The position numbers and the translations under genes were made by a program. A DNA stretch of 43,691 nucleotides, taken from positions 1 to 43,691 of the forward strand of contig JAGCDE010000052.1 of assembly GCA_017651315.1 (NCBI GenBank), in the 5' to 3' direction. Source of the stretch: Bacteroidaceae bacterium (GTDB lineage Bacteria > Bacteroidota > Bacteroidia > Bacteroidales > Bacteroidaceae). Below, piece after piece: positions 1 through 43,691 of this stretch; the first letter of the stretch is position 1; the number at the start of each line of letters is the position of its first letter. The notes under the pieces are model-generated. The model was given only the letters and a program-made list of their open reading frames with translations, had not been told where the DNA came from and ran no database searches.

Positions 1-807
1 GTATTCCTGTTCTCCCAGGTCACAGTTGGCCCACTTCACGCTGAGTCCCATGTCCACGGCCATCTCGTCCAGACTCTTTGAGCTGAAGCTCTTAACCGGT
101 CCGTAATAGGTGAGATTCATCTCCTCAGACTTGATGAAAGTACGGTAATAGTACTTACGGCCAGCCTCCAGTCCATCAGCCGGCAGGCTGAATCTGGGAC
201 TGTATTCATCCAGTTTGAATGTCTTGATAACCGCCTCGTCGTTGAAAGAGTCGTCAGGAGCCAACATTACCCCTTGGGTGAACAGGGCGGCATCCGCCTG
301 GTCCAGATTCTCGAACGAACCTTCAAGCTGGGCATCCCAATACCTTATACTGCTCGCCTCGCCAGTGTTGAGGACGGGCTTGAAGCTCTTGGTGGTGAAT
401 GTCCCGCTGCCGCCCAGATAGCGTTTCTTGCCTGTCTTGGACTTGAAGAACAGAGCGTAGCTGTAGGTGGTTTCCGGGGAAAGGTTCTGAATCACGGCAT
501 CAACGGTGCCGTTTGACTTCACGGTGCAGCGGTTGGATATCCTGCAACCGGGGTTGTCGTTGCCGTCAAGCCAGGCGTTGAACGCATCCTTCGCCCCGTC
601 AGTGCCCTCCATGAACAGGACACCCTTGATCCCTGAAAGAAGGTCCTGGGAAGTAACGTCATCGCCGAAACCGCCTGACACGGTGGCTGTGAAGGAGGTT
701 ACGGTACTTGACGACGGCAGCAGGCTCTGGTCTGTGGCATCGTCATCGCTCTTCTCGCATGAAACCATGAAGAGTATCAAAGAAATGATATACAAATATT
801 TCTTCAT
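1..807 (-). CDS. FISUMP-like surface lipoprotein, 3' part missing (cut by window edge)
   Basis: The reading frame stays open from the ATG at 807 to the window edge, giving 269 codons without a stop. The N-terminus is a lipoprotein signal (hydrophobic stretch ending in MVSC, Cys near residue 17), so an outer-membrane or surface-anchored protein is expected. The body is clearly paralogous to the lipoprotein at 1864-3162: both share the phrases LSPETxYSY, LFFKSK, GGSGxF and EMAVDxGLSVKWANCDLGEQE. The last phrase marks the start of a domain resembling the Fibrobacter succinogenes major paralogous domain, which continues outside the window. The gene is the last visible member of a minus-strand run that starts near 3277. 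It is visibly richer in G+C than its paralogue. The function is unknown; an adhesive or binding role is only a guess. Confidence 0.8.
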   Translation of the reverse strand, partial: MKKYLYIISLILFMVSCEKSDDDATDQSLLPSSSTVTSFTATVSGGFGDDVTSQDLLSGIKGVLFMEGTDGAKDAFNAWLDGNDNPGCRISNRCTVKSNGTVDAVIQNLSPETTYSYALFFKSKTGKKRYLGGSGTFTTKSFKPVLNTGEASSIRYWDAQLEGSFENLDQADAALFTQGVMLAPDDSFNDEAVIKTFKLDEYSPRFSLPADGLEAGRKYYYRTFIKSEEMNLTYYGPVKSFSSKSLDEMAVDMGLSVKWANCDLGEQEY

Positions 808-855
808 CGCTAAAGGTACATAAAAACTCTAAACAGATTGTTATTCACAAAGAGA

Positions 856-1845
856 TTATTCTATCATTACTCTGGTCATTTCTCTGTGAGGCGATACTTT
901 TATATCTTGAAAAGCGTAGTTACCTTCTATGGTCCTTTCAGCTACTTCAGTTTCATCAGCTAATGCCAAGTTGAATGGCACATATAAATTAAATCCATTT
1001 ATTGGTCCAGCCCATAAAGCATACTTTATTTCATACCTTGGTTGAAGTAGTACACTATAATTGGCATTATAATTTTTATAATCATACCCACTTGCGGCAT
1101 AATTCTCTTCCCCAGTTACAACATTATCCAAAACAAATGTATAATGTGTATACAAATACTTATGGCCGTCTTCTTCAACAATTACTTGATATGTATTCCA
1201 ATGGCCATATATAACATAATAAAAACCTGCAAATGCCACGAGAGATCTACCATCATTGTAATAAGTGGCTTCGTCATATTCTGACACTAAATACTGTAAT
1301 TCGGATTCTCTCAAAAATCTTGAGAAAAGACTTTTGTCGTACTTTGATATTGTTGTCATATTAAACAACATGTTGTCATATTCCAACTCTCCGGTCCTTT
1401 TATTGAACAATGCAAGAGTATTGAATCTGTCTTCACCATATTGCCAAGTAAGCTGAACACAATAATAATCGCTTTGATTTGAAATCAAATCATTTATTTT
1501 GTTTCTGATATTAAGGAAACGTTCATCATTTGCGTCTTTACTCTTTTCTATTTCATTATAGGACATAACTTTCAAAGTCGAATCTGTTTTCGAATAAACC
1601 GGGAAATATCCGTTTATCTCATCAAAGAATAAAGTACTGTCCAGAACCATATCTTCGAGAATTTCCATGTCCACGATTTTAAATCCGCGGGCATCAAATA
1701 ACTTTTCATTGTCTGAAATGATATCATTCAAAGTCGTTTCCCAATTGCAGTTATCGTCGAATGCGGGGAAAAGGTCTCTCTCATTGTAACATGAGGCTGC
1801 TATTGTTAACAGGCCTGTTAAATAAAAATATTTTTTTGTTTTCAT
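856..1845 (-). CDS. Hypothetical lipoprotein, AT-rich
   Basis: A 329-residue protein with a lipoprotein signal (hydrophobic stretch ending LTIAASC, Cys near residue 19). I recognise no known domain. The body is rich in Tyr, Asn and Asp, which is common in secreted Bacteroidetes proteins, and it shows no transmembrane segment after the signal. It starts 18 bp after the stop of the lipoprotein at 1864-3162 and ends 48 bp before the start of the paralogue at 807. It is therefore probably co-transcribed with them. The coding sequence is clearly more AT-rich than most of the window, which is compatible with later acquisition. Surface exposure is inferred from the lipobox and neighbours only. Confidence 0.7.
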   Translation of the reverse strand: MKTKKYFYLTGLLTIAASCYNERDLFPAFDDNCNWETTLNDIISDNEKLFDARGFKIVDMEILEDMVLDSTLFFDEINGYFPVYSKTDSTLKVMSYNEIEKSKDANDERFLNIRNKINDLISNQSDYYCVQLTWQYGEDRFNTLALFNKRTGELEYDNMLFNMTTISKYDKSLFSRFLRESELQYLVSEYDEATYYNDGRSLVAFAGFYYVIYGHWNTYQVIVEEDGHKYLYTHYTFVLDNVVTGEENYAASGYDYKNYNANYSVLLQPRYEIKYALWAGPINGFNLYVPFNLALADETEVAERTIEGNYAFQDIKVSPHREMTRVMIE

Positions 1846-1863
1846 TATTATATATGTTGAAAT

Positions 1864-3162
1864 TCAAATTGATGGGTCCCAAACCGGTCTTACATGATAT
1901 CTGCCAATACGTGTTCCCCTGGTTGTTAAACTAGGTGGTAAAACCAGGTTATTATCCATTAAAATAAGTGGTAGTAGATTATTATTTGATAGACTATTAT
2001 CAGTGAAGGCCAAAGTCCCTGTCAAATAACCTGTGTTACCTTTAAACTCTATTGAGTTGCCATTTTTTCCACTAACTGTAAAACTTAGCAACAGATTTTC
2101 ATTCTCCTTGTCAAAATGTTTGGACATAGAGCATTCCAACAGCTCTTCGACATCGGCTTTTGTCGGCATCCGCCACTTGCCTCCATACTGCACATGAACG
2201 GGATCATACTGTGTGCCACTGATTTCTTGACCGATATCAATGTATGACTCGCTCTCAGAATCCCAAAATTTATACTCCTGAAGAGTAATACCTTTTGGGG
2301 AAGGGCTTGTATATCCCCATATATATAAGTCTCCACCATCCAGAGAGAATTCCTGTTCTCCAAGGTCACAGTTGGCCCATTTCACACTCAACCCCAGATC
2401 AACAGCCATCTCTTCCAGACTCTTTGTTGTTATAGCATTTATATCTCCATAATAAGCCTTTCCTATATGTCTCGGGTAAACAAAAATTCGACAAAAATAT
2501 TTGGTGTCTGGATGAAGATCCTTAAACATCAAATCAAATGAGGAACCTTCATCTGCGTCTTTTTTGTTAACTTTATTATCCAAGATCAGATTGTCTTGAT
2601 TGTCCGCCAAAATAATGCCTACATCACAAAGAGCCAGGTCATCAGTAGCACCCTTTATTACTCCTGCCAGAGTAGCATCAAAATAACGGATATTCTTAAC
2701 TTCACACAAGGAAATATCAGGGTCAAATTTTGTTGTTTTAAAAGAACCGGAACCACCTAATTTACGTGTTTTACCGTTTTTTGACTTGAAGAACAGGCAA
2801 TAGCTGTAGGACGTTTCCGGACTTAGTTCCAGAGCTGTGACTGTAACAGTCCCGTCAGATTGTTTTTTTGACTTATTAATAATAATGCAGGATGATGGAT
2901 TGTCGTTTCCAGACAACCATGAATCAAATATTGTTTCTGCATCATTATTATTATCTGTCAACAACAATCCACAAGTACCGCTCAATAAATCGTTAACGGA
3001 TAAATCTGTGAAACATCCACTGGTGACAGTTGCTGAAAAAGCCGTAGTATTAACATTCGAAAGAACTATTTGTTCTTCGTAAGAATCACCTCTGTCATTA
3101 TCACAGGATGAAAATAGCATAAAGCTAAAGGCACTAAATAAAACAATAACTTTGTTATTCAT
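1864..3162 (-). CDS. FISUMP-like surface lipoprotein (complete paralogue)
   Basis: A 432-residue lipoprotein; its signal ends with LFSSC (Cys near residue 20). Two fibronectin-like repeats seem to make up residues 25-250, each with an ETSYSY or DTKYFCRIF type strand. A C-terminal region from about residue 255 has GLSVKWANCDLGEQE, then a WGYT block and WRMPT near residue 350. This order of motifs resembles the Fibrobacter succinogenes major paralogous domain found in many Bacteroidetes surface proteins. The gene follows a 32-codon exported-peptide ORF by 16 bp and precedes the lipoprotein at 856-1845 by 18 bp, suggesting one operon. It is paralogous to the truncated gene at 1-807 but much more AT-rich. 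No enzyme motif is visible. Confidence 0.8.
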   Translation of the reverse strand: MNNKVIVLFSAFSFMLFSSCDNDRGDSYEEQIVLSNVNTTAFSATVTSGCFTDLSVNDLLSGTCGLLLTDNNNDAETIFDSWLSGNDNPSSCIIINKSKKQSDGTVTVTALELSPETSYSYCLFFKSKNGKTRKLGGSGSFKTTKFDPDISLCEVKNIRYFDATLAGVIKGATDDLALCDVGIILADNQDNLILDNKVNKKDADEGSSFDLMFKDLHPDTKYFCRIFVYPRHIGKAYYGDINAITTKSLEEMAVDLGLSVKWANCDLGEQEFSLDGGDLYIWGYTSPSPKGITLQEYKFWDSESESYIDIGQEISGTQYDPVHVQYGGKWRMPTKADVEELLECSMSKHFDKENENLLLSFTVSGKNGNSIEFKGNTGYLTGTLAFTDNSLSNNNLLPLILMDNNLVLPPSLTTRGTRIGRYHVRPVWDPSI

Positions 3163-3178
3163 AACACCATATTAGGAA

Positions 3179-3277
3179 TTAATCGGCAAAACCAATGATT
3201 TCATCCGGTCTTGTGTGTACACGTTGAGTAAATGAACTTGCTATCAATAATAATAGCGTTAGAATTTGCTTTTTCAT
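3179..3277 (-). CDS. Small exported peptide, 32 residues (leader of lipoprotein operon)
   Basis: An ATG at 3277 opens a 32-codon frame closed by TAA at 3179-3181. The peptide has the layout of a signal peptide: a KK start, a core of Leu/Ile (residues 5-12), then small residues and a short polar tail (RVHTRPDEIIGF). It lies between a strong -7 promoter box (3309-3316) and the lipoprotein gene that begins at 3162, so it would be the first cistron of that operon. Such short ORFs occur by chance, but the signal-like sequence and position argue for a real gene. It could be a secreted peptide signal for the upstream sensor-regulator or a translated leader. Neither role is proven. Confidence 0.5.
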   Translation of the reverse strand: MKKQILTLLLLIASSFTQRVHTRPDEIIGFAD

Positions 3278-3308
3278 GCCTTATTCTTTTTAGGGGTTAA
3301 ACTATCGG

Positions 3309-3343
3309 CAAAAATAGAATATAGCAATAATACCCCTTTCAAA
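3309..3343 (-). promoter_or_regulatory. Promoter of the small peptide/lipoprotein operon
   Basis: On the minus strand a perfect Bacteroidetes -7 box TATTTTTG (TAnnTTTG) lies at 3309-3316. A TTTG -33 element lies at 3340-3343. The spacer is 23 nt, longer than the usual 19-21, as might be expected for an activator-dependent promoter. It drives the genes starting at 3277 and 3162. Confidence 0.6.
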
Positions 3344-3366
3344 AAAAGGACTACAAAAAGGACTAC
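3343..3366. repeat. Perfect tandem 12-bp direct repeat upstream of promoter (candidate operator)
   Basis: AAAAAGGACTAC occurs twice back to back at 3343-3354 and 3355-3366. The pair directly abuts the -33 element of the lipoprotein operon promoter and lies just after the stop of the TPR/HTH regulator gene. Direct repeats at this place are typical of activator binding sites. Binding by the neighbouring regulator is an inference. Confidence 0.55.
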
Positions 3367-3390
3367 ATTTATCTTAAATACTGTGTTTTA

Positions 3391-5061
3391 CTAATGGAAA
3401 AGATTTATGAAATCAGATTTACTTCGTTTTGCCAGTCGGTAATAACGTTGCTTTACAGCCTTTTCGGTTATATTGAAGATATCTGCAATTTTACTGTTCT
3501 TTAGTTTTAGGTGTTTTAGAACAATAGTCATCATTTCCTCCGAATTGGAATCAGGGACTTCGGACAGGATATCAGCGAATACTTGATTATATGATTCTTT
3601 CAAGTCATCAAGCATAACATTCTTTTCATTTTTTCTAAATTGGAATTCTGAATTTTCCATCATGAAATCAATCAGGATATTGGCTCCGGCGGTTTGCATA
3701 AACTTATTCTTGCAGAGGTTCAACCTTTTCCTGTATAGTTCCAGAATAACATCACGTGCTTCGCTGTTATCATCGGACAGTTCTTTTACCCTGAGCAGAA
3801 GCAATTCAATGCTGCTGTTGTTTATTTCCTTCTCTAATCTGATCAGTTCGGACTGTTTCTTTATAATCTTCTTTTCTTCAAAGCGTTTGTAAATAGTGAA
3901 TGCAATTAACAGGATAGCCGTAAAGAGTAAAACAAGGAAAGTGCTTGTCAATAAATAAATGGTTTTCTTGTTTTTTAGGACCTGTCCGGCAAGTTCTTCC
4001 TTGTGAGCGGTCTGTATTTCCTCAATATCCCTGGTCCTTTCGATATTGTTTATGGAGTCACGATAGTCTATGTATAAGCCGTACCATTCCAAAGCCTTGT
4101 CATTATACCCTGATCTGAGGGCAAGAGTTGTCAGTTTGTCCGCATTGTTACACCTTGTATAAATCTCTATATCCTGAGTATTGTTTGATTCTGAATAGTA
4201 ATAATAAGCGGAATCATATTCCTGAATAGCGTAAAAAGCATCTGCCTTCAAGCTCAGCGCAGCCCCTGATGTGTTAATGTCGCCTCTTGCCTTTATATAT
4301 GAATCAATTAAGAGCAGAGCTTCAGAGTAATCCTTATCATTGAATACCCTGATCTTGGCCATTTGGAGTAAAGCACCGGTTCTATAATTCGATGCGTAGG
4401 AAGAGTCACTTTTAATATCCGAGAATATTTTCTCGGCTTGCTCGAAATCCCTGTTATACAATGCGCATAAACCCAAGCGATAAGTAACATAATGTGACAT
4501 CTTTGTATTATTGAGCCGTTCTGCATTCAACCTTGCAGCTTTCAGATTTGATTCGGCCGGGACGAGCATCTGTCGCCTCAGGTATATCTCCCCTAAATTC
4601 TGTTCCGTCCTGGCAAAATATGATATCAAGGTGTCCGGGTATAGTTCTTTTGCCTTTAAATATGCATCTATAGCAGCAAAATCATTCTTCAACTCAGAAT
4701 ACACACATCCCTGCGAGTACCAGGCCATAGCTGCACGATACTTGCGATGTCTGGAGATGCTTTTGTACGGTGTCCCGTAGAAATAAGTCGCTGTCAGGAT
4801 AAGGCTGTCGCTTACTATAGGCTTGTAGTTCTTGTAGTCAAGCTGGGTTTTGAGGACGGCATACCACGCTTTCCGGCTTGGTTTTTGTGGTTCACCGATG
4901 GAAGCGAGAAGGGTGTCGGCCTCTGCGGGACTGGTTTCCATAAGCTGCTCTATCCTGGCCAGCTCACGGCAGGTGGTGTCCCGGCAGGATGTGAGGAAGG
5001 CTATAGCCAGGACTGACAGATACAGGACTCTGCGGACTGTCTTGTGGTTGTGTATGAACAT
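3391..5061 (-). CDS. TPR-transmembrane-HTH lipoprotein regulator (locus 1)
   Basis: A 556-residue protein. A lipoprotein-like signal ends in LTSC (Cys26). Tetratricopeptide-like helices follow (about 35-350), then a single membrane span (about 365-389). A coiled-coil stretch rich in Lys/Glu comes next, and a C-terminal helix-turn-helix lies at about 510-545 (KNSKIADIFNITEKAVKQRY). This architecture is known in Bacteroidetes as a membrane-bound TPR sensor with a LuxR-like DNA-binding tail. The signal-side TPR domain would lie in the periplasm and the HTH in the cytoplasm. A -7 box TATGTTTG lies at 5102-5109. The gene reads toward a surface-lipoprotein operon that begins 114 bp after its stop, which is probably its target. 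A paralogous architecture sits at 17613-19313. Confidence 0.8.
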   Translation of the reverse strand: MFIHNHKTVRRVLYLSVLAIAFLTSCRDTTCRELARIEQLMETSPAEADTLLASIGEPQKPSRKAWYAVLKTQLDYKNYKPIVSDSLILTATYFYGTPYKSISRHRKYRAAMAWYSQGCVYSELKNDFAAIDAYLKAKELYPDTLISYFARTEQNLGEIYLRRQMLVPAESNLKAARLNAERLNNTKMSHYVTYRLGLCALYNRDFEQAEKIFSDIKSDSSYASNYRTGALLQMAKIRVFNDKDYSEALLLIDSYIKARGDINTSGAALSLKADAFYAIQEYDSAYYYYSESNNTQDIEIYTRCNNADKLTTLALRSGYNDKALEWYGLYIDYRDSINNIERTRDIEEIQTAHKEELAGQVLKNKKTIYLLTSTFLVLLFTAILLIAFTIYKRFEEKKIIKKQSELIRLEKEINNSSIELLLLRVKELSDDNSEARDVILELYRKRLNLCKNKFMQTAGANILIDFMMENSEFQFRKNEKNVMLDDLKESYNQVFADILSEVPDSNSEEMMTIVLKHLKLKNSKIADIFNITEKAVKQRYYRLAKRSKSDFINLFH

Positions 5062-5101
5062 GTCTCTTAATCAGGAAGGTTCTATGTAAAAATGGTATTT
5101 A

Positions 5102-5109
5102 CAAACATA
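5102..5109 (-). promoter_or_regulatory. -7 promoter box of the locus 1 regulator
   Basis: TATGTTTG on the minus strand, matching TAnnTTTG, lies 41 bp before the ATG at 5061. No TTTG is seen at the usual -33 distance. Confidence 0.5.
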
Positions 5110-5186
5110 CATAAAATATGCCGGTTTTACGCACACTGATTCTTAAATCTAATGCTGTTGATGCTTACTGTTTCTGAAAAATGGTG

Positions 5187-5194
5187 TATATTTG
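5187..5194 (+). promoter_or_regulatory. -7 promoter box of tRNA-Gly
   Basis: TATATTTG matches the Bacteroidetes TAnnTTTG box exactly and ends 14 bp before the mature tRNA 5' end. The -33 element is not obvious. Confidence 0.6.
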
Positions 5195-5208
5195 CACCGT
5201 ATTTGTTC

Positions 5209-5281
5209 GCGGTAGTAGCTCAGTTGGTAGAGCGTTGGCTTCCCAAGCCGAAGGTCGCGGGATCGTGCCCCGTCTACCGCT
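5209..5281 (+). tRNA. tRNA-Gly (anticodon CCC)
   Basis: A full cloverleaf can be drawn. The acceptor stem is GCGGTAG with CTACCGC (5274-5280). The D-arm is GCTC/GAGC. The anticodon arm is TTGGC-TTCCCAA-GCCGA, giving anticodon CCC for GGG codons. The T-stem is GCGGG/CCCGT. The T-loop reads ATCGTGC rather than the usual TTCRA form: the 54/58 pair is A/T instead of T/A. No CCA end is encoded. The 3' half, from about 5246, is repeated twice more downstream (see the 125-bp repeats). Confidence 0.9.
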
Positions 5282-5287
5282 CTGATT

Positions 5288-5315
5288 AAAGGTTCTCTGA
5301 CTGGGAACCTTTTTT
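5288..5315 (+). terminator. Intrinsic terminator after tRNA-Gly (copy 1)
   Basis: AAAGGTTC and GGAACCTTT form a stem around an 8-nt loop, followed by a run of T. It directly follows the tRNA. Confidence 0.75.
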
Positions 5316-5412
5316 CGTCTATTTCGGCTTGGGAAGCCTGTCCGTATTTTAGTTCGCTATAGCGAACGGGAGCCGAAGGTCGCGGGATCGTGCCCCGTCT
5401 ACCGCTCTGATT

Positions 5413-5440
5413 AAAGGTTCTCTGACTGGGAACCTTTTTT
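5413..5440 (+). terminator. Repeated terminator in copy 2 of the array
   Basis: An exact second copy, 125 bp on, of the hairpin and T-run at 5288-5315. Transcripts that read through the first terminator meet it again. Confidence 0.7.
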
Positions 5441-5539
5441 CGTCTGTTTCGGCTTGGGAAGCCTGTCCGTGTTTTAGTTCGCTATAGCGAACGGGAGCCG
5501 AAGGTCGCGGGATCGTGCCCCGTCTACCGCTCTGATTAC

Positions 5540-5569
5540 AAAAGGCTTCCGGTTGAGGAAGCCTTTTTT
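5540..5569 (+). terminator. Distinct final terminator of the tRNA-Gly array
   Basis: AAAAGGCTTCC and GGAAGCCTTTT pair around GGTTGA, followed by T residues. Its sequence differs from the two repeated terminators, so the third repeat diverges just before it. The reverse strand could also terminate the DUF4301 gene that ends at 5586. Confidence 0.75.
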
Positions 5570-5585
5570 CGTTTATTATACTGAG

Positions 5586-7112
5586 TTATGCAGGCTGGTG
5601 TTGGGGACGGAGAAGGTCATTCACCGTCTTGACGGGATTGAAGGTTGTGAGGGGAACCTCCACGAAAAGGGTGTTCCAGTCACTCATGGCACCGTTCCAC
5701 AGTCCGGGAAGCTCAAGAGCCTTGAGCTCACGCCCGTTCTTGGACTTGCTTGAGATAAAGCCCGTGTTCCTGTCCACAAAGTCCGGGAGGTTGAATTTCT
5801 TACCCTTGTAACCTTTCAGGCCGCACACCAGATCCACAGGATTGAAGTGGGTTCCCTGGGTGAACATCTCTTTCTTGACGGGATCCGAAAGGTCTATCTG
5901 GGAGCTTTCCAGTATCTGAAGCGATACGGTCCCGTCACTGTTGTAGGCCAGGAACGGTCCGCCTCCGGGCTCACCCACATTGCGTACCATGCCGCACACC
6001 CTTAACGGACGGTCCAGCTTGGAACGGAGCCATGCGGAAAGCTCTTCGGCCGGCATCTGCTCCACCCCTTTCTTCCGGCAGCACAGGGTGTCCCGTACGA
6101 AATCCGCTATGGTCTTGAGTTTCTCAGCTGTATAGTTACCGCTGTCAAGCAGTCTCAGATACTCGAAAATCCTGTTCTGGACGGACACGAGTATTCCGGC
6201 CAGCAGTTTCTTGTACGTAACGGTGTCGGCCTTGAGGTGGTCCGGTACCACATTGTCTATGTTCTTGACGAACACCACATCGGCATCCAGTTCATTGAGG
6301 TTCTCAATGAGTGCGCCGTGACCTCCCGGGCGGAAGAGTATGGAGCCGTCATCATTGCGGAACGGGTTACCCTCCAGGTCCGATGCCACAGTGTCGGTAC
6401 TCTTCTTCTGCTCGGAGAAAGTGATATCATACTTAATCCCGAAACGCTTAGAAAGACCCTTGCTGTTGCTGTCGGCAAGAGCACGGAACAGCTCCTTGTG
6501 TTCCGGGGAGACAGTGAAATGCAGATGCACTGTCCCGTCCGAGCCAGATGCATACATGGCGCCCTCCACAAGGTGTTCCTCAAGAGGAGTGCGGGAGCTG
6601 CCATTATAACGGTGGAACTTGAGCAGCCCTTTGGGTAATGCCCCATAGTTAAGTCCTTTCATGCCCAGCAGATTTGCCACCACCTTTTTATATTCACCTT
6701 CAGCTACAAGCTCACTTATGGACTGCCTGTCATTGGTCATGCACACAGCATCCAGTTCATCATAGAAGGCGAATCTCTCCAGCCCCTCAAAAAACTTTAT
6801 CTCAAAAGGAGTTGAAGGAGTATCGTATGGTGCATCAAGAAAAGCGAAGAGGTCCTTGAACATACGGCTGGCGGCACCAGAGGCGGGCACGAACTTGAGG
6901 ACACGATGTCCGCTGCCGCAATAGGTGTCCCATGTCTTTATGTACTCTCTGCATCTGTCATCATCGACAGCGATTATCCCGTTACCTACCGATGCCGCAG
7001 CATCCAATTCAAGATAGGGGAAACCCTTCTTAAGCAAATCCAGCTGATTCTCTACCTGTGAAGCAGTGATACCCTTGGCCTCAAACTGCGCCAAATCTTT
7101 CTCATTAAACAT
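5586..7112 (-). CDS. DUF4301 family protein
   Basis: A 508-residue soluble protein without a signal peptide. Its start (MFNEKDLAQFEAKGI), the block VLKFVPASGAASRMFKDLF near residue 75, and the later PGGHGALIENLN (about 260) and GEPGGGPF (about 375) match the Bacteroidetes family DUF4301. The small-residue PASGAASRMFK segment looks like a nucleotide- or phosphate-binding loop, but the biochemical function is unknown. The promoter is textbook: -7 TATATTTG at 7133-7140 with TTTG 19 nt upstream. The gene converges on the tRNA-Gly array and diverges from the DUF1573 gene. Confidence 0.85.
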   Translation of the reverse strand: MFNEKDLAQFEAKGITASQVENQLDLLKKGFPYLELDAAASVGNGIIAVDDDRCREYIKTWDTYCGSGHRVLKFVPASGAASRMFKDLFAFLDAPYDTPSTPFEIKFFEGLERFAFYDELDAVCMTNDRQSISELVAEGEYKKVVANLLGMKGLNYGALPKGLLKFHRYNGSSRTPLEEHLVEGAMYASGSDGTVHLHFTVSPEHKELFRALADSNSKGLSKRFGIKYDITFSEQKKSTDTVASDLEGNPFRNDDGSILFRPGGHGALIENLNELDADVVFVKNIDNVVPDHLKADTVTYKKLLAGILVSVQNRIFEYLRLLDSGNYTAEKLKTIADFVRDTLCCRKKGVEQMPAEELSAWLRSKLDRPLRVCGMVRNVGEPGGGPFLAYNSDGTVSLQILESSQIDLSDPVKKEMFTQGTHFNPVDLVCGLKGYKGKKFNLPDFVDRNTGFISSKSKNGRELKALELPGLWNGAMSDWNTLFVEVPLTTFNPVKTVNDLLRPQHQPA

Positions 7113-7132
7113 AAATCGGTTAATTTAATCCT

Positions 7133-7163
7133 CAAATATACTCCCCTTTTTCCGAATTTCAAA
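7133..7163 (-). promoter_or_regulatory. Promoter of the DUF4301 gene
   Basis: On the minus strand TTTG (7160-7163) is followed after exactly 19 nt by TATATTTG (7133-7140). This is the full Bacteroidetes -33/-7 consensus. Confidence 0.75.
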
Positions 7164-7286
7164 ATGTTGGAAAAGAAACTGTCGTAACAACAAAAAACAT
7201 ATTCAGACACTTTTTAAACATTATCACGAATCAAGTTCACTGTTTTTTTATAACTTAGCCGCCGAAAACGACAAAACAGACTCATC

Positions 7287-7730
7287 ATGAGATTTTACGC
7301 CAAATATGCAACAGCAATGCTTTGCCTGACAATGCCTTGTTTCCTGACTGTTAACGCTCAGGACAACAAGAATTCCGATGAAAGCTATCCAGAAATGACT
7401 TTCGTTGAAAAGACCCACAATTTCGGTATTTTCGATATTGAGCATGGTGACAAGGAGTGCTGGTTCGTCTTTACGAACACCGGAAAGAAAGACCTGATGA
7501 TTCTTTCCGCACAGGCCTCCTGCGGATGTACCGAACCCATATTCCCCAAGACACCCATACCTCCCGGAGCTTCAGATTCCATAAAGGTCACCTACAAAGG
7601 TTCAACAAGGCGGCCGGGAGTCTTCAAGAAAACCATTTCGCTTAAAACCAACTGCAAGATTGATTCCGATTACATCTACATCATGGGCGAGATGGTTGAA
7701 AAAGTAGTTCAGGAGAGGCTTGAGAAATAA
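7287..7730 (+). CDS. DUF1573 secreted protein
   Basis: A 147-residue protein with a cleavable signal peptide (residues 1-21, ending VNAQ). The body reads FVEKTHNFGIFDIEHGD, then a VFTNTGKKDL strand and the ASCGCTEP motif (about 80-87), then GVFKKTISLKTN. These are hallmarks of DUF1573, an Ig-like fold of periplasmic or surface Bacteroidetes proteins of unknown role. The gene stands alone, divergent from DUF4301, and ends at a strong bidirectional terminator. Its promoter is less clear; TAACTTAG near 7252 is a one-mismatch -7 box. Confidence 0.85.
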   Translation: MRFYAKYATAMLCLTMPCFLTVNAQDNKNSDESYPEMTFVEKTHNFGIFDIEHGDKECWFVFTNTGKKDLMILSAQASCGCTEPIFPKTPIPPGASDSIKVTYKGSTRRPGVFKKTISLKTNCKIDSDYIYIMGEMVEKVVQERLEK

Positions 7731-7767
7731 AAAAATCCTGCGGTGAGTTTCCGCAGGATTTTTTTAT
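7731..7767. terminator. Bidirectional terminator between DUF1573 and GH51
   Basis: AAAAATCCTGCGG and CCGCAGGATTTTT form a 13-bp stem around a TGAGTTT loop, with A- and T-runs on both sides. It serves two convergent genes. Confidence 0.9.
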
Positions 7768-7779
7768 AACCCGGTTCTG

Positions 7780-9348
7780 TTATTCTATCTCAAGAGTGAC
7801 AATACTGGCGGCAGGTATCTCAAGAGTTACCGCCCCACTCTTCCTGTCAATCTTGGCTCCTGAGAAATCGGCAAGCTTAATCTTGTCGGGATTCTCGAAT
7901 GTGTTGTAATCGGTAGCCTTGGCGCTTGTCAGGATCTTGGCGGTCACCTTCTTTGCACTGAAGCCGTCTATGTTCACAATCACGCTCTGAGGCTCGTCCA
8001 GCTTGACATTCGACATGGAGACATGCAGCTTACCGCTCTTGTCCTTCGATGCTGTGGAGCTGAACAGCGGCAGAGGACGTGTGGCACCCTCATCCGGATT
8101 GGCGGCATAACGCTCATTGGGAGTAAGCTTGACACCAACACCGTCCAGATCGGTGGGTATATATGTGGCATCCATGTGCGGCTTGTACATGTAGAACAGC
8201 CAGTATGTGGGAGTGAGCACCATCTTGTCATCCTTGGTCAGAATCATGGACTGGAGCACATTGGCCACCTGGGCTATATTGGTCATCTGGATGCGGTCAC
8301 AGTACTTGTGGAACACATCGAGGGAGAGCGATGCCACCATTGCGTCGCGCATGGTGTTCTGCTGATAGAGCTGTGTGCCGGGCTCCGGCTCCCACCATGT
8401 CCCCCACTCATCCACCAGCAACGGGGTGTTGTGCTGCGGATCGTACTTGCTCATGATGGCCAGATGTTTCTGAATCACAGGCTCAATGCCGAGGCACTTG
8501 CCTAAGCACCAGTAGTAATCCTCATCGGAGAACCCTGTGGCAGGCTTCTTGGCCCCCACCCACCCGGATACGGTATAGTAGTGCAGGGATACGGCATTCA
8601 TCATGGAGCCGATCTTCTTCATGAGCACATCGGTCCACTCATAGTCATAGTCTGTGGCACCGCTGGCAATCTTGAACAGACGGGTTCCGTTGAAATCACG
8701 GCAGTAGGTCTGGTAACGGCGGAAAATATCGGAATAGTACTCCGGCAGCATATTGCCTCCGCAGCCCCAAGCCTCGTTGCCTATACCTATATATTTAACG
8801 TGCCAGGGTTCCTCACGGCCGTTCTGCTTGCGGAGCTTGGCCATAGGTCCGTCGGCGGCGTTCATATACTCAATCCACTTGGCAGCCTCCTCGACAGAGC
8901 CGCTACCCACATTAAGGGATATGTAAGGCTCGCATCCGATAAGCTCGCACAGGTTCAGGAACTCATGTGTGCCGAAGCTGTTGTCCTCCACTATACCGCC
9001 CCAGTTGTTGTTGACCATGACCGGACGGTTCTCCTTGGGACCTATTCCGTCCATCCAGTGGTACTCATCGGCATAACAACCGCCTGGCCAGCGCATCACA
9101 GGCACCTGAAGATCCTTGAGGGCGTTAAGAACATCGTTACGGTAGCCTTTGGTATTTGGAACCGATGACTCCGGGCCTACCCACAGGCCACCGTAAATAC
9201 AGGTTCCGAGATGCTCCGAAAACTGCCCGTATATATTCCTGTTTATGGTTGCACCGGGCTTGTCGGCATGGACGGTTACAGTAACGTCATTCCTGGCACC
9301 CACTGGCAATACTGCGGCCAGCGACAAAAACAGCAATATTCTCTTCAT
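7780..9348 (-). CDS. GH51 alpha-L-arabinofuranosidase, secreted
   Basis: A 522-residue enzyme with a signal peptide (1-18). It removes terminal arabinofuranosyl residues from arabinoxylan or arabinan. Visible motifs are IYGQFSEHLGTCIYGGLW (about 39-56), the acid/base Glu in GIGNEAWGCGG (E192) and the nucleophile Glu in LLVDEWGTWWE (E314). The C-terminal 120 residues form the usual beta-sandwich. The length is normal for bacterial GH51. It starts 11 bp after the fasciclin lipoprotein gene and so is probably in the same operon. Export fits work on oligosaccharides in the periplasm. A broader substrate range cannot be excluded. Confidence 0.92.
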   Translation of the reverse strand: MKRILLFLSLAAVLPVGARNDVTVTVHADKPGATINRNIYGQFSEHLGTCIYGGLWVGPESSVPNTKGYRNDVLNALKDLQVPVMRWPGGCYADEYHWMDGIGPKENRPVMVNNNWGGIVEDNSFGTHEFLNLCELIGCEPYISLNVGSGSVEEAAKWIEYMNAADGPMAKLRKQNGREEPWHVKYIGIGNEAWGCGGNMLPEYYSDIFRRYQTYCRDFNGTRLFKIASGATDYDYEWTDVLMKKIGSMMNAVSLHYYTVSGWVGAKKPATGFSDEDYYWCLGKCLGIEPVIQKHLAIMSKYDPQHNTPLLVDEWGTWWEPEPGTQLYQQNTMRDAMVASLSLDVFHKYCDRIQMTNIAQVANVLQSMILTKDDKMVLTPTYWLFYMYKPHMDATYIPTDLDGVGVKLTPNERYAANPDEGATRPLPLFSSTASKDKSGKLHVSMSNVKLDEPQSVIVNIDGFSAKKVTAKILTSAKATDYNTFENPDKIKLADFSGAKIDRKSGAVTLEIPAASIVTLEIE

Positions 9349-9359
9349 ATATCAGCGTA

Positions 9360-11327
9360 TCAATAGATGTTTTCACCTTCGTCACTACCCCAGACTGTCT
9401 TGGGAACAAGCTCAAGATAATCATAGACCATCTCAGCCATGTTGTTGTCCATAAGCTGACGGACACGCAGATAGTAGTCCGCCTCGGCCGACATATACTG
9501 TGTGGTTATGATTTTTCTCAAAGTACCCCTGTTGGCCCTGAAGTTTGTGCCGCTGAATGTATAGGCACCCGGACCTTTCATGTAGCCACGGTTGCGCATA
9601 CCCTTCTCCAAAAGGCGTATCTCATCCTCAGTATAATCGCCGTCCGAGAACCAGCCTATCTCAGGATTATCTCCACCTACGCGAAGGTCAGTCGGTATGT
9701 CGGTGGGATCCATCTGGTCCGGGGAAGCGCCGAAATAAGCCTGGATAATACCGCGGGAAGTCATGGGAGGATAACCGACACGGACCTCGTATGTTCCGTC
9801 AAACGGTACGGGCGGAAGCTTCACTGTAGCGTCATATATACCCTGAAGGATAACCTCATCACCCTGATAGCTGGCGAAATACTGGTGACGGCTGCGGATT
9901 GAGAGCAGAGTCTCCGGCGAGAAACTCCACCACTTGGTGAACCCGTTAATCATACCGGTGCACTGGTTCTCGTTCGGTCCGCCGTAACGGTTACGTCCAC
10001 CGCTGTTCACGAAGTCAGGTGACATGGTGGTGCAGTCATAACGGATACGTGTATTGAGCACCACATTACGTACATCGTGACTATATACGAGTATCTCATC
10101 CACATAGTGGTAAATACCGTTCAGGGCATCCTGCTGAATACCGGGCATCTCCGAGGGGGAGTAAATCCTGACACCTCTGGTGAGGTCATCAGTCGGCGGA
10201 TTCTTGGGATCACCCTTACGGTTGATGTATATACCGTTGGGATTGGCCCTCTGAGGTGTGCAGAAGCGCATGAATGAATGCGGAAGTATGGTCTCGAAGA
10301 AATCCTCTATATCCCAGACCCCACGCTCAAAGTTACCTATTATATTACGGTTGGTCACATTCCATGCATCATACTGTCCGTAGAACTCCAGCAGGTGATA
10401 GGAAACGAACCTGTTCAGAGGATTCCTGCGGTCAGTATAGTCATCATCGTACTGTGTTCCGTCAGCAGGATATGACTCGTGATAAACGTCCTTGGCATAC
10501 TGGATCAAATCATCGAGAGTGTAGATGCCATGCTTGTGGTAAACACTGTCAGGCTCCACGAAAGCGGTATATTTGAAATAACGTTTCTCCGGGAATATGG
10601 CATACTCCCACTCATTTCCTGTGTGGTAATATACGCCAATGGTGCAGGAGTCACCTCCGGGGGCACGGTAATTCAAATCCATATACTTTTCAAGGGAGTC
10701 ATTCATGTGGGTAAGTATCAAGGCCTTGTAGAAAAGCGATATGGCGGAGTCAGTAGCCAGAAGCTCGGGAAGCATGAGGGTGCTGGGCTCAATAACGCGG
10801 TCAACCACATGAACCACACCGTTCTGCACGGTATCGTTCATTCTCATGAGCCATGAATCCTTGTTCACATAGTACCTGGCGCTGCTGTCGGGACCGTAGT
10901 CACAAGAGAACGAGAGGTAGCGGTCAAGCCTGTTGGGAGCAGGGAATGCGCCCTCCACAAGGTCTGTCGTGAAATAGGGATTGTCAAGCAGATGGGTCTG
11001 GCCTATGGTATCGCAGACAATCACCGGTATGTCGGCCACGCTTGAATAGCCTTTTTCTCTCATATACTGCTCAATAGCCTCATTCGTAGGTGCGAAACAG
11101 GTATATTCGCCGTAAGTGGCCATCTCACCCCAAAGGTGGGCTTTCTTTAGAATCTCAATAAAAAGGCTGAAATCATACACGCCATTCTCCTCAAGGAAAC
11201 TGGAAATGGTATGATCCTCAAAAGTGTAATATGAACCGGGGTGCATTTCATCAAGACATCCGTTCAAGGCAAACACCAAAGCCACTCCTGACAGAGCCTT
11301 GGCTACAACAGATCTGATTTTGTCCAT
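9360..11327 (-). CDS. Fasciclin-domain lipoprotein
   Basis: A 655-residue lipoprotein (signal ending ALNGC, Cys24). The N-terminal half carries a fasciclin (FAS1) domain: TFAPTNEAI-like CFAPTNEAIEQYM near residue 83 and NGVVHVVDRVIEP near 168. A second, degenerate FAS1-like segment with LNRFVSYHLLEF and GIYHYVDEILVY follows at about 285-415. The C-terminal 240 residues look like a beta-rich binding domain. It precedes the GH51 arabinofuranosidase by 11 bp, so a surface polysaccharide-binding role is plausible but inferred. A complete -33/-7 promoter lies at 11357-11387 and overlaps the divergent mltG promoter. Confidence 0.8.
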   Translation of the reverse strand: MDKIRSVVAKALSGVALVFALNGCLDEMHPGSYYTFEDHTISSFLEENGVYDFSLFIEILKKAHLWGEMATYGEYTCFAPTNEAIEQYMREKGYSSVADIPVIVCDTIGQTHLLDNPYFTTDLVEGAFPAPNRLDRYLSFSCDYGPDSSARYYVNKDSWLMRMNDTVQNGVVHVVDRVIEPSTLMLPELLATDSAISLFYKALILTHMNDSLEKYMDLNYRAPGGDSCTIGVYYHTGNEWEYAIFPEKRYFKYTAFVEPDSVYHKHGIYTLDDLIQYAKDVYHESYPADGTQYDDDYTDRRNPLNRFVSYHLLEFYGQYDAWNVTNRNIIGNFERGVWDIEDFFETILPHSFMRFCTPQRANPNGIYINRKGDPKNPPTDDLTRGVRIYSPSEMPGIQQDALNGIYHYVDEILVYSHDVRNVVLNTRIRYDCTTMSPDFVNSGGRNRYGGPNENQCTGMINGFTKWWSFSPETLLSIRSRHQYFASYQGDEVILQGIYDATVKLPPVPFDGTYEVRVGYPPMTSRGIIQAYFGASPDQMDPTDIPTDLRVGGDNPEIGWFSDGDYTEDEIRLLEKGMRNRGYMKGPGAYTFSGTNFRANRGTLRKIITTQYMSAEADYYLRVRQLMDNNMAEMVYDYLELVPKTVWGSDEGENIY

Positions 11328-11356
11328 AAGAAGGTTAAAACTAGGTTATTTGTGTG

Positions 11357-11387
11357 CAAATATAAACTAACTTTGCAAACAGACAAA
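11357..11387 (-). promoter_or_regulatory. Promoter of the fasciclin-GH51 operon
   Basis: On the minus strand, TTTG at 11384-11387, then a 19-nt spacer and TATATTTG at 11357-11364: a complete Bacteroidetes promoter. It physically overlaps the mltG promoter on the opposite strand. Confidence 0.75.
11368..11375 (+). promoter_or_regulatory. -7 promoter box of mltG
   Basis: TAACTTTG matches TAnnTTTG and lies 18 bp before the ATG at 11394. It lies within the possible upstream extension of the frame, which argues for 11394 as the real start. Confidence 0.6.
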
Positions 11388-11393
11388 AAAAAA

Positions 11394-12422
11394 ATGAATA
11401 AAACGACAAAAATATTTATTGCAACCCTGCTCACACTCATTGTAGCGTCAGGTGCCGTATTGTACACATTCTATAAAATGCTTGAATCCCCGGTAACCAC
11501 GAAGGAGTCTTTCAGATTATACATCACTCCAGGTTACACTCAGGATAAGGTTATGGAGAGCATTCTGCTCAACGATCCCGATGCCAGCGTCAAAGGACTC
11601 CGGCTATGGCTCAACCACCGGCACTACGCCGACAAAGTCCTGACCGGATGCTACACAGTCAACGCCGGCGCATCGGCAAGGGAGGTGGCCGATATGCTGT
11701 CAGGCGGAATCCAGACTCCCGTCAGGCTCAGGATAAGCAGTGTAAGGACAGTGGACAGGATGGCATCGGCCATCTCCTCCCAGCTCATGATGGATTCAGC
11801 ACAGGTCAGTTCCCTGCTTTCGGACAGGCAGTTCCTGGATTCCATAGGATACGCTCCCGAGACGGTGTTCTGCATGATTATCCCCAACACATACGAGGTA
11901 TGGTGGAATATCACACCGGAAGCCCTTGTCAAGCGGTTGCTCCAGGAAAAGGAGAGATTCTGGAACGATGACCGCAGGCAGAAAGCCGCCCGTCTCGGGA
12001 TGGACAGCAACCAGGTCATGACTCTTGCCTCCATTGTCGAGGAGGAGACCGCCATGGCCGATGAGCTGCCGGTCGTGGCTGGCCTATACATAAACCGCCT
12101 GAAGCGGGGAATGCCGCTCCAGGCTGACCCTACCGTGATTTTCGCTCTTGGCGGCGAGAGGCCGAAAAGAGTCCTCAACGCCCACCTTGAGATTGATTCC
12201 CCATACAACACCTATAAGATACAGGGACTCCCGCCCGCCCCCATCAGGTTCGTGAACATAAGCTCCATCGATGCCGTGCTGAATCCCGCAAGCCATAACT
12301 ATCTGTACATGTGCGCCAAGGAGGATTTCTCAGGATACCACAACTTTGCCTCCACCCTATCGCAGCACAACGCCAACGCCGCACGATACCGCCAGGCCCT
12401 GGACAAGGCCGGGATCCGATGA
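11394..12422 (+). CDS. mltG: Endolytic murein transglycosylase MltG
   Basis: MltG cleaves nascent peptidoglycan at the inner membrane and sets glycan strand length. The protein is 342 residues from the ATG at 11394, with a short cytoplasmic start (MNKTTK) and one membrane span (about 7-27). The YceG-like domain shows ASIVEEET (catalytic Glu region, about 205), AGLYINRLKRGMPLQADPT, APIRFVNISSIDAVLNPA and YLYMCAKEDFSGYHNFA. All are hallmarks of the family. The frame is open upstream to 11352, but that extension covers the -7 box. The gene converges on the GH10 xylanase and stands alone on the plus strand. Confidence 0.92.
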   Translation: MNKTTKIFIATLLTLIVASGAVLYTFYKMLESPVTTKESFRLYITPGYTQDKVMESILLNDPDASVKGLRLWLNHRHYADKVLTGCYTVNAGASAREVADMLSGGIQTPVRLRISSVRTVDRMASAISSQLMMDSAQVSSLLSDRQFLDSIGYAPETVFCMIIPNTYEVWWNITPEALVKRLLQEKERFWNDDRRQKAARLGMDSNQVMTLASIVEEETAMADELPVVAGLYINRLKRGMPLQADPTVIFALGGERPKRVLNAHLEIDSPYNTYKIQGLPPAPIRFVNISSIDAVLNPASHNYLYMCAKEDFSGYHNFASTLSQHNANAARYRQALDKAGIR

Positions 12423-12432
12423 TGGAACATGG

Positions 12433-12462
12433 AAAAAAGGGCAACCGTTACGGCTGCCCCTT
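12433..12462 (-). terminator. Terminator of the GH10 xylanase gene
   Basis: On the minus strand, GGGCAGCCG and CGGTTGCCC pair (one G-T) around TAA, followed by TTTTTT. It lies 23 bp after the xylanase stop. Confidence 0.75.
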
Positions 12463-12485
12463 CATGACCAATTCTCCCTTCATCC

Positions 12486-14243
<1,758 letters not shown>

Positions 14244-14377
14244 TTACCACTGTCATGCACCGGTTTGCGAATGACCAACCGGTTTATCCTGCGAATATAA
14301 CGAATAATTCAAACCAAGCACAGTTTTTGGCCCGATTTTTTGACATCATCATTATGAAACCATATAGAATAATATCG

Positions 14378-16528
14378 TTAGTGATCCATAAAATATTTCT
14401 TCCCGTCGCGGATAAGGATGCCTTTATGCATCCTGCCTGATGGAAGTCCCTGGATGTCATAATAAAAGGCTTTGGGGGCGGAGTCTTTCCGAATCATGTC
14501 CACATTAGTCAGATCATCTGTTATTATTCCGAAATCCTTCCATCCATCTGCAGCCTTGTACAGTTCCACACTGCCTGGCGGGACAACAAGAACATCATTA
14601 ATCAAATTATATCGTGCACAAAACGGGGAAAAGAAAGATCCTTGCGTAAACGAAACAGGCTGTGTAAATGTTTGAGGTTGCCTGGACATGTTAATCACTA
14701 CAACTTGACCAATACCAGTACGTCCATCCATATAAACATCAAAGCCAAAAGCACAATTCCCTATTTCGGTCAATGAACCTGATATTGTCACATCAGAAAC
14801 ATTTCTGCAACCGGAAAAGGCATACCCACCAACTTTCTGCACTCCTTCCGATATAACTATTGTTTTCAAAGAATCACACTCCGAGAAAGCATTATGTCCG
14901 ATTGTTTTAACATTTGAAGGTATTACAACTGAAGTCAATCTATCACAATTTGCAAAAGCACTACTCCCGATGTGACTGACATGTTCAGGTATATCTATTG
15001 ATGTAAAAATACAACCATAAAACATACCGTCACTAATGGACTCAATTCCAGGAGGTAATACAAAAGGAGTTAAACCACTGTAGGCAAAAACATAACTGCC
15101 TATAAAAGATACCGACTCCGGAATTGTAACCGAAGACAGATTATAGCAACCTGAGAAAGCGGCATCTTCAATACGTTCCAGGGATTCAGGGAGTCTGATT
15201 TCCTGCAGATCACCACATCCATAAAAACAGCGATTCGGAATGGTCCTCCAGCTGTCAGGAATAGATAGCTCTTTGATGCGGCTATAAGCGAGCACTTCTC
15301 TCCCCATATCGGAATCCGACAGATTCTGAGGTATTGTAAATGAATCCAGACCACGGCAATAATAGAAGGCGTAGTCTCCTATTCTCTCTATAGAATCCAC
15401 CCAGAGTATCCCGTTCACTTTTTCACAATAGGCAAATGCATAGTCCCCGATAGATTTAAGCCCCATGGGAAAAGAGACAGATTCCAGATTCTTGCATCCA
15501 TTAAAGGCATTTGCTCCTACCCCCGTAATACCTTCGTTGATTACTATAGAAAAAATATCATTGCCATAATGCACCATCCAAGGAGCCTCACCAGCCTTGT
15601 AATCTTTAATGGTACCGTCACCACTAAGTGTAAGTGCATTAGTTATGGTATCAAACCTCCACGTGATACTGCCATCAACACCTTCAAGGGGAACTTCCGG
15701 CTTAGCCATTTCAATAATGTTGAATTTACTCCAGACAACGTTGTTTTTGTAGCTATCAGCACAACCATAAGGAACCATAAGTGTGCAATAGCTGGAAAAT
15801 GCATCCTCGGAAACAGTTAATGGTATTTCTGAATAGTTTATGACTAACGACAGGTTATTACAGTCCCTGAAAGCTTCTTCGAGAATAATTCCATTTCCCT
15901 CAAAAACCACAGTTTTAAGGCTGTCGCAGCCTGCGAATCCCCACTGAGGAGCACATAATCCATCTGGGATATGTATTTCCGTGAGACCACTCATCATAAA
16001 ACATTCTAATGCCAGACCTGCTCCTCCGTTCGAGCCAGACGGTTTCATGGTATTTGGTAAATTTATCTTTTTCAATGATTTACAATAACCAAAAGCCGTA
16101 CTGCCTATTTGTTCAAGCCCATCCGGTAAGTTAATATTGGACAAGGAAGTACAACCATAGAAAGCATACATATCAATTCTCTTTATGTCATCGCCAAGAA
16201 TGATGGATTCTATTTCATCACATTCACTAAAAGCAAATGAGCCTATAGTTGTTATGCCATTGCCCACAACAACAGAACGGACAGGTTTCTTTACCAAAGC
16301 TACTTCATTTCTATAATTCCAAGGGGCTGGACTGGAATGACCAGACCAAATATGAGGTCCCCCCATTGGCCCTTCCCCTTCAATCACAAGATTTCCACTT
16401 TCCGTATCAAAAGACCATGACACATTGTAGTATGTACCGGTAACAACTTCACAGCGCACATACTGGCAGCATAATAGCGCCAGGACTTGCGCCACTATGA
16501 AAAAAAGACATCTTTCATTTGTTCTCAT
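14378..16528 (-). CDS. BspA-like leucine-rich repeat surface protein with type IX-like tail
   Basis: A 716-residue protein with a signal peptide (1-26) and many repeats of the form IGxxAFxxCxxLxxIxLPxxxxxI (TpLRR/BspA family). They run from about 95 to 250 and again from about 330 to 610. Two copies of a WSFDTESGNLxIxGxG-type lead-in, the second WRFDTITNALTLSGDG, precede the two repeat blocks (near residues 32 and 285), suggesting an internal duplication. The C-terminus (YYDIQGLPSGR ... GILIRDGKKYFM) resembles a type A sorting tail. BspA-like proteins bind host or partner-cell surfaces in oral and gut Bacteroidetes. The gene is the far member of the second regulator locus. Confidence 0.85.
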   Translation of the reverse strand: MRTNERCLFFIVAQVLALLCCQYVRCEVVTGTYYNVSWSFDTESGNLVIEGEGPMGGPHIWSGHSSPAPWNYRNEVALVKKPVRSVVVGNGITTIGSFAFSECDEIESIILGDDIKRIDMYAFYGCTSLSNINLPDGLEQIGSTAFGYCKSLKKINLPNTMKPSGSNGGAGLALECFMMSGLTEIHIPDGLCAPQWGFAGCDSLKTVVFEGNGIILEEAFRDCNNLSLVINYSEIPLTVSEDAFSSYCTLMVPYGCADSYKNNVVWSKFNIIEMAKPEVPLEGVDGSITWRFDTITNALTLSGDGTIKDYKAGEAPWMVHYGNDIFSIVINEGITGVGANAFNGCKNLESVSFPMGLKSIGDYAFAYCEKVNGILWVDSIERIGDYAFYYCRGLDSFTIPQNLSDSDMGREVLAYSRIKELSIPDSWRTIPNRCFYGCGDLQEIRLPESLERIEDAAFSGCYNLSSVTIPESVSFIGSYVFAYSGLTPFVLPPGIESISDGMFYGCIFTSIDIPEHVSHIGSSAFANCDRLTSVVIPSNVKTIGHNAFSECDSLKTIVISEGVQKVGGYAFSGCRNVSDVTISGSLTEIGNCAFGFDVYMDGRTGIGQVVVINMSRQPQTFTQPVSFTQGSFFSPFCARYNLINDVLVVPPGSVELYKAADGWKDFGIITDDLTNVDMIRKDSAPKAFYYDIQGLPSGRMHKGILIRDGKKYFMDH

Positions 16529-16684
16529 AAAGCAATAAAAAATAATATGGTTAATTCATTATGTATAAAACAGTTGTTATACGCATTCCTGTTTTCTGGC
16601 CATCGTCTTCTACAGTTTAATCAAAACGATAGTATTATCCGCACATATAACTCCTCAAAGCATTAAGACCGACCTGCGGTTTGG

Positions 16685-16692
16685 CAAATATA
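16685..16692 (-). promoter_or_regulatory. -7 promoter box of the BspA-like gene
   Basis: TATATTTG on the minus strand matches TAnnTTTG and implies a 5' leader of about 150 nt before the ATG at 16528. The -33 element is weak. Confidence 0.5.
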
Positions 16693-16762
16693 AGCAAATC
16701 CTTGTTACTTTCTTCAACGAGACGATAAAAAACATTCTCTCTATCTGTAAAATAATTAACCA

Positions 16763-16950
16763 TTATATCAGAGTCCGCTGAATCAAAATCGGCATCTGAC
16801 AAAACTTGCGAAACTTAAATACTTTATTAACTACATTTTTCGGAAGGCTTCCACATGACGCTTTGACTTTGACGATTGTGCCTTCGGCGGGAAGGATAAA
16901 CTGTCCTAACAGAATGAGAATGACAGGAATGTGAAATCGGTTTTTTTCAT
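16763..16950 (-). pseudogene. Small exported-peptide gene frameshifted at an A7 run
   Basis: An ATG at 16950 followed by seven A (T-run 16941-16947 on plus) reads only 14 codons before TAG. One more A would open a 62-residue frame to a TAA at 16763-16765. That frame has a classic signal peptide (KK start, core IPVILILLG, then LPAEG) and a basic tail with two Cys. The region between the DUF3244 and BspA-like genes (16529-17015, 487 bp) otherwise holds only the BspA promoter. The gene could be truly broken, phase-variable at the homopolymer, rescued by slippage, or a sequencing error. The signal-like pattern could also be chance. Confidence 0.4.
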
Positions 16951-17015
16951 CTTGTAATACAATTAAAGGTCAAAACTGAAAACAGGAAGAACAATGTGTG
17001 ATACTAATGCATACA

Positions 17016-17393
17016 CTACAACACATAATCACCGTAATAGGAACTGCCATCCGACAGTATGAATGTCAGTCTATAAATGCCGGCATCGGAAGGAACTGCA
17101 ATCTGGAGCATGTTACTGTTGCTGCTGTTACTCCACTGCATGTTGTCACTCTGACGAGTAACAGTTCCATTAATGGAAGTAATGTCGTTACCACCTACTA
17201 TATTTACATATCCATTTTGATAGTAACAATGCAATTGATCAACGGAACGTGGACGATGAGGATCATTTATGTCAGAAATATGTATGTCAGTCTCGTCATC
17301 ATCAGGCACAAATGCCGATAGATTAATACTGAAGATACTTGAAAGTATCAGAAGTGTCACAAATCTCAAATTGTTGTTTTTGTTTGATTCCAT
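17016..17393 (-). CDS. Small secreted DUF3244-like protein
   Basis: A 125-residue protein with a signal peptide (about 1-27, ending LSA), then an acidic linker with DDDETD. A compact beta-domain follows (HCYYQNGYVNIVGGNDITSINGTVTR ... IYRLTFILSDGSSYYGDYVL, in pieces). The layout, with PRS and a short Ig-like sandwich, fits DUF3244 small secreted proteins of Bacteroides; this is a judgement from pattern only. It lies 219 bp downstream of the TPR regulator and is preceded by a perfect -7 box at 17417-17424, so it has its own regulated promoter. The function is unknown; a ligand for the regulator or a surface factor is speculation. Confidence 0.75.
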   Translation of the reverse strand: MESNKNNNLRFVTLLILSSIFSINLSAFVPDDDETDIHISDINDPHRPRSVDQLHCYYQNGYVNIVGGNDITSINGTVTRQSDNMQWSNSSNSNMLQIAVPSDAGIYRLTFILSDGSSYYGDYVL

Positions 17394-17416
17394 AAGTCAA
17401 AATTAATTGGTCATTG

Positions 17417-17424
17417 CAAATGTA
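17417..17424 (-). promoter_or_regulatory. -7 promoter box of the DUF3244-like gene
   Basis: TACATTTG on the minus strand matches TAnnTTTG and lies 24 bp before the ATG. The nearest TTTG upstream is 16 nt away, shorter than the usual spacer. Further upstream, CAGTCTG occurs twice on the plus strand (17464-17470, 17500-17506). Confidence 0.5.
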
Positions 17425-17612
17425 TATGAATTATGGAGGCCAAAAACTGAATTATGAGAGAAACAGTCTGACAAATTCAACCCGAATCATATTGACAATC
17501 AGTCTGTTGCAAAATCACGCAAAATTCAAATCTGACACATCAAATGTATCGCACAGAAAATCAATATTTTATAAAGGCTTCTCGAAAATGTGATTCCGAT
17601 AGTCAATAACCG

Positions 17613-19313
17613 CTACAGGAGGGCTGTAAGTTCAGTGTGCAGGAGGGGATTCGTTTTTTCGAGGCGGGAAAGGATGCGTGTCTTTTTCTGATAAACATTA
17701 TCTATTGTCTCACCTGTGAGGACATTGATGGATTTAGCGGAAAAACCGGCTAAATACAATCTGATAAGCATGATATCCCGTTTTTCAAGCCAGTCCACCC
17801 CATTTGTAAGCTTTTCCAGTATATGGTCAAATGATGAGTTTATCATACTGTCCATATCAGAGATGCTCTTGGGGGACATCATATCCTTAATGGACTCCTC
17901 TGCCTTCAGGTACATTTCATCCTTTTTCCTTCTGGTCACCTTCTTGTCATAGAATCCGGTACACAGGTTGTTCAAGTCAGCAAATTGATGACGGAACAGT
18001 TTTCTCAACTGACGATGCATCTCGGCCGATTTGGCCGAAGAGTGTTCCAGCAGTTCACGCTGCCCCTCAATTGTATGGACGAGTTCCCGCTGTCTCTGTT
18101 CACTCTTGCGCCTCTCATTCATATATATCATGAGCAGGATTATGACCACGAACAGGAAAACAATCAGAACAAGTATCAACTCTGTGTTTTTCAGTCTGGT
18201 TTTCAGTATGGCATTCTCTGACAATGCCTTGTGGAATTCATTAGGGCCTTCCAGAATAGGTTGTTTAAGTAGTTTCAACGTAATCCTGTTCTGATACTTC
18301 ACAGTCTGCCTGTAATAGAACAGAGCACTGTCAGGGTTCCCCGTTTTCTCATAGATAAATGAGAGGTTGGTCATGATATTAATGGAATCATTCAGTGAAG
18401 GTTTCAATTCCAATGCCTTTTTAATGCACTCTTTAGCTCGCGGTATATCATCAACAGAGAGATAGTATTTTGCCAGATGTGACATAAAAAGAGCGTTATC
18501 AGGCATTGATCCGGATTTTTCACGATAGACATCCAAACAGTGGCTTAAGCCAACAGAGTCTGTATTTTGCATAGAAATATTTGCAAGATACAAAAGACAA
18601 TTATTGTAAAGGCTCTTCTCATCATGGGATTCCGCCCATTCAAGGATATTCTTGAACATTTCGGAACTGTCATCATATTCACGTTTTTCCATCAGGCACT
18701 GAGCGATGTCACGCTCTGCAAACTTGACATACCGTTCCAGACCGGCCGACCTGTAGTTATCACATGCCATTCCGAAATATTCCTGAGCCTTGTCAAAATA
18801 GAATGATTTGTAGAACACATCGCCTAACTGTGTGTAGAGCAGGCCTCTCTCATAACCGCTCACTTTCCGCCCGGAAAGGACCTCAGCCTTCGACAGGGAG
18901 AGCGCAGCATTCTGATACAGTCCGGAATTGTTATAGATACAGCCCTGATAATAATATGACAGAAAACTGTGATAATCGTCATTCGTGTTCGAATAGTAAT
19001 TCACGGCAATGTTGATCAGCGAATCACTGGTGTCATCGATGAAAAGCTTGTATCTGGCCTGGGAATAAAGGAGTGCATAGAATGCGGAATCCTTACGGGA
19101 AGTGAGTGAGGCAGGGTCTATCTCACTGAGAATAGAATATGCCTGTTTCGTACTGTCATTCATCAGGTGTTCCACCCTGTCGAAGCATCTTTGCACCTTA
19201 CGGCCATCTGGAGCCGAACAACCTGCAAACAGAAGCTGGGCGCACACTGCCGATGCGCAAACAAACATCATCATCGGCCTGACTTCCCTGAAAAAACTGA
19301 TTCTACCGCTCAT
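17613..19313 (-). CDS. TPR-transmembrane-HTH lipoprotein regulator (locus 2)
   Basis: A 566-residue protein with the same architecture as the gene at 3391-5061. A lipoprotein-like signal ends LLFAGC (Cys32), so the true start may be an internal Met near residue 14. TPR helices (about 40-340) are followed by one membrane span (about 378-398, LILVLIVFLFVV). A coiled coil comes next, then a C-terminal LuxR-like helix-turn-helix (LAGFSAKSINVLTGETIDNVYQK, about 525-550, in pieces). It would sense a periplasmic cue and bind DNA from the membrane. The genes downstream on the same strand encode small exported proteins and a BspA-like adhesin. The -7 box is imperfect (TATCTTCG, 19361-19368). Confidence 0.8.
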   Translation of the reverse strand: MSGRISFFREVRPMMMFVCASAVCAQLLFAGCSAPDGRKVQRCFDRVEHLMNDSTKQAYSILSEIDPASLTSRKDSAFYALLYSQARYKLFIDDTSDSLINIAVNYYSNTNDDYHSFLSYYYQGCIYNNSGLYQNAALSLSKAEVLSGRKVSGYERGLLYTQLGDVFYKSFYFDKAQEYFGMACDNYRSAGLERYVKFAERDIAQCLMEKREYDDSSEMFKNILEWAESHDEKSLYNNCLLYLANISMQNTDSVGLSHCLDVYREKSGSMPDNALFMSHLAKYYLSVDDIPRAKECIKKALELKPSLNDSINIMTNLSFIYEKTGNPDSALFYYRQTVKYQNRITLKLLKQPILEGPNEFHKALSENAILKTRLKNTELILVLIVFLFVVIILLMIYMNERRKSEQRQRELVHTIEGQRELLEHSSAKSAEMHRQLRKLFRHQFADLNNLCTGFYDKKVTRRKKDEMYLKAEESIKDMMSPKSISDMDSMINSSFDHILEKLTNGVDWLEKRDIMLIRLYLAGFSAKSINVLTGETIDNVYQKKTRILSRLEKTNPLLHTELTALL

Positions 19314-19439
19314 AATTCTATGATCATTTATGGAATCCTAAGAAGCTGTCTATCATTCAACGAAGATAAGAAAATCGCTTTATACACGCAACTGTTTTGT
19401 GGCAAATTAAAAGTGTGAGGATACTTACGGAAGAGGAAC

Positions 19440-19621
19440 AAAAAAAACCGCACCGGTGATGTGATGAGAACTCCGAGATATATGATTTGAGCGCCCGGTA
19501 CCCTTTGTAATCCACCGACCGAAGGTTACCCCTATATGGGGCGTGGCCCGCCATTGGATACCAGAGCTGTCCCGGTTTTCTGTTTTTTATTGATGAGTCT
19601 CCCGATCTAACCCGGTGCGGT
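19440..19621 (-). ncRNA. ssrS: 6S-like RNA (Bacteroidales-1 motif)
   Basis: A stretch of about 180 nt downstream of rplT with its own promoter and terminator. The 5' strand AACCGCACCGG (near 19616) pairs perfectly with CCGGTGCGGTT at the 3' end, followed by eight T. Inside, GAGACTC pairs with GAGTTCTC, and GGTATCC pairs with GGGTACC. An inner CCCC/GGGG hairpin closes the rod around an open centre. The published Bacteroidales-1 RNA is typically downstream of rplT, has a TAnnTTTG promoter, and was later proposed to be 6S RNA, which binds RNA polymerase. I recall these points from the literature; the assignment rests on position and the fold I drew. Confidence 0.8.
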
Positions 19622-19625
19622 TGCA

Positions 19626-19633
19626 CAAAAATA
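19626..19633 (-). promoter_or_regulatory. -7 promoter box of the 6S-like RNA
   Basis: TATTTTTG on the minus strand lies immediately upstream of the helix start and between the rplT terminator and the RNA. Confidence 0.65.
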
Positions 19634-19635
19634 AT

Positions 19636-19673
19636 AAAAAAAGTAGCAGGAACAGAATTCCTGCCACTTTTTT
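19636..19673 (-). terminator. Terminator of the infC-rpmI-rplT operon
   Basis: On the minus strand, AAAAAGTGGCAGGAA and TTCCTGCTACTTTTT pair (one G-T) around TTCTG and end in a T-run. Confidence 0.85.
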
Positions 19674-19705
19674 AACATTGACGTTAGCTTTAGCGTCGGC
19701 TGTCC

Positions 19706-20050
19706 TTATTTCACCTTGGCCACGATAGCCTTGAAAGCCTCGGGATTGTTCATGGCCAGGTCGGCCAGCACCTTGCGGTTGATCTCGATCCCTGCCTTGT
19801 GTATGGCACCCATGAGCTGTGAATAGTTCATACCCTCTATACGGGCTGCAGCGTTGATACGCTGGATCCACAGGCCACGGAACTCTCTCTTCTTGTTCTT
19901 GCGGTCACGGTAAGCGTAGGTAAGACCTTTCTCCCAGGTGTTCTTGGCAACGGTCCAGACATTCTTCCTTGCACCAAAGTAACCTCTGGTCAGACCTAAA
20001 ATTTTCTTTCTCTTTGCTCTTGAAGCAACGTGATTTACTGATCTCGGCAT
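19706..20050 (-). CDS. rplT: Ribosomal protein L20
   Basis: A 114-residue protein with the canonical start [19 protein letters not shown] and the GYFGARKN and [13 protein letters not shown] blocks of L20. L20 binds 23S rRNA early in large-subunit assembly and in many bacteria represses its own operon. It is the last gene of infC-rpmI-rplT, 89 bp after rpmI. Length and basic composition are normal. A strong terminator and a 6S-like RNA follow directly. Confidence 0.98.
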
Positions 20051-20139
20051 AGTTTCTTGTTTTTTGAATGCCAGCGCCCTTACAGGTCTTTAATGCTGAC
20101 AAGTCGGTTAATTTTCTTTTTGACTGATCACTTTTCGGG

Positions 20140-20337
20140 TTATCTCATGCAAAGCAAATCCTTGACCTGCTTGGTGTTGGCAGGGTCGAGAAGGGTGAAA
20201 TGATCCAGATTTCTCTTGCGTTTCTTGCTCTTCTTGGTCAGGATGTGACTGTGATAAGCATGTTTCCTCTTGATTTTGCCCGATCCGGTAAGAGCGAATC
20301 TTTTTTTGGAACCGGAATTAGTCTTTGTCTTCAACAT
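20140..20337 (-). CDS. rpmI: Ribosomal protein L35
   Basis: A 65-residue, very basic protein ([25 protein letters not shown]...), with the [10 protein letters not shown] block typical of L35, a large-subunit protein. It sits between infC (57 bp upstream) and rplT (89 bp downstream) in the universally common order. The length is normal and no oddities are seen. Confidence 0.97.
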
Positions 20338-20394
20338 TGTTTTAAAAGTTTTTGTTTGTTATTGCTACCTCACGCACCATGCCGGGCGTTACGG

Positions 20395-20973
20395 TCATTT
20401 CTCCTCACTGTTACTGTTCTCCTGTTTCGGCGCTTCAGCCTTCTTCTGAACACCCTTCTTGGGGGAGATGAAGATTGTCATCCTCTTTCCCTCGAGTACA
20501 GGAGCCTGCTCCTGCTTGCCGTAATCCTCAAGATCCTTCACGAAACGGGCCAGAATCTTTTCCCCCTGGTCCTTGAAGAGAATGGAGCGGCCACGGAAGA
20601 ATACGTACGCCTTGACCTTGTCACCATCCTGAAGGAATCCCTTGGCATGCTTGAGCTTGAAATTGTAGTCATGGTCATCAGTCTGGGGTCCGAACCTGAT
20701 CTCCTTGACATCAATCTTGACCTGCTTGGCCTTGGCTTCCTTCTGTTTTTTCTTGAGTTGATACAGGAACTTGGAATAATCAACTATTCTGCAGACCGGA
20801 GGAACGGCATTCGGTGAAATCATCACCAGATCCAGTTCCATATCGTCCGCTATACGCAATGCCTCACGCAGAGACACCACCTTAGGTTCAAAACCTTCAC
20901 CGACTATACGGACTTCTCTGGCACGAATCTGATCGTTCACCTGATACTGTCCACTCAAATTGTCTTTCTTCAT
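20395..20973 (-). CDS. infC: Translation initiation factor IF-3
   Basis: A 192-residue protein. The N-domain has [16 protein letters not shown] (about 12-27) and [17 protein letters not shown] (about 53-69). A Lys-rich linker and a C-domain with [19 protein letters not shown] follow. IF-3 binds the 30S subunit and checks start-codon and initiator pairing. The C-terminal tail with EKK and [11 protein letters not shown] is a normal acidic/basic extension in the group. The ATG at 20973 gives the best family match; a leader of about 100 nt precedes it. The promoter -7 box overlaps the thrS stop codon. Confidence 0.97.
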
Positions 20974-21076
20974 TCAGAATCTATTATGTTGTTTATCCTA
21001 TTTCCTATACCTTAGTTTAACAATATATCGTCAATCTGCCGGAGGGCTGCGATAAGCAGAAGTTTTTCCGAGCGCG

Positions 21077-21084
21077 CAAAATTA
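21077..21084 (-). promoter_or_regulatory. -7 promoter box of infC, inside the thrS stop region
   Basis: TAATTTTG on the minus strand overlaps the TAA stop of thrS (21082-21084). It would give infC a leader of about 100 nt, a possible place for autoregulation by L20, although no clear L20-type fold is recognised. Confidence 0.6.
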
Positions 21085-23028
21085 CCATTTATTTATCATA
21101 GAATTAACTTCTTCGGCTATTTTTTTACCGAAATCGTCAATTTTCATGTTTCCAAGGTTCTCCGCGCCCTGTTTACGGACGTTGACCTCGCCGTTTTCGG
21201 CCTCTTTCTCGCCGACAACCAGCATGTAAGGTATGTGCCTGACCTCGTTGTCACGGATCTTGCGGCCTATCTTCTCGTTGCGGTCATCAACAAATCCGCG
21301 GATCTCATACCTGTTCTCAAGCTCCTCCTGTACCTTGTGGGCGTAATCATTGGCCTTCTCTGAGATAGGCAGGATGGCCACCTGGTCCGGTGTGAGCCAG
21401 AGCGGGAACTTGCCGGCAGTATGCTCTATGAGCACAGCCACGAAACGCTCCATGGAGCCGAACGGTGCACGGTGTATCATGACCGGACGCTCTCTCCGGT
21501 TATCGGAAGCTATATACTCGAGCTCGAATCTCTGCGGCAGGTTGTAATCCACCTGGATGGTACCGAGCTGCCAGCGGCGGCCCAGGGCATCCTTGACCAT
21601 GAAGTCCAGCTTTGGACCGTAGAACGCGGCCTCACCGTACTCGACGGTGGCCTTGAGACCCTTCTCCTCACAAGCCTCCACGATGGCGCGCTCCGCTTTC
21701 TCCCATACATCATCGCTACCCACATACTTCTCGTGATCGTTGGGGTCACGGAGTGATATCTGTGCCTCGAAGTTATTGAAGTCAAGTGCCTTGAAGATTA
21801 TCTCTATTATCTCCATCACGCGGATGAACTCACCCTTGACCTGGTCGGGACGGCAGAAGATATGGGCATCGTCCTGGGTGAAGCTGCGTACGCGGGTAAG
21901 TCCGTGCAGCTCGCCGCTCTGTTCATAACGATATACGGTACCGAACTCTGCTATGCGCAGGGGAAGGTCACGGTATGAGCGGGGCTGTGACTTGAATATG
22001 CAGCAATGGTGAGGGCAGTTCATGGGTTTGAGCAGGTAGCACTCGCCCTCCTCCGGGGTGGTGATGGGCTGGAAGCTGTCCTTGCCGTAGTGATCCCAGT
22101 GGCCTGAAGTTACATATAACTGCTTTGAACCGATATGCGGTGTGATTACCTGCTGGTAACCGTAACGCTTCTGTATGCGTGACAGGAAATCCTGCAGTCT
22201 CAGGCGCAGGGCAGTGCCTTTGGGGAGCCAGATGGGCAGGCCCTTGCCTACCATGTCGCTAAACATGAACAGCTCCATCTCCTTGCCTATCTTGCGGTGG
22301 TCACGTTTCTTAGCCTCCTCGAGCAGTGTCAGATACTCATCCAGCATCTTCTGCTTGGGGAATGTGATACCGTATATGCGGGTCATCTGGGGGCGTTTCT
22401 CGTCACCGCGCCAGTATGCGGCCGATGTAGCCAGCAGCTTGATGGCCTTGATGGCACCGGTGTCAACCAGGTGCGGTCCGCGGCAGAGGTCGGTGTAGTT
22501 ACCCTGTGTGTATGTGCTGATGGTTCCGTCCTCAAGGTCGGCAATAAGTTCGTTCTTGTAGGTCTGGCCGCGGTCACCGAAGAACTTAAGGGCATCAGTC
22601 TTGCTTATCTCCTTACGGACCAGTTTCTCCTTCTTCTGGACCAGTTCCTTCATCTTGGCCTCGATGGCAGGGAAGTCACTTTCCTTGATTACCACACCTT
22701 CGGGCGGCATTATGTCATAATAGAAACCTTTCTCGATTGCCGGACCAATACCGAACTGGGTACCGGGATAAAGTTCCTGCAGAGCCTCGGCCATAAGGTG
22801 GGCGCTGGTGTGCCAGTATGCGTGCTTGGCCTCGTCATCCTCCCACTTGTGGAGCTTTATCCCGGCATCGGCTGTTATTGGGCGGTTGAGCTCTGTTATC
22901 TCACCGTTCACACTGCAGGCCAGGACCTCCTGAGCCAGGCGCTGGCTGATGCTCTCAGCAATCTCATAACCGGTAACGCCGCTCTCATACTCGCGCACGG
23001 AACCGTCCGGAAATGTAATCTTTATCAT
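21082..23028 (-). CDS. thrS: Threonine-tRNA ligase
   Basis: A 648-residue class II synthetase that charges tRNA-Thr. A TGS domain (1-62) is followed by the editing domain with [11 protein letters not shown] and CRGPH (about 73-83 and 182-186). The catalytic core shows [10 protein letters not shown] (zinc-site Cys region), [25 protein letters not shown] (motif 2; in pieces) and [11 protein letters not shown] (motif 3). An anticodon-binding domain ends the protein. The full length is normal for the family. It lies between the TPR gene and infC, with its own -7 box at 23059-23066. Confidence 0.98.
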
Positions 23029-23058
23029 GTCGTTATGTAGAATTTTCCTTTAAGCGTG

Positions 23059-23066
23059 CAAAATTA
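23059..23066 (-). promoter_or_regulatory. -7 promoter box of thrS
   Basis: TAATTTTG on the minus strand lies 31 bp before the thrS ATG. The upstream -33 element is not clear. Confidence 0.55.
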
Positions 23067-23071
23067 TCAAT

Positions 23072-25108
23072 TTATTCGGACTTTGAGAAGCGTTTGATAA
23101 TATTATAAGCAGTATAGATACCAAGTTCGCCGGCCTTGCCCAGATCCCGGAAAGCCTCGTCCATCCGGTTCAGGAACACCTGAACTATTCCGCGGTTATA
23201 CCACGCCTCGGCCAGCGACCCGTCAATCTCTATGGCCTTGTCCAGATCGACCAGGGCGGCATGAAGGTCATTGGTCATGGCATAGTAAGTTCCCCGGTTA
23301 TAGAGTGCGTACTGGAAATCCGGGACTATCTCGAGGACCTTGGTAAGGTCATCAATGACGGCATGGTAGCCGGGGTCGATCCTGATTCCCTTCTCTTCCG
23401 CATTCCCGCTCTGGAGGTTCATATCCCGGTCAGCCTTACGCATCTCTATCTCGCGCGCCCTTACCTGTGCGCGGCAGAACCATACGGCCCACATCCCGCT
23501 TCCGGATTCAGCGGCCTGGTCCAGGTCATCCAGAGCGGACTGGTAATCCTGAAGCAGGCAGAAATCCAATGCCCTCGCAAGCAGGACCTTCGGGTCGGTA
23601 GGATTGTCGGCCAGGAGGGCGGTCAGCCTGTCAATATCCTCAAAGAGTCTGTTGATGCTCTTCTGGTCAAGGGTCTGGTCCTTGCAGTCCAGATAGACCT
23701 GGCTCATGAACACTCCGCCCGACACAAGCCCGTCAAGCAACGGGCTCCATGCTATCCTGCGGTCCAACTGTTCCTGAGTCCTGAAATACGATAGCCTGTA
23801 TGATGAGAGGTATTGTACATCCACATTCCTGTTCTGCACCTTGCCCCTGTACTCGCTCGAGAAACCGGTAGAGTTCTCCAGGTCATCGGCCACAACTATC
23901 TTGCGGTAGTTATATACGTTCCTGTCGGAGCTGTTGCGGGTCTTGCCCTCACCGGAATCGCCATCGGACGAGGCTGTGGTGTCATGGTCGGGGTTGTTGA
24001 TGTCATTGAAACGGCGGCTCTGCTCCCTGAGTACCACAAGCGCATCCTGCTCGGCACCCCGGCGGTCACCGAGGGCGGTGCGCACCTCAGAGCGTAGCTG
24101 GTAACCTGTTATGAACTGCGGAAACTCCTCAAGTACCCTGGTCAGGTCCCTCTCCGCGCCCCGGTTGTCACCTGTGCCGTGACGGAGCAGACCTCTGTAG
24201 AAAATGGCCATCATGTTGTCGGGTTCAGCCTCTATCACCATGTCGAAGTCCTCGATGGCACGGTTGTCATCGCCTATCTGTGCCCGGAGATTGCCCCGGT
24301 TGTAATGGGCTATCACGTTACCGGGGTCTATCCTGACTGCCATGTCATAGTCCGAAAGAGCACCGTTCAGGTTATCCAGGAAATACCTGACCATGGCGCG
24401 ATTTATGTATATCCCTGAGTTGGCAGGATCTAAATAGACGGCCTTGTCCAGATCCGGCTCAGCCTCGGAATAGCGTCCCATCCTGGCAAGCAGAAGGCCT
24501 CTGTCCTGTAGCAGACCGGCATCATAACGGTCTATGCCAACGGCCTTGTCAATCCATTCCAGAGCTCCGGTCGTGTCATTCCTCTCCCACAGCAGATTGG
24601 ACTTCATGGCCATTGCGGGAGTATATTTGGGAGATATGGAAAGCAGCGTATCGGCAGTCAGCAGAGCCTCATCGTATTCATCCTGACGTGCAAGGCATAG
24701 TATGAGATTATGGCGGAGGGCATGGTTCTCAGGGTCAAGCGAGAGTCCCTTGCGGAAATCCTTCTCCGCATCTTCAAACCGGTTCTGATAGATACGGGCC
24801 AGTCCCCTGACCTGGTAGCTGTTCACCACGAAGGGGTTCCTGCTGATGGAGCTGCTGCAGTCCTGCTCGGCTCCACGGTAATCCTCAAGCGAGAGCTTGG
24901 CCACAGCCCTGTAGAAATATGGCTCGTACAGATAGGGCTTGACATTGATAACCTGGTTGAAATACTGGATGGAAAGAACGTAGTCGTCATAGAAGAGTGC
25001 AGTGCGGCCCACCGACATCATACGGTCGGTGTTGATCTGGGCGGACAACACGGCCGGCAGCGACAGTGACAACGCCGCCAACCGAAGCCTCCTGCACCCT
25101 GCCCTCAT
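23072..25108 (-). CDS. Secreted tetratricopeptide repeat protein
   Basis: A 678-residue protein with a signal peptide (about 1-23, ending LSA). About 15 TPR units follow (34-residue pattern, for example AxxYRGLLRHGTGDNRGAERDL, AHYNRGNLRAQIGDDNRAIEDF). A charged low-complexity linker at about 370-400 and a second TPR block to the end complete it. It starts 1 bp after the def stop (def 25110) and precedes thrS by 43 bp. In Bacteroides the same order (def, TPR, thrS) is seen. TPR proteins scaffold partners; the partner here is unknown. It acts in the periplasm or outer membrane. Confidence 0.85.
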   Translation of the reverse strand: MRAGCRRLRLAALSLSLPAVLSAQINTDRMMSVGRTALFYDDYVLSIQYFNQVINVKPYLYEPYFYRAVAKLSLEDYRGAEQDCSSSISRNPFVVNSYQVRGLARIYQNRFEDAEKDFRKGLSLDPENHALRHNLILCLARQDEYDEALLTADTLLSISPKYTPAMAMKSNLLWERNDTTGALEWIDKAVGIDRYDAGLLQDRGLLLARMGRYSEAEPDLDKAVYLDPANSGIYINRAMVRYFLDNLNGALSDYDMAVRIDPGNVIAHYNRGNLRAQIGDDNRAIEDFDMVIEAEPDNMMAIFYRGLLRHGTGDNRGAERDLTRVLEEFPQFITGYQLRSEVRTALGDRRGAEQDALVVLREQSRRFNDINNPDHDTTASSDGDSGEGKTRNSSDRNVYNYRKIVVADDLENSTGFSSEYRGKVQNRNVDVQYLSSYRLSYFRTQEQLDRRIAWSPLLDGLVSGGVFMSQVYLDCKDQTLDQKSINRLFEDIDRLTALLADNPTDPKVLLARALDFCLLQDYQSALDDLDQAAESGSGMWAVWFCRAQVRAREIEMRKADRDMNLQSGNAEEKGIRIDPGYHAVIDDLTKVLEIVPDFQYALYNRGTYYAMTNDLHAALVDLDKAIEIDGSLAEAWYNRGIVQVFLNRMDEAFRDLGKAGELGIYTAYNIIKRFSKSE

Positions 25109-25109
25109 C

Positions 25110-25667
25110 TCACTTCCTGTTTAACTTGACCTTGTAGTCACAGTTGAACTTGCCCGCAGCGATATTGTTCAGAGTCTTCTTGTTCATTTGACGGCGCAAC
25201 GGTGACATCCTGTCTATGAAACACTTGCCGTCAAGATGGTCTATCTCGTGCTGCATAACCCTGGCGGGAAAGCCTTCGAACCATTCGTCGTGCTCATTGA
25301 ACTCCTCGTCGAGCCAGCTCACCCTGACCTTCGACGGGCGATTCACCTTCTCGTGGATTCCGGGGAAGCTCAGGCATCCCTCCTCATACGGAACCATCTC
25401 GCCGCCGGTCTCCTCGATGTAAGGATTGATATATGACCTGAGGTATCCCTTGAACTCGGGCATGTCATCGGACACGGCATCCAGGTCAACCACCATGAGA
25501 CGTATGGGCAGACCCACCTGAGGTGCTGCCAGGCCCACGCCCTCAGCCTTCTTCAAGGTCTCGAACATGTCCGATATGAGCTCCTTCAGATTCTCATAGC
25601 TCTCGTCAATCTCATCGGCCTCCTTGCGGAGCACTCCCTGTCCGTAAGTATAAATAGGTAATATCAT
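25110..25667 (-). CDS. def: Peptide deformylase
   Basis: A 185-residue metalloenzyme that removes the formyl group from nascent proteins. All three motifs are present: GVGLAAPQVG (43-52), EEGCLSFPG (metal ligand C98) and QHEIDHLDG (ligands H140, H144; catalytic E141). It overlaps ruvX by 4 bp (ATGA-type coupling) and is 1 bp from the TPR gene, so one transcription unit is likely. Length and C-terminus are normal. Confidence 0.97.
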   Translation of the reverse strand: MILPIYTYGQGVLRKEADEIDESYENLKELISDMFETLKKAEGVGLAAPQVGLPIRLMVVDLDAVSDDMPEFKGYLRSYINPYIEETGGEMVPYEEGCLSFPGIHEKVNRPSKVRVSWLDEEFNEHDEWFEGFPARVMQHEIDHLDGKCFIDRMSPLRRQMNKKTLNNIAAGKFNCDYKVKLNRK

Positions 25668-26086
25668 AAACTCTCTTTTTTTGAATCCATGTATGACTCG
25701 AGAATGATGCAGGCACTGACCTCATCCACAAGAGCCTTGTTCCTGCGGGCCATTTTCCTGATTCCGGCCTCAAGGATGGCACGCTGCGCCAGGACTGACG
25801 TGAAACGTTCATCGAACATCTCTATCCTCTTGTCAGGAAAGGCTTTCTTCAGTTTCCCTACGAACGGGCGAATCTGCCTCATGCTGGCCGACTCGCTGCC
25901 GTCCATGTTAAGCGCATGTCCCACGACAATGACATCGACCTCCTCCCTGCCGAAATAGCCGGTCAGAAAATCCAGCAATGTATGCGTGGGAACGGTGGTA
26001 AGGCCGCCGGGGACAATCCGGAGAGGGTCCGTAACGGCGATGCCGGTCCTTTTGGTGCCGTAGTCAACGGCTAATATCCTCCCCAA
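25664..26086 (-). CDS. ruvX: Holliday junction resolvase-like YqgF/RuvX
   Basis: A 140-residue RNase H-fold protein. The start (RILAVDYGTKRTGIAVTDP) gives the metal-binding Asp in the DYG motif; VIVVGHALNMDG (about 53-64) and DERFTSVLAQ (about 90-99) follow, then DEVSACIILESY with the last conserved Asp. RuvX/YqgF takes part in rRNA processing or recombination-linked nuclease activity. It overlaps def by 4 bp and lies 2 bp after the SPOR gene. Confidence 0.95.
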   Translation of the reverse strand: MGRILAVDYGTKRTGIAVTDPLRIVPGGLTTVPTHTLLDFLTGYFGREEVDVIVVGHALNMDGSESASMRQIRPFVGKLKKAFPDKRIEMFDERFTSVLAQRAILEAGIRKMARRNKALVDEVSACIILESYMDSKKESL

Positions 26087-26088
26087 GG

Positions 26089-26583
26089 CTATCTGTTGTA
26101 CAGAATCCAGGAATTCTGGAAATCACTGTTGTCGGGATATCTGGCCTTGAACGAGTTACGGGCGCTCACTGCCTCCTCCTTAGTGTCATGGCTGGAGCAT
26201 ATCACCCTGTAGGTCTTTCCGGCCTCGTTGACTACCACTAAGGCGGAATAGCCGTCACCGGCCAGTCTGTCACGAAGGGCGTCGGCATTGGTCTTGAGGG
26301 AGAAACTGCCGCATACCACACTGTAAGCCTTGAGCGAGTTGCCGCCCGACACGACGGACACCCTCTCCTCACGTACGGTTACGGCTGCATCGGCCTCCTT
26401 GCTCTCCTCCTTGACCTGGGCGGTGGAGACTGGCTGCGACACGACTGTCTCAGTCTTGGGTTCATCATTCTGTATGGCCTTCTCATACGCCTGCCTGTAG
26501 GCATTCTCACTTGACTTGCAGGATGCGAGAGACAGCAAGCTCCCAGCTACCAGCATATAAACCAAACCTTTTTTCATATTCAT
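26089..26583 (-). CDS. SPOR-domain lipoprotein
   Basis: A 164-residue lipoprotein (signal LLSLASC, Cys22). A short linker is followed by a SPOR domain (about 85-160: YSVVCGSFSLKTNADALRDRL, GKTYRVICSSHDTKEEA, in pieces). SPOR domains bind denuded peptidoglycan at septa. It is the first gene of SPOR-ruvX-def-TPR, with two overlapping-region -7 boxes upstream. The role is inferred from the domain. Confidence 0.9.
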   Translation of the reverse strand: MNMKKGLVYMLVAGSLLSLASCKSSENAYRQAYEKAIQNDEPKTETVVSQPVSTAQVKEESKEADAAVTVREERVSVVSGGNSLKAYSVVCGSFSLKTNADALRDRLAGDGYSALVVVNEAGKTYRVICSSHDTKEEAVSARNSFKARYPDNSDFQNSWILYNR

Positions 26584-26623
26584 GTATTTTTATCTGATTA
26601 TCTCTCTCGATCAGTCGATTCGG

Positions 26624-26642
26624 CAAAGTTAGTCCAAAAATA
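26624..26642 (-). promoter_or_regulatory. Two tandem -7 boxes before the SPOR gene
   Basis: Minus strand TAACTTTG (26624-26631) and TATTTTTG (26635-26642) both match TAnnTTTG exactly. Two start sites 11 bp apart may be used for SPOR-ruvX-def. Confidence 0.6.
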
Positions 26643-26657
26643 CTCCGCACACTCTTT

Positions 26658-28403
26658 TTAGCGCAAAATAATGTTAAGCGTATCGGAAGAGAGCATATCC
26701 CGGACGGTTTTCTCCGGAATCAGGCTCCAGTTTCCATAATCAGGCACGGTCACAGCTCTCCCGGATTCCCTCTTAATGTAGAAATCGGAGATGATGAAAT
26801 AGCGCATGTCCGCGCCCGACGCCACCACGGTCCTGCGGCGGATATAGTCCCTCGTGATTCCCGGCACATCAAACAGAGGAGACTCCGCTCCATAGGCGAG
26901 GAAGGTGTTCAGGGTGGTCCTGTAATAGCGGTCCTTATCGAATGGCCTGCCGTCCGACATGGATACGACCCTGACCCTGTCACCCTCCTTCCGGGTCACA
27001 TCGATGGTGTAATCTATACCGCACGCGGAGATGAAACGGTTGAGTCCTGAGCCTGCCTTCGGGTTTAGGGCTGCGTTCACGTCACCGGTTTTCAGCAGTG
27101 TGCCGGCCCCATCGCCTACAGTATTGTAAAAACATGATGCGGAATATTCCAGGATATCCTTCACCTCCGACCCCTTGATCATGACCGACACGAGCTTGTT
27201 CTCAAACGGATAGATACGGAAGGCGTCACGGATGGTGAACGGGCCGGTTCCGGCCATCGCTCCTGCAGTCACAGGAGAGGCAAGCGATATCTCGGCAGTC
27301 TGGAAACGCATCTGGTGATAATGGATCAGATCCATTCCTGTGGTGGTTCTCCACAGCGCCCCGCGGCTGTCTATGACCTGGCCCAAGTCTCCGATGACCG
27401 AATCGGCATAGTGGCACACCTTGTCGTATCTCGGCTTAAGTTCGCGGTCGAACTCCTCATCCGGCTCCTCTCCGGTGATATCGGCCAGGAAACCTTCGAC
27501 TGTGCAGCCGGTCAGGGTTCCCCGCCTGAAGGAAACGGCCATACGGGCCACTGCGGCATTCTCAGCGAAGGCTCCGGGATTAAGAAGCAGCACCGGAGTG
27601 CCGTCGGGACTGTCCACCGTACCTTTATACGGTTTATGGTCGTGTCCGAACACGATGAGGTCAAAACCCGGCACTTCAGTTGCCAGACGCCTTGCGGCAT
27701 TCTCCTCAACGCCCTGCGCCGCGAAACGGTTGCCGTCAAACCCGCTGTGAAGGAGACCGATGACTATGTCAGGTTTCTCCCTGTTTCTGATGACCGGCAT
27801 CCAGTAACGTGCCGACCCGACTATGTCGGATGCCACGACTGTTCCCAGGATATCCGCAGGTACTGTATAATTAACCGACGGGGTGGTGAAACCTACCACC
27901 GCAACCCTTACGCCATGCCTCTCGATGATGCGGTACGGAGGCAGGAAATCCCCCGGTGAATCAATCATCAGATTCGCGCCGAGCACCGGGAAAGGGCATC
28001 GGTCAAGAAAGCGCATATACACCTCACCCCCGAGGCCGAGCTCATGGTTGCCAAGCACAGCCGCATCGCACCCCAACCTGTCGTATATGGTCGCGGCTAA
28101 GCTGGGTTCATAGAACTCGGCGGTCATGTCATGGTATGCCTCCACGGAACCGGCAAGCATGTCGCCGGCATCAATATAAATCAGGTTACGGTTCTCCCCC
28201 CTCTGCCGTTTCAGGAAGGTGGAGAACCTGGAGAGCGAGCCTCTCCTGACCGTCCCGTCCAGGGCATCGGTCGAGTAGTAGCGTCCATGTATATCGGAAG
28301 TGGCCACCAGGCAGATTTCCACTGTACCCCTCCTGCCGGAACAGCCGGACAGGAGCAGCAGCGCTGCCAGTCCGGTCAAAACGTAAAAAAAACGTTTCAT
28401 CAC
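26658..28403 (-). CDS. 5'-nucleotidase/metallophosphatase lipoprotein (UshA-like)
   Basis: A 581-residue lipoprotein (signal ending LLLLSGC, Cys21). The metallophosphatase domain shows TSDIHGRYY (D36, H38), YIDAGDMLAGS, GNHELGLGG and GHDHKPYKG, the metal ligands of the UshA/CpdB group. The C-terminal 5'-nucleotidase domain (about 350-560) carries GAMAGTGPFTIRDAF and the substrate region IYPFENKLVSV. It would hydrolyse nucleotides or 2',3'-cyclic nucleotides outside the inner membrane. It follows GH43 by 22 bp, suggesting an operon with pgm and GH43. The exact substrate is not readable. Confidence 0.9.
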   Translation of the reverse strand: MMKRFFYVLTGLAALLLLSGCSGRRGTVEICLVATSDIHGRYYSTDALDGTVRRGSLSRFSTFLKRQRGENRNLIYIDAGDMLAGSVEAYHDMTAEFYEPSLAATIYDRLGCDAAVLGNHELGLGGEVYMRFLDRCPFPVLGANLMIDSPGDFLPPYRIIERHGVRVAVVGFTTPSVNYTVPADILGTVVASDIVGSARYWMPVIRNREKPDIVIGLLHSGFDGNRFAAQGVEENAARRLATEVPGFDLIVFGHDHKPYKGTVDSPDGTPVLLLNPGAFAENAAVARMAVSFRRGTLTGCTVEGFLADITGEEPDEEFDRELKPRYDKVCHYADSVIGDLGQVIDSRGALWRTTTGMDLIHYHQMRFQTAEISLASPVTAGAMAGTGPFTIRDAFRIYPFENKLVSVMIKGSEVKDILEYSASCFYNTVGDGAGTLLKTGDVNAALNPKAGSGLNRFISACGIDYTIDVTRKEGDRVRVVSMSDGRPFDKDRYYRTTLNTFLAYGAESPLFDVPGITRDYIRRRTVVASGADMRYFIISDFYIKRESGRAVTVPDYGNWSLIPEKTVRDMLSSDTLNIILR

Positions 28404-28425
28404 TATTCAGGTCCGTTATTTCGAA

Positions 28426-30174
28426 TCAGAAGAACGACCACCAGTCCAGACTGCACGCATCCGTGAAATGGAAGTACAGCTGCAGTGTCCCTACGGGCAC
28501 TTTGATGAGCGGCACCGTCACTTCAGTATAGTCATCGGACTCAGGTATCTCCACGTATGCCAGCACTGTGCTGCTGACCGAGGAATGGGTCTTCCTCGTC
28601 GTAATCCTCATAACTCCCTTACCCTTCACCCTTGCGGTGAATCCGTTGGCTCCGTTCCTGAAATCCACGTCGGAAAGGACTATGCAGCCTCCGGGCCTCT
28701 CTATCTCGGCTGCCACGGTAACCTTCCTGATGTATTTGCCTACAGAGTATGATGTATGGACATCACGACACCAGGCCATGGTCTCACCCTCGACCTTGAC
28801 GTAAGGGTCGAAATCCTGCAGCTGCCCGACTCCTGCCTCGGTCGTGGCCGAAGCCCTGAGGTAGTTGAACTTCCCGTTCTTCTCGTCCACGGACAGTTCG
28901 CTCATGCAGGTGCTGCGCAGTTCGGCGTCATTGGTTATTATGTTCCTCCACTCATCGCTCCTCTTCATGGCCGCCTTCAGGGTACGGGTATGGTAGAGGA
29001 TGTAATACTTACCCTTGAACTTTATCACGGCATGATGGTTGTTGCCGCCGCCACCGGCCCAGGAAACGTCGCCGGGATTGTCAAAGAACGCCCCCACGTA
29101 CTCGAAGGGTCCCAGCGGCTTGTCGGACGTCATGTAGGCTATCTTGGCCACGCCGGGGTTACTGTTGCCGGTCCAGTTGGAGCAGTAGCTGTAGAGATAC
29201 TTACCGCCCACCTTGTTGATACCGGAGTCCTCGAACAGGTACGGAGGCCTTATCTCCACCGGCTCGCCCACTATCGAGACCATGTCATCGCCAAGCTGCA
29301 CGCAACGCGCGGAGCCCGGGTCCGATGCGCTCAAGCCGTCAGTGCCGCCTCCGAAATAGAGATACGCGATGCCGTCATCGTCAATGAGCACGGCCGGGTC
29401 AAACAGCCACGGGACCTTGGAGCCGGAGCAGTTGGGTGTGCTGCGGGAAATCAAGGCATGGCCCAACGGGTCCTTCCAGGGACCGTAGGGCGTGTCCGAG
29501 GTCACCACACCTACCCCGCCGCCGTTGTCGGCAAAATAGAGGAAGAACTTCTCCTTTCCGTCAATGGTCTTGTGGGCGGCACAGGGAGCCCAGCTGTTGC
29601 TTGCCCATTTGGCTGCACCGCCGCTTCCCGCTATCGGCTGCGCCCCATGGTCTGTCCAGTTGACCAAGTCCGCCGAGGAGATGATGCTGATATTCCTTAT
29701 GTCACTGTATCCGCCGTCGATGAATCTGCCGTTCGAGTCGAACATGTGGTCATCGGTCATATATACGTATAAACGGCCATCATACTCCATCCCGAACGGG
29801 TCGGCACCGAACTTGTGTCCCATCAGCGGATTATGGTTGCCAGTCTTCTTGAAGACCGGGTTGTTCACCTTGACCTGGCTGAAAATGGCCTTGAGTTCGC
29901 TGTCGCTCATGGTATTGGTACCCTCAAACACCGGGGTGACTATGCTCATGCTGTCAATGGCCGATGATTCGATAGTGTCGTTCCCCTGAGCCGCATCCCA
30001 AACCATGAGCTTACCTTCCGCCTTGAGGTAGGTTATGCTGTCTATGGAATTGATGGCGTGTCTGCTCTGTTCGCTGCCGTCCTGCCATACGCTGAGCGAG
30101 ATAGAGTTGTTCTGGGCCATCCCCGCACACACGGTGAGGATAGCCGCAGACAGTGACAAGAGTGCCTTTCCCAT
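28426..30174 (-). CDS. GH43 arabinofuranosidase/xylosidase with CBM6-like module
   Basis: A 582-residue secreted enzyme. A signal peptide (1-20) and an N-terminal domain (about 22-80; NSIDSITYLKAEGKLMV) resemble a small Bacteroidetes pre-domain. The GH43 five-bladed propeller follows (about 105-430), with base Asp in ADPFGMEY (D125), pKa-modulating Asp in WLFDPAVLIDDDG (D259) and acid Glu in PYLFEDSGI (E315). The C-terminal 130 residues form a CBM6-like sandwich ending DWWSFF. This two-module layout is common in arabinoxylan arabinofuranohydrolases. It lies between pgm and the nucleotidase, with close spacing on both sides. Confidence 0.9.
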   Translation of the reverse strand: MGKALLSLSAAILTVCAGMAQNNSISLSVWQDGSEQSRHAINSIDSITYLKAEGKLMVWDAAQGNDTIESSAIDSMSIVTPVFEGTNTMSDSELKAIFSQVKVNNPVFKKTGNHNPLMGHKFGADPFGMEYDGRLYVYMTDDHMFDSNGRFIDGGYSDIRNISIISSADLVNWTDHGAQPIAGSGGAAKWASNSWAPCAAHKTIDGKEKFFLYFADNGGGVGVVTSDTPYGPWKDPLGHALISRSTPNCSGSKVPWLFDPAVLIDDDGIAYLYFGGGTDGLSASDPGSARCVQLGDDMVSIVGEPVEIRPPYLFEDSGINKVGGKYLYSYCSNWTGNSNPGVAKIAYMTSDKPLGPFEYVGAFFDNPGDVSWAGGGGNNHHAVIKFKGKYYILYHTRTLKAAMKRSDEWRNIITNDAELRSTCMSELSVDEKNGKFNYLRASATTEAGVGQLQDFDPYVKVEGETMAWCRDVHTSYSVGKYIRKVTVAAEIERPGGCIVLSDVDFRNGANGFTARVKGKGVMRITTRKTHSSVSSTVLAYVEIPESDDYTEVTVPLIKVPVGTLQLYFHFTDACSLDWWSFF

Positions 30175-30195
30175 ACCGGTTTCCTGTTTATGGAT

Positions 30196-31935
30196 TCAGA
30201 TTCCGAGATCTTTCTTGAAGGCCTCGATCTTGGTCAGCGCATCAGCCTTCACCTTGAGGTAATCCTTCTTGTCGGCCATGGGCAGCTTGGCCTCCATGTA
30301 GAACTTGATCTTGGGCTCGGTACCGGACGGACGGACCGATATCTTGTCACCGGCCGCCGTGAAGTACTGCAGCACGTTCGACGGCTCCGGCATGACAAGG
30401 TCAGTCACATTGCCGGCATCGTCGGTCTGCTTGAGCAGCTTGAAGTCCTTGATGATGACAACCTTCTCCCCTGCCAATGACCTGGGCGGGTTGGCGCGGA
30501 ACTGCTCCATCATGGCCTTAATCTCATCAGCGCCGCTCTTGCCGGGCTTGACAACGCTTACGGCAGCCTCCTGTGAGAATCCGTACTCCTGATATGCATC
30601 TAAGAGCAGGTCCCAGAGAGTCTTGCCGTTCTCCTTGGCCCATGCGGCGATCTCGGCCATCAGCGAGCAGGCTGACACGGCATCCTTGTCACGCACGAAA
30701 TCCTCGGCCAGGAAGCCGAAGCTCTCCTCACCGCCTCCGATATACTTCTTGCCTTTGGCGTTCTCCTCGGCAATGACCTTGGCTATCCACTTGAAGCCGG
30801 TGTAGCAGTCAAACATCTCAAGGTTGTTCTTCTCAGCTATGCGGCTGATAACCTCGGTCGTCACGATGGTCTTTACGATGTACTCCTTACCGGTCATCTT
30901 GCCCAGCTTGGTGTACTGCGTAATGATGTAATACAGGAAAATCATGGCGGTCTGGTTGCCGTTGAGCAGGGTCAGCTGTCCCTTGTCGTCACGGCAGGCC
31001 ACTCCCAAGCGGTCGGCGTCGGGGTCCGATGCCATCACCACGTCGGCGTTCAGCTTGCGGGCCAGGTCCAGGGCCATGGTAAGAGCCTCGGGATACTCGG
31101 GATTGGGTGATACCACGGTCGGGAAGTTGCCGTCCGGAACCATCTGCTCGGGAACGCAGTTGACGTTGGTGAATCCCCACTGCCTGAGAGAACGCGGAAT
31201 CATGACGCGGCCGCATCCGTGCAGCGGAGTATATACTATGCAGAGGTCATGGTTGCGCTTGACCAGATCCGGATCTATGCAGATACCCTCGATGGCATCC
31301 AGATAGGGTTTGTCAACCTCTTCGCCTATTATCTGAATCAGGTCGGGGTTACCCTTGAACCTGATGTCGGCCACCTTAACCTTGGCAACCTCGTCGATTA
31401 TGCCGGTATCGTGCGGAGCCAGCACTTGTGCGCCGTCCTCCCAGTATGCCTTGTAGCCGTTGTACTCACGGGGGTTATGGCTGGCGGTCACGTTCACGCC
31501 GCTTTGGCAGCCTAAGTAACGGATGGCGAACGAAACCTCCGGCGTGGGACGCAGGTCATCGAACAGATACACCTTGATGCCGTTTGCGCTGAATATGTTC
31601 GCCACGGTCTCGGCAAACAGGCGGCCGTTGTTGCGGCAGTCATGTCCCACCACGACTGATATCTCCTTGCGCTCCTTGAAGTTCCTGTTCAGATAGTTGG
31701 CCAGACCCTGGGTAGCCATACCCACGGTGTAGATGTTCATGCGGTTGGTTCCTGCGCCCATGATTCCGCGCAGACCACCTGTCCCGAACTCCAGATCCTT
31801 GTAGAATGCGTCTATAAGATCCGACTTGTCCTCTTTGGCCAAGAGAGCCTTTACCTCCTCACGTGTCTTCTCGTCGAATGAACCGCCTAACCATTCCTGG
31901 GCCTTAGCGGTTACCTGTTCCAGCAAATTGTCCAT
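30196..31935 (-). CDS. Phosphoglucomutase/phosphomannomutase
   Basis: A 579-residue alpha-D-phosphohexomutase that interconverts hexose 1- and 6-phosphates. It has the phosphoserine loop TASHNP (S152), the metal loop DPDADRLG (about 305), GGEESFG (sugar recognition, about 402) and RPSGTEPK near the C-terminus. The order matches the bacterial PGM/PMM family. It heads the GH43-nucleotidase unit and is adjacent to the glycan cluster, where its product could feed nucleotide-sugar synthesis. The -7 box is at 31971-31978. Confidence 0.95.
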   Translation of the reverse strand: MDNLLEQVTAKAQEWLGGSFDEKTREEVKALLAKEDKSDLIDAFYKDLEFGTGGLRGIMGAGTNRMNIYTVGMATQGLANYLNRNFKERKEISVVVGHDCRNNGRLFAETVANIFSANGIKVYLFDDLRPTPEVSFAIRYLGCQSGVNVTASHNPREYNGYKAYWEDGAQVLAPHDTGIIDEVAKVKVADIRFKGNPDLIQIIGEEVDKPYLDAIEGICIDPDLVKRNHDLCIVYTPLHGCGRVMIPRSLRQWGFTNVNCVPEQMVPDGNFPTVVSPNPEYPEALTMALDLARKLNADVVMASDPDADRLGVACRDDKGQLTLLNGNQTAMIFLYYIITQYTKLGKMTGKEYIVKTIVTTEVISRIAEKNNLEMFDCYTGFKWIAKVIAEENAKGKKYIGGGEESFGFLAEDFVRDKDAVSACSLMAEIAAWAKENGKTLWDLLLDAYQEYGFSQEAAVSVVKPGKSGADEIKAMMEQFRANPPRSLAGEKVVIIKDFKLLKQTDDAGNVTDLVMPEPSNVLQYFTAAGDKISVRPSGTEPKIKFYMEAKLPMADKKDYLKVKADALTKIEAFKKDLGI

Positions 31936-31970
31936 ACAAGTATATTTATTTATTGATTATTCACAATTAG

Positions 31971-31978
31971 CAAAGATA
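31971..31978 (-). promoter_or_regulatory. -7 promoter box of pgm
   Basis: TATCTTTG on the minus strand lies 36 bp before the ATG at 31935, just downstream of the GT2 gene's end. Confidence 0.55.
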
Positions 31979-31982
31979 AGAC

Positions 31983-32951
31983 TTATTTTCCTAACATTCC
32001 TCTCAAAGCAGAGTAGATTTTCATTTGAAGGAGATATGTCCTGAAAGAGAGGCAGGGCCAGTACCCGAACTTGAGCTTCAGCCCTGCCGGAAGCAGGCTC
32101 CTGTCAACATCCCGCCATACTGCCCTGAACCTTTCCGATGCACTTTCCCTATCCATGACCTCCCTGTGCCTGAGCCAGAACATGCATATCCCGGTAAGGT
32201 TGATCCACCGCTCCCTCTCGAAGGCAGCCAGGACTTCACGGCCCTGCCCCGTCTCCCTGAGCTGGCGGGCCATTGAGGTGTTGGCTTCGAGAAGGTCGAG
32301 CCTGAGCGGGGAGATCCTGTTGGTGAGGCTCTCTCCATGCTGTCTGTAATAATAGGTCCCGTCACACATCCTCACCGTCCCCGAATGAAGATAGTGCATC
32401 CTTGTGGTATTGTCATCACTGTACAGGCGGCATGTCGTGTCATAAGGCCATTTCCGGAAAAGCTCTGTCCTGGAGACATACAGGCCGTGTATTGACCAGT
32501 CAAGCGTGAGCTCGAATGCCTCCTGCCCGCTCCACATCGCCTTGTCGGAACGCATGGGATACGGAGTCTGCCCTTTCTCACCGAACCATACGAGACGGAA
32601 CAGTACGGAGCCGGTCCCGGGATGGGCGTCAAGCACTGACACAGCCGATTCAAGGGCATCCGGAGAGAGGATGTCATCGGCATCGACCATGGTGATGTAA
32701 TCACTGTCTGCCACCTCTATCCCCATATTCCTCGCTACAGCCTGTCCCCTGTTCTCTATGCATTCCAGGATTGTCACGCGGTTGTCCGCGGCGGCATATC
32801 TCCGGAGGATGGAAGGGGTGGAATCGGTCGATGCGTCATCGATGCAGATTATCCTGATATCCTTCAGAGTCTGCCCTGTCAGGGAATCGAGACACTCTCC
32901 GATATACTTTCCGGCATTGTAGGCCGCCACCAGAACCGTCACCCTGCTCAT
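31983..32951 (-). CDS. GT2 family glycosyltransferase
   Basis: A 322-residue transferase of the GT-A fold. It starts VTVLVAAYNAGKYIGECLDSL, then has CIDDASTDSTPSIL (nucleotide binding), MVDADDIL (DxD-like metal site, about 90-97) and a C-terminal basic tail. It adds a sugar from a nucleotide donor to a polysaccharide or LPS acceptor at the inner membrane. It overlaps the flippase gene by 4 bp (ATGA), so the two are coupled. The sugar specificity cannot be told. Confidence 0.9.
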   Translation of the reverse strand: MSRVTVLVAAYNAGKYIGECLDSLTGQTLKDIRIICIDDASTDSTPSILRRYAAADNRVTILECIENRGQAVARNMGIEVADSDYITMVDADDILSPDALESAVSVLDAHPGTGSVLFRLVWFGEKGQTPYPMRSDKAMWSGQEAFELTLDWSIHGLYVSRTELFRKWPYDTTCRLYSDDNTTRMHYLHSGTVRMCDGTYYYRQHGESLTNRISPLRLDLLEANTSMARQLRETGQGREVLAAFERERWINLTGICMFWLRHREVMDRESASERFRAVWRDVDRSLLPAGLKLKFGYWPCLSFRTYLLQMKIYSALRGMLGK

Positions 32952-34483
32952 AAGCCAAGTTTCCTGCCTATCTTTTCACTGATGAACCTGATGAATGAAG
33001 TATGTTTCTTCAGGTAACGGAACGAATAGGCCGATGAGACACACAGGAGGATTATCCCGGTTATCCATCGCCAGAGGCCGTCCAGATAACAGGAGGCCGC
33101 CCAGGAAACCAGGATGACGGGCAGCTGCACGAGAAACACCGTCAAGGCCCGGCGGGAGAAAGTCACGCCGTACCGTGTACGGGTGATGACATACACCATG
33201 ACCAGATCGAACACCGCCGCAAGCGTCAGGGCGGCACCCGTCATGGCTATGCCTCCGAGATGGAAGAAGAGTACGACCGTCACAACGAACACTATGTCAT
33301 ACAACACCTCCTGAAGCATGAAGGTACGGGAATCGCCCTTAGCAAGGGAGACGTATGACAGAGGCTGAGTCATGGCCTTGAAAGCCAGGCCGATGGCAGC
33401 AGCCCTTGCCATAGGGACGGCATCGGAAAACCGCGAGGTAAGGAGCAGGCTCACTATTACGGCAAGGAATACTATGAAGCCCACTATCATGGGTGCCATA
33501 AGCAGTATGGCAACCTCAGCCTGGGAATTCACGAGGAGGTTTATCTTCTCCCTGTCATGGTTGACCGCCGAGAGTCGCGGGAAATAGTCCGACTCCATGG
33601 CCGAGAAGACAAAGAGTCCGAGATATGATATCAGGAGATAACCTGCACTGTAAACGCCTGTTATCTCGGCGTTACCGTACTTCATCAGGTAATTGGCGAT
33701 GATGGAGAATGCTCCGGCACCGAAGAATGAGGTGGCGGTGAAGAACACCCCGAGCCGTATCATTCCGAAGCCCTTTGAGAGGATGGCTGCCGAGAACGGC
33801 CTCACCCTGTACGGGAAGGCCCGGAAAGAGTAGCAGCAGGTCACGACCATCGACGCGAACGACACAAGGACCAGGGAGGGTACTATTCCCATAAGCCTGA
33901 ACTTCCAAAGCAGAGGAACTGAGATGCAGAGCGTCACCACCACCGTTATCAACTGGCTCTTGGCCAGCTGGAGCAGCATTCCCGTCCCCTTCATTATGGC
34001 AGTCTCGCCGCCGTTGATGGCACTGAACGCCACTAAGGGCGATAGCAGCAGGAACGAGAGGGTGTATCCCCTGTCACCCTCGAAAGCCCAGTAGCTGAAC
34101 AGTTGGGAGAGGATCATGCAGACGAGCATGCCGGCTGCGGCGGTAACCAGGGACCATGTACGGGCCACCATGATACTCTCCCTTAGAAGAACGGGGTCAC
34201 CGTTTCCCTTGCATTCGGACACGTTCTTGACGGCGCTGAAAGGCACCCCGAGGTCGGTCATGCTCTTGACCAGGTTGAGTGTCCTGTTGAACGACTCGTT
34301 GATTCCGAAACCGGTAGGCCCGAGGAACAGGGAGACGAGCTTGGTCTTGACGACGGTAATCAGCGCCACGATGCCCTGCACACCGCCGAAAAGGCCTGTG
34401 TATTTTATGATGCGGTCGTAAGTGTCCGACTGTCCGGAGCCGTCCCGGACCTGCTGTCCCTGTTTTTCCTCTGCCACGTTCAA
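32948..34483 (-). CDS. Polysaccharide flippase (Wzx-like, MATE/PST)
   Basis: A 511-residue integral membrane protein with about 12 hydrophobic spans. The start GGVQGIVALITVVKTKLVSLFLGP (about 33-56; in pieces) is typical of O-antigen or oligosaccharide translocases. Wzx proteins flip lipid-linked oligosaccharide units across the inner membrane. It is upstream of, and overlaps by 4 bp, a GT2 gene, and is divergent from a plus-strand GT cluster. No polymerase or initiating transferase is seen in the window. Confidence 0.88.
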   Translation of the reverse strand: MNVAEEKQGQQVRDGSGQSDTYDRIIKYTGLFGGVQGIVALITVVKTKLVSLFLGPTGFGINESFNRTLNLVKSMTDLGVPFSAVKNVSECKGNGDPVLLRESIMVARTWSLVTAAAGMLVCMILSQLFSYWAFEGDRGYTLSFLLLSPLVAFSAINGGETAIMKGTGMLLQLAKSQLITVVVTLCISVPLLWKFRLMGIVPSLVLVSFASMVVTCCYSFRAFPYRVRPFSAAILSKGFGMIRLGVFFTATSFFGAGAFSIIANYLMKYGNAEITGVYSAGYLLISYLGLFVFSAMESDYFPRLSAVNHDREKINLLVNSQAEVAILLMAPMIVGFIVFLAVIVSLLLTSRFSDAVPMARAAAIGLAFKAMTQPLSYVSLAKGDSRTFMLQEVLYDIVFVVTVVLFFHLGGIAMTGAALTLAAVFDLVMVYVITRTRYGVTFSRRALTVFLVQLPVILVSWAASCYLDGLWRWITGIILLCVSSAYSFRYLKKHTSFIRFISEKIGRKLGL

Positions 34484-34501
34484 ATAACGTCAATACAGGT
34501 A

Positions 34502-34509
34502 CAAAATTA
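34502..34509 (-). promoter_or_regulatory. -7 promoter box of the flippase operon
   Basis: TAATTTTG on the minus strand lies 19 bp before the ATG at 34483, in the divergent control region of the two glycan clusters. Confidence 0.5.
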
Positions 34510-34557
34510 TACATAAACTGTAATAATAAGGCCTGTTTCACGTTTTTGAGACAGTGT

Positions 34558-35526
34558 ATGGAGAGATTATCGGTAATAATTCCTGTCTATGACAGCGCAC
34601 TCACCCTGGAGAGATGCGTCAGAAGCGTCCTGTCACAGGGACTCGCCGGAATGGAAATCATCCTGGTTGATGACGGCTCCACCGACGGCAGCCCGGCACT
34701 GTGCGACTCCATAGCCGCCGATAACGGATGCGTCCGTGTGATACACATGAGAAACGGAGGACTCAGTGCGGCGAGGAATACCGGAATCGAAGCCTCGGAC
34801 AGTGAATGGCTCGCGTTCGTGGACAGCGATGACGAGCTTGCCCCGGGAACATTGGCGGAGAACATGGAATGGGCCGAATCACACCCCGGCACCGATCTCG
34901 TGGAGTTTCCCGTAACCGTCCATGCCGGCTCTCCCGATGCATTCGATATCGTTTTAGAGCCGATGACCACCGTCGCACCCGATGCCTTCCGGCACTGGAT
35001 AGAGAGCGGGGGATACCGTCACTGCTATGCCTGCAACAAGCTCTTCCGCCGCAGGCTGTTCGACCGGATAAGGTTTCCCGAGGGCGAGAGCTTTGAGGAT
35101 GCGGCCATCTGTCCCGATATAATCCGGAGCTGCCGCGGAATACGCTACTCCGACAAAGGCAGGTATATCTACTACAAATCCCCCGGAAGCATAACGCGCC
35201 GATACAGTTTCCGCAACCAGGAACCGCTGTTCAGGCACAATTTCAGGCTGCTCGGCGAGATAAACAGCCAGGGGTACAGCCCTTCTGCCCGGGTCCGGCT
35301 CTGGAATGTCTGCCTCAACCTGCTTATAGATCTGTGCAGGTGCGGCGATGCCGATGCCTCATACATCAGAAAACATGCCGCGGCAATGGACTCCTGCCGC
35401 CCCGGAATAAGGAGGGCTTTCGGCAGCGGCCTCCCCGCCGGTTCAGCAATCAAGACAACAGCAGCCTCCGTTATCGGAGTAAGAGGGGTCTGTTCCATAC
35501 TCGGCCTGAAAAAATACCCGTCATGA
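34558..35526 (+). CDS. GT2 family glycosyltransferase
   Basis: About 322 residues from ATG 34558 (a TTG four codons upstream is in frame but gives a poorer start). It reads MERLSVIIPVYDSALTLERC, then LVDDGSTDGSP (donor binding) and FVDSDDEL (DxD-type, about 87-94). GT2 proteins transfer a nucleotide sugar to a growing glycan. The stop overlaps the next gene by 4 bp (35523-35526), and this plus-strand unit runs through three glycosyltransferases. It diverges from the flippase gene. Confidence 0.9.
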   Translation: MERLSVIIPVYDSALTLERCVRSVLSQGLAGMEIILVDDGSTDGSPALCDSIAADNGCVRVIHMRNGGLSAARNTGIEASDSEWLAFVDSDDELAPGTLAENMEWAESHPGTDLVEFPVTVHAGSPDAFDIVLEPMTTVAPDAFRHWIESGGYRHCYACNKLFRRRLFDRIRFPEGESFEDAAICPDIIRSCRGIRYSDKGRYIYYKSPGSITRRYSFRNQEPLFRHNFRLLGEINSQGYSPSARVRLWNVCLNLLIDLCRCGDADASYIRKHAAAMDSCRPGIRRAFGSGLPAGSAIKTTAASVIGVRGVCSILGLKKYPS

Positions 35527-36500
35527 TTTCAGTCATCATACCATACTACAACCCCGACGGCGATCTCTCTGCCGATGCTCTGCTCCTCCGCGCCGTCAGT
35601 TCGGCAGTGTCGAACCTCGAGGGGCTCTTTCCATACGAGATCCTCGTCATCAACGACGGTTCTCCGTCGGACCCGTCACCGGAGGTTCTTGAAACGGCCG
35701 GGCTCAGGTATTTCAGGTGTCCTCACGGCAGGTTAGGAGCCGCCAGGAACTATGGTATCGACAATGCTTCGGGCGACATAGTCACCTTCCTCGATGCCGA
35801 TGACTACTATTTCCAGGGTTCACTGGCGCCATGTATCAGGGCTATGTCCGATACCGGGGCGGACCTGCTCGGGTTCGGGATGAGAAAGACGGAAAACATG
35901 AACGGAACGGACAATCCCGTCCGGAGGGAGCCGGTTTTTGAAGGGCCGGTGACCGGCAACGCTTACATGAGCCGTCACAATCTGTCCGGGAGTGCCTGCC
36001 GCTATCTGATTTCGGCTTCACTGATAAGAGAGAACGGGCTGCGCTTCATGGAGAATGTCTTCATCGAGGATGAGGAGTTCACGCCACGGATGGTCTGGCT
36101 GAGCCGCAGGTTCGTCAACACAAGTTTCCCGGTCTATGCCTATTGCATCCATCCGGGCACGATAACCACTTCATCTTCAAGGGAGCGGAATGATGAGAAA
36201 GCCACTCACACCATCATTGCGCTCAGACACCTCATCAACTTCAGGGACAGGCATATTGACGAGCCGCATGAAGGATTAGACAGGAAAATAAACTATCTGA
36301 GCCTGGACCATCTGCGCCGGACATTAAGGAGAAAGGAGTGGAAGGAGGTAATCCGGCATCAGAAGGAGGAACTCTCGCGCATGGGACTGTTCCCCCTTCA
36401 GGACAAAGGCTATCCCCCCGGATTCCGGCTCTACTCACTACTCTCAAGAAGCCGTACCGGCCTTCATTTACTCCACCTCGCTGAAAAGTTCTGCAAATGA
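35523..36500 (+). CDS. GT2-like glycosyltransferase
   Basis: 325 residues from ATG 35523, chosen because it makes the typical start MISVIIPYYN and a 4-bp overlap with the previous gene; the frame is open further upstream but inside that gene. Motifs: INDGSPSDPS (about 44), GRLGAARNYGID, FLDADDYY (metal site, about 88-95). The C-terminal half is richer in Arg and may bind the acceptor or membrane. It also overlaps the next gene by 4 bp (36497-36500). The transferred sugar is unknown. Confidence 0.88.
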   Translation: MISVIIPYYNPDGDLSADALLLRAVSSAVSNLEGLFPYEILVINDGSPSDPSPEVLETAGLRYFRCPHGRLGAARNYGIDNASGDIVTFLDADDYYFQGSLAPCIRAMSDTGADLLGFGMRKTENMNGTDNPVRREPVFEGPVTGNAYMSRHNLSGSACRYLISASLIRENGLRFMENVFIEDEEFTPRMVWLSRRFVNTSFPVYAYCIHPGTITTSSSRERNDEKATHTIIALRHLINFRDRHIDEPHEGLDRKINYLSLDHLRRTLRRKEWKEVIRHQKEELSRMGLFPLQDKGYPPGFRLYSLLSRSRTGLHLLHLAEKFCK

Positions 36501-37609
36501 AAATACTGCTACTCGGAGAATACAGCAATGTGCACAGCACCCTTGCCTTAGGGCTAAGGGCATTGGGCGAGCAGGTGTGCGTGGCAAGTGACGGTGACGG
36601 CTGGAAGAACTACCCGCGCGACATTGACCTGTCCCGCGAAGGAAAAGGACGGGGCAGATTCATCATGAGCCTCCTGAAGGCTCTTCCGTCCATGAGGGGG
36701 TATGACGTGGTGCAGCTCATTAACCCGATGTTCCTGGAGCTCAAGGCGGAACACATAGAGCCCGTTTACAGGTATCTCAGGCGGCACAACGGCAAGATTG
36801 TCATGGGTGCGTTCGGTATGGACCACTACTGGGTGAGCGTGAACAGCGACATCCGTCCGCTCCGGTACAGCGACTTCAATTTCGGCGACAGTCCACGGAC
36901 TGACCCCGAGGCGGAGATTTACAGGAAAGAGTGGACAGGCACCACCAAGGAACGGCTCAACAGACTGGTCGCCTCCGATTGTGACGGAATCGTGGCCGGG
37001 CTGTACGAATACTGGGCCACATACCGCGAAGTCACCGGACCAGGCAACGACGGCCGCCCCATCCGGGACAAGATGACCTTCATACCCTTCCCTATCGTCA
37101 TGCCTGAAAACCCTGTCACTACCATGTGCAGTGACAGGTTCAGGCTGTTTGCGGGAATAAGCCGGGGACGCTCGGCCTACAAGGGGACCGATATCATGCT
37201 TGAGGCCGCCCGCGAGGTGATAGAGGCATACCCGGACAGGATGGAGCTCAGGATTGCCGAAGGGGTCCCGTTCAGCGAATACACCCGGATGATGGAGGGC
37301 AGTGACGCCATACTGGACCAGCTGTACAGCTACACCCCATCCATGAACTCCCTTCTGGCCATGTCAAAAGGTATCATCGACATAGGTGGAGGCGAACCTG
37401 AAAATTACAGCATACTCGGTGAGGAGGAGCTTAGACCCATCGTGAACGTCCTGCCCTGCAAGGAGAGCGTCCGTTCGGAAATAGAACGGATAGTGCTCAA
37501 CCCGGACATCATCCCGGAACTGAAACGCCAGTCGGTGGAATATGTACGCCGGCATCACGACTACATGAAGGTGGCACGGCAGTATCTGGATTTCTACCGT
37601 TCCCTGTAA
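36497..37609 (+). CDS. Glycosyltransferase, GT4/GT1-like
   Basis: A 370-residue protein with a GT-B layout. The N-domain starts MKILLLGEYSNVHSTLALGL (Rossmann strand). The C-domain has LFAGISRGRSAYKGTDIMLEA (about 215-235) and a nucleotide-binding region with EEELRPIVNVLPCKESV near 315. It lacks an obvious canonical EX7E, so the family call is moderate. It ends the plus-strand glycan unit, 15 bp before the convergent acyltransferase gene. It probably decorates the same surface glycan. Confidence 0.75.
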   Translation: MKILLLGEYSNVHSTLALGLRALGEQVCVASDGDGWKNYPRDIDLSREGKGRGRFIMSLLKALPSMRGYDVVQLINPMFLELKAEHIEPVYRYLRRHNGKIVMGAFGMDHYWVSVNSDIRPLRYSDFNFGDSPRTDPEAEIYRKEWTGTTKERLNRLVASDCDGIVAGLYEYWATYREVTGPGNDGRPIRDKMTFIPFPIVMPENPVTTMCSDRFRLFAGISRGRSAYKGTDIMLEAAREVIEAYPDRMELRIAEGVPFSEYTRMMEGSDAILDQLYSYTPSMNSLLAMSKGIIDIGGGEPENYSILGEEELRPIVNVLPCKESVRSEIERIVLNPDIIPELKRQSVEYVRRHHDYMKVARQYLDFYRSL

Positions 37610-37624
37610 CCTAAGTGACAAAAG

Positions 37625-38950
37625 TTATAGCACTCCTGAATGGTCCGGTGCCTTGCGTCTGCGGAACTTCCAGCGAAGGTCAGAGAGCAAACGTCTGACG
37701 AAGGAGCCGTATGCGTATATGTAGCGCAGCGAAGGCAGAGAGAGTAGCAGAGCTGCCAATGCCCACTTCCAGGGAAGGAAGATAAAATAGAGCAGACACC
37801 ATACGATGAATGATATGATGGAGAGGCCTAACCTCGTCCCGAATCTGGCCGTGTTGTAGAATGCGTCATCCTGTACCCTCCCCAGAATAATTACGGTAGG
37901 AATCCATATCAACGAACTGACCAGTCCGCAGAACAGATAATACGGCAAGCCGGCAAGCGCCATCAGGAACTTGATGAAAATCTTGCCCCATCCCTTTTCG
38001 TCGGCTATGGAAAAGACCGAAATGCCGTTCTGTATGCGCCAAAGCCTCAGACCTTCAGTCTTTCTGAACAGTTCCGCCGATGCCTCAGGATTGCTCTCAC
38101 GCATGGCAAGTATCTCCTTTATCAGATACTGATCTACAGCCTGGTTGCGCATCAGGCCCTTCAGCTTGACTCCGGACTCCTTCTCCACCCTTGAGAGAGT
38201 GTCGGCAAATACCTTCCTGTCGGCGGCCTTGAGCTTGACATACTCCCACATGGCATCATAATCCTCATCGTCAGGAAGATAAGCTATCAGACCTGCAAGC
38301 CTGTCCCTGAGCACCTCGCGGAGTTTCAGCATCTGCACAGGCCAGGGATCAGCGGCATTCTCCCTTATGAATCCGCTCATGTCCAAGGGTTCACCCACCC
38401 TCACCAGAACGGTTGAGCGGAAACGGAAATAATCGCCATATTCTATGCCTATGGGCAGGATATATACCTTTTCCTCCTTTCCTGAATGTTCATAAACGGA
38501 AGCGGCGATATGGAAAATGCCCTTGCTGAGCTTGAGCAGGGAATGCTTGGGCCTGTGGGTGGCTTCGGGGAAAAGCACCAGCGGCACCTTGTCCATGAGT
38601 ATATCCGTTGCCTGCGCTATAACCTCATCATTCCTTTTTACCGCATCAATGCCGTCCCTGATGCGGTAGATGGGCATCACCTTGAGAAACCTGAGCCAGT
38701 TAGCCGCAGTCTTTTTCCGGAAGATGTCGGCACGTGCCATGAAAACCTTCTGGTTCCGTGTCGAGGAGAGCAGCACCAGCGCATCCATAAGGGCATTGGT
38801 ATGGTTGGAAGCCCAGATGGTACATCCTTCCGAAGGGATATTCTCAAGTCCTTCCACCTGATACTTGCAGTAGGAGCTCTTAACAGCCCAATCCACGAAC
38901 ACTTTCAGGAAAAAATATCTGAAGTTTCCGTCCTGAATCTTTTCTTTCAT
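37625..38950 (-). CDS. PlsC-like 1-acylglycerol-phosphate acyltransferase
   Basis: A 441-residue membrane protein. The acyltransferase motif NHTNALMDA (NHX4D, about 51-59) lies near the N-terminus, FMARADIF and FPEATHRPKHSLL (the PEGT-like block, about 128-139) follow. Three hydrophobic segments sit near the C-terminus (about 330-410). PlsC family proteins esterify lysophosphatidic acid or other lysolipids with acyl groups. The protein is longer than plain PlsC (about 240), with a long C-terminal extension; it may act on a special lipid. It overlaps the BASS gene by 4 bp (38947-38950). Confidence 0.85.
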   Translation of the reverse strand: MKEKIQDGNFRYFFLKVFVDWAVKSSYCKYQVEGLENIPSEGCTIWASNHTNALMDALVLLSSTRNQKVFMARADIFRKKTAANWLRFLKVMPIYRIRDGIDAVKRNDEVIAQATDILMDKVPLVLFPEATHRPKHSLLKLSKGIFHIAASVYEHSGKEEKVYILPIGIEYGDYFRFRSTVLVRVGEPLDMSGFIRENAADPWPVQMLKLREVLRDRLAGLIAYLPDDEDYDAMWEYVKLKAADRKVFADTLSRVEKESGVKLKGLMRNQAVDQYLIKEILAMRESNPEASAELFRKTEGLRLWRIQNGISVFSIADEKGWGKIFIKFLMALAGLPYYLFCGLVSSLIWIPTVIILGRVQDDAFYNTARFGTRLGLSIISFIVWCLLYFIFLPWKWALAALLLSLPSLRYIYAYGSFVRRLLSDLRWKFRRRKAPDHSGVL

Positions 38951-39930
38951 TGCCTGACATTTCGTTTTGACAGACCTACCGAATCAAAGCCTGTATATCT
39001 GAACAGTGCAGATACGGCAAGACCGGATATGATATGCCATATTCCCCACCATGCCGTGACGAACACCATACCGCCCATTGCTATCTCAGGCGGGAATATA
39101 TTCGTATTGAACAACAGCATGAGTCCAAGTCCGGAGTTCTGTATGCCCACCTCAAGGGTCACGGAACGGCGGTCCTTCACAGGCACACGGCCGATTGTGG
39201 ATGCGGTATAACCTATACCAAGACCGATAAGGTTATGGACCAGGACGATTATGAAGATTATTCCTATATATTTTCTGAATGAGCTGTAATTCTGGGAAAG
39301 CATCATGACCACAATACCGAGGAAAACGGCAATTGAGACATAACGCATGACCTCCTTGAGGCGGTCGGCCACCTTGGGAGCGAACCGGACTGTCAGGAAG
39401 CCCAGCAATACAGGGATACCTACTATTATTATAACCGTCAGGGAGACGTGCAGGGGTGAAATCTGAAGCGGCTGAAGCATGTTGCGGGCCGCCAGGTCGA
39501 AATATTTCACATAAAGTCCGCCCCAGATGGCATAATTGATGGGAGTGAAGATAGGTGCACCGAGCGTGGTGATGGTGCTCATAAGCACGGACAGTTCACT
39601 GTTACCCTTGGAATAGGACGACATGAAATTCGACACCGCCCCTCCCGGACAGGAGGCCACCAGTATCAGTCCCATGGCAACCGTTGGTGAAAGAAGGTTG
39701 TGCAGTGAGGCACAGAGGATGAAAGTGAACAGAGGCAGCACAATCCACTGGCACACGAGTCCGATGAACATGGAGCGGGGCCTGTTGAACACCCCCCTGA
39801 AGAAATGCGGCTTGAGACCCAATGCCACGCCGTACATGACTACGGCCATGAAAACCCCAAGCAGGCGCGTTCCCGTCTGACTGAAACTTATGGTTTCGGC
39901 ATCCAGCTGTTGAAGCAGGTCTCCGTACAT
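38947..39930 (-). CDS. Bile acid:sodium symporter family protein (BASS-like)
   Basis: A 327-residue integral membrane protein with about nine or ten hydrophobic helices. The family block LVASCPGGAVSNFMSSYSKGN (about 90-110, in pieces) and TTLGAPIFTPINYAIW match the SBF/BASS family of sodium-coupled carriers, which includes uptake of bile acids or keto-acids. The real substrate is unknown. A -7 box TAAATTTG with a TTTG 20 nt upstream lies at 39962-39993. It overlaps the PlsC-like gene. Confidence 0.88.
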   Translation of the reverse strand: MYGDLLQQLDAETISFSQTGTRLLGVFMAVVMYGVALGLKPHFFRGVFNRPRSMFIGLVCQWIVLPLFTFILCASLHNLLSPTVAMGLILVASCPGGAVSNFMSSYSKGNSELSVLMSTITTLGAPIFTPINYAIWGGLYVKYFDLAARNMLQPLQISPLHVSLTVIIIVGIPVLLGFLTVRFAPKVADRLKEVMRYVSIAVFLGIVVMMLSQNYSSFRKYIGIIFIIVLVHNLIGLGIGYTASTIGRVPVKDRRSVTLEVGIQNSGLGLMLLFNTNIFPPEIAMGGMVFVTAWWGIWHIISGLAVSALFRYTGFDSVGLSKRNVRQ

Positions 39931-39961
39931 TGATTATCGCCTCTATTTTCGAAAATATCCG

Positions 39962-39993
39962 CAAATTTAAGGAATAATGTCCAATTGTCCAAA
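39962..39993 (-). promoter_or_regulatory. Promoter of the BASS-PlsC pair
   Basis: TTTG at 39990-39993, 20-nt spacer and TAAATTTG at 39962-39969 on the minus strand: a good Bacteroidetes promoter. Confidence 0.65.
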
Positions 39994-40054
39994 AACCGCA
40001 CCTCTCCAATAGAATAACTGTTGTATCTTAGCACCTGATAAAAAGACTCCTGAC

Positions 40055-40528
40055 ATGAAGATTCTCCTGATAGTTATAGGGAAACCCGACAGGAAATGGC
40101 TTGAGGAGGGCATAGGACTCTATGCTGAAAGGATAAGCCATTTCGCGCAGTTCGATATTCTGGTCATTCCCGACCAGAGGAACACCCGTAACATGGATAC
40201 CGCCATACAGAAGGAACGAGAGGGCGAATCCGTGCTGAGACTGCTTCAGCCGGGCGACGATGTCTGTCTTCTCGATGACAAGGGGGCTGAGATGACCTCC
40301 GTGCAGATGGCATCATGGTTAGAGAAGCGTATGAGCCGTTCGTCCAAGAGGCTTGTATTCATCATAGGCGGACCTTACGGTTTCTCTTCACAGCTATACG
40401 GTCGTGTTCCGGAGCGCATATCGCTCTCCAGAATGACTTTCTCGCACCAGATGGTCAGGCTGATATTCGTGGAGCAGCTGTATCGGGCTTTCGCGATTAT
40501 CAACAAGCTCCCGTACCACCATGAATAG
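40055..40528 (+). CDS. rlmH: 23S rRNA (pseudouridine1915-N3)-methyltransferase RlmH
   Basis: A 157-residue SPOUT methyltransferase with MKILLIVIGKP at the start, FIIGGPYGF (SAM-binding knot, about 104-112) and the C-terminal SLSRMTFSHQMVRLIFVEQLYRA (in pieces). These match the RlmH family, which methylates pseudouridine in helix 69 of 23S rRNA. It is a single plus-strand gene whose stop lies 3 bp from the convergent aminotransferase stop. The -7 box is imperfect (TATCTTAG, 40024-40031). Confidence 0.95.
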   Translation: MKILLIVIGKPDRKWLEEGIGLYAERISHFAQFDILVIPDQRNTRNMDTAIQKEREGESVLRLLQPGDDVCLLDDKGAEMTSVQMASWLEKRMSRSSKRLVFIIGGPYGFSSQLYGRVPERISLSRMTFSHQMVRLIFVEQLYRAFAIINKLPYHHE

Positions 40529-40531
40529 TGC

Positions 40532-41635
40532 TTATCTGAAGGTATTCACAGCATCAATCACTTCAAGGACCTCCTCATCGGTTATAACCGGACTCATTGG
40601 CAGGCTCAGTTCCCTGTCATGTATCCTCTCCGTAACAGGAAGGCTCAGGCCGTTCCAACCGCTGTAACATCTCTGCCTGTGCGGAGGTACGGGATAATGG
40701 ATAACAGTACGTACCCCTCTCTTCCACAGATACTCCTGCAGTTCATCCCGCCTTTCCGTGAAAACGGGGAAAATATGCCACACATTGGATTGCGCAGGCA
40801 GCATGACGGGCATAGAGACCAACGGGTTGCAAATCCCTTCAGTATATAAGGCCGCCACATGGCGGCGTGCGTCATTGTCCTCATCAAGGTGTCTCAGCTT
40901 GACCCGCAGCACGGCTGCCTGAATCTCATCCATACGGCTGTTCCGGCCCTGATAATCAAATATGTATTTGCGTGGGGAACCGTAATTGGCCAGTGTGCGC
41001 ACCGTTTCCGCCAGGATGCCGTCATTGGTTGTAACGGCACCGGCATCGCCCAGTGAGCCCAGATTCTTTCCGGGATAGAAGCTGTGGCCGGCAGCATCGC
41101 CCAAAGAACCGGTCCTGCGCCCGTTCAACGTCATGCACCCCTGTGCCTGGGCATTGTCCTCTATCAGTTTCAGTCCGTGACGGCGGCAGATGCCGGCCAT
41201 TTCGCCGGACCACGAGAGACGTCCGTACAGATGTACTGTCATCAGTGCCTTCGTCCTGGAAGTTATATGTGTCTCTATCAGGCTCTCGTCTATCTCAAGG
41301 GTATCCCAACGCGGTTCCACAAGCACAGGTTTCAACCCGTTTCCTGTTATGGCCAGTATCGAGGCGATAAAGGTATTGGCCGGAACCAGGATCTCATCGC
41401 CAGGACTCATGACGCCCATTTCAATATAGGCCCTTAAAATCAGCCAAAGCGCATCCAGTCCATTGGCACAGGTCACACAGTTATGTACACCTATATATTC
41501 GGCATACGCGGTCTCAAACGCACTGACCTCGCCTCCACCGAGATACCGTCCGCTATCGACAACCCGCAGGACAGCCTCGTGAATCTCATCGGAATACTTT
41601 CCGGTAACTTTGCCAAGCGGAAGGAACTCTATCAT
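40532..41635 (-). CDS. DegT/DnrJ/EryC1/StrS aminotransferase (FdtB-like)
   Basis: A 367-residue PLP enzyme. The Schiff-base lysine sits in [18 protein letters not shown] (K190), with EDNAQAQG (about 159-166) and PANTFIAS (about 85) for cofactor and substrate. Such enzymes turn a nucleotide-linked keto-sugar into an amino-sugar. It follows the FdtA/FemAB fusion gene by 3 bp, so the pair most likely makes a 3-amino-3,6-dideoxyhexose (Fuc3N or Qui3N). The upstream dTDP-glucose genes (rmlA, rmlB) lie outside the window. Confidence 0.9.
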
Positions 41636-41638
41636 AAC

Positions 41639-43012
41639 TCAAAACAGCATTTCGTACGTGTCATAAACCACGGAACGGGCTCCGAACCCCTCCTTCTGGA
41701 ATATAAGTCCCTCATTCAGATATCCGCCTCCGTTCTCGGTGGAGACCCCGAAATCAAAATAGGAACGGTCTGCATATACAACAGTTATGAGATTGTGGAG
41801 CAGCAAGTCCAGGGCACCGTCTCTCTTTCCTTCGGCCGATGAGGCAAGATACTGCGTATGAACCACATGGCCCATATCATATATCAAGGCACCGGCAACG
41901 ACATTACCGCCTTCACGCGCCACATACAGCTTTATCTGCTCAGGGAAACGGCTGTGAAGCAACTGCAGTTCCTTCACCGTATGCACAGGTTTCTTGTGGT
42001 GCTTTTCCATCAGGATTCCAGCCAGGATATTCCAGAAGGCCTCCAGATCGTCAGTCATGTTACCTGCATCGACCGTAACCCCCGCCTTGAGAGCCTTGAC
42101 GCATCCCGACTTGCGCGACTGCCGCATAGGCAATCTCCTTGTGCAGTCTATAACCGATGACACGCCTCTTTCCTTCAGTGTTCCGCCACTGCGGAAGAGC
42201 GCATACAGATCCTCCTCGGCCGGAAGCGTGCTGTATATATATGGTATTGGCTTGTAGAGCCACCTGTGTGCGCCAAGTTCGCGTTTCATCCAGTCAATGG
42301 CGCAACTGAACACCTCCAGGGCATCAACGGCAATCATGTCGGCAGGAACTATCAGGCCGCCGTAGGTAAGGCCGCCGTGCGACTGCACCGTACCCTCTTC
42401 ACTCAGCCAGTTGGCAGGAAGCATGGCAAGCAGTTTACCATGCTTGTAGAACATCAGGGAGCAATCCTTGAAGCGGTCACTATGGTAATCCATATATCCG
42501 CGGTCAAACAGGAATGTCCCGTTTTTGGATACCTTGACGAACGCGTTCCACTCCTCCATACGGCTCTCGTCATACCTCACTACCGACAGTTGTTCAGTCA
42601 GATACTCGCTATAGTCATTAATATAACCTGAAGCATTATAAGGATGCGATGCAAACACCACGCATACCGTACCCAGGGCAAAGTCACGCAAATCGCACCA
42701 CACTCCAGGAGGTATCAGGATACCCTTCCTCGGGGAATCCATACGCACCTCAATACTGCGGGTCCCGTCATCAACCATCATTGTAAAGCCGCCGCTTACA
42801 GGAACAACCACTTCGGCCGACTCGCTGTGCGAGTGTCCGCCTCGTGTCTTTCCGTCCGGCACGCCGTATATCCAGAACACGCGCTCTATCTGGAACGGTA
42901 TCTGATGCGCCCCTTCGGCAAAAGCCAGGGTCCCTCGGTCATCCACAGCCTCGGGGAATTCGATTATCCTGCATCCCCTGGGCATAGGGGTATTCTCAAT
43001 CTTAAATGACAT
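41639..43012 (-). CDS. Fusion: FdtA/WxcM-like sugar 3,4-ketoisomerase + FemAB-like acyltransferase
   Basis: 457 residues from ATG 43012. A TTG at 43060 is in frame but lies in the promoter box. Residues 1-130 form a cupin: RGGHSHSES gives the two active-site His (H60, H62) seen in FdtA/QdtA, which shift the keto group of dTDP-4-keto-6-deoxyglucose from C4 to C3. Residues about 140-457 resemble the FemAB/GNAT-like fold (SKNGTFLFDRGYMDYHSDRF, and a C-terminal VVYADRSYFDFGVSTENGG). With the DegT gene downstream, the unit has isomerase, aminotransferase and a candidate N-acyltransferase for one sugar. Which acyl or aminoacyl group is added is unknown. Confidence 0.88.
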   Translation of the reverse strand: MSFKIENTPMPRGCRIIEFPEAVDDRGTLAFAEGAHQIPFQIERVFWIYGVPDGKTRGGHSHSESAEVVVPVSGGFTMMVDDGTRSIEVRMDSPRKGILIPPGVWCDLRDFALGTVCVVFASHPYNASGYINDYSEYLTEQLSVVRYDESRMEEWNAFVKVSKNGTFLFDRGYMDYHSDRFKDCSLMFYKHGKLLAMLPANWLSEEGTVQSHGGLTYGGLIVPADMIAVDALEVFSCAIDWMKRELGAHRWLYKPIPYIYSTLPAEEDLYALFRSGGTLKERGVSSVIDCTRRLPMRQSRKSGCVKALKAGVTVDAGNMTDDLEAFWNILAGILMEKHHKKPVHTVKELQLLHSRFPEQIKLYVAREGGNVVAGALIYDMGHVVHTQYLASSAEGKRDGALDLLLHNLITVVYADRSYFDFGVSTENGGGYLNEGLIFQKEGFGARSVVYDTYEMLF

Positions 43013-43057
43013 ATACTGTTCTTCCTGTTTTGGGACCGTATATATTCGATTCCTTTT

Positions 43058-43065
43058 CAAAAATA
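43058..43065 (-). promoter_or_regulatory. -7 promoter box of the amino-sugar operon
   Basis: TATTTTTG on the minus strand. It overlaps the alternative TTG start at 43060 and so supports the ATG at 43012 as the true start. Confidence 0.55.
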
Positions 43066-43114
43066 ACGATTAATACCGTTCATTGTTGTTTTTTTAAAAA
43101 TAATCATCCCAAAA

Positions 43115-43146
43115 CTTGCAAGACTCAAAACCACGCATTACCTTTG
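43115..43146 (+). promoter_or_regulatory. Promoter of tRNA-Ser/tRNA-Glu
   Basis: CTTG at 43115-43118 and, after 20 nt, TACCTTTG (43139-43146), which matches TAnnTTTG. It lies 35 bp before tRNA-Ser. Confidence 0.6.
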
Positions 43147-43181
43147 TGCCCGCTAAAGGATTCCGAACCTACGGTTCCCAA

Positions 43182-43268
43182 GGAAGTTTGGGTGAGTGGC
43201 TGAAACCAGCAGTTTGCTAAACTGCCGTACGGGTAACCGTACCGGGGGTTCGAATCCCCCAGCTTCCG
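43182..43268 (+). tRNA. tRNA-Ser (anticodon GCT)
   Basis: An 87-nt tRNA with the long variable arm of serine tRNAs (GTACGGGTAACCGTAC). The acceptor stem is GGAAGTT/AGCTTCC. The anticodon arm is GCAGT-TTGCTAA-ACTGC, anticodon GCT (reads AGC/AGT). The T-arm is GGGGG-TTCGAAT-CCCCC. The discriminator is G. No CCA is encoded. Confidence 0.93.
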
Positions 43269-43298
43269 CCTCCTTTTGGCAGACAAGACATAACCGAC

Positions 43299-43370
43299 GG
43301 CGCTTTCATCTAACGGTTAGGATACAAGATTCTCAATCTTGGCATACGGGTTCGATTCCCGTAGGCGCTA
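43299..43370 (+). tRNA. tRNA-Glu (anticodon CTC)
   Basis: A 72-nt tRNA. The acceptor is GGCGCTT/AGGCGCT, with a G-T wobble at the first pair. The anticodon arm CAAGA-TTCTCAA-TCTTG gives CTC for GAG codons. The T-arm is ACGGG-TTCGATT-CCCGT. It lies 30 bp after tRNA-Ser and shares its promoter. Confidence 0.9.
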
Positions 43371-43371
43371 C

Positions 43372-43400
43372 AAAAAAGACCCGTATCCGGGTCTTTTTTT
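43372..43400 (+). terminator. Terminator after tRNA-Glu
   Basis: AAAAAAGACCCG and CGGGTCTTTTTTT pair around a 4-nt loop region. It ends the two-tRNA unit. Confidence 0.85.
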
Positions 43401-43691
43401 CATTTCACCATTCATGGCGGGGTGGACCTCAACTCTTTTTTTTGGCGGGTTGGACATTTTTTTTTATCACCGCCAGTCCTCCGTTTTGGAGAGACAACAT
43501 CGGCCTGGCTACTACGAGCCTTTCCGGCACCTGAACGGCGAACTCGGCATTTTCCAGTTGAAATCCAACTATTTTGGAGTTTTTTTTCAAATTAATTTTT
43601 TGCTTATGTGCCACATTACAAAAGGATTAAGAAATTAACTCATTAGTAATGAGCGCATAAGCATTTGTCGGCCCTCAAAAAAGGGTCGAAA
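43401..43691. other. Gene-poor end of window with nested inverted repeats
   Basis: No convincing gene is seen. A 61-codon minus-strand frame (43429-43614, GTG start) matches nothing I know. A degenerate direct repeat GGCGGGGTGGAC / GGCGGGTTGGAC with T-runs occurs near 43417 and 43444. A perfect palindrome CTCATTAGTAATGAG (43639-43653) lies inside a wider inverted pair GCTTATG (43602-43608) and CATAAGC (43656-43662). It may be a control region for a gene beyond the window. Confidence 0.5.

Follow-up and report, generated by a model that had tools for sequence, protein, structure and literature searches.

Within the window, by which we mean the whole 43,691-nucleotide stretch of DNA that was analyzed, a tRNA-Gly(CCC) gene is followed by a short tandem array and, on the opposite strand, by a convergent gene. 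The features are, with their evidence in parentheses:

5209..5282, plus strand: tRNA-Gly(CCC) (ARAGORN, Rfam)
5237..5252, plus strand: segment of the tRNA anticodon arm, mirrored downstream (sequence)
5246..5370, plus strand: unit 1, consisting of a 37-bp tRNA 3' half, terminator, antisense anticodon arm, T-run and hairpin palindrome (TRF, sequence)
5288..5312, plus strand: terminator hairpin of unit 1 (terminator scan)
5323..5338, plus strand: 16-nt reverse complement of the anticodon arm in unit 1 (sequence, shuffle comparison)
5348..5367, plus strand: family-hallmark hairpin of unit 1, TTTAG + GTTCGC-TATA-GCGAAC (pattern search)
5371..5495, plus strand: unit 2, with two mismatches to unit 1 (TRF, sequence)
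5413..5437, plus strand: terminator hairpin of unit 2 (terminator scan)
5448..5463, plus strand: 16-nt reverse complement of the anticodon arm in unit 2 (sequence)
5473..5492, plus strand: family hairpin of unit 2 (pattern search)
5496..5538, plus strand: partial copy 3, the tRNA 3' half plus 6 bp, followed by another terminator (TRF, sequence)
5540..5567, plus strand: different terminator behind partial copy 3 (terminator scan)
5586..7112, minus strand: convergent neighbor gene, DUF4301 (PF14134) (profile match)

The tRNA gene is matched by Rfam at 63.2 bits and ARAGORN agrees, while TRF confirms the array with a period of 125 bp, 2.3 copies over 5246-5538, 98% matches and a score of 572. The two full units (5246-5370 and 5371-5495) differ by two mismatches and the third, partial start (5496-5538, 43 bp) is identical, which is the layout that the original prediction had described. 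Its account of the unit holds for the terminator, the 16-nt antisense arm and the 16-bp palindrome; the tRNA part measures 37 bp, not the 36 bp given there. Each full unit comprises these last 37 bp of the tRNA, duplicated in direct orientation, a terminator-like hairpin, an exact 16-nt reverse complement of the anticodon arm (5237-5252; copies at 5323-5338 and 5448-5463), and a perfect 16-bp palindrome, GTTCGCTATAGCGAAC (5352-5367 and 5477-5492), of which the source genome holds no other copy with up to one mismatch allowed. For the antisense segment of unit 1 the score is 16, and no shuffle exceeds 10. Terminator-like sites lie at 5288-5312 and 5413-5437, with a different one at 5540-5567, and the 2001 bases scanned contain five such sites versus a shuffle mean of 2.0. 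The RNA fold predicted for 5209-5571 is 7.75 standard deviations more stable than those of 100 dinucleotide shuffles, and a read-through transcript is predicted to form cis pairing between its antisense and anticodon arms. Rfam places only the tRNA over cut-off in the array. The T-loop of this tRNA (5209-5282) reads ATCGTGC, the usual consensus being TTCRANN; by eye, ATCGTGC is common to 13 of 18 array-less tRNA-Gly(CCC) loci of the genus.

Using the strict hairpin pattern TTTAGTTCGCN{2,8}GCGAAC, we found eight occurrences in the source genome: two in the window array, one at tRNA-Ala(CGC), two at tRNA-Val(TAC), one at tRNA-Leu(CAA), and the remaining two at the end of contig C40, in units that resemble the tRNA-Val array. 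Contigs C11 and C40 of this genome (G000) both end inside a 105-bp tRNA-Val(TAC)-type array, and the assembly therefore probably broke there. Across the genus we counted 77 places with the pattern, spread over 28 of 37 genomes, and none with its reversed control. An order-wide sample of 295 Bacteroidales genomes, which included the source genome and no other member of its genus, contained the pattern in 3 of the other 294, in surroundings that appear unrelated by eye; of two broad contig scans, one was without matches and the other returned two unrelated ones (Streptomyces, Moorella). Judged by these searches, the hairpin family is restricted to one bacterial genus and is REP-like. The reversed control pattern occurs 34 times (20 forward, 14 reverse) in G113, a genome of another Bacteroidales family, where it marks a different dispersed palindrome.

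Of 74 distinct sites, 40 are preceded on their own strand by a tRNA or tmRNA no more than 250 nt away, and at 3 it lies downstream on the opposite strand; by simple arithmetic (44 tRNAs in 2.69 Mb), a random site is expected behind a tRNA in well under 1% of cases. No tRNA or tmRNA is found within 250 nt at the other 31 sites, several of which, by eye, lie in the interior of the tRNA-Leu(CAA) cluster or at contig ends. A second element motif, CTCTCGCTCG...CGCCCCAATAC, is present at 56 places in 21 of the 37 genus genomes, and among the 30 loci fetched, 29 of them distinct, an upstream tRNA is found at 19 of the 29. A few sites neighbor protein genes, namely those for an Hc1 histone-like protein, an acetyl-CoA hydrolase/transferase and a glutamate dehydrogenase. 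Genes for tRNAs, tmRNA, Hc1 histone-like proteins, acetyl-CoA hydrolase and glutamate dehydrogenase are generally expected to be strongly expressed.

The usual order of an element is the 3' end of a gene, a terminator, an antisense copy of the same gene's 3' end, a T-run and a 6-bp hairpin, often with a short local hairpin before the T-run and a GC-rich shared tail after the 6-bp hairpin. The 6-bp hairpin is fully paired at 29 of 30 second-motif sites, a count in which many sites are orthologues and which stands without a shuffle control. Six stem types with changes on both sides are seen, each with its matching partner: GTTCGC (17), ATTTGC (5), GTTTGC (3), TTTCGC (2), TTTTGC (1) and GTTCAC (1). 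Tandem arrays also occur at tRNA-Val (105 bp) and tRNA-Cys (137 bp).

To quantify the antisense copies, the last 45 nt of each tRNA were compared with its own downstream flank (score of at least 10), with exchanged tRNAs as the control. In the source genome, 38 of the 44 tRNA matches entered this comparison, and an antisense match lies behind 10 of the 38, versus 1.2% of 733 exchanges; in a genome of the same family and another genus, the values are 1 of 38 and 0.3% of 719 exchanges. Two of the ten positive tRNAs, Val(GAC) and Thr(CGT), carry no family hairpin by eye, and tRNA-Val(TAC) falls below the threshold despite carrying the element. This second test covered tRNAs only. An earlier automatic scan had found arms above shuffles at only 35 of 72 sites, having missed arms near the terminator because the last 70 bases were set aside. 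Where tRNA-Met is joined to the hairpin (10 of 10 sites, ten genomes), 12-25 of the last 25 tRNA nucleotides are predicted to pair beyond the terminator, and spacer and terminator take about five forms over the ten genomes.

The arms are reverse complements that track the local gene and have no fixed sequence, with two exceptions. At a glutamate dehydrogenase gene (L102), the copy of the gene end runs in direct orientation behind an inverted hairpin; a 35-residue frame just downstream directly repeats the last codons, ANAMCEQGLV and the stop. L234, in the source genome, has a tRNA-His-like fragment in sense orientation and lacks any tRNA in the surrounding 250 nt. The hairpin itself takes the other orientation relative to the tRNA at tRNA-Pro(CGG). 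Across the family, the antisense piece mostly corresponds to the T-arm and acceptor or to the end of a coding sequence, and at tRNA-Arg(CCT) (L222, L225) it also reaches the anticodon arm. Anticodon masking, which the original prediction had offered as one function, is therefore not the common theme of these elements.

We searched for the array in relatives with positions 5246-5400 (155 bases) as query against the source genome and 60 others. The whole query is matched at 71-75% identity in six genomes of the same genus (G005, G007, G008, G016, G021, G030), and a seventh (G023) matches its first 93 bases; the relatives' units measure 127-145 bp and align with the window unit at a mean column identity of 76%. 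The search for the unit in other genomes that had been suggested with the prediction thus returned related units behind tRNA-Gly(CCC) in seven further genus genomes. Occurrence in a single assembly, named there as the sign of an artefact, does not apply, as related arrays are present in eight genomes, and because of the seven others we reject the assembly artefact. Rfam placed only tRNAs and a cobalamin riboswitch over cut-off in seven relatives' loci, and a known RNA family was rejected for the array, low-scoring microRNA and sRNA matches being taken as hairpin chance.

At the level of the locus, we examined 27 tRNA-Gly(CCC) loci, 26 of them from the genus, of which two have less than 10 nt of flank, leaving 24 informative. 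Downstream 3'-half copies are found at 8 of these 24 and no array at the other 16. Six of the eight array genomes have an exact core of the antisense arm; it is changed at one base in G030 and altered in G023. By eye, the terminator within the unit is similar across all eight, what follows the last 3' half varies, and array-less loci either lack a terminator directly behind the tRNA (such as L014, L019, L023, L024) or have one of their own (L015, L020). From this visual comparison of sequences, the unit at tRNA-Gly(CCC) looks inserted as a block. The genus has at least three T-arm alleles at this gene. In G016 the gene carries GAGTTCGAGACTC and the downstream copy GGGATCGTGCCCC, and in G023 the two are reversed; since the alleles are reciprocal between the two genomes, 3' halves have been exchanged. 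The T-arm swap between the gene and the downstream 3'-half copy was seen at loci L012 and L013, in two genomes.

At tRNA-Leu(CAA), 7 of the 10 genomes read have repeated family sites, mostly spaced 1-10 kb from one another. Accessory genes lie in between, and gene content differs among genomes. Nine of the cargo proteins were scanned and include Fic/RhuM, DUF4143 ATPases, BRO, ParE and ORF6N; small secreted-looking proteins are also encoded between the sites (L147-L156). Judging by this layout, the locus (L147-L156, ten genomes) is a tRNA-anchored accretion locus. In one genome (L150, G021), the tRNA-Leu by eye lacks its own 3' end and terminator and continues directly into the antisense segment; no tRNA is called there by ARAGORN.

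Looking for tyrosine recombinases, Y1_Tnp transposases, reverse transcriptases and IntI, we identified no mover gene; the source genome is 83% complete, and the absence is therefore weak evidence. Tyrosine recombinases (PF00589) gave six matches in this genome, none of them on the window contig (C50). Five were scanned further: one is an XerD over cut-off, one is nearest to XerC but under cut-off, a third is XerA-like and lies beside a type I restriction-modification-like gene, and two have no NCBIfam model at 1e-10. An integron cassette array was rejected, the best IntI (TIGR02249) score among the five in this 83% complete genome being 122.5 bits versus a cut-off of 265. Y1_Tnp genes give 42 matches in 23 of the 37 genus genomes and none in the source genome (83% complete), and the TTTAG hairpin is absent from the flanks of the 20 loci fetched of these 42; a RAYT/Y1 transposase was rejected as the mover on these grounds, and a reverse transcriptase likewise (7 of 37 genomes, none in the source genome). 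A phage origin was also rejected, as the hairpin pattern's 19 matches on viral contigs look, by eye, unrelated.

The best reading of the window array is that a single member of a palindromic repeat family, REP-like, genus-restricted and situated behind terminators, was amplified in tandem. As to how such members arise, we favor, with a probability of roughly 45%, template-switch copies of gene ends at terminator hairpins that became joined to the genus-specific hairpin repeat. A replication fork would stall at a heavily transcribed terminator, the nascent strand would fold back on the terminator hairpin and copy the gene end in reverse (quasipalindrome template switching), and synthesis would next move on to one of the dispersed hairpin repeats. 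Arrays could form from single units through slippage or unequal exchange, and recombination between the tRNA and the downstream 3'-half copies could exchange T-arms. A present role, if there is one, is probably that of an extended terminator, and by the fold model a read-through tRNA would be misfolded in cis. Quasipalindrome template switching is consistent with arms that are mirrored, that vary with the local gene and that lie at terminators. According to two reports, template switching can create and mend RNA hairpins, making or completing reverse-complement arms at them (PMC8794818), and in yeast quasipalindrome events were seen only under high transcription (PMC3820800).

Several observations fit template switching less well. 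As a mutational process, it yields by itself neither a shared hairpin repeat nor arrays, and it leaves the spread of the shared hairpin and tail between loci unexplained. The insertion at tRNA-Gly(CCC) looks block-like by eye, L102 has its copy in direct orientation, L234 has a sense fragment with no tRNA near, and the T-arm exchange between G016 and G023 would also be expected from an integrative element. The 31 of 74 sites without a tRNA within 250 nt, and the 35 of 72 sites in the earlier scan, count in the same direction.

Rather unlikely, in our estimate, is the reading of the array as att-site scars, in which small integrative elements, served by a tyrosine recombinase in trans, would integrate into the anticodon or T arm of tRNA genes, supplying a new 3' half along with a terminator, and would leave the 125-bp units as cargo-less remnants. 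The direct duplication of the 37-bp 3' half suggests such an origin, as do the similar in-unit terminators with differing sequence behind the last 3' half (by eye, eight genomes), the reciprocal T-arm alleles of gene and copy in G016 and G023, and the recurrent tRNA-Leu(CAA) sites with genes between them in 7 of 10 genomes; since the T-arm exchange shows recombination, an att-like origin is possible. Known tRNA-targeted integrative elements, tandem att sites and tycheposons share with the array their tRNA 3' fragments and the accretion of accessory genes beside tRNAs. They differ from it in that no integrase was found here, none of the six PF00589 matches being on C50 and thus no recombinase at the array, that the gene-end copies are inverted and that protein genes adjoin some sites. 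Also against att scars, the hairpin is common to the loci while the attached gene fragment varies, and the viral-contig hairpin matches look unrelated. Of the original prediction's attachment-site reading, the duplicated 3' half, the exchanged T-arms and the tRNA-Leu(CAA) sites with accessory genes stand in its favor; the lack of a tyrosine recombinase on the window contig, the protein-gene neighbors and the fragment that changes from locus to locus do not.

We also think it unlikely that the elements are REP-type miniature transposons, mobilized by an HUH-like single-strand transposase recognizing the T-run and hairpin, with the gene end and terminator taken along by reading through to the next hairpin. 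The T-run plus A that precedes a hairpin with paired changes is consistent with such a mover, as are the dispersal over many loci, the two orientations relative to the tRNA (tRNA-Pro(CGG)) and the Y1_Tnp genes in 23 of 37 genomes. Against it are the lack of a Y1_Tnp match in the source genome (83% complete), of the TTTAG hairpin at the 20 loci fetched of 42, and of reverse transcriptases in the source genome and all but 7 of the 37. As described in PMC3733652, REP/BIME sequences with RAYTs are short dispersed intergenic palindromes that form arrays and have a hairpin beside a conserved tag. The genus family too is a dispersed hairpin with a conserved flanking tag and arrays; its tag is a T-run plus A/G, whereas the REP tag is GTAG or CGTC, and its copies are joined to the 3' end of the neighboring gene in a genome without a Y1_Tnp match.

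Equally improbable is a mobile hairpin element of an undescribed class, which at each site would be linked to the adjacent host gene's 3' end and terminator, mostly in mirrored form, and whose tRNA arrays would store alternative 3' halves for swapping into the expressed gene. Least probable is the regulatory or decoy array, whose read-through RNA would mask tRNA-Gly(CCC) via a GGG loop: it accords with the exact 16-nt complement in each full unit, the strong fold and the antisense core that is exact in 6 of 8 array genomes, but elsewhere the antisense piece mostly matches the T-arm and acceptor or coding-sequence ends, the terminators precede it, the arm is predicted to pair in cis, and 16 of 24 informative loci are without an array. 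For a read-through tRNA, inactivation in cis is conceivable.

Among described systems, the tyrT operon repeats of E. coli, which encode rtT RNA, consist of tandem units behind a tRNA, each repeating the tRNA 3' end. The window array likewise repeats a tRNA 3' end and terminators in tandem; to our knowledge, rtT has no antisense tRNA copy and no hairpin shared by many loci, and the Rfam rtT family has no match in the window or the relatives' loci scanned. Palindromic candidate structured RNAs from the human microbiome, some of them in Bacteroidetes, are mostly predicted terminators (PMC8040213); the passages compared describe no gene-end copies behind tRNAs, and the candidates in its tables may overlap with the family. 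In the literature searched we found no description of an element of this kind.

If template switching is the true origin, the family would offer dozens of natural cases in which fold-back copying took place at the terminators of genes that are expected to be heavily transcribed. Such copying is known mainly from reporter assays and reconstructed histories. If the process is instead driven by an enzyme, the family would represent a mobile element that acquires the end of the gene next to it. Either way, tRNA 3' ends are copied, mirrored and exchanged at scale in one bacterial genus, which bears on the evolution of tRNA genes and on the tRNA-anchored accretion of accessory genes. Elsewhere in the window, Rfam matches a Bacteroidales-1 RNA (6S-like) on the minus strand at 19440-19622, with 147.1 bits.
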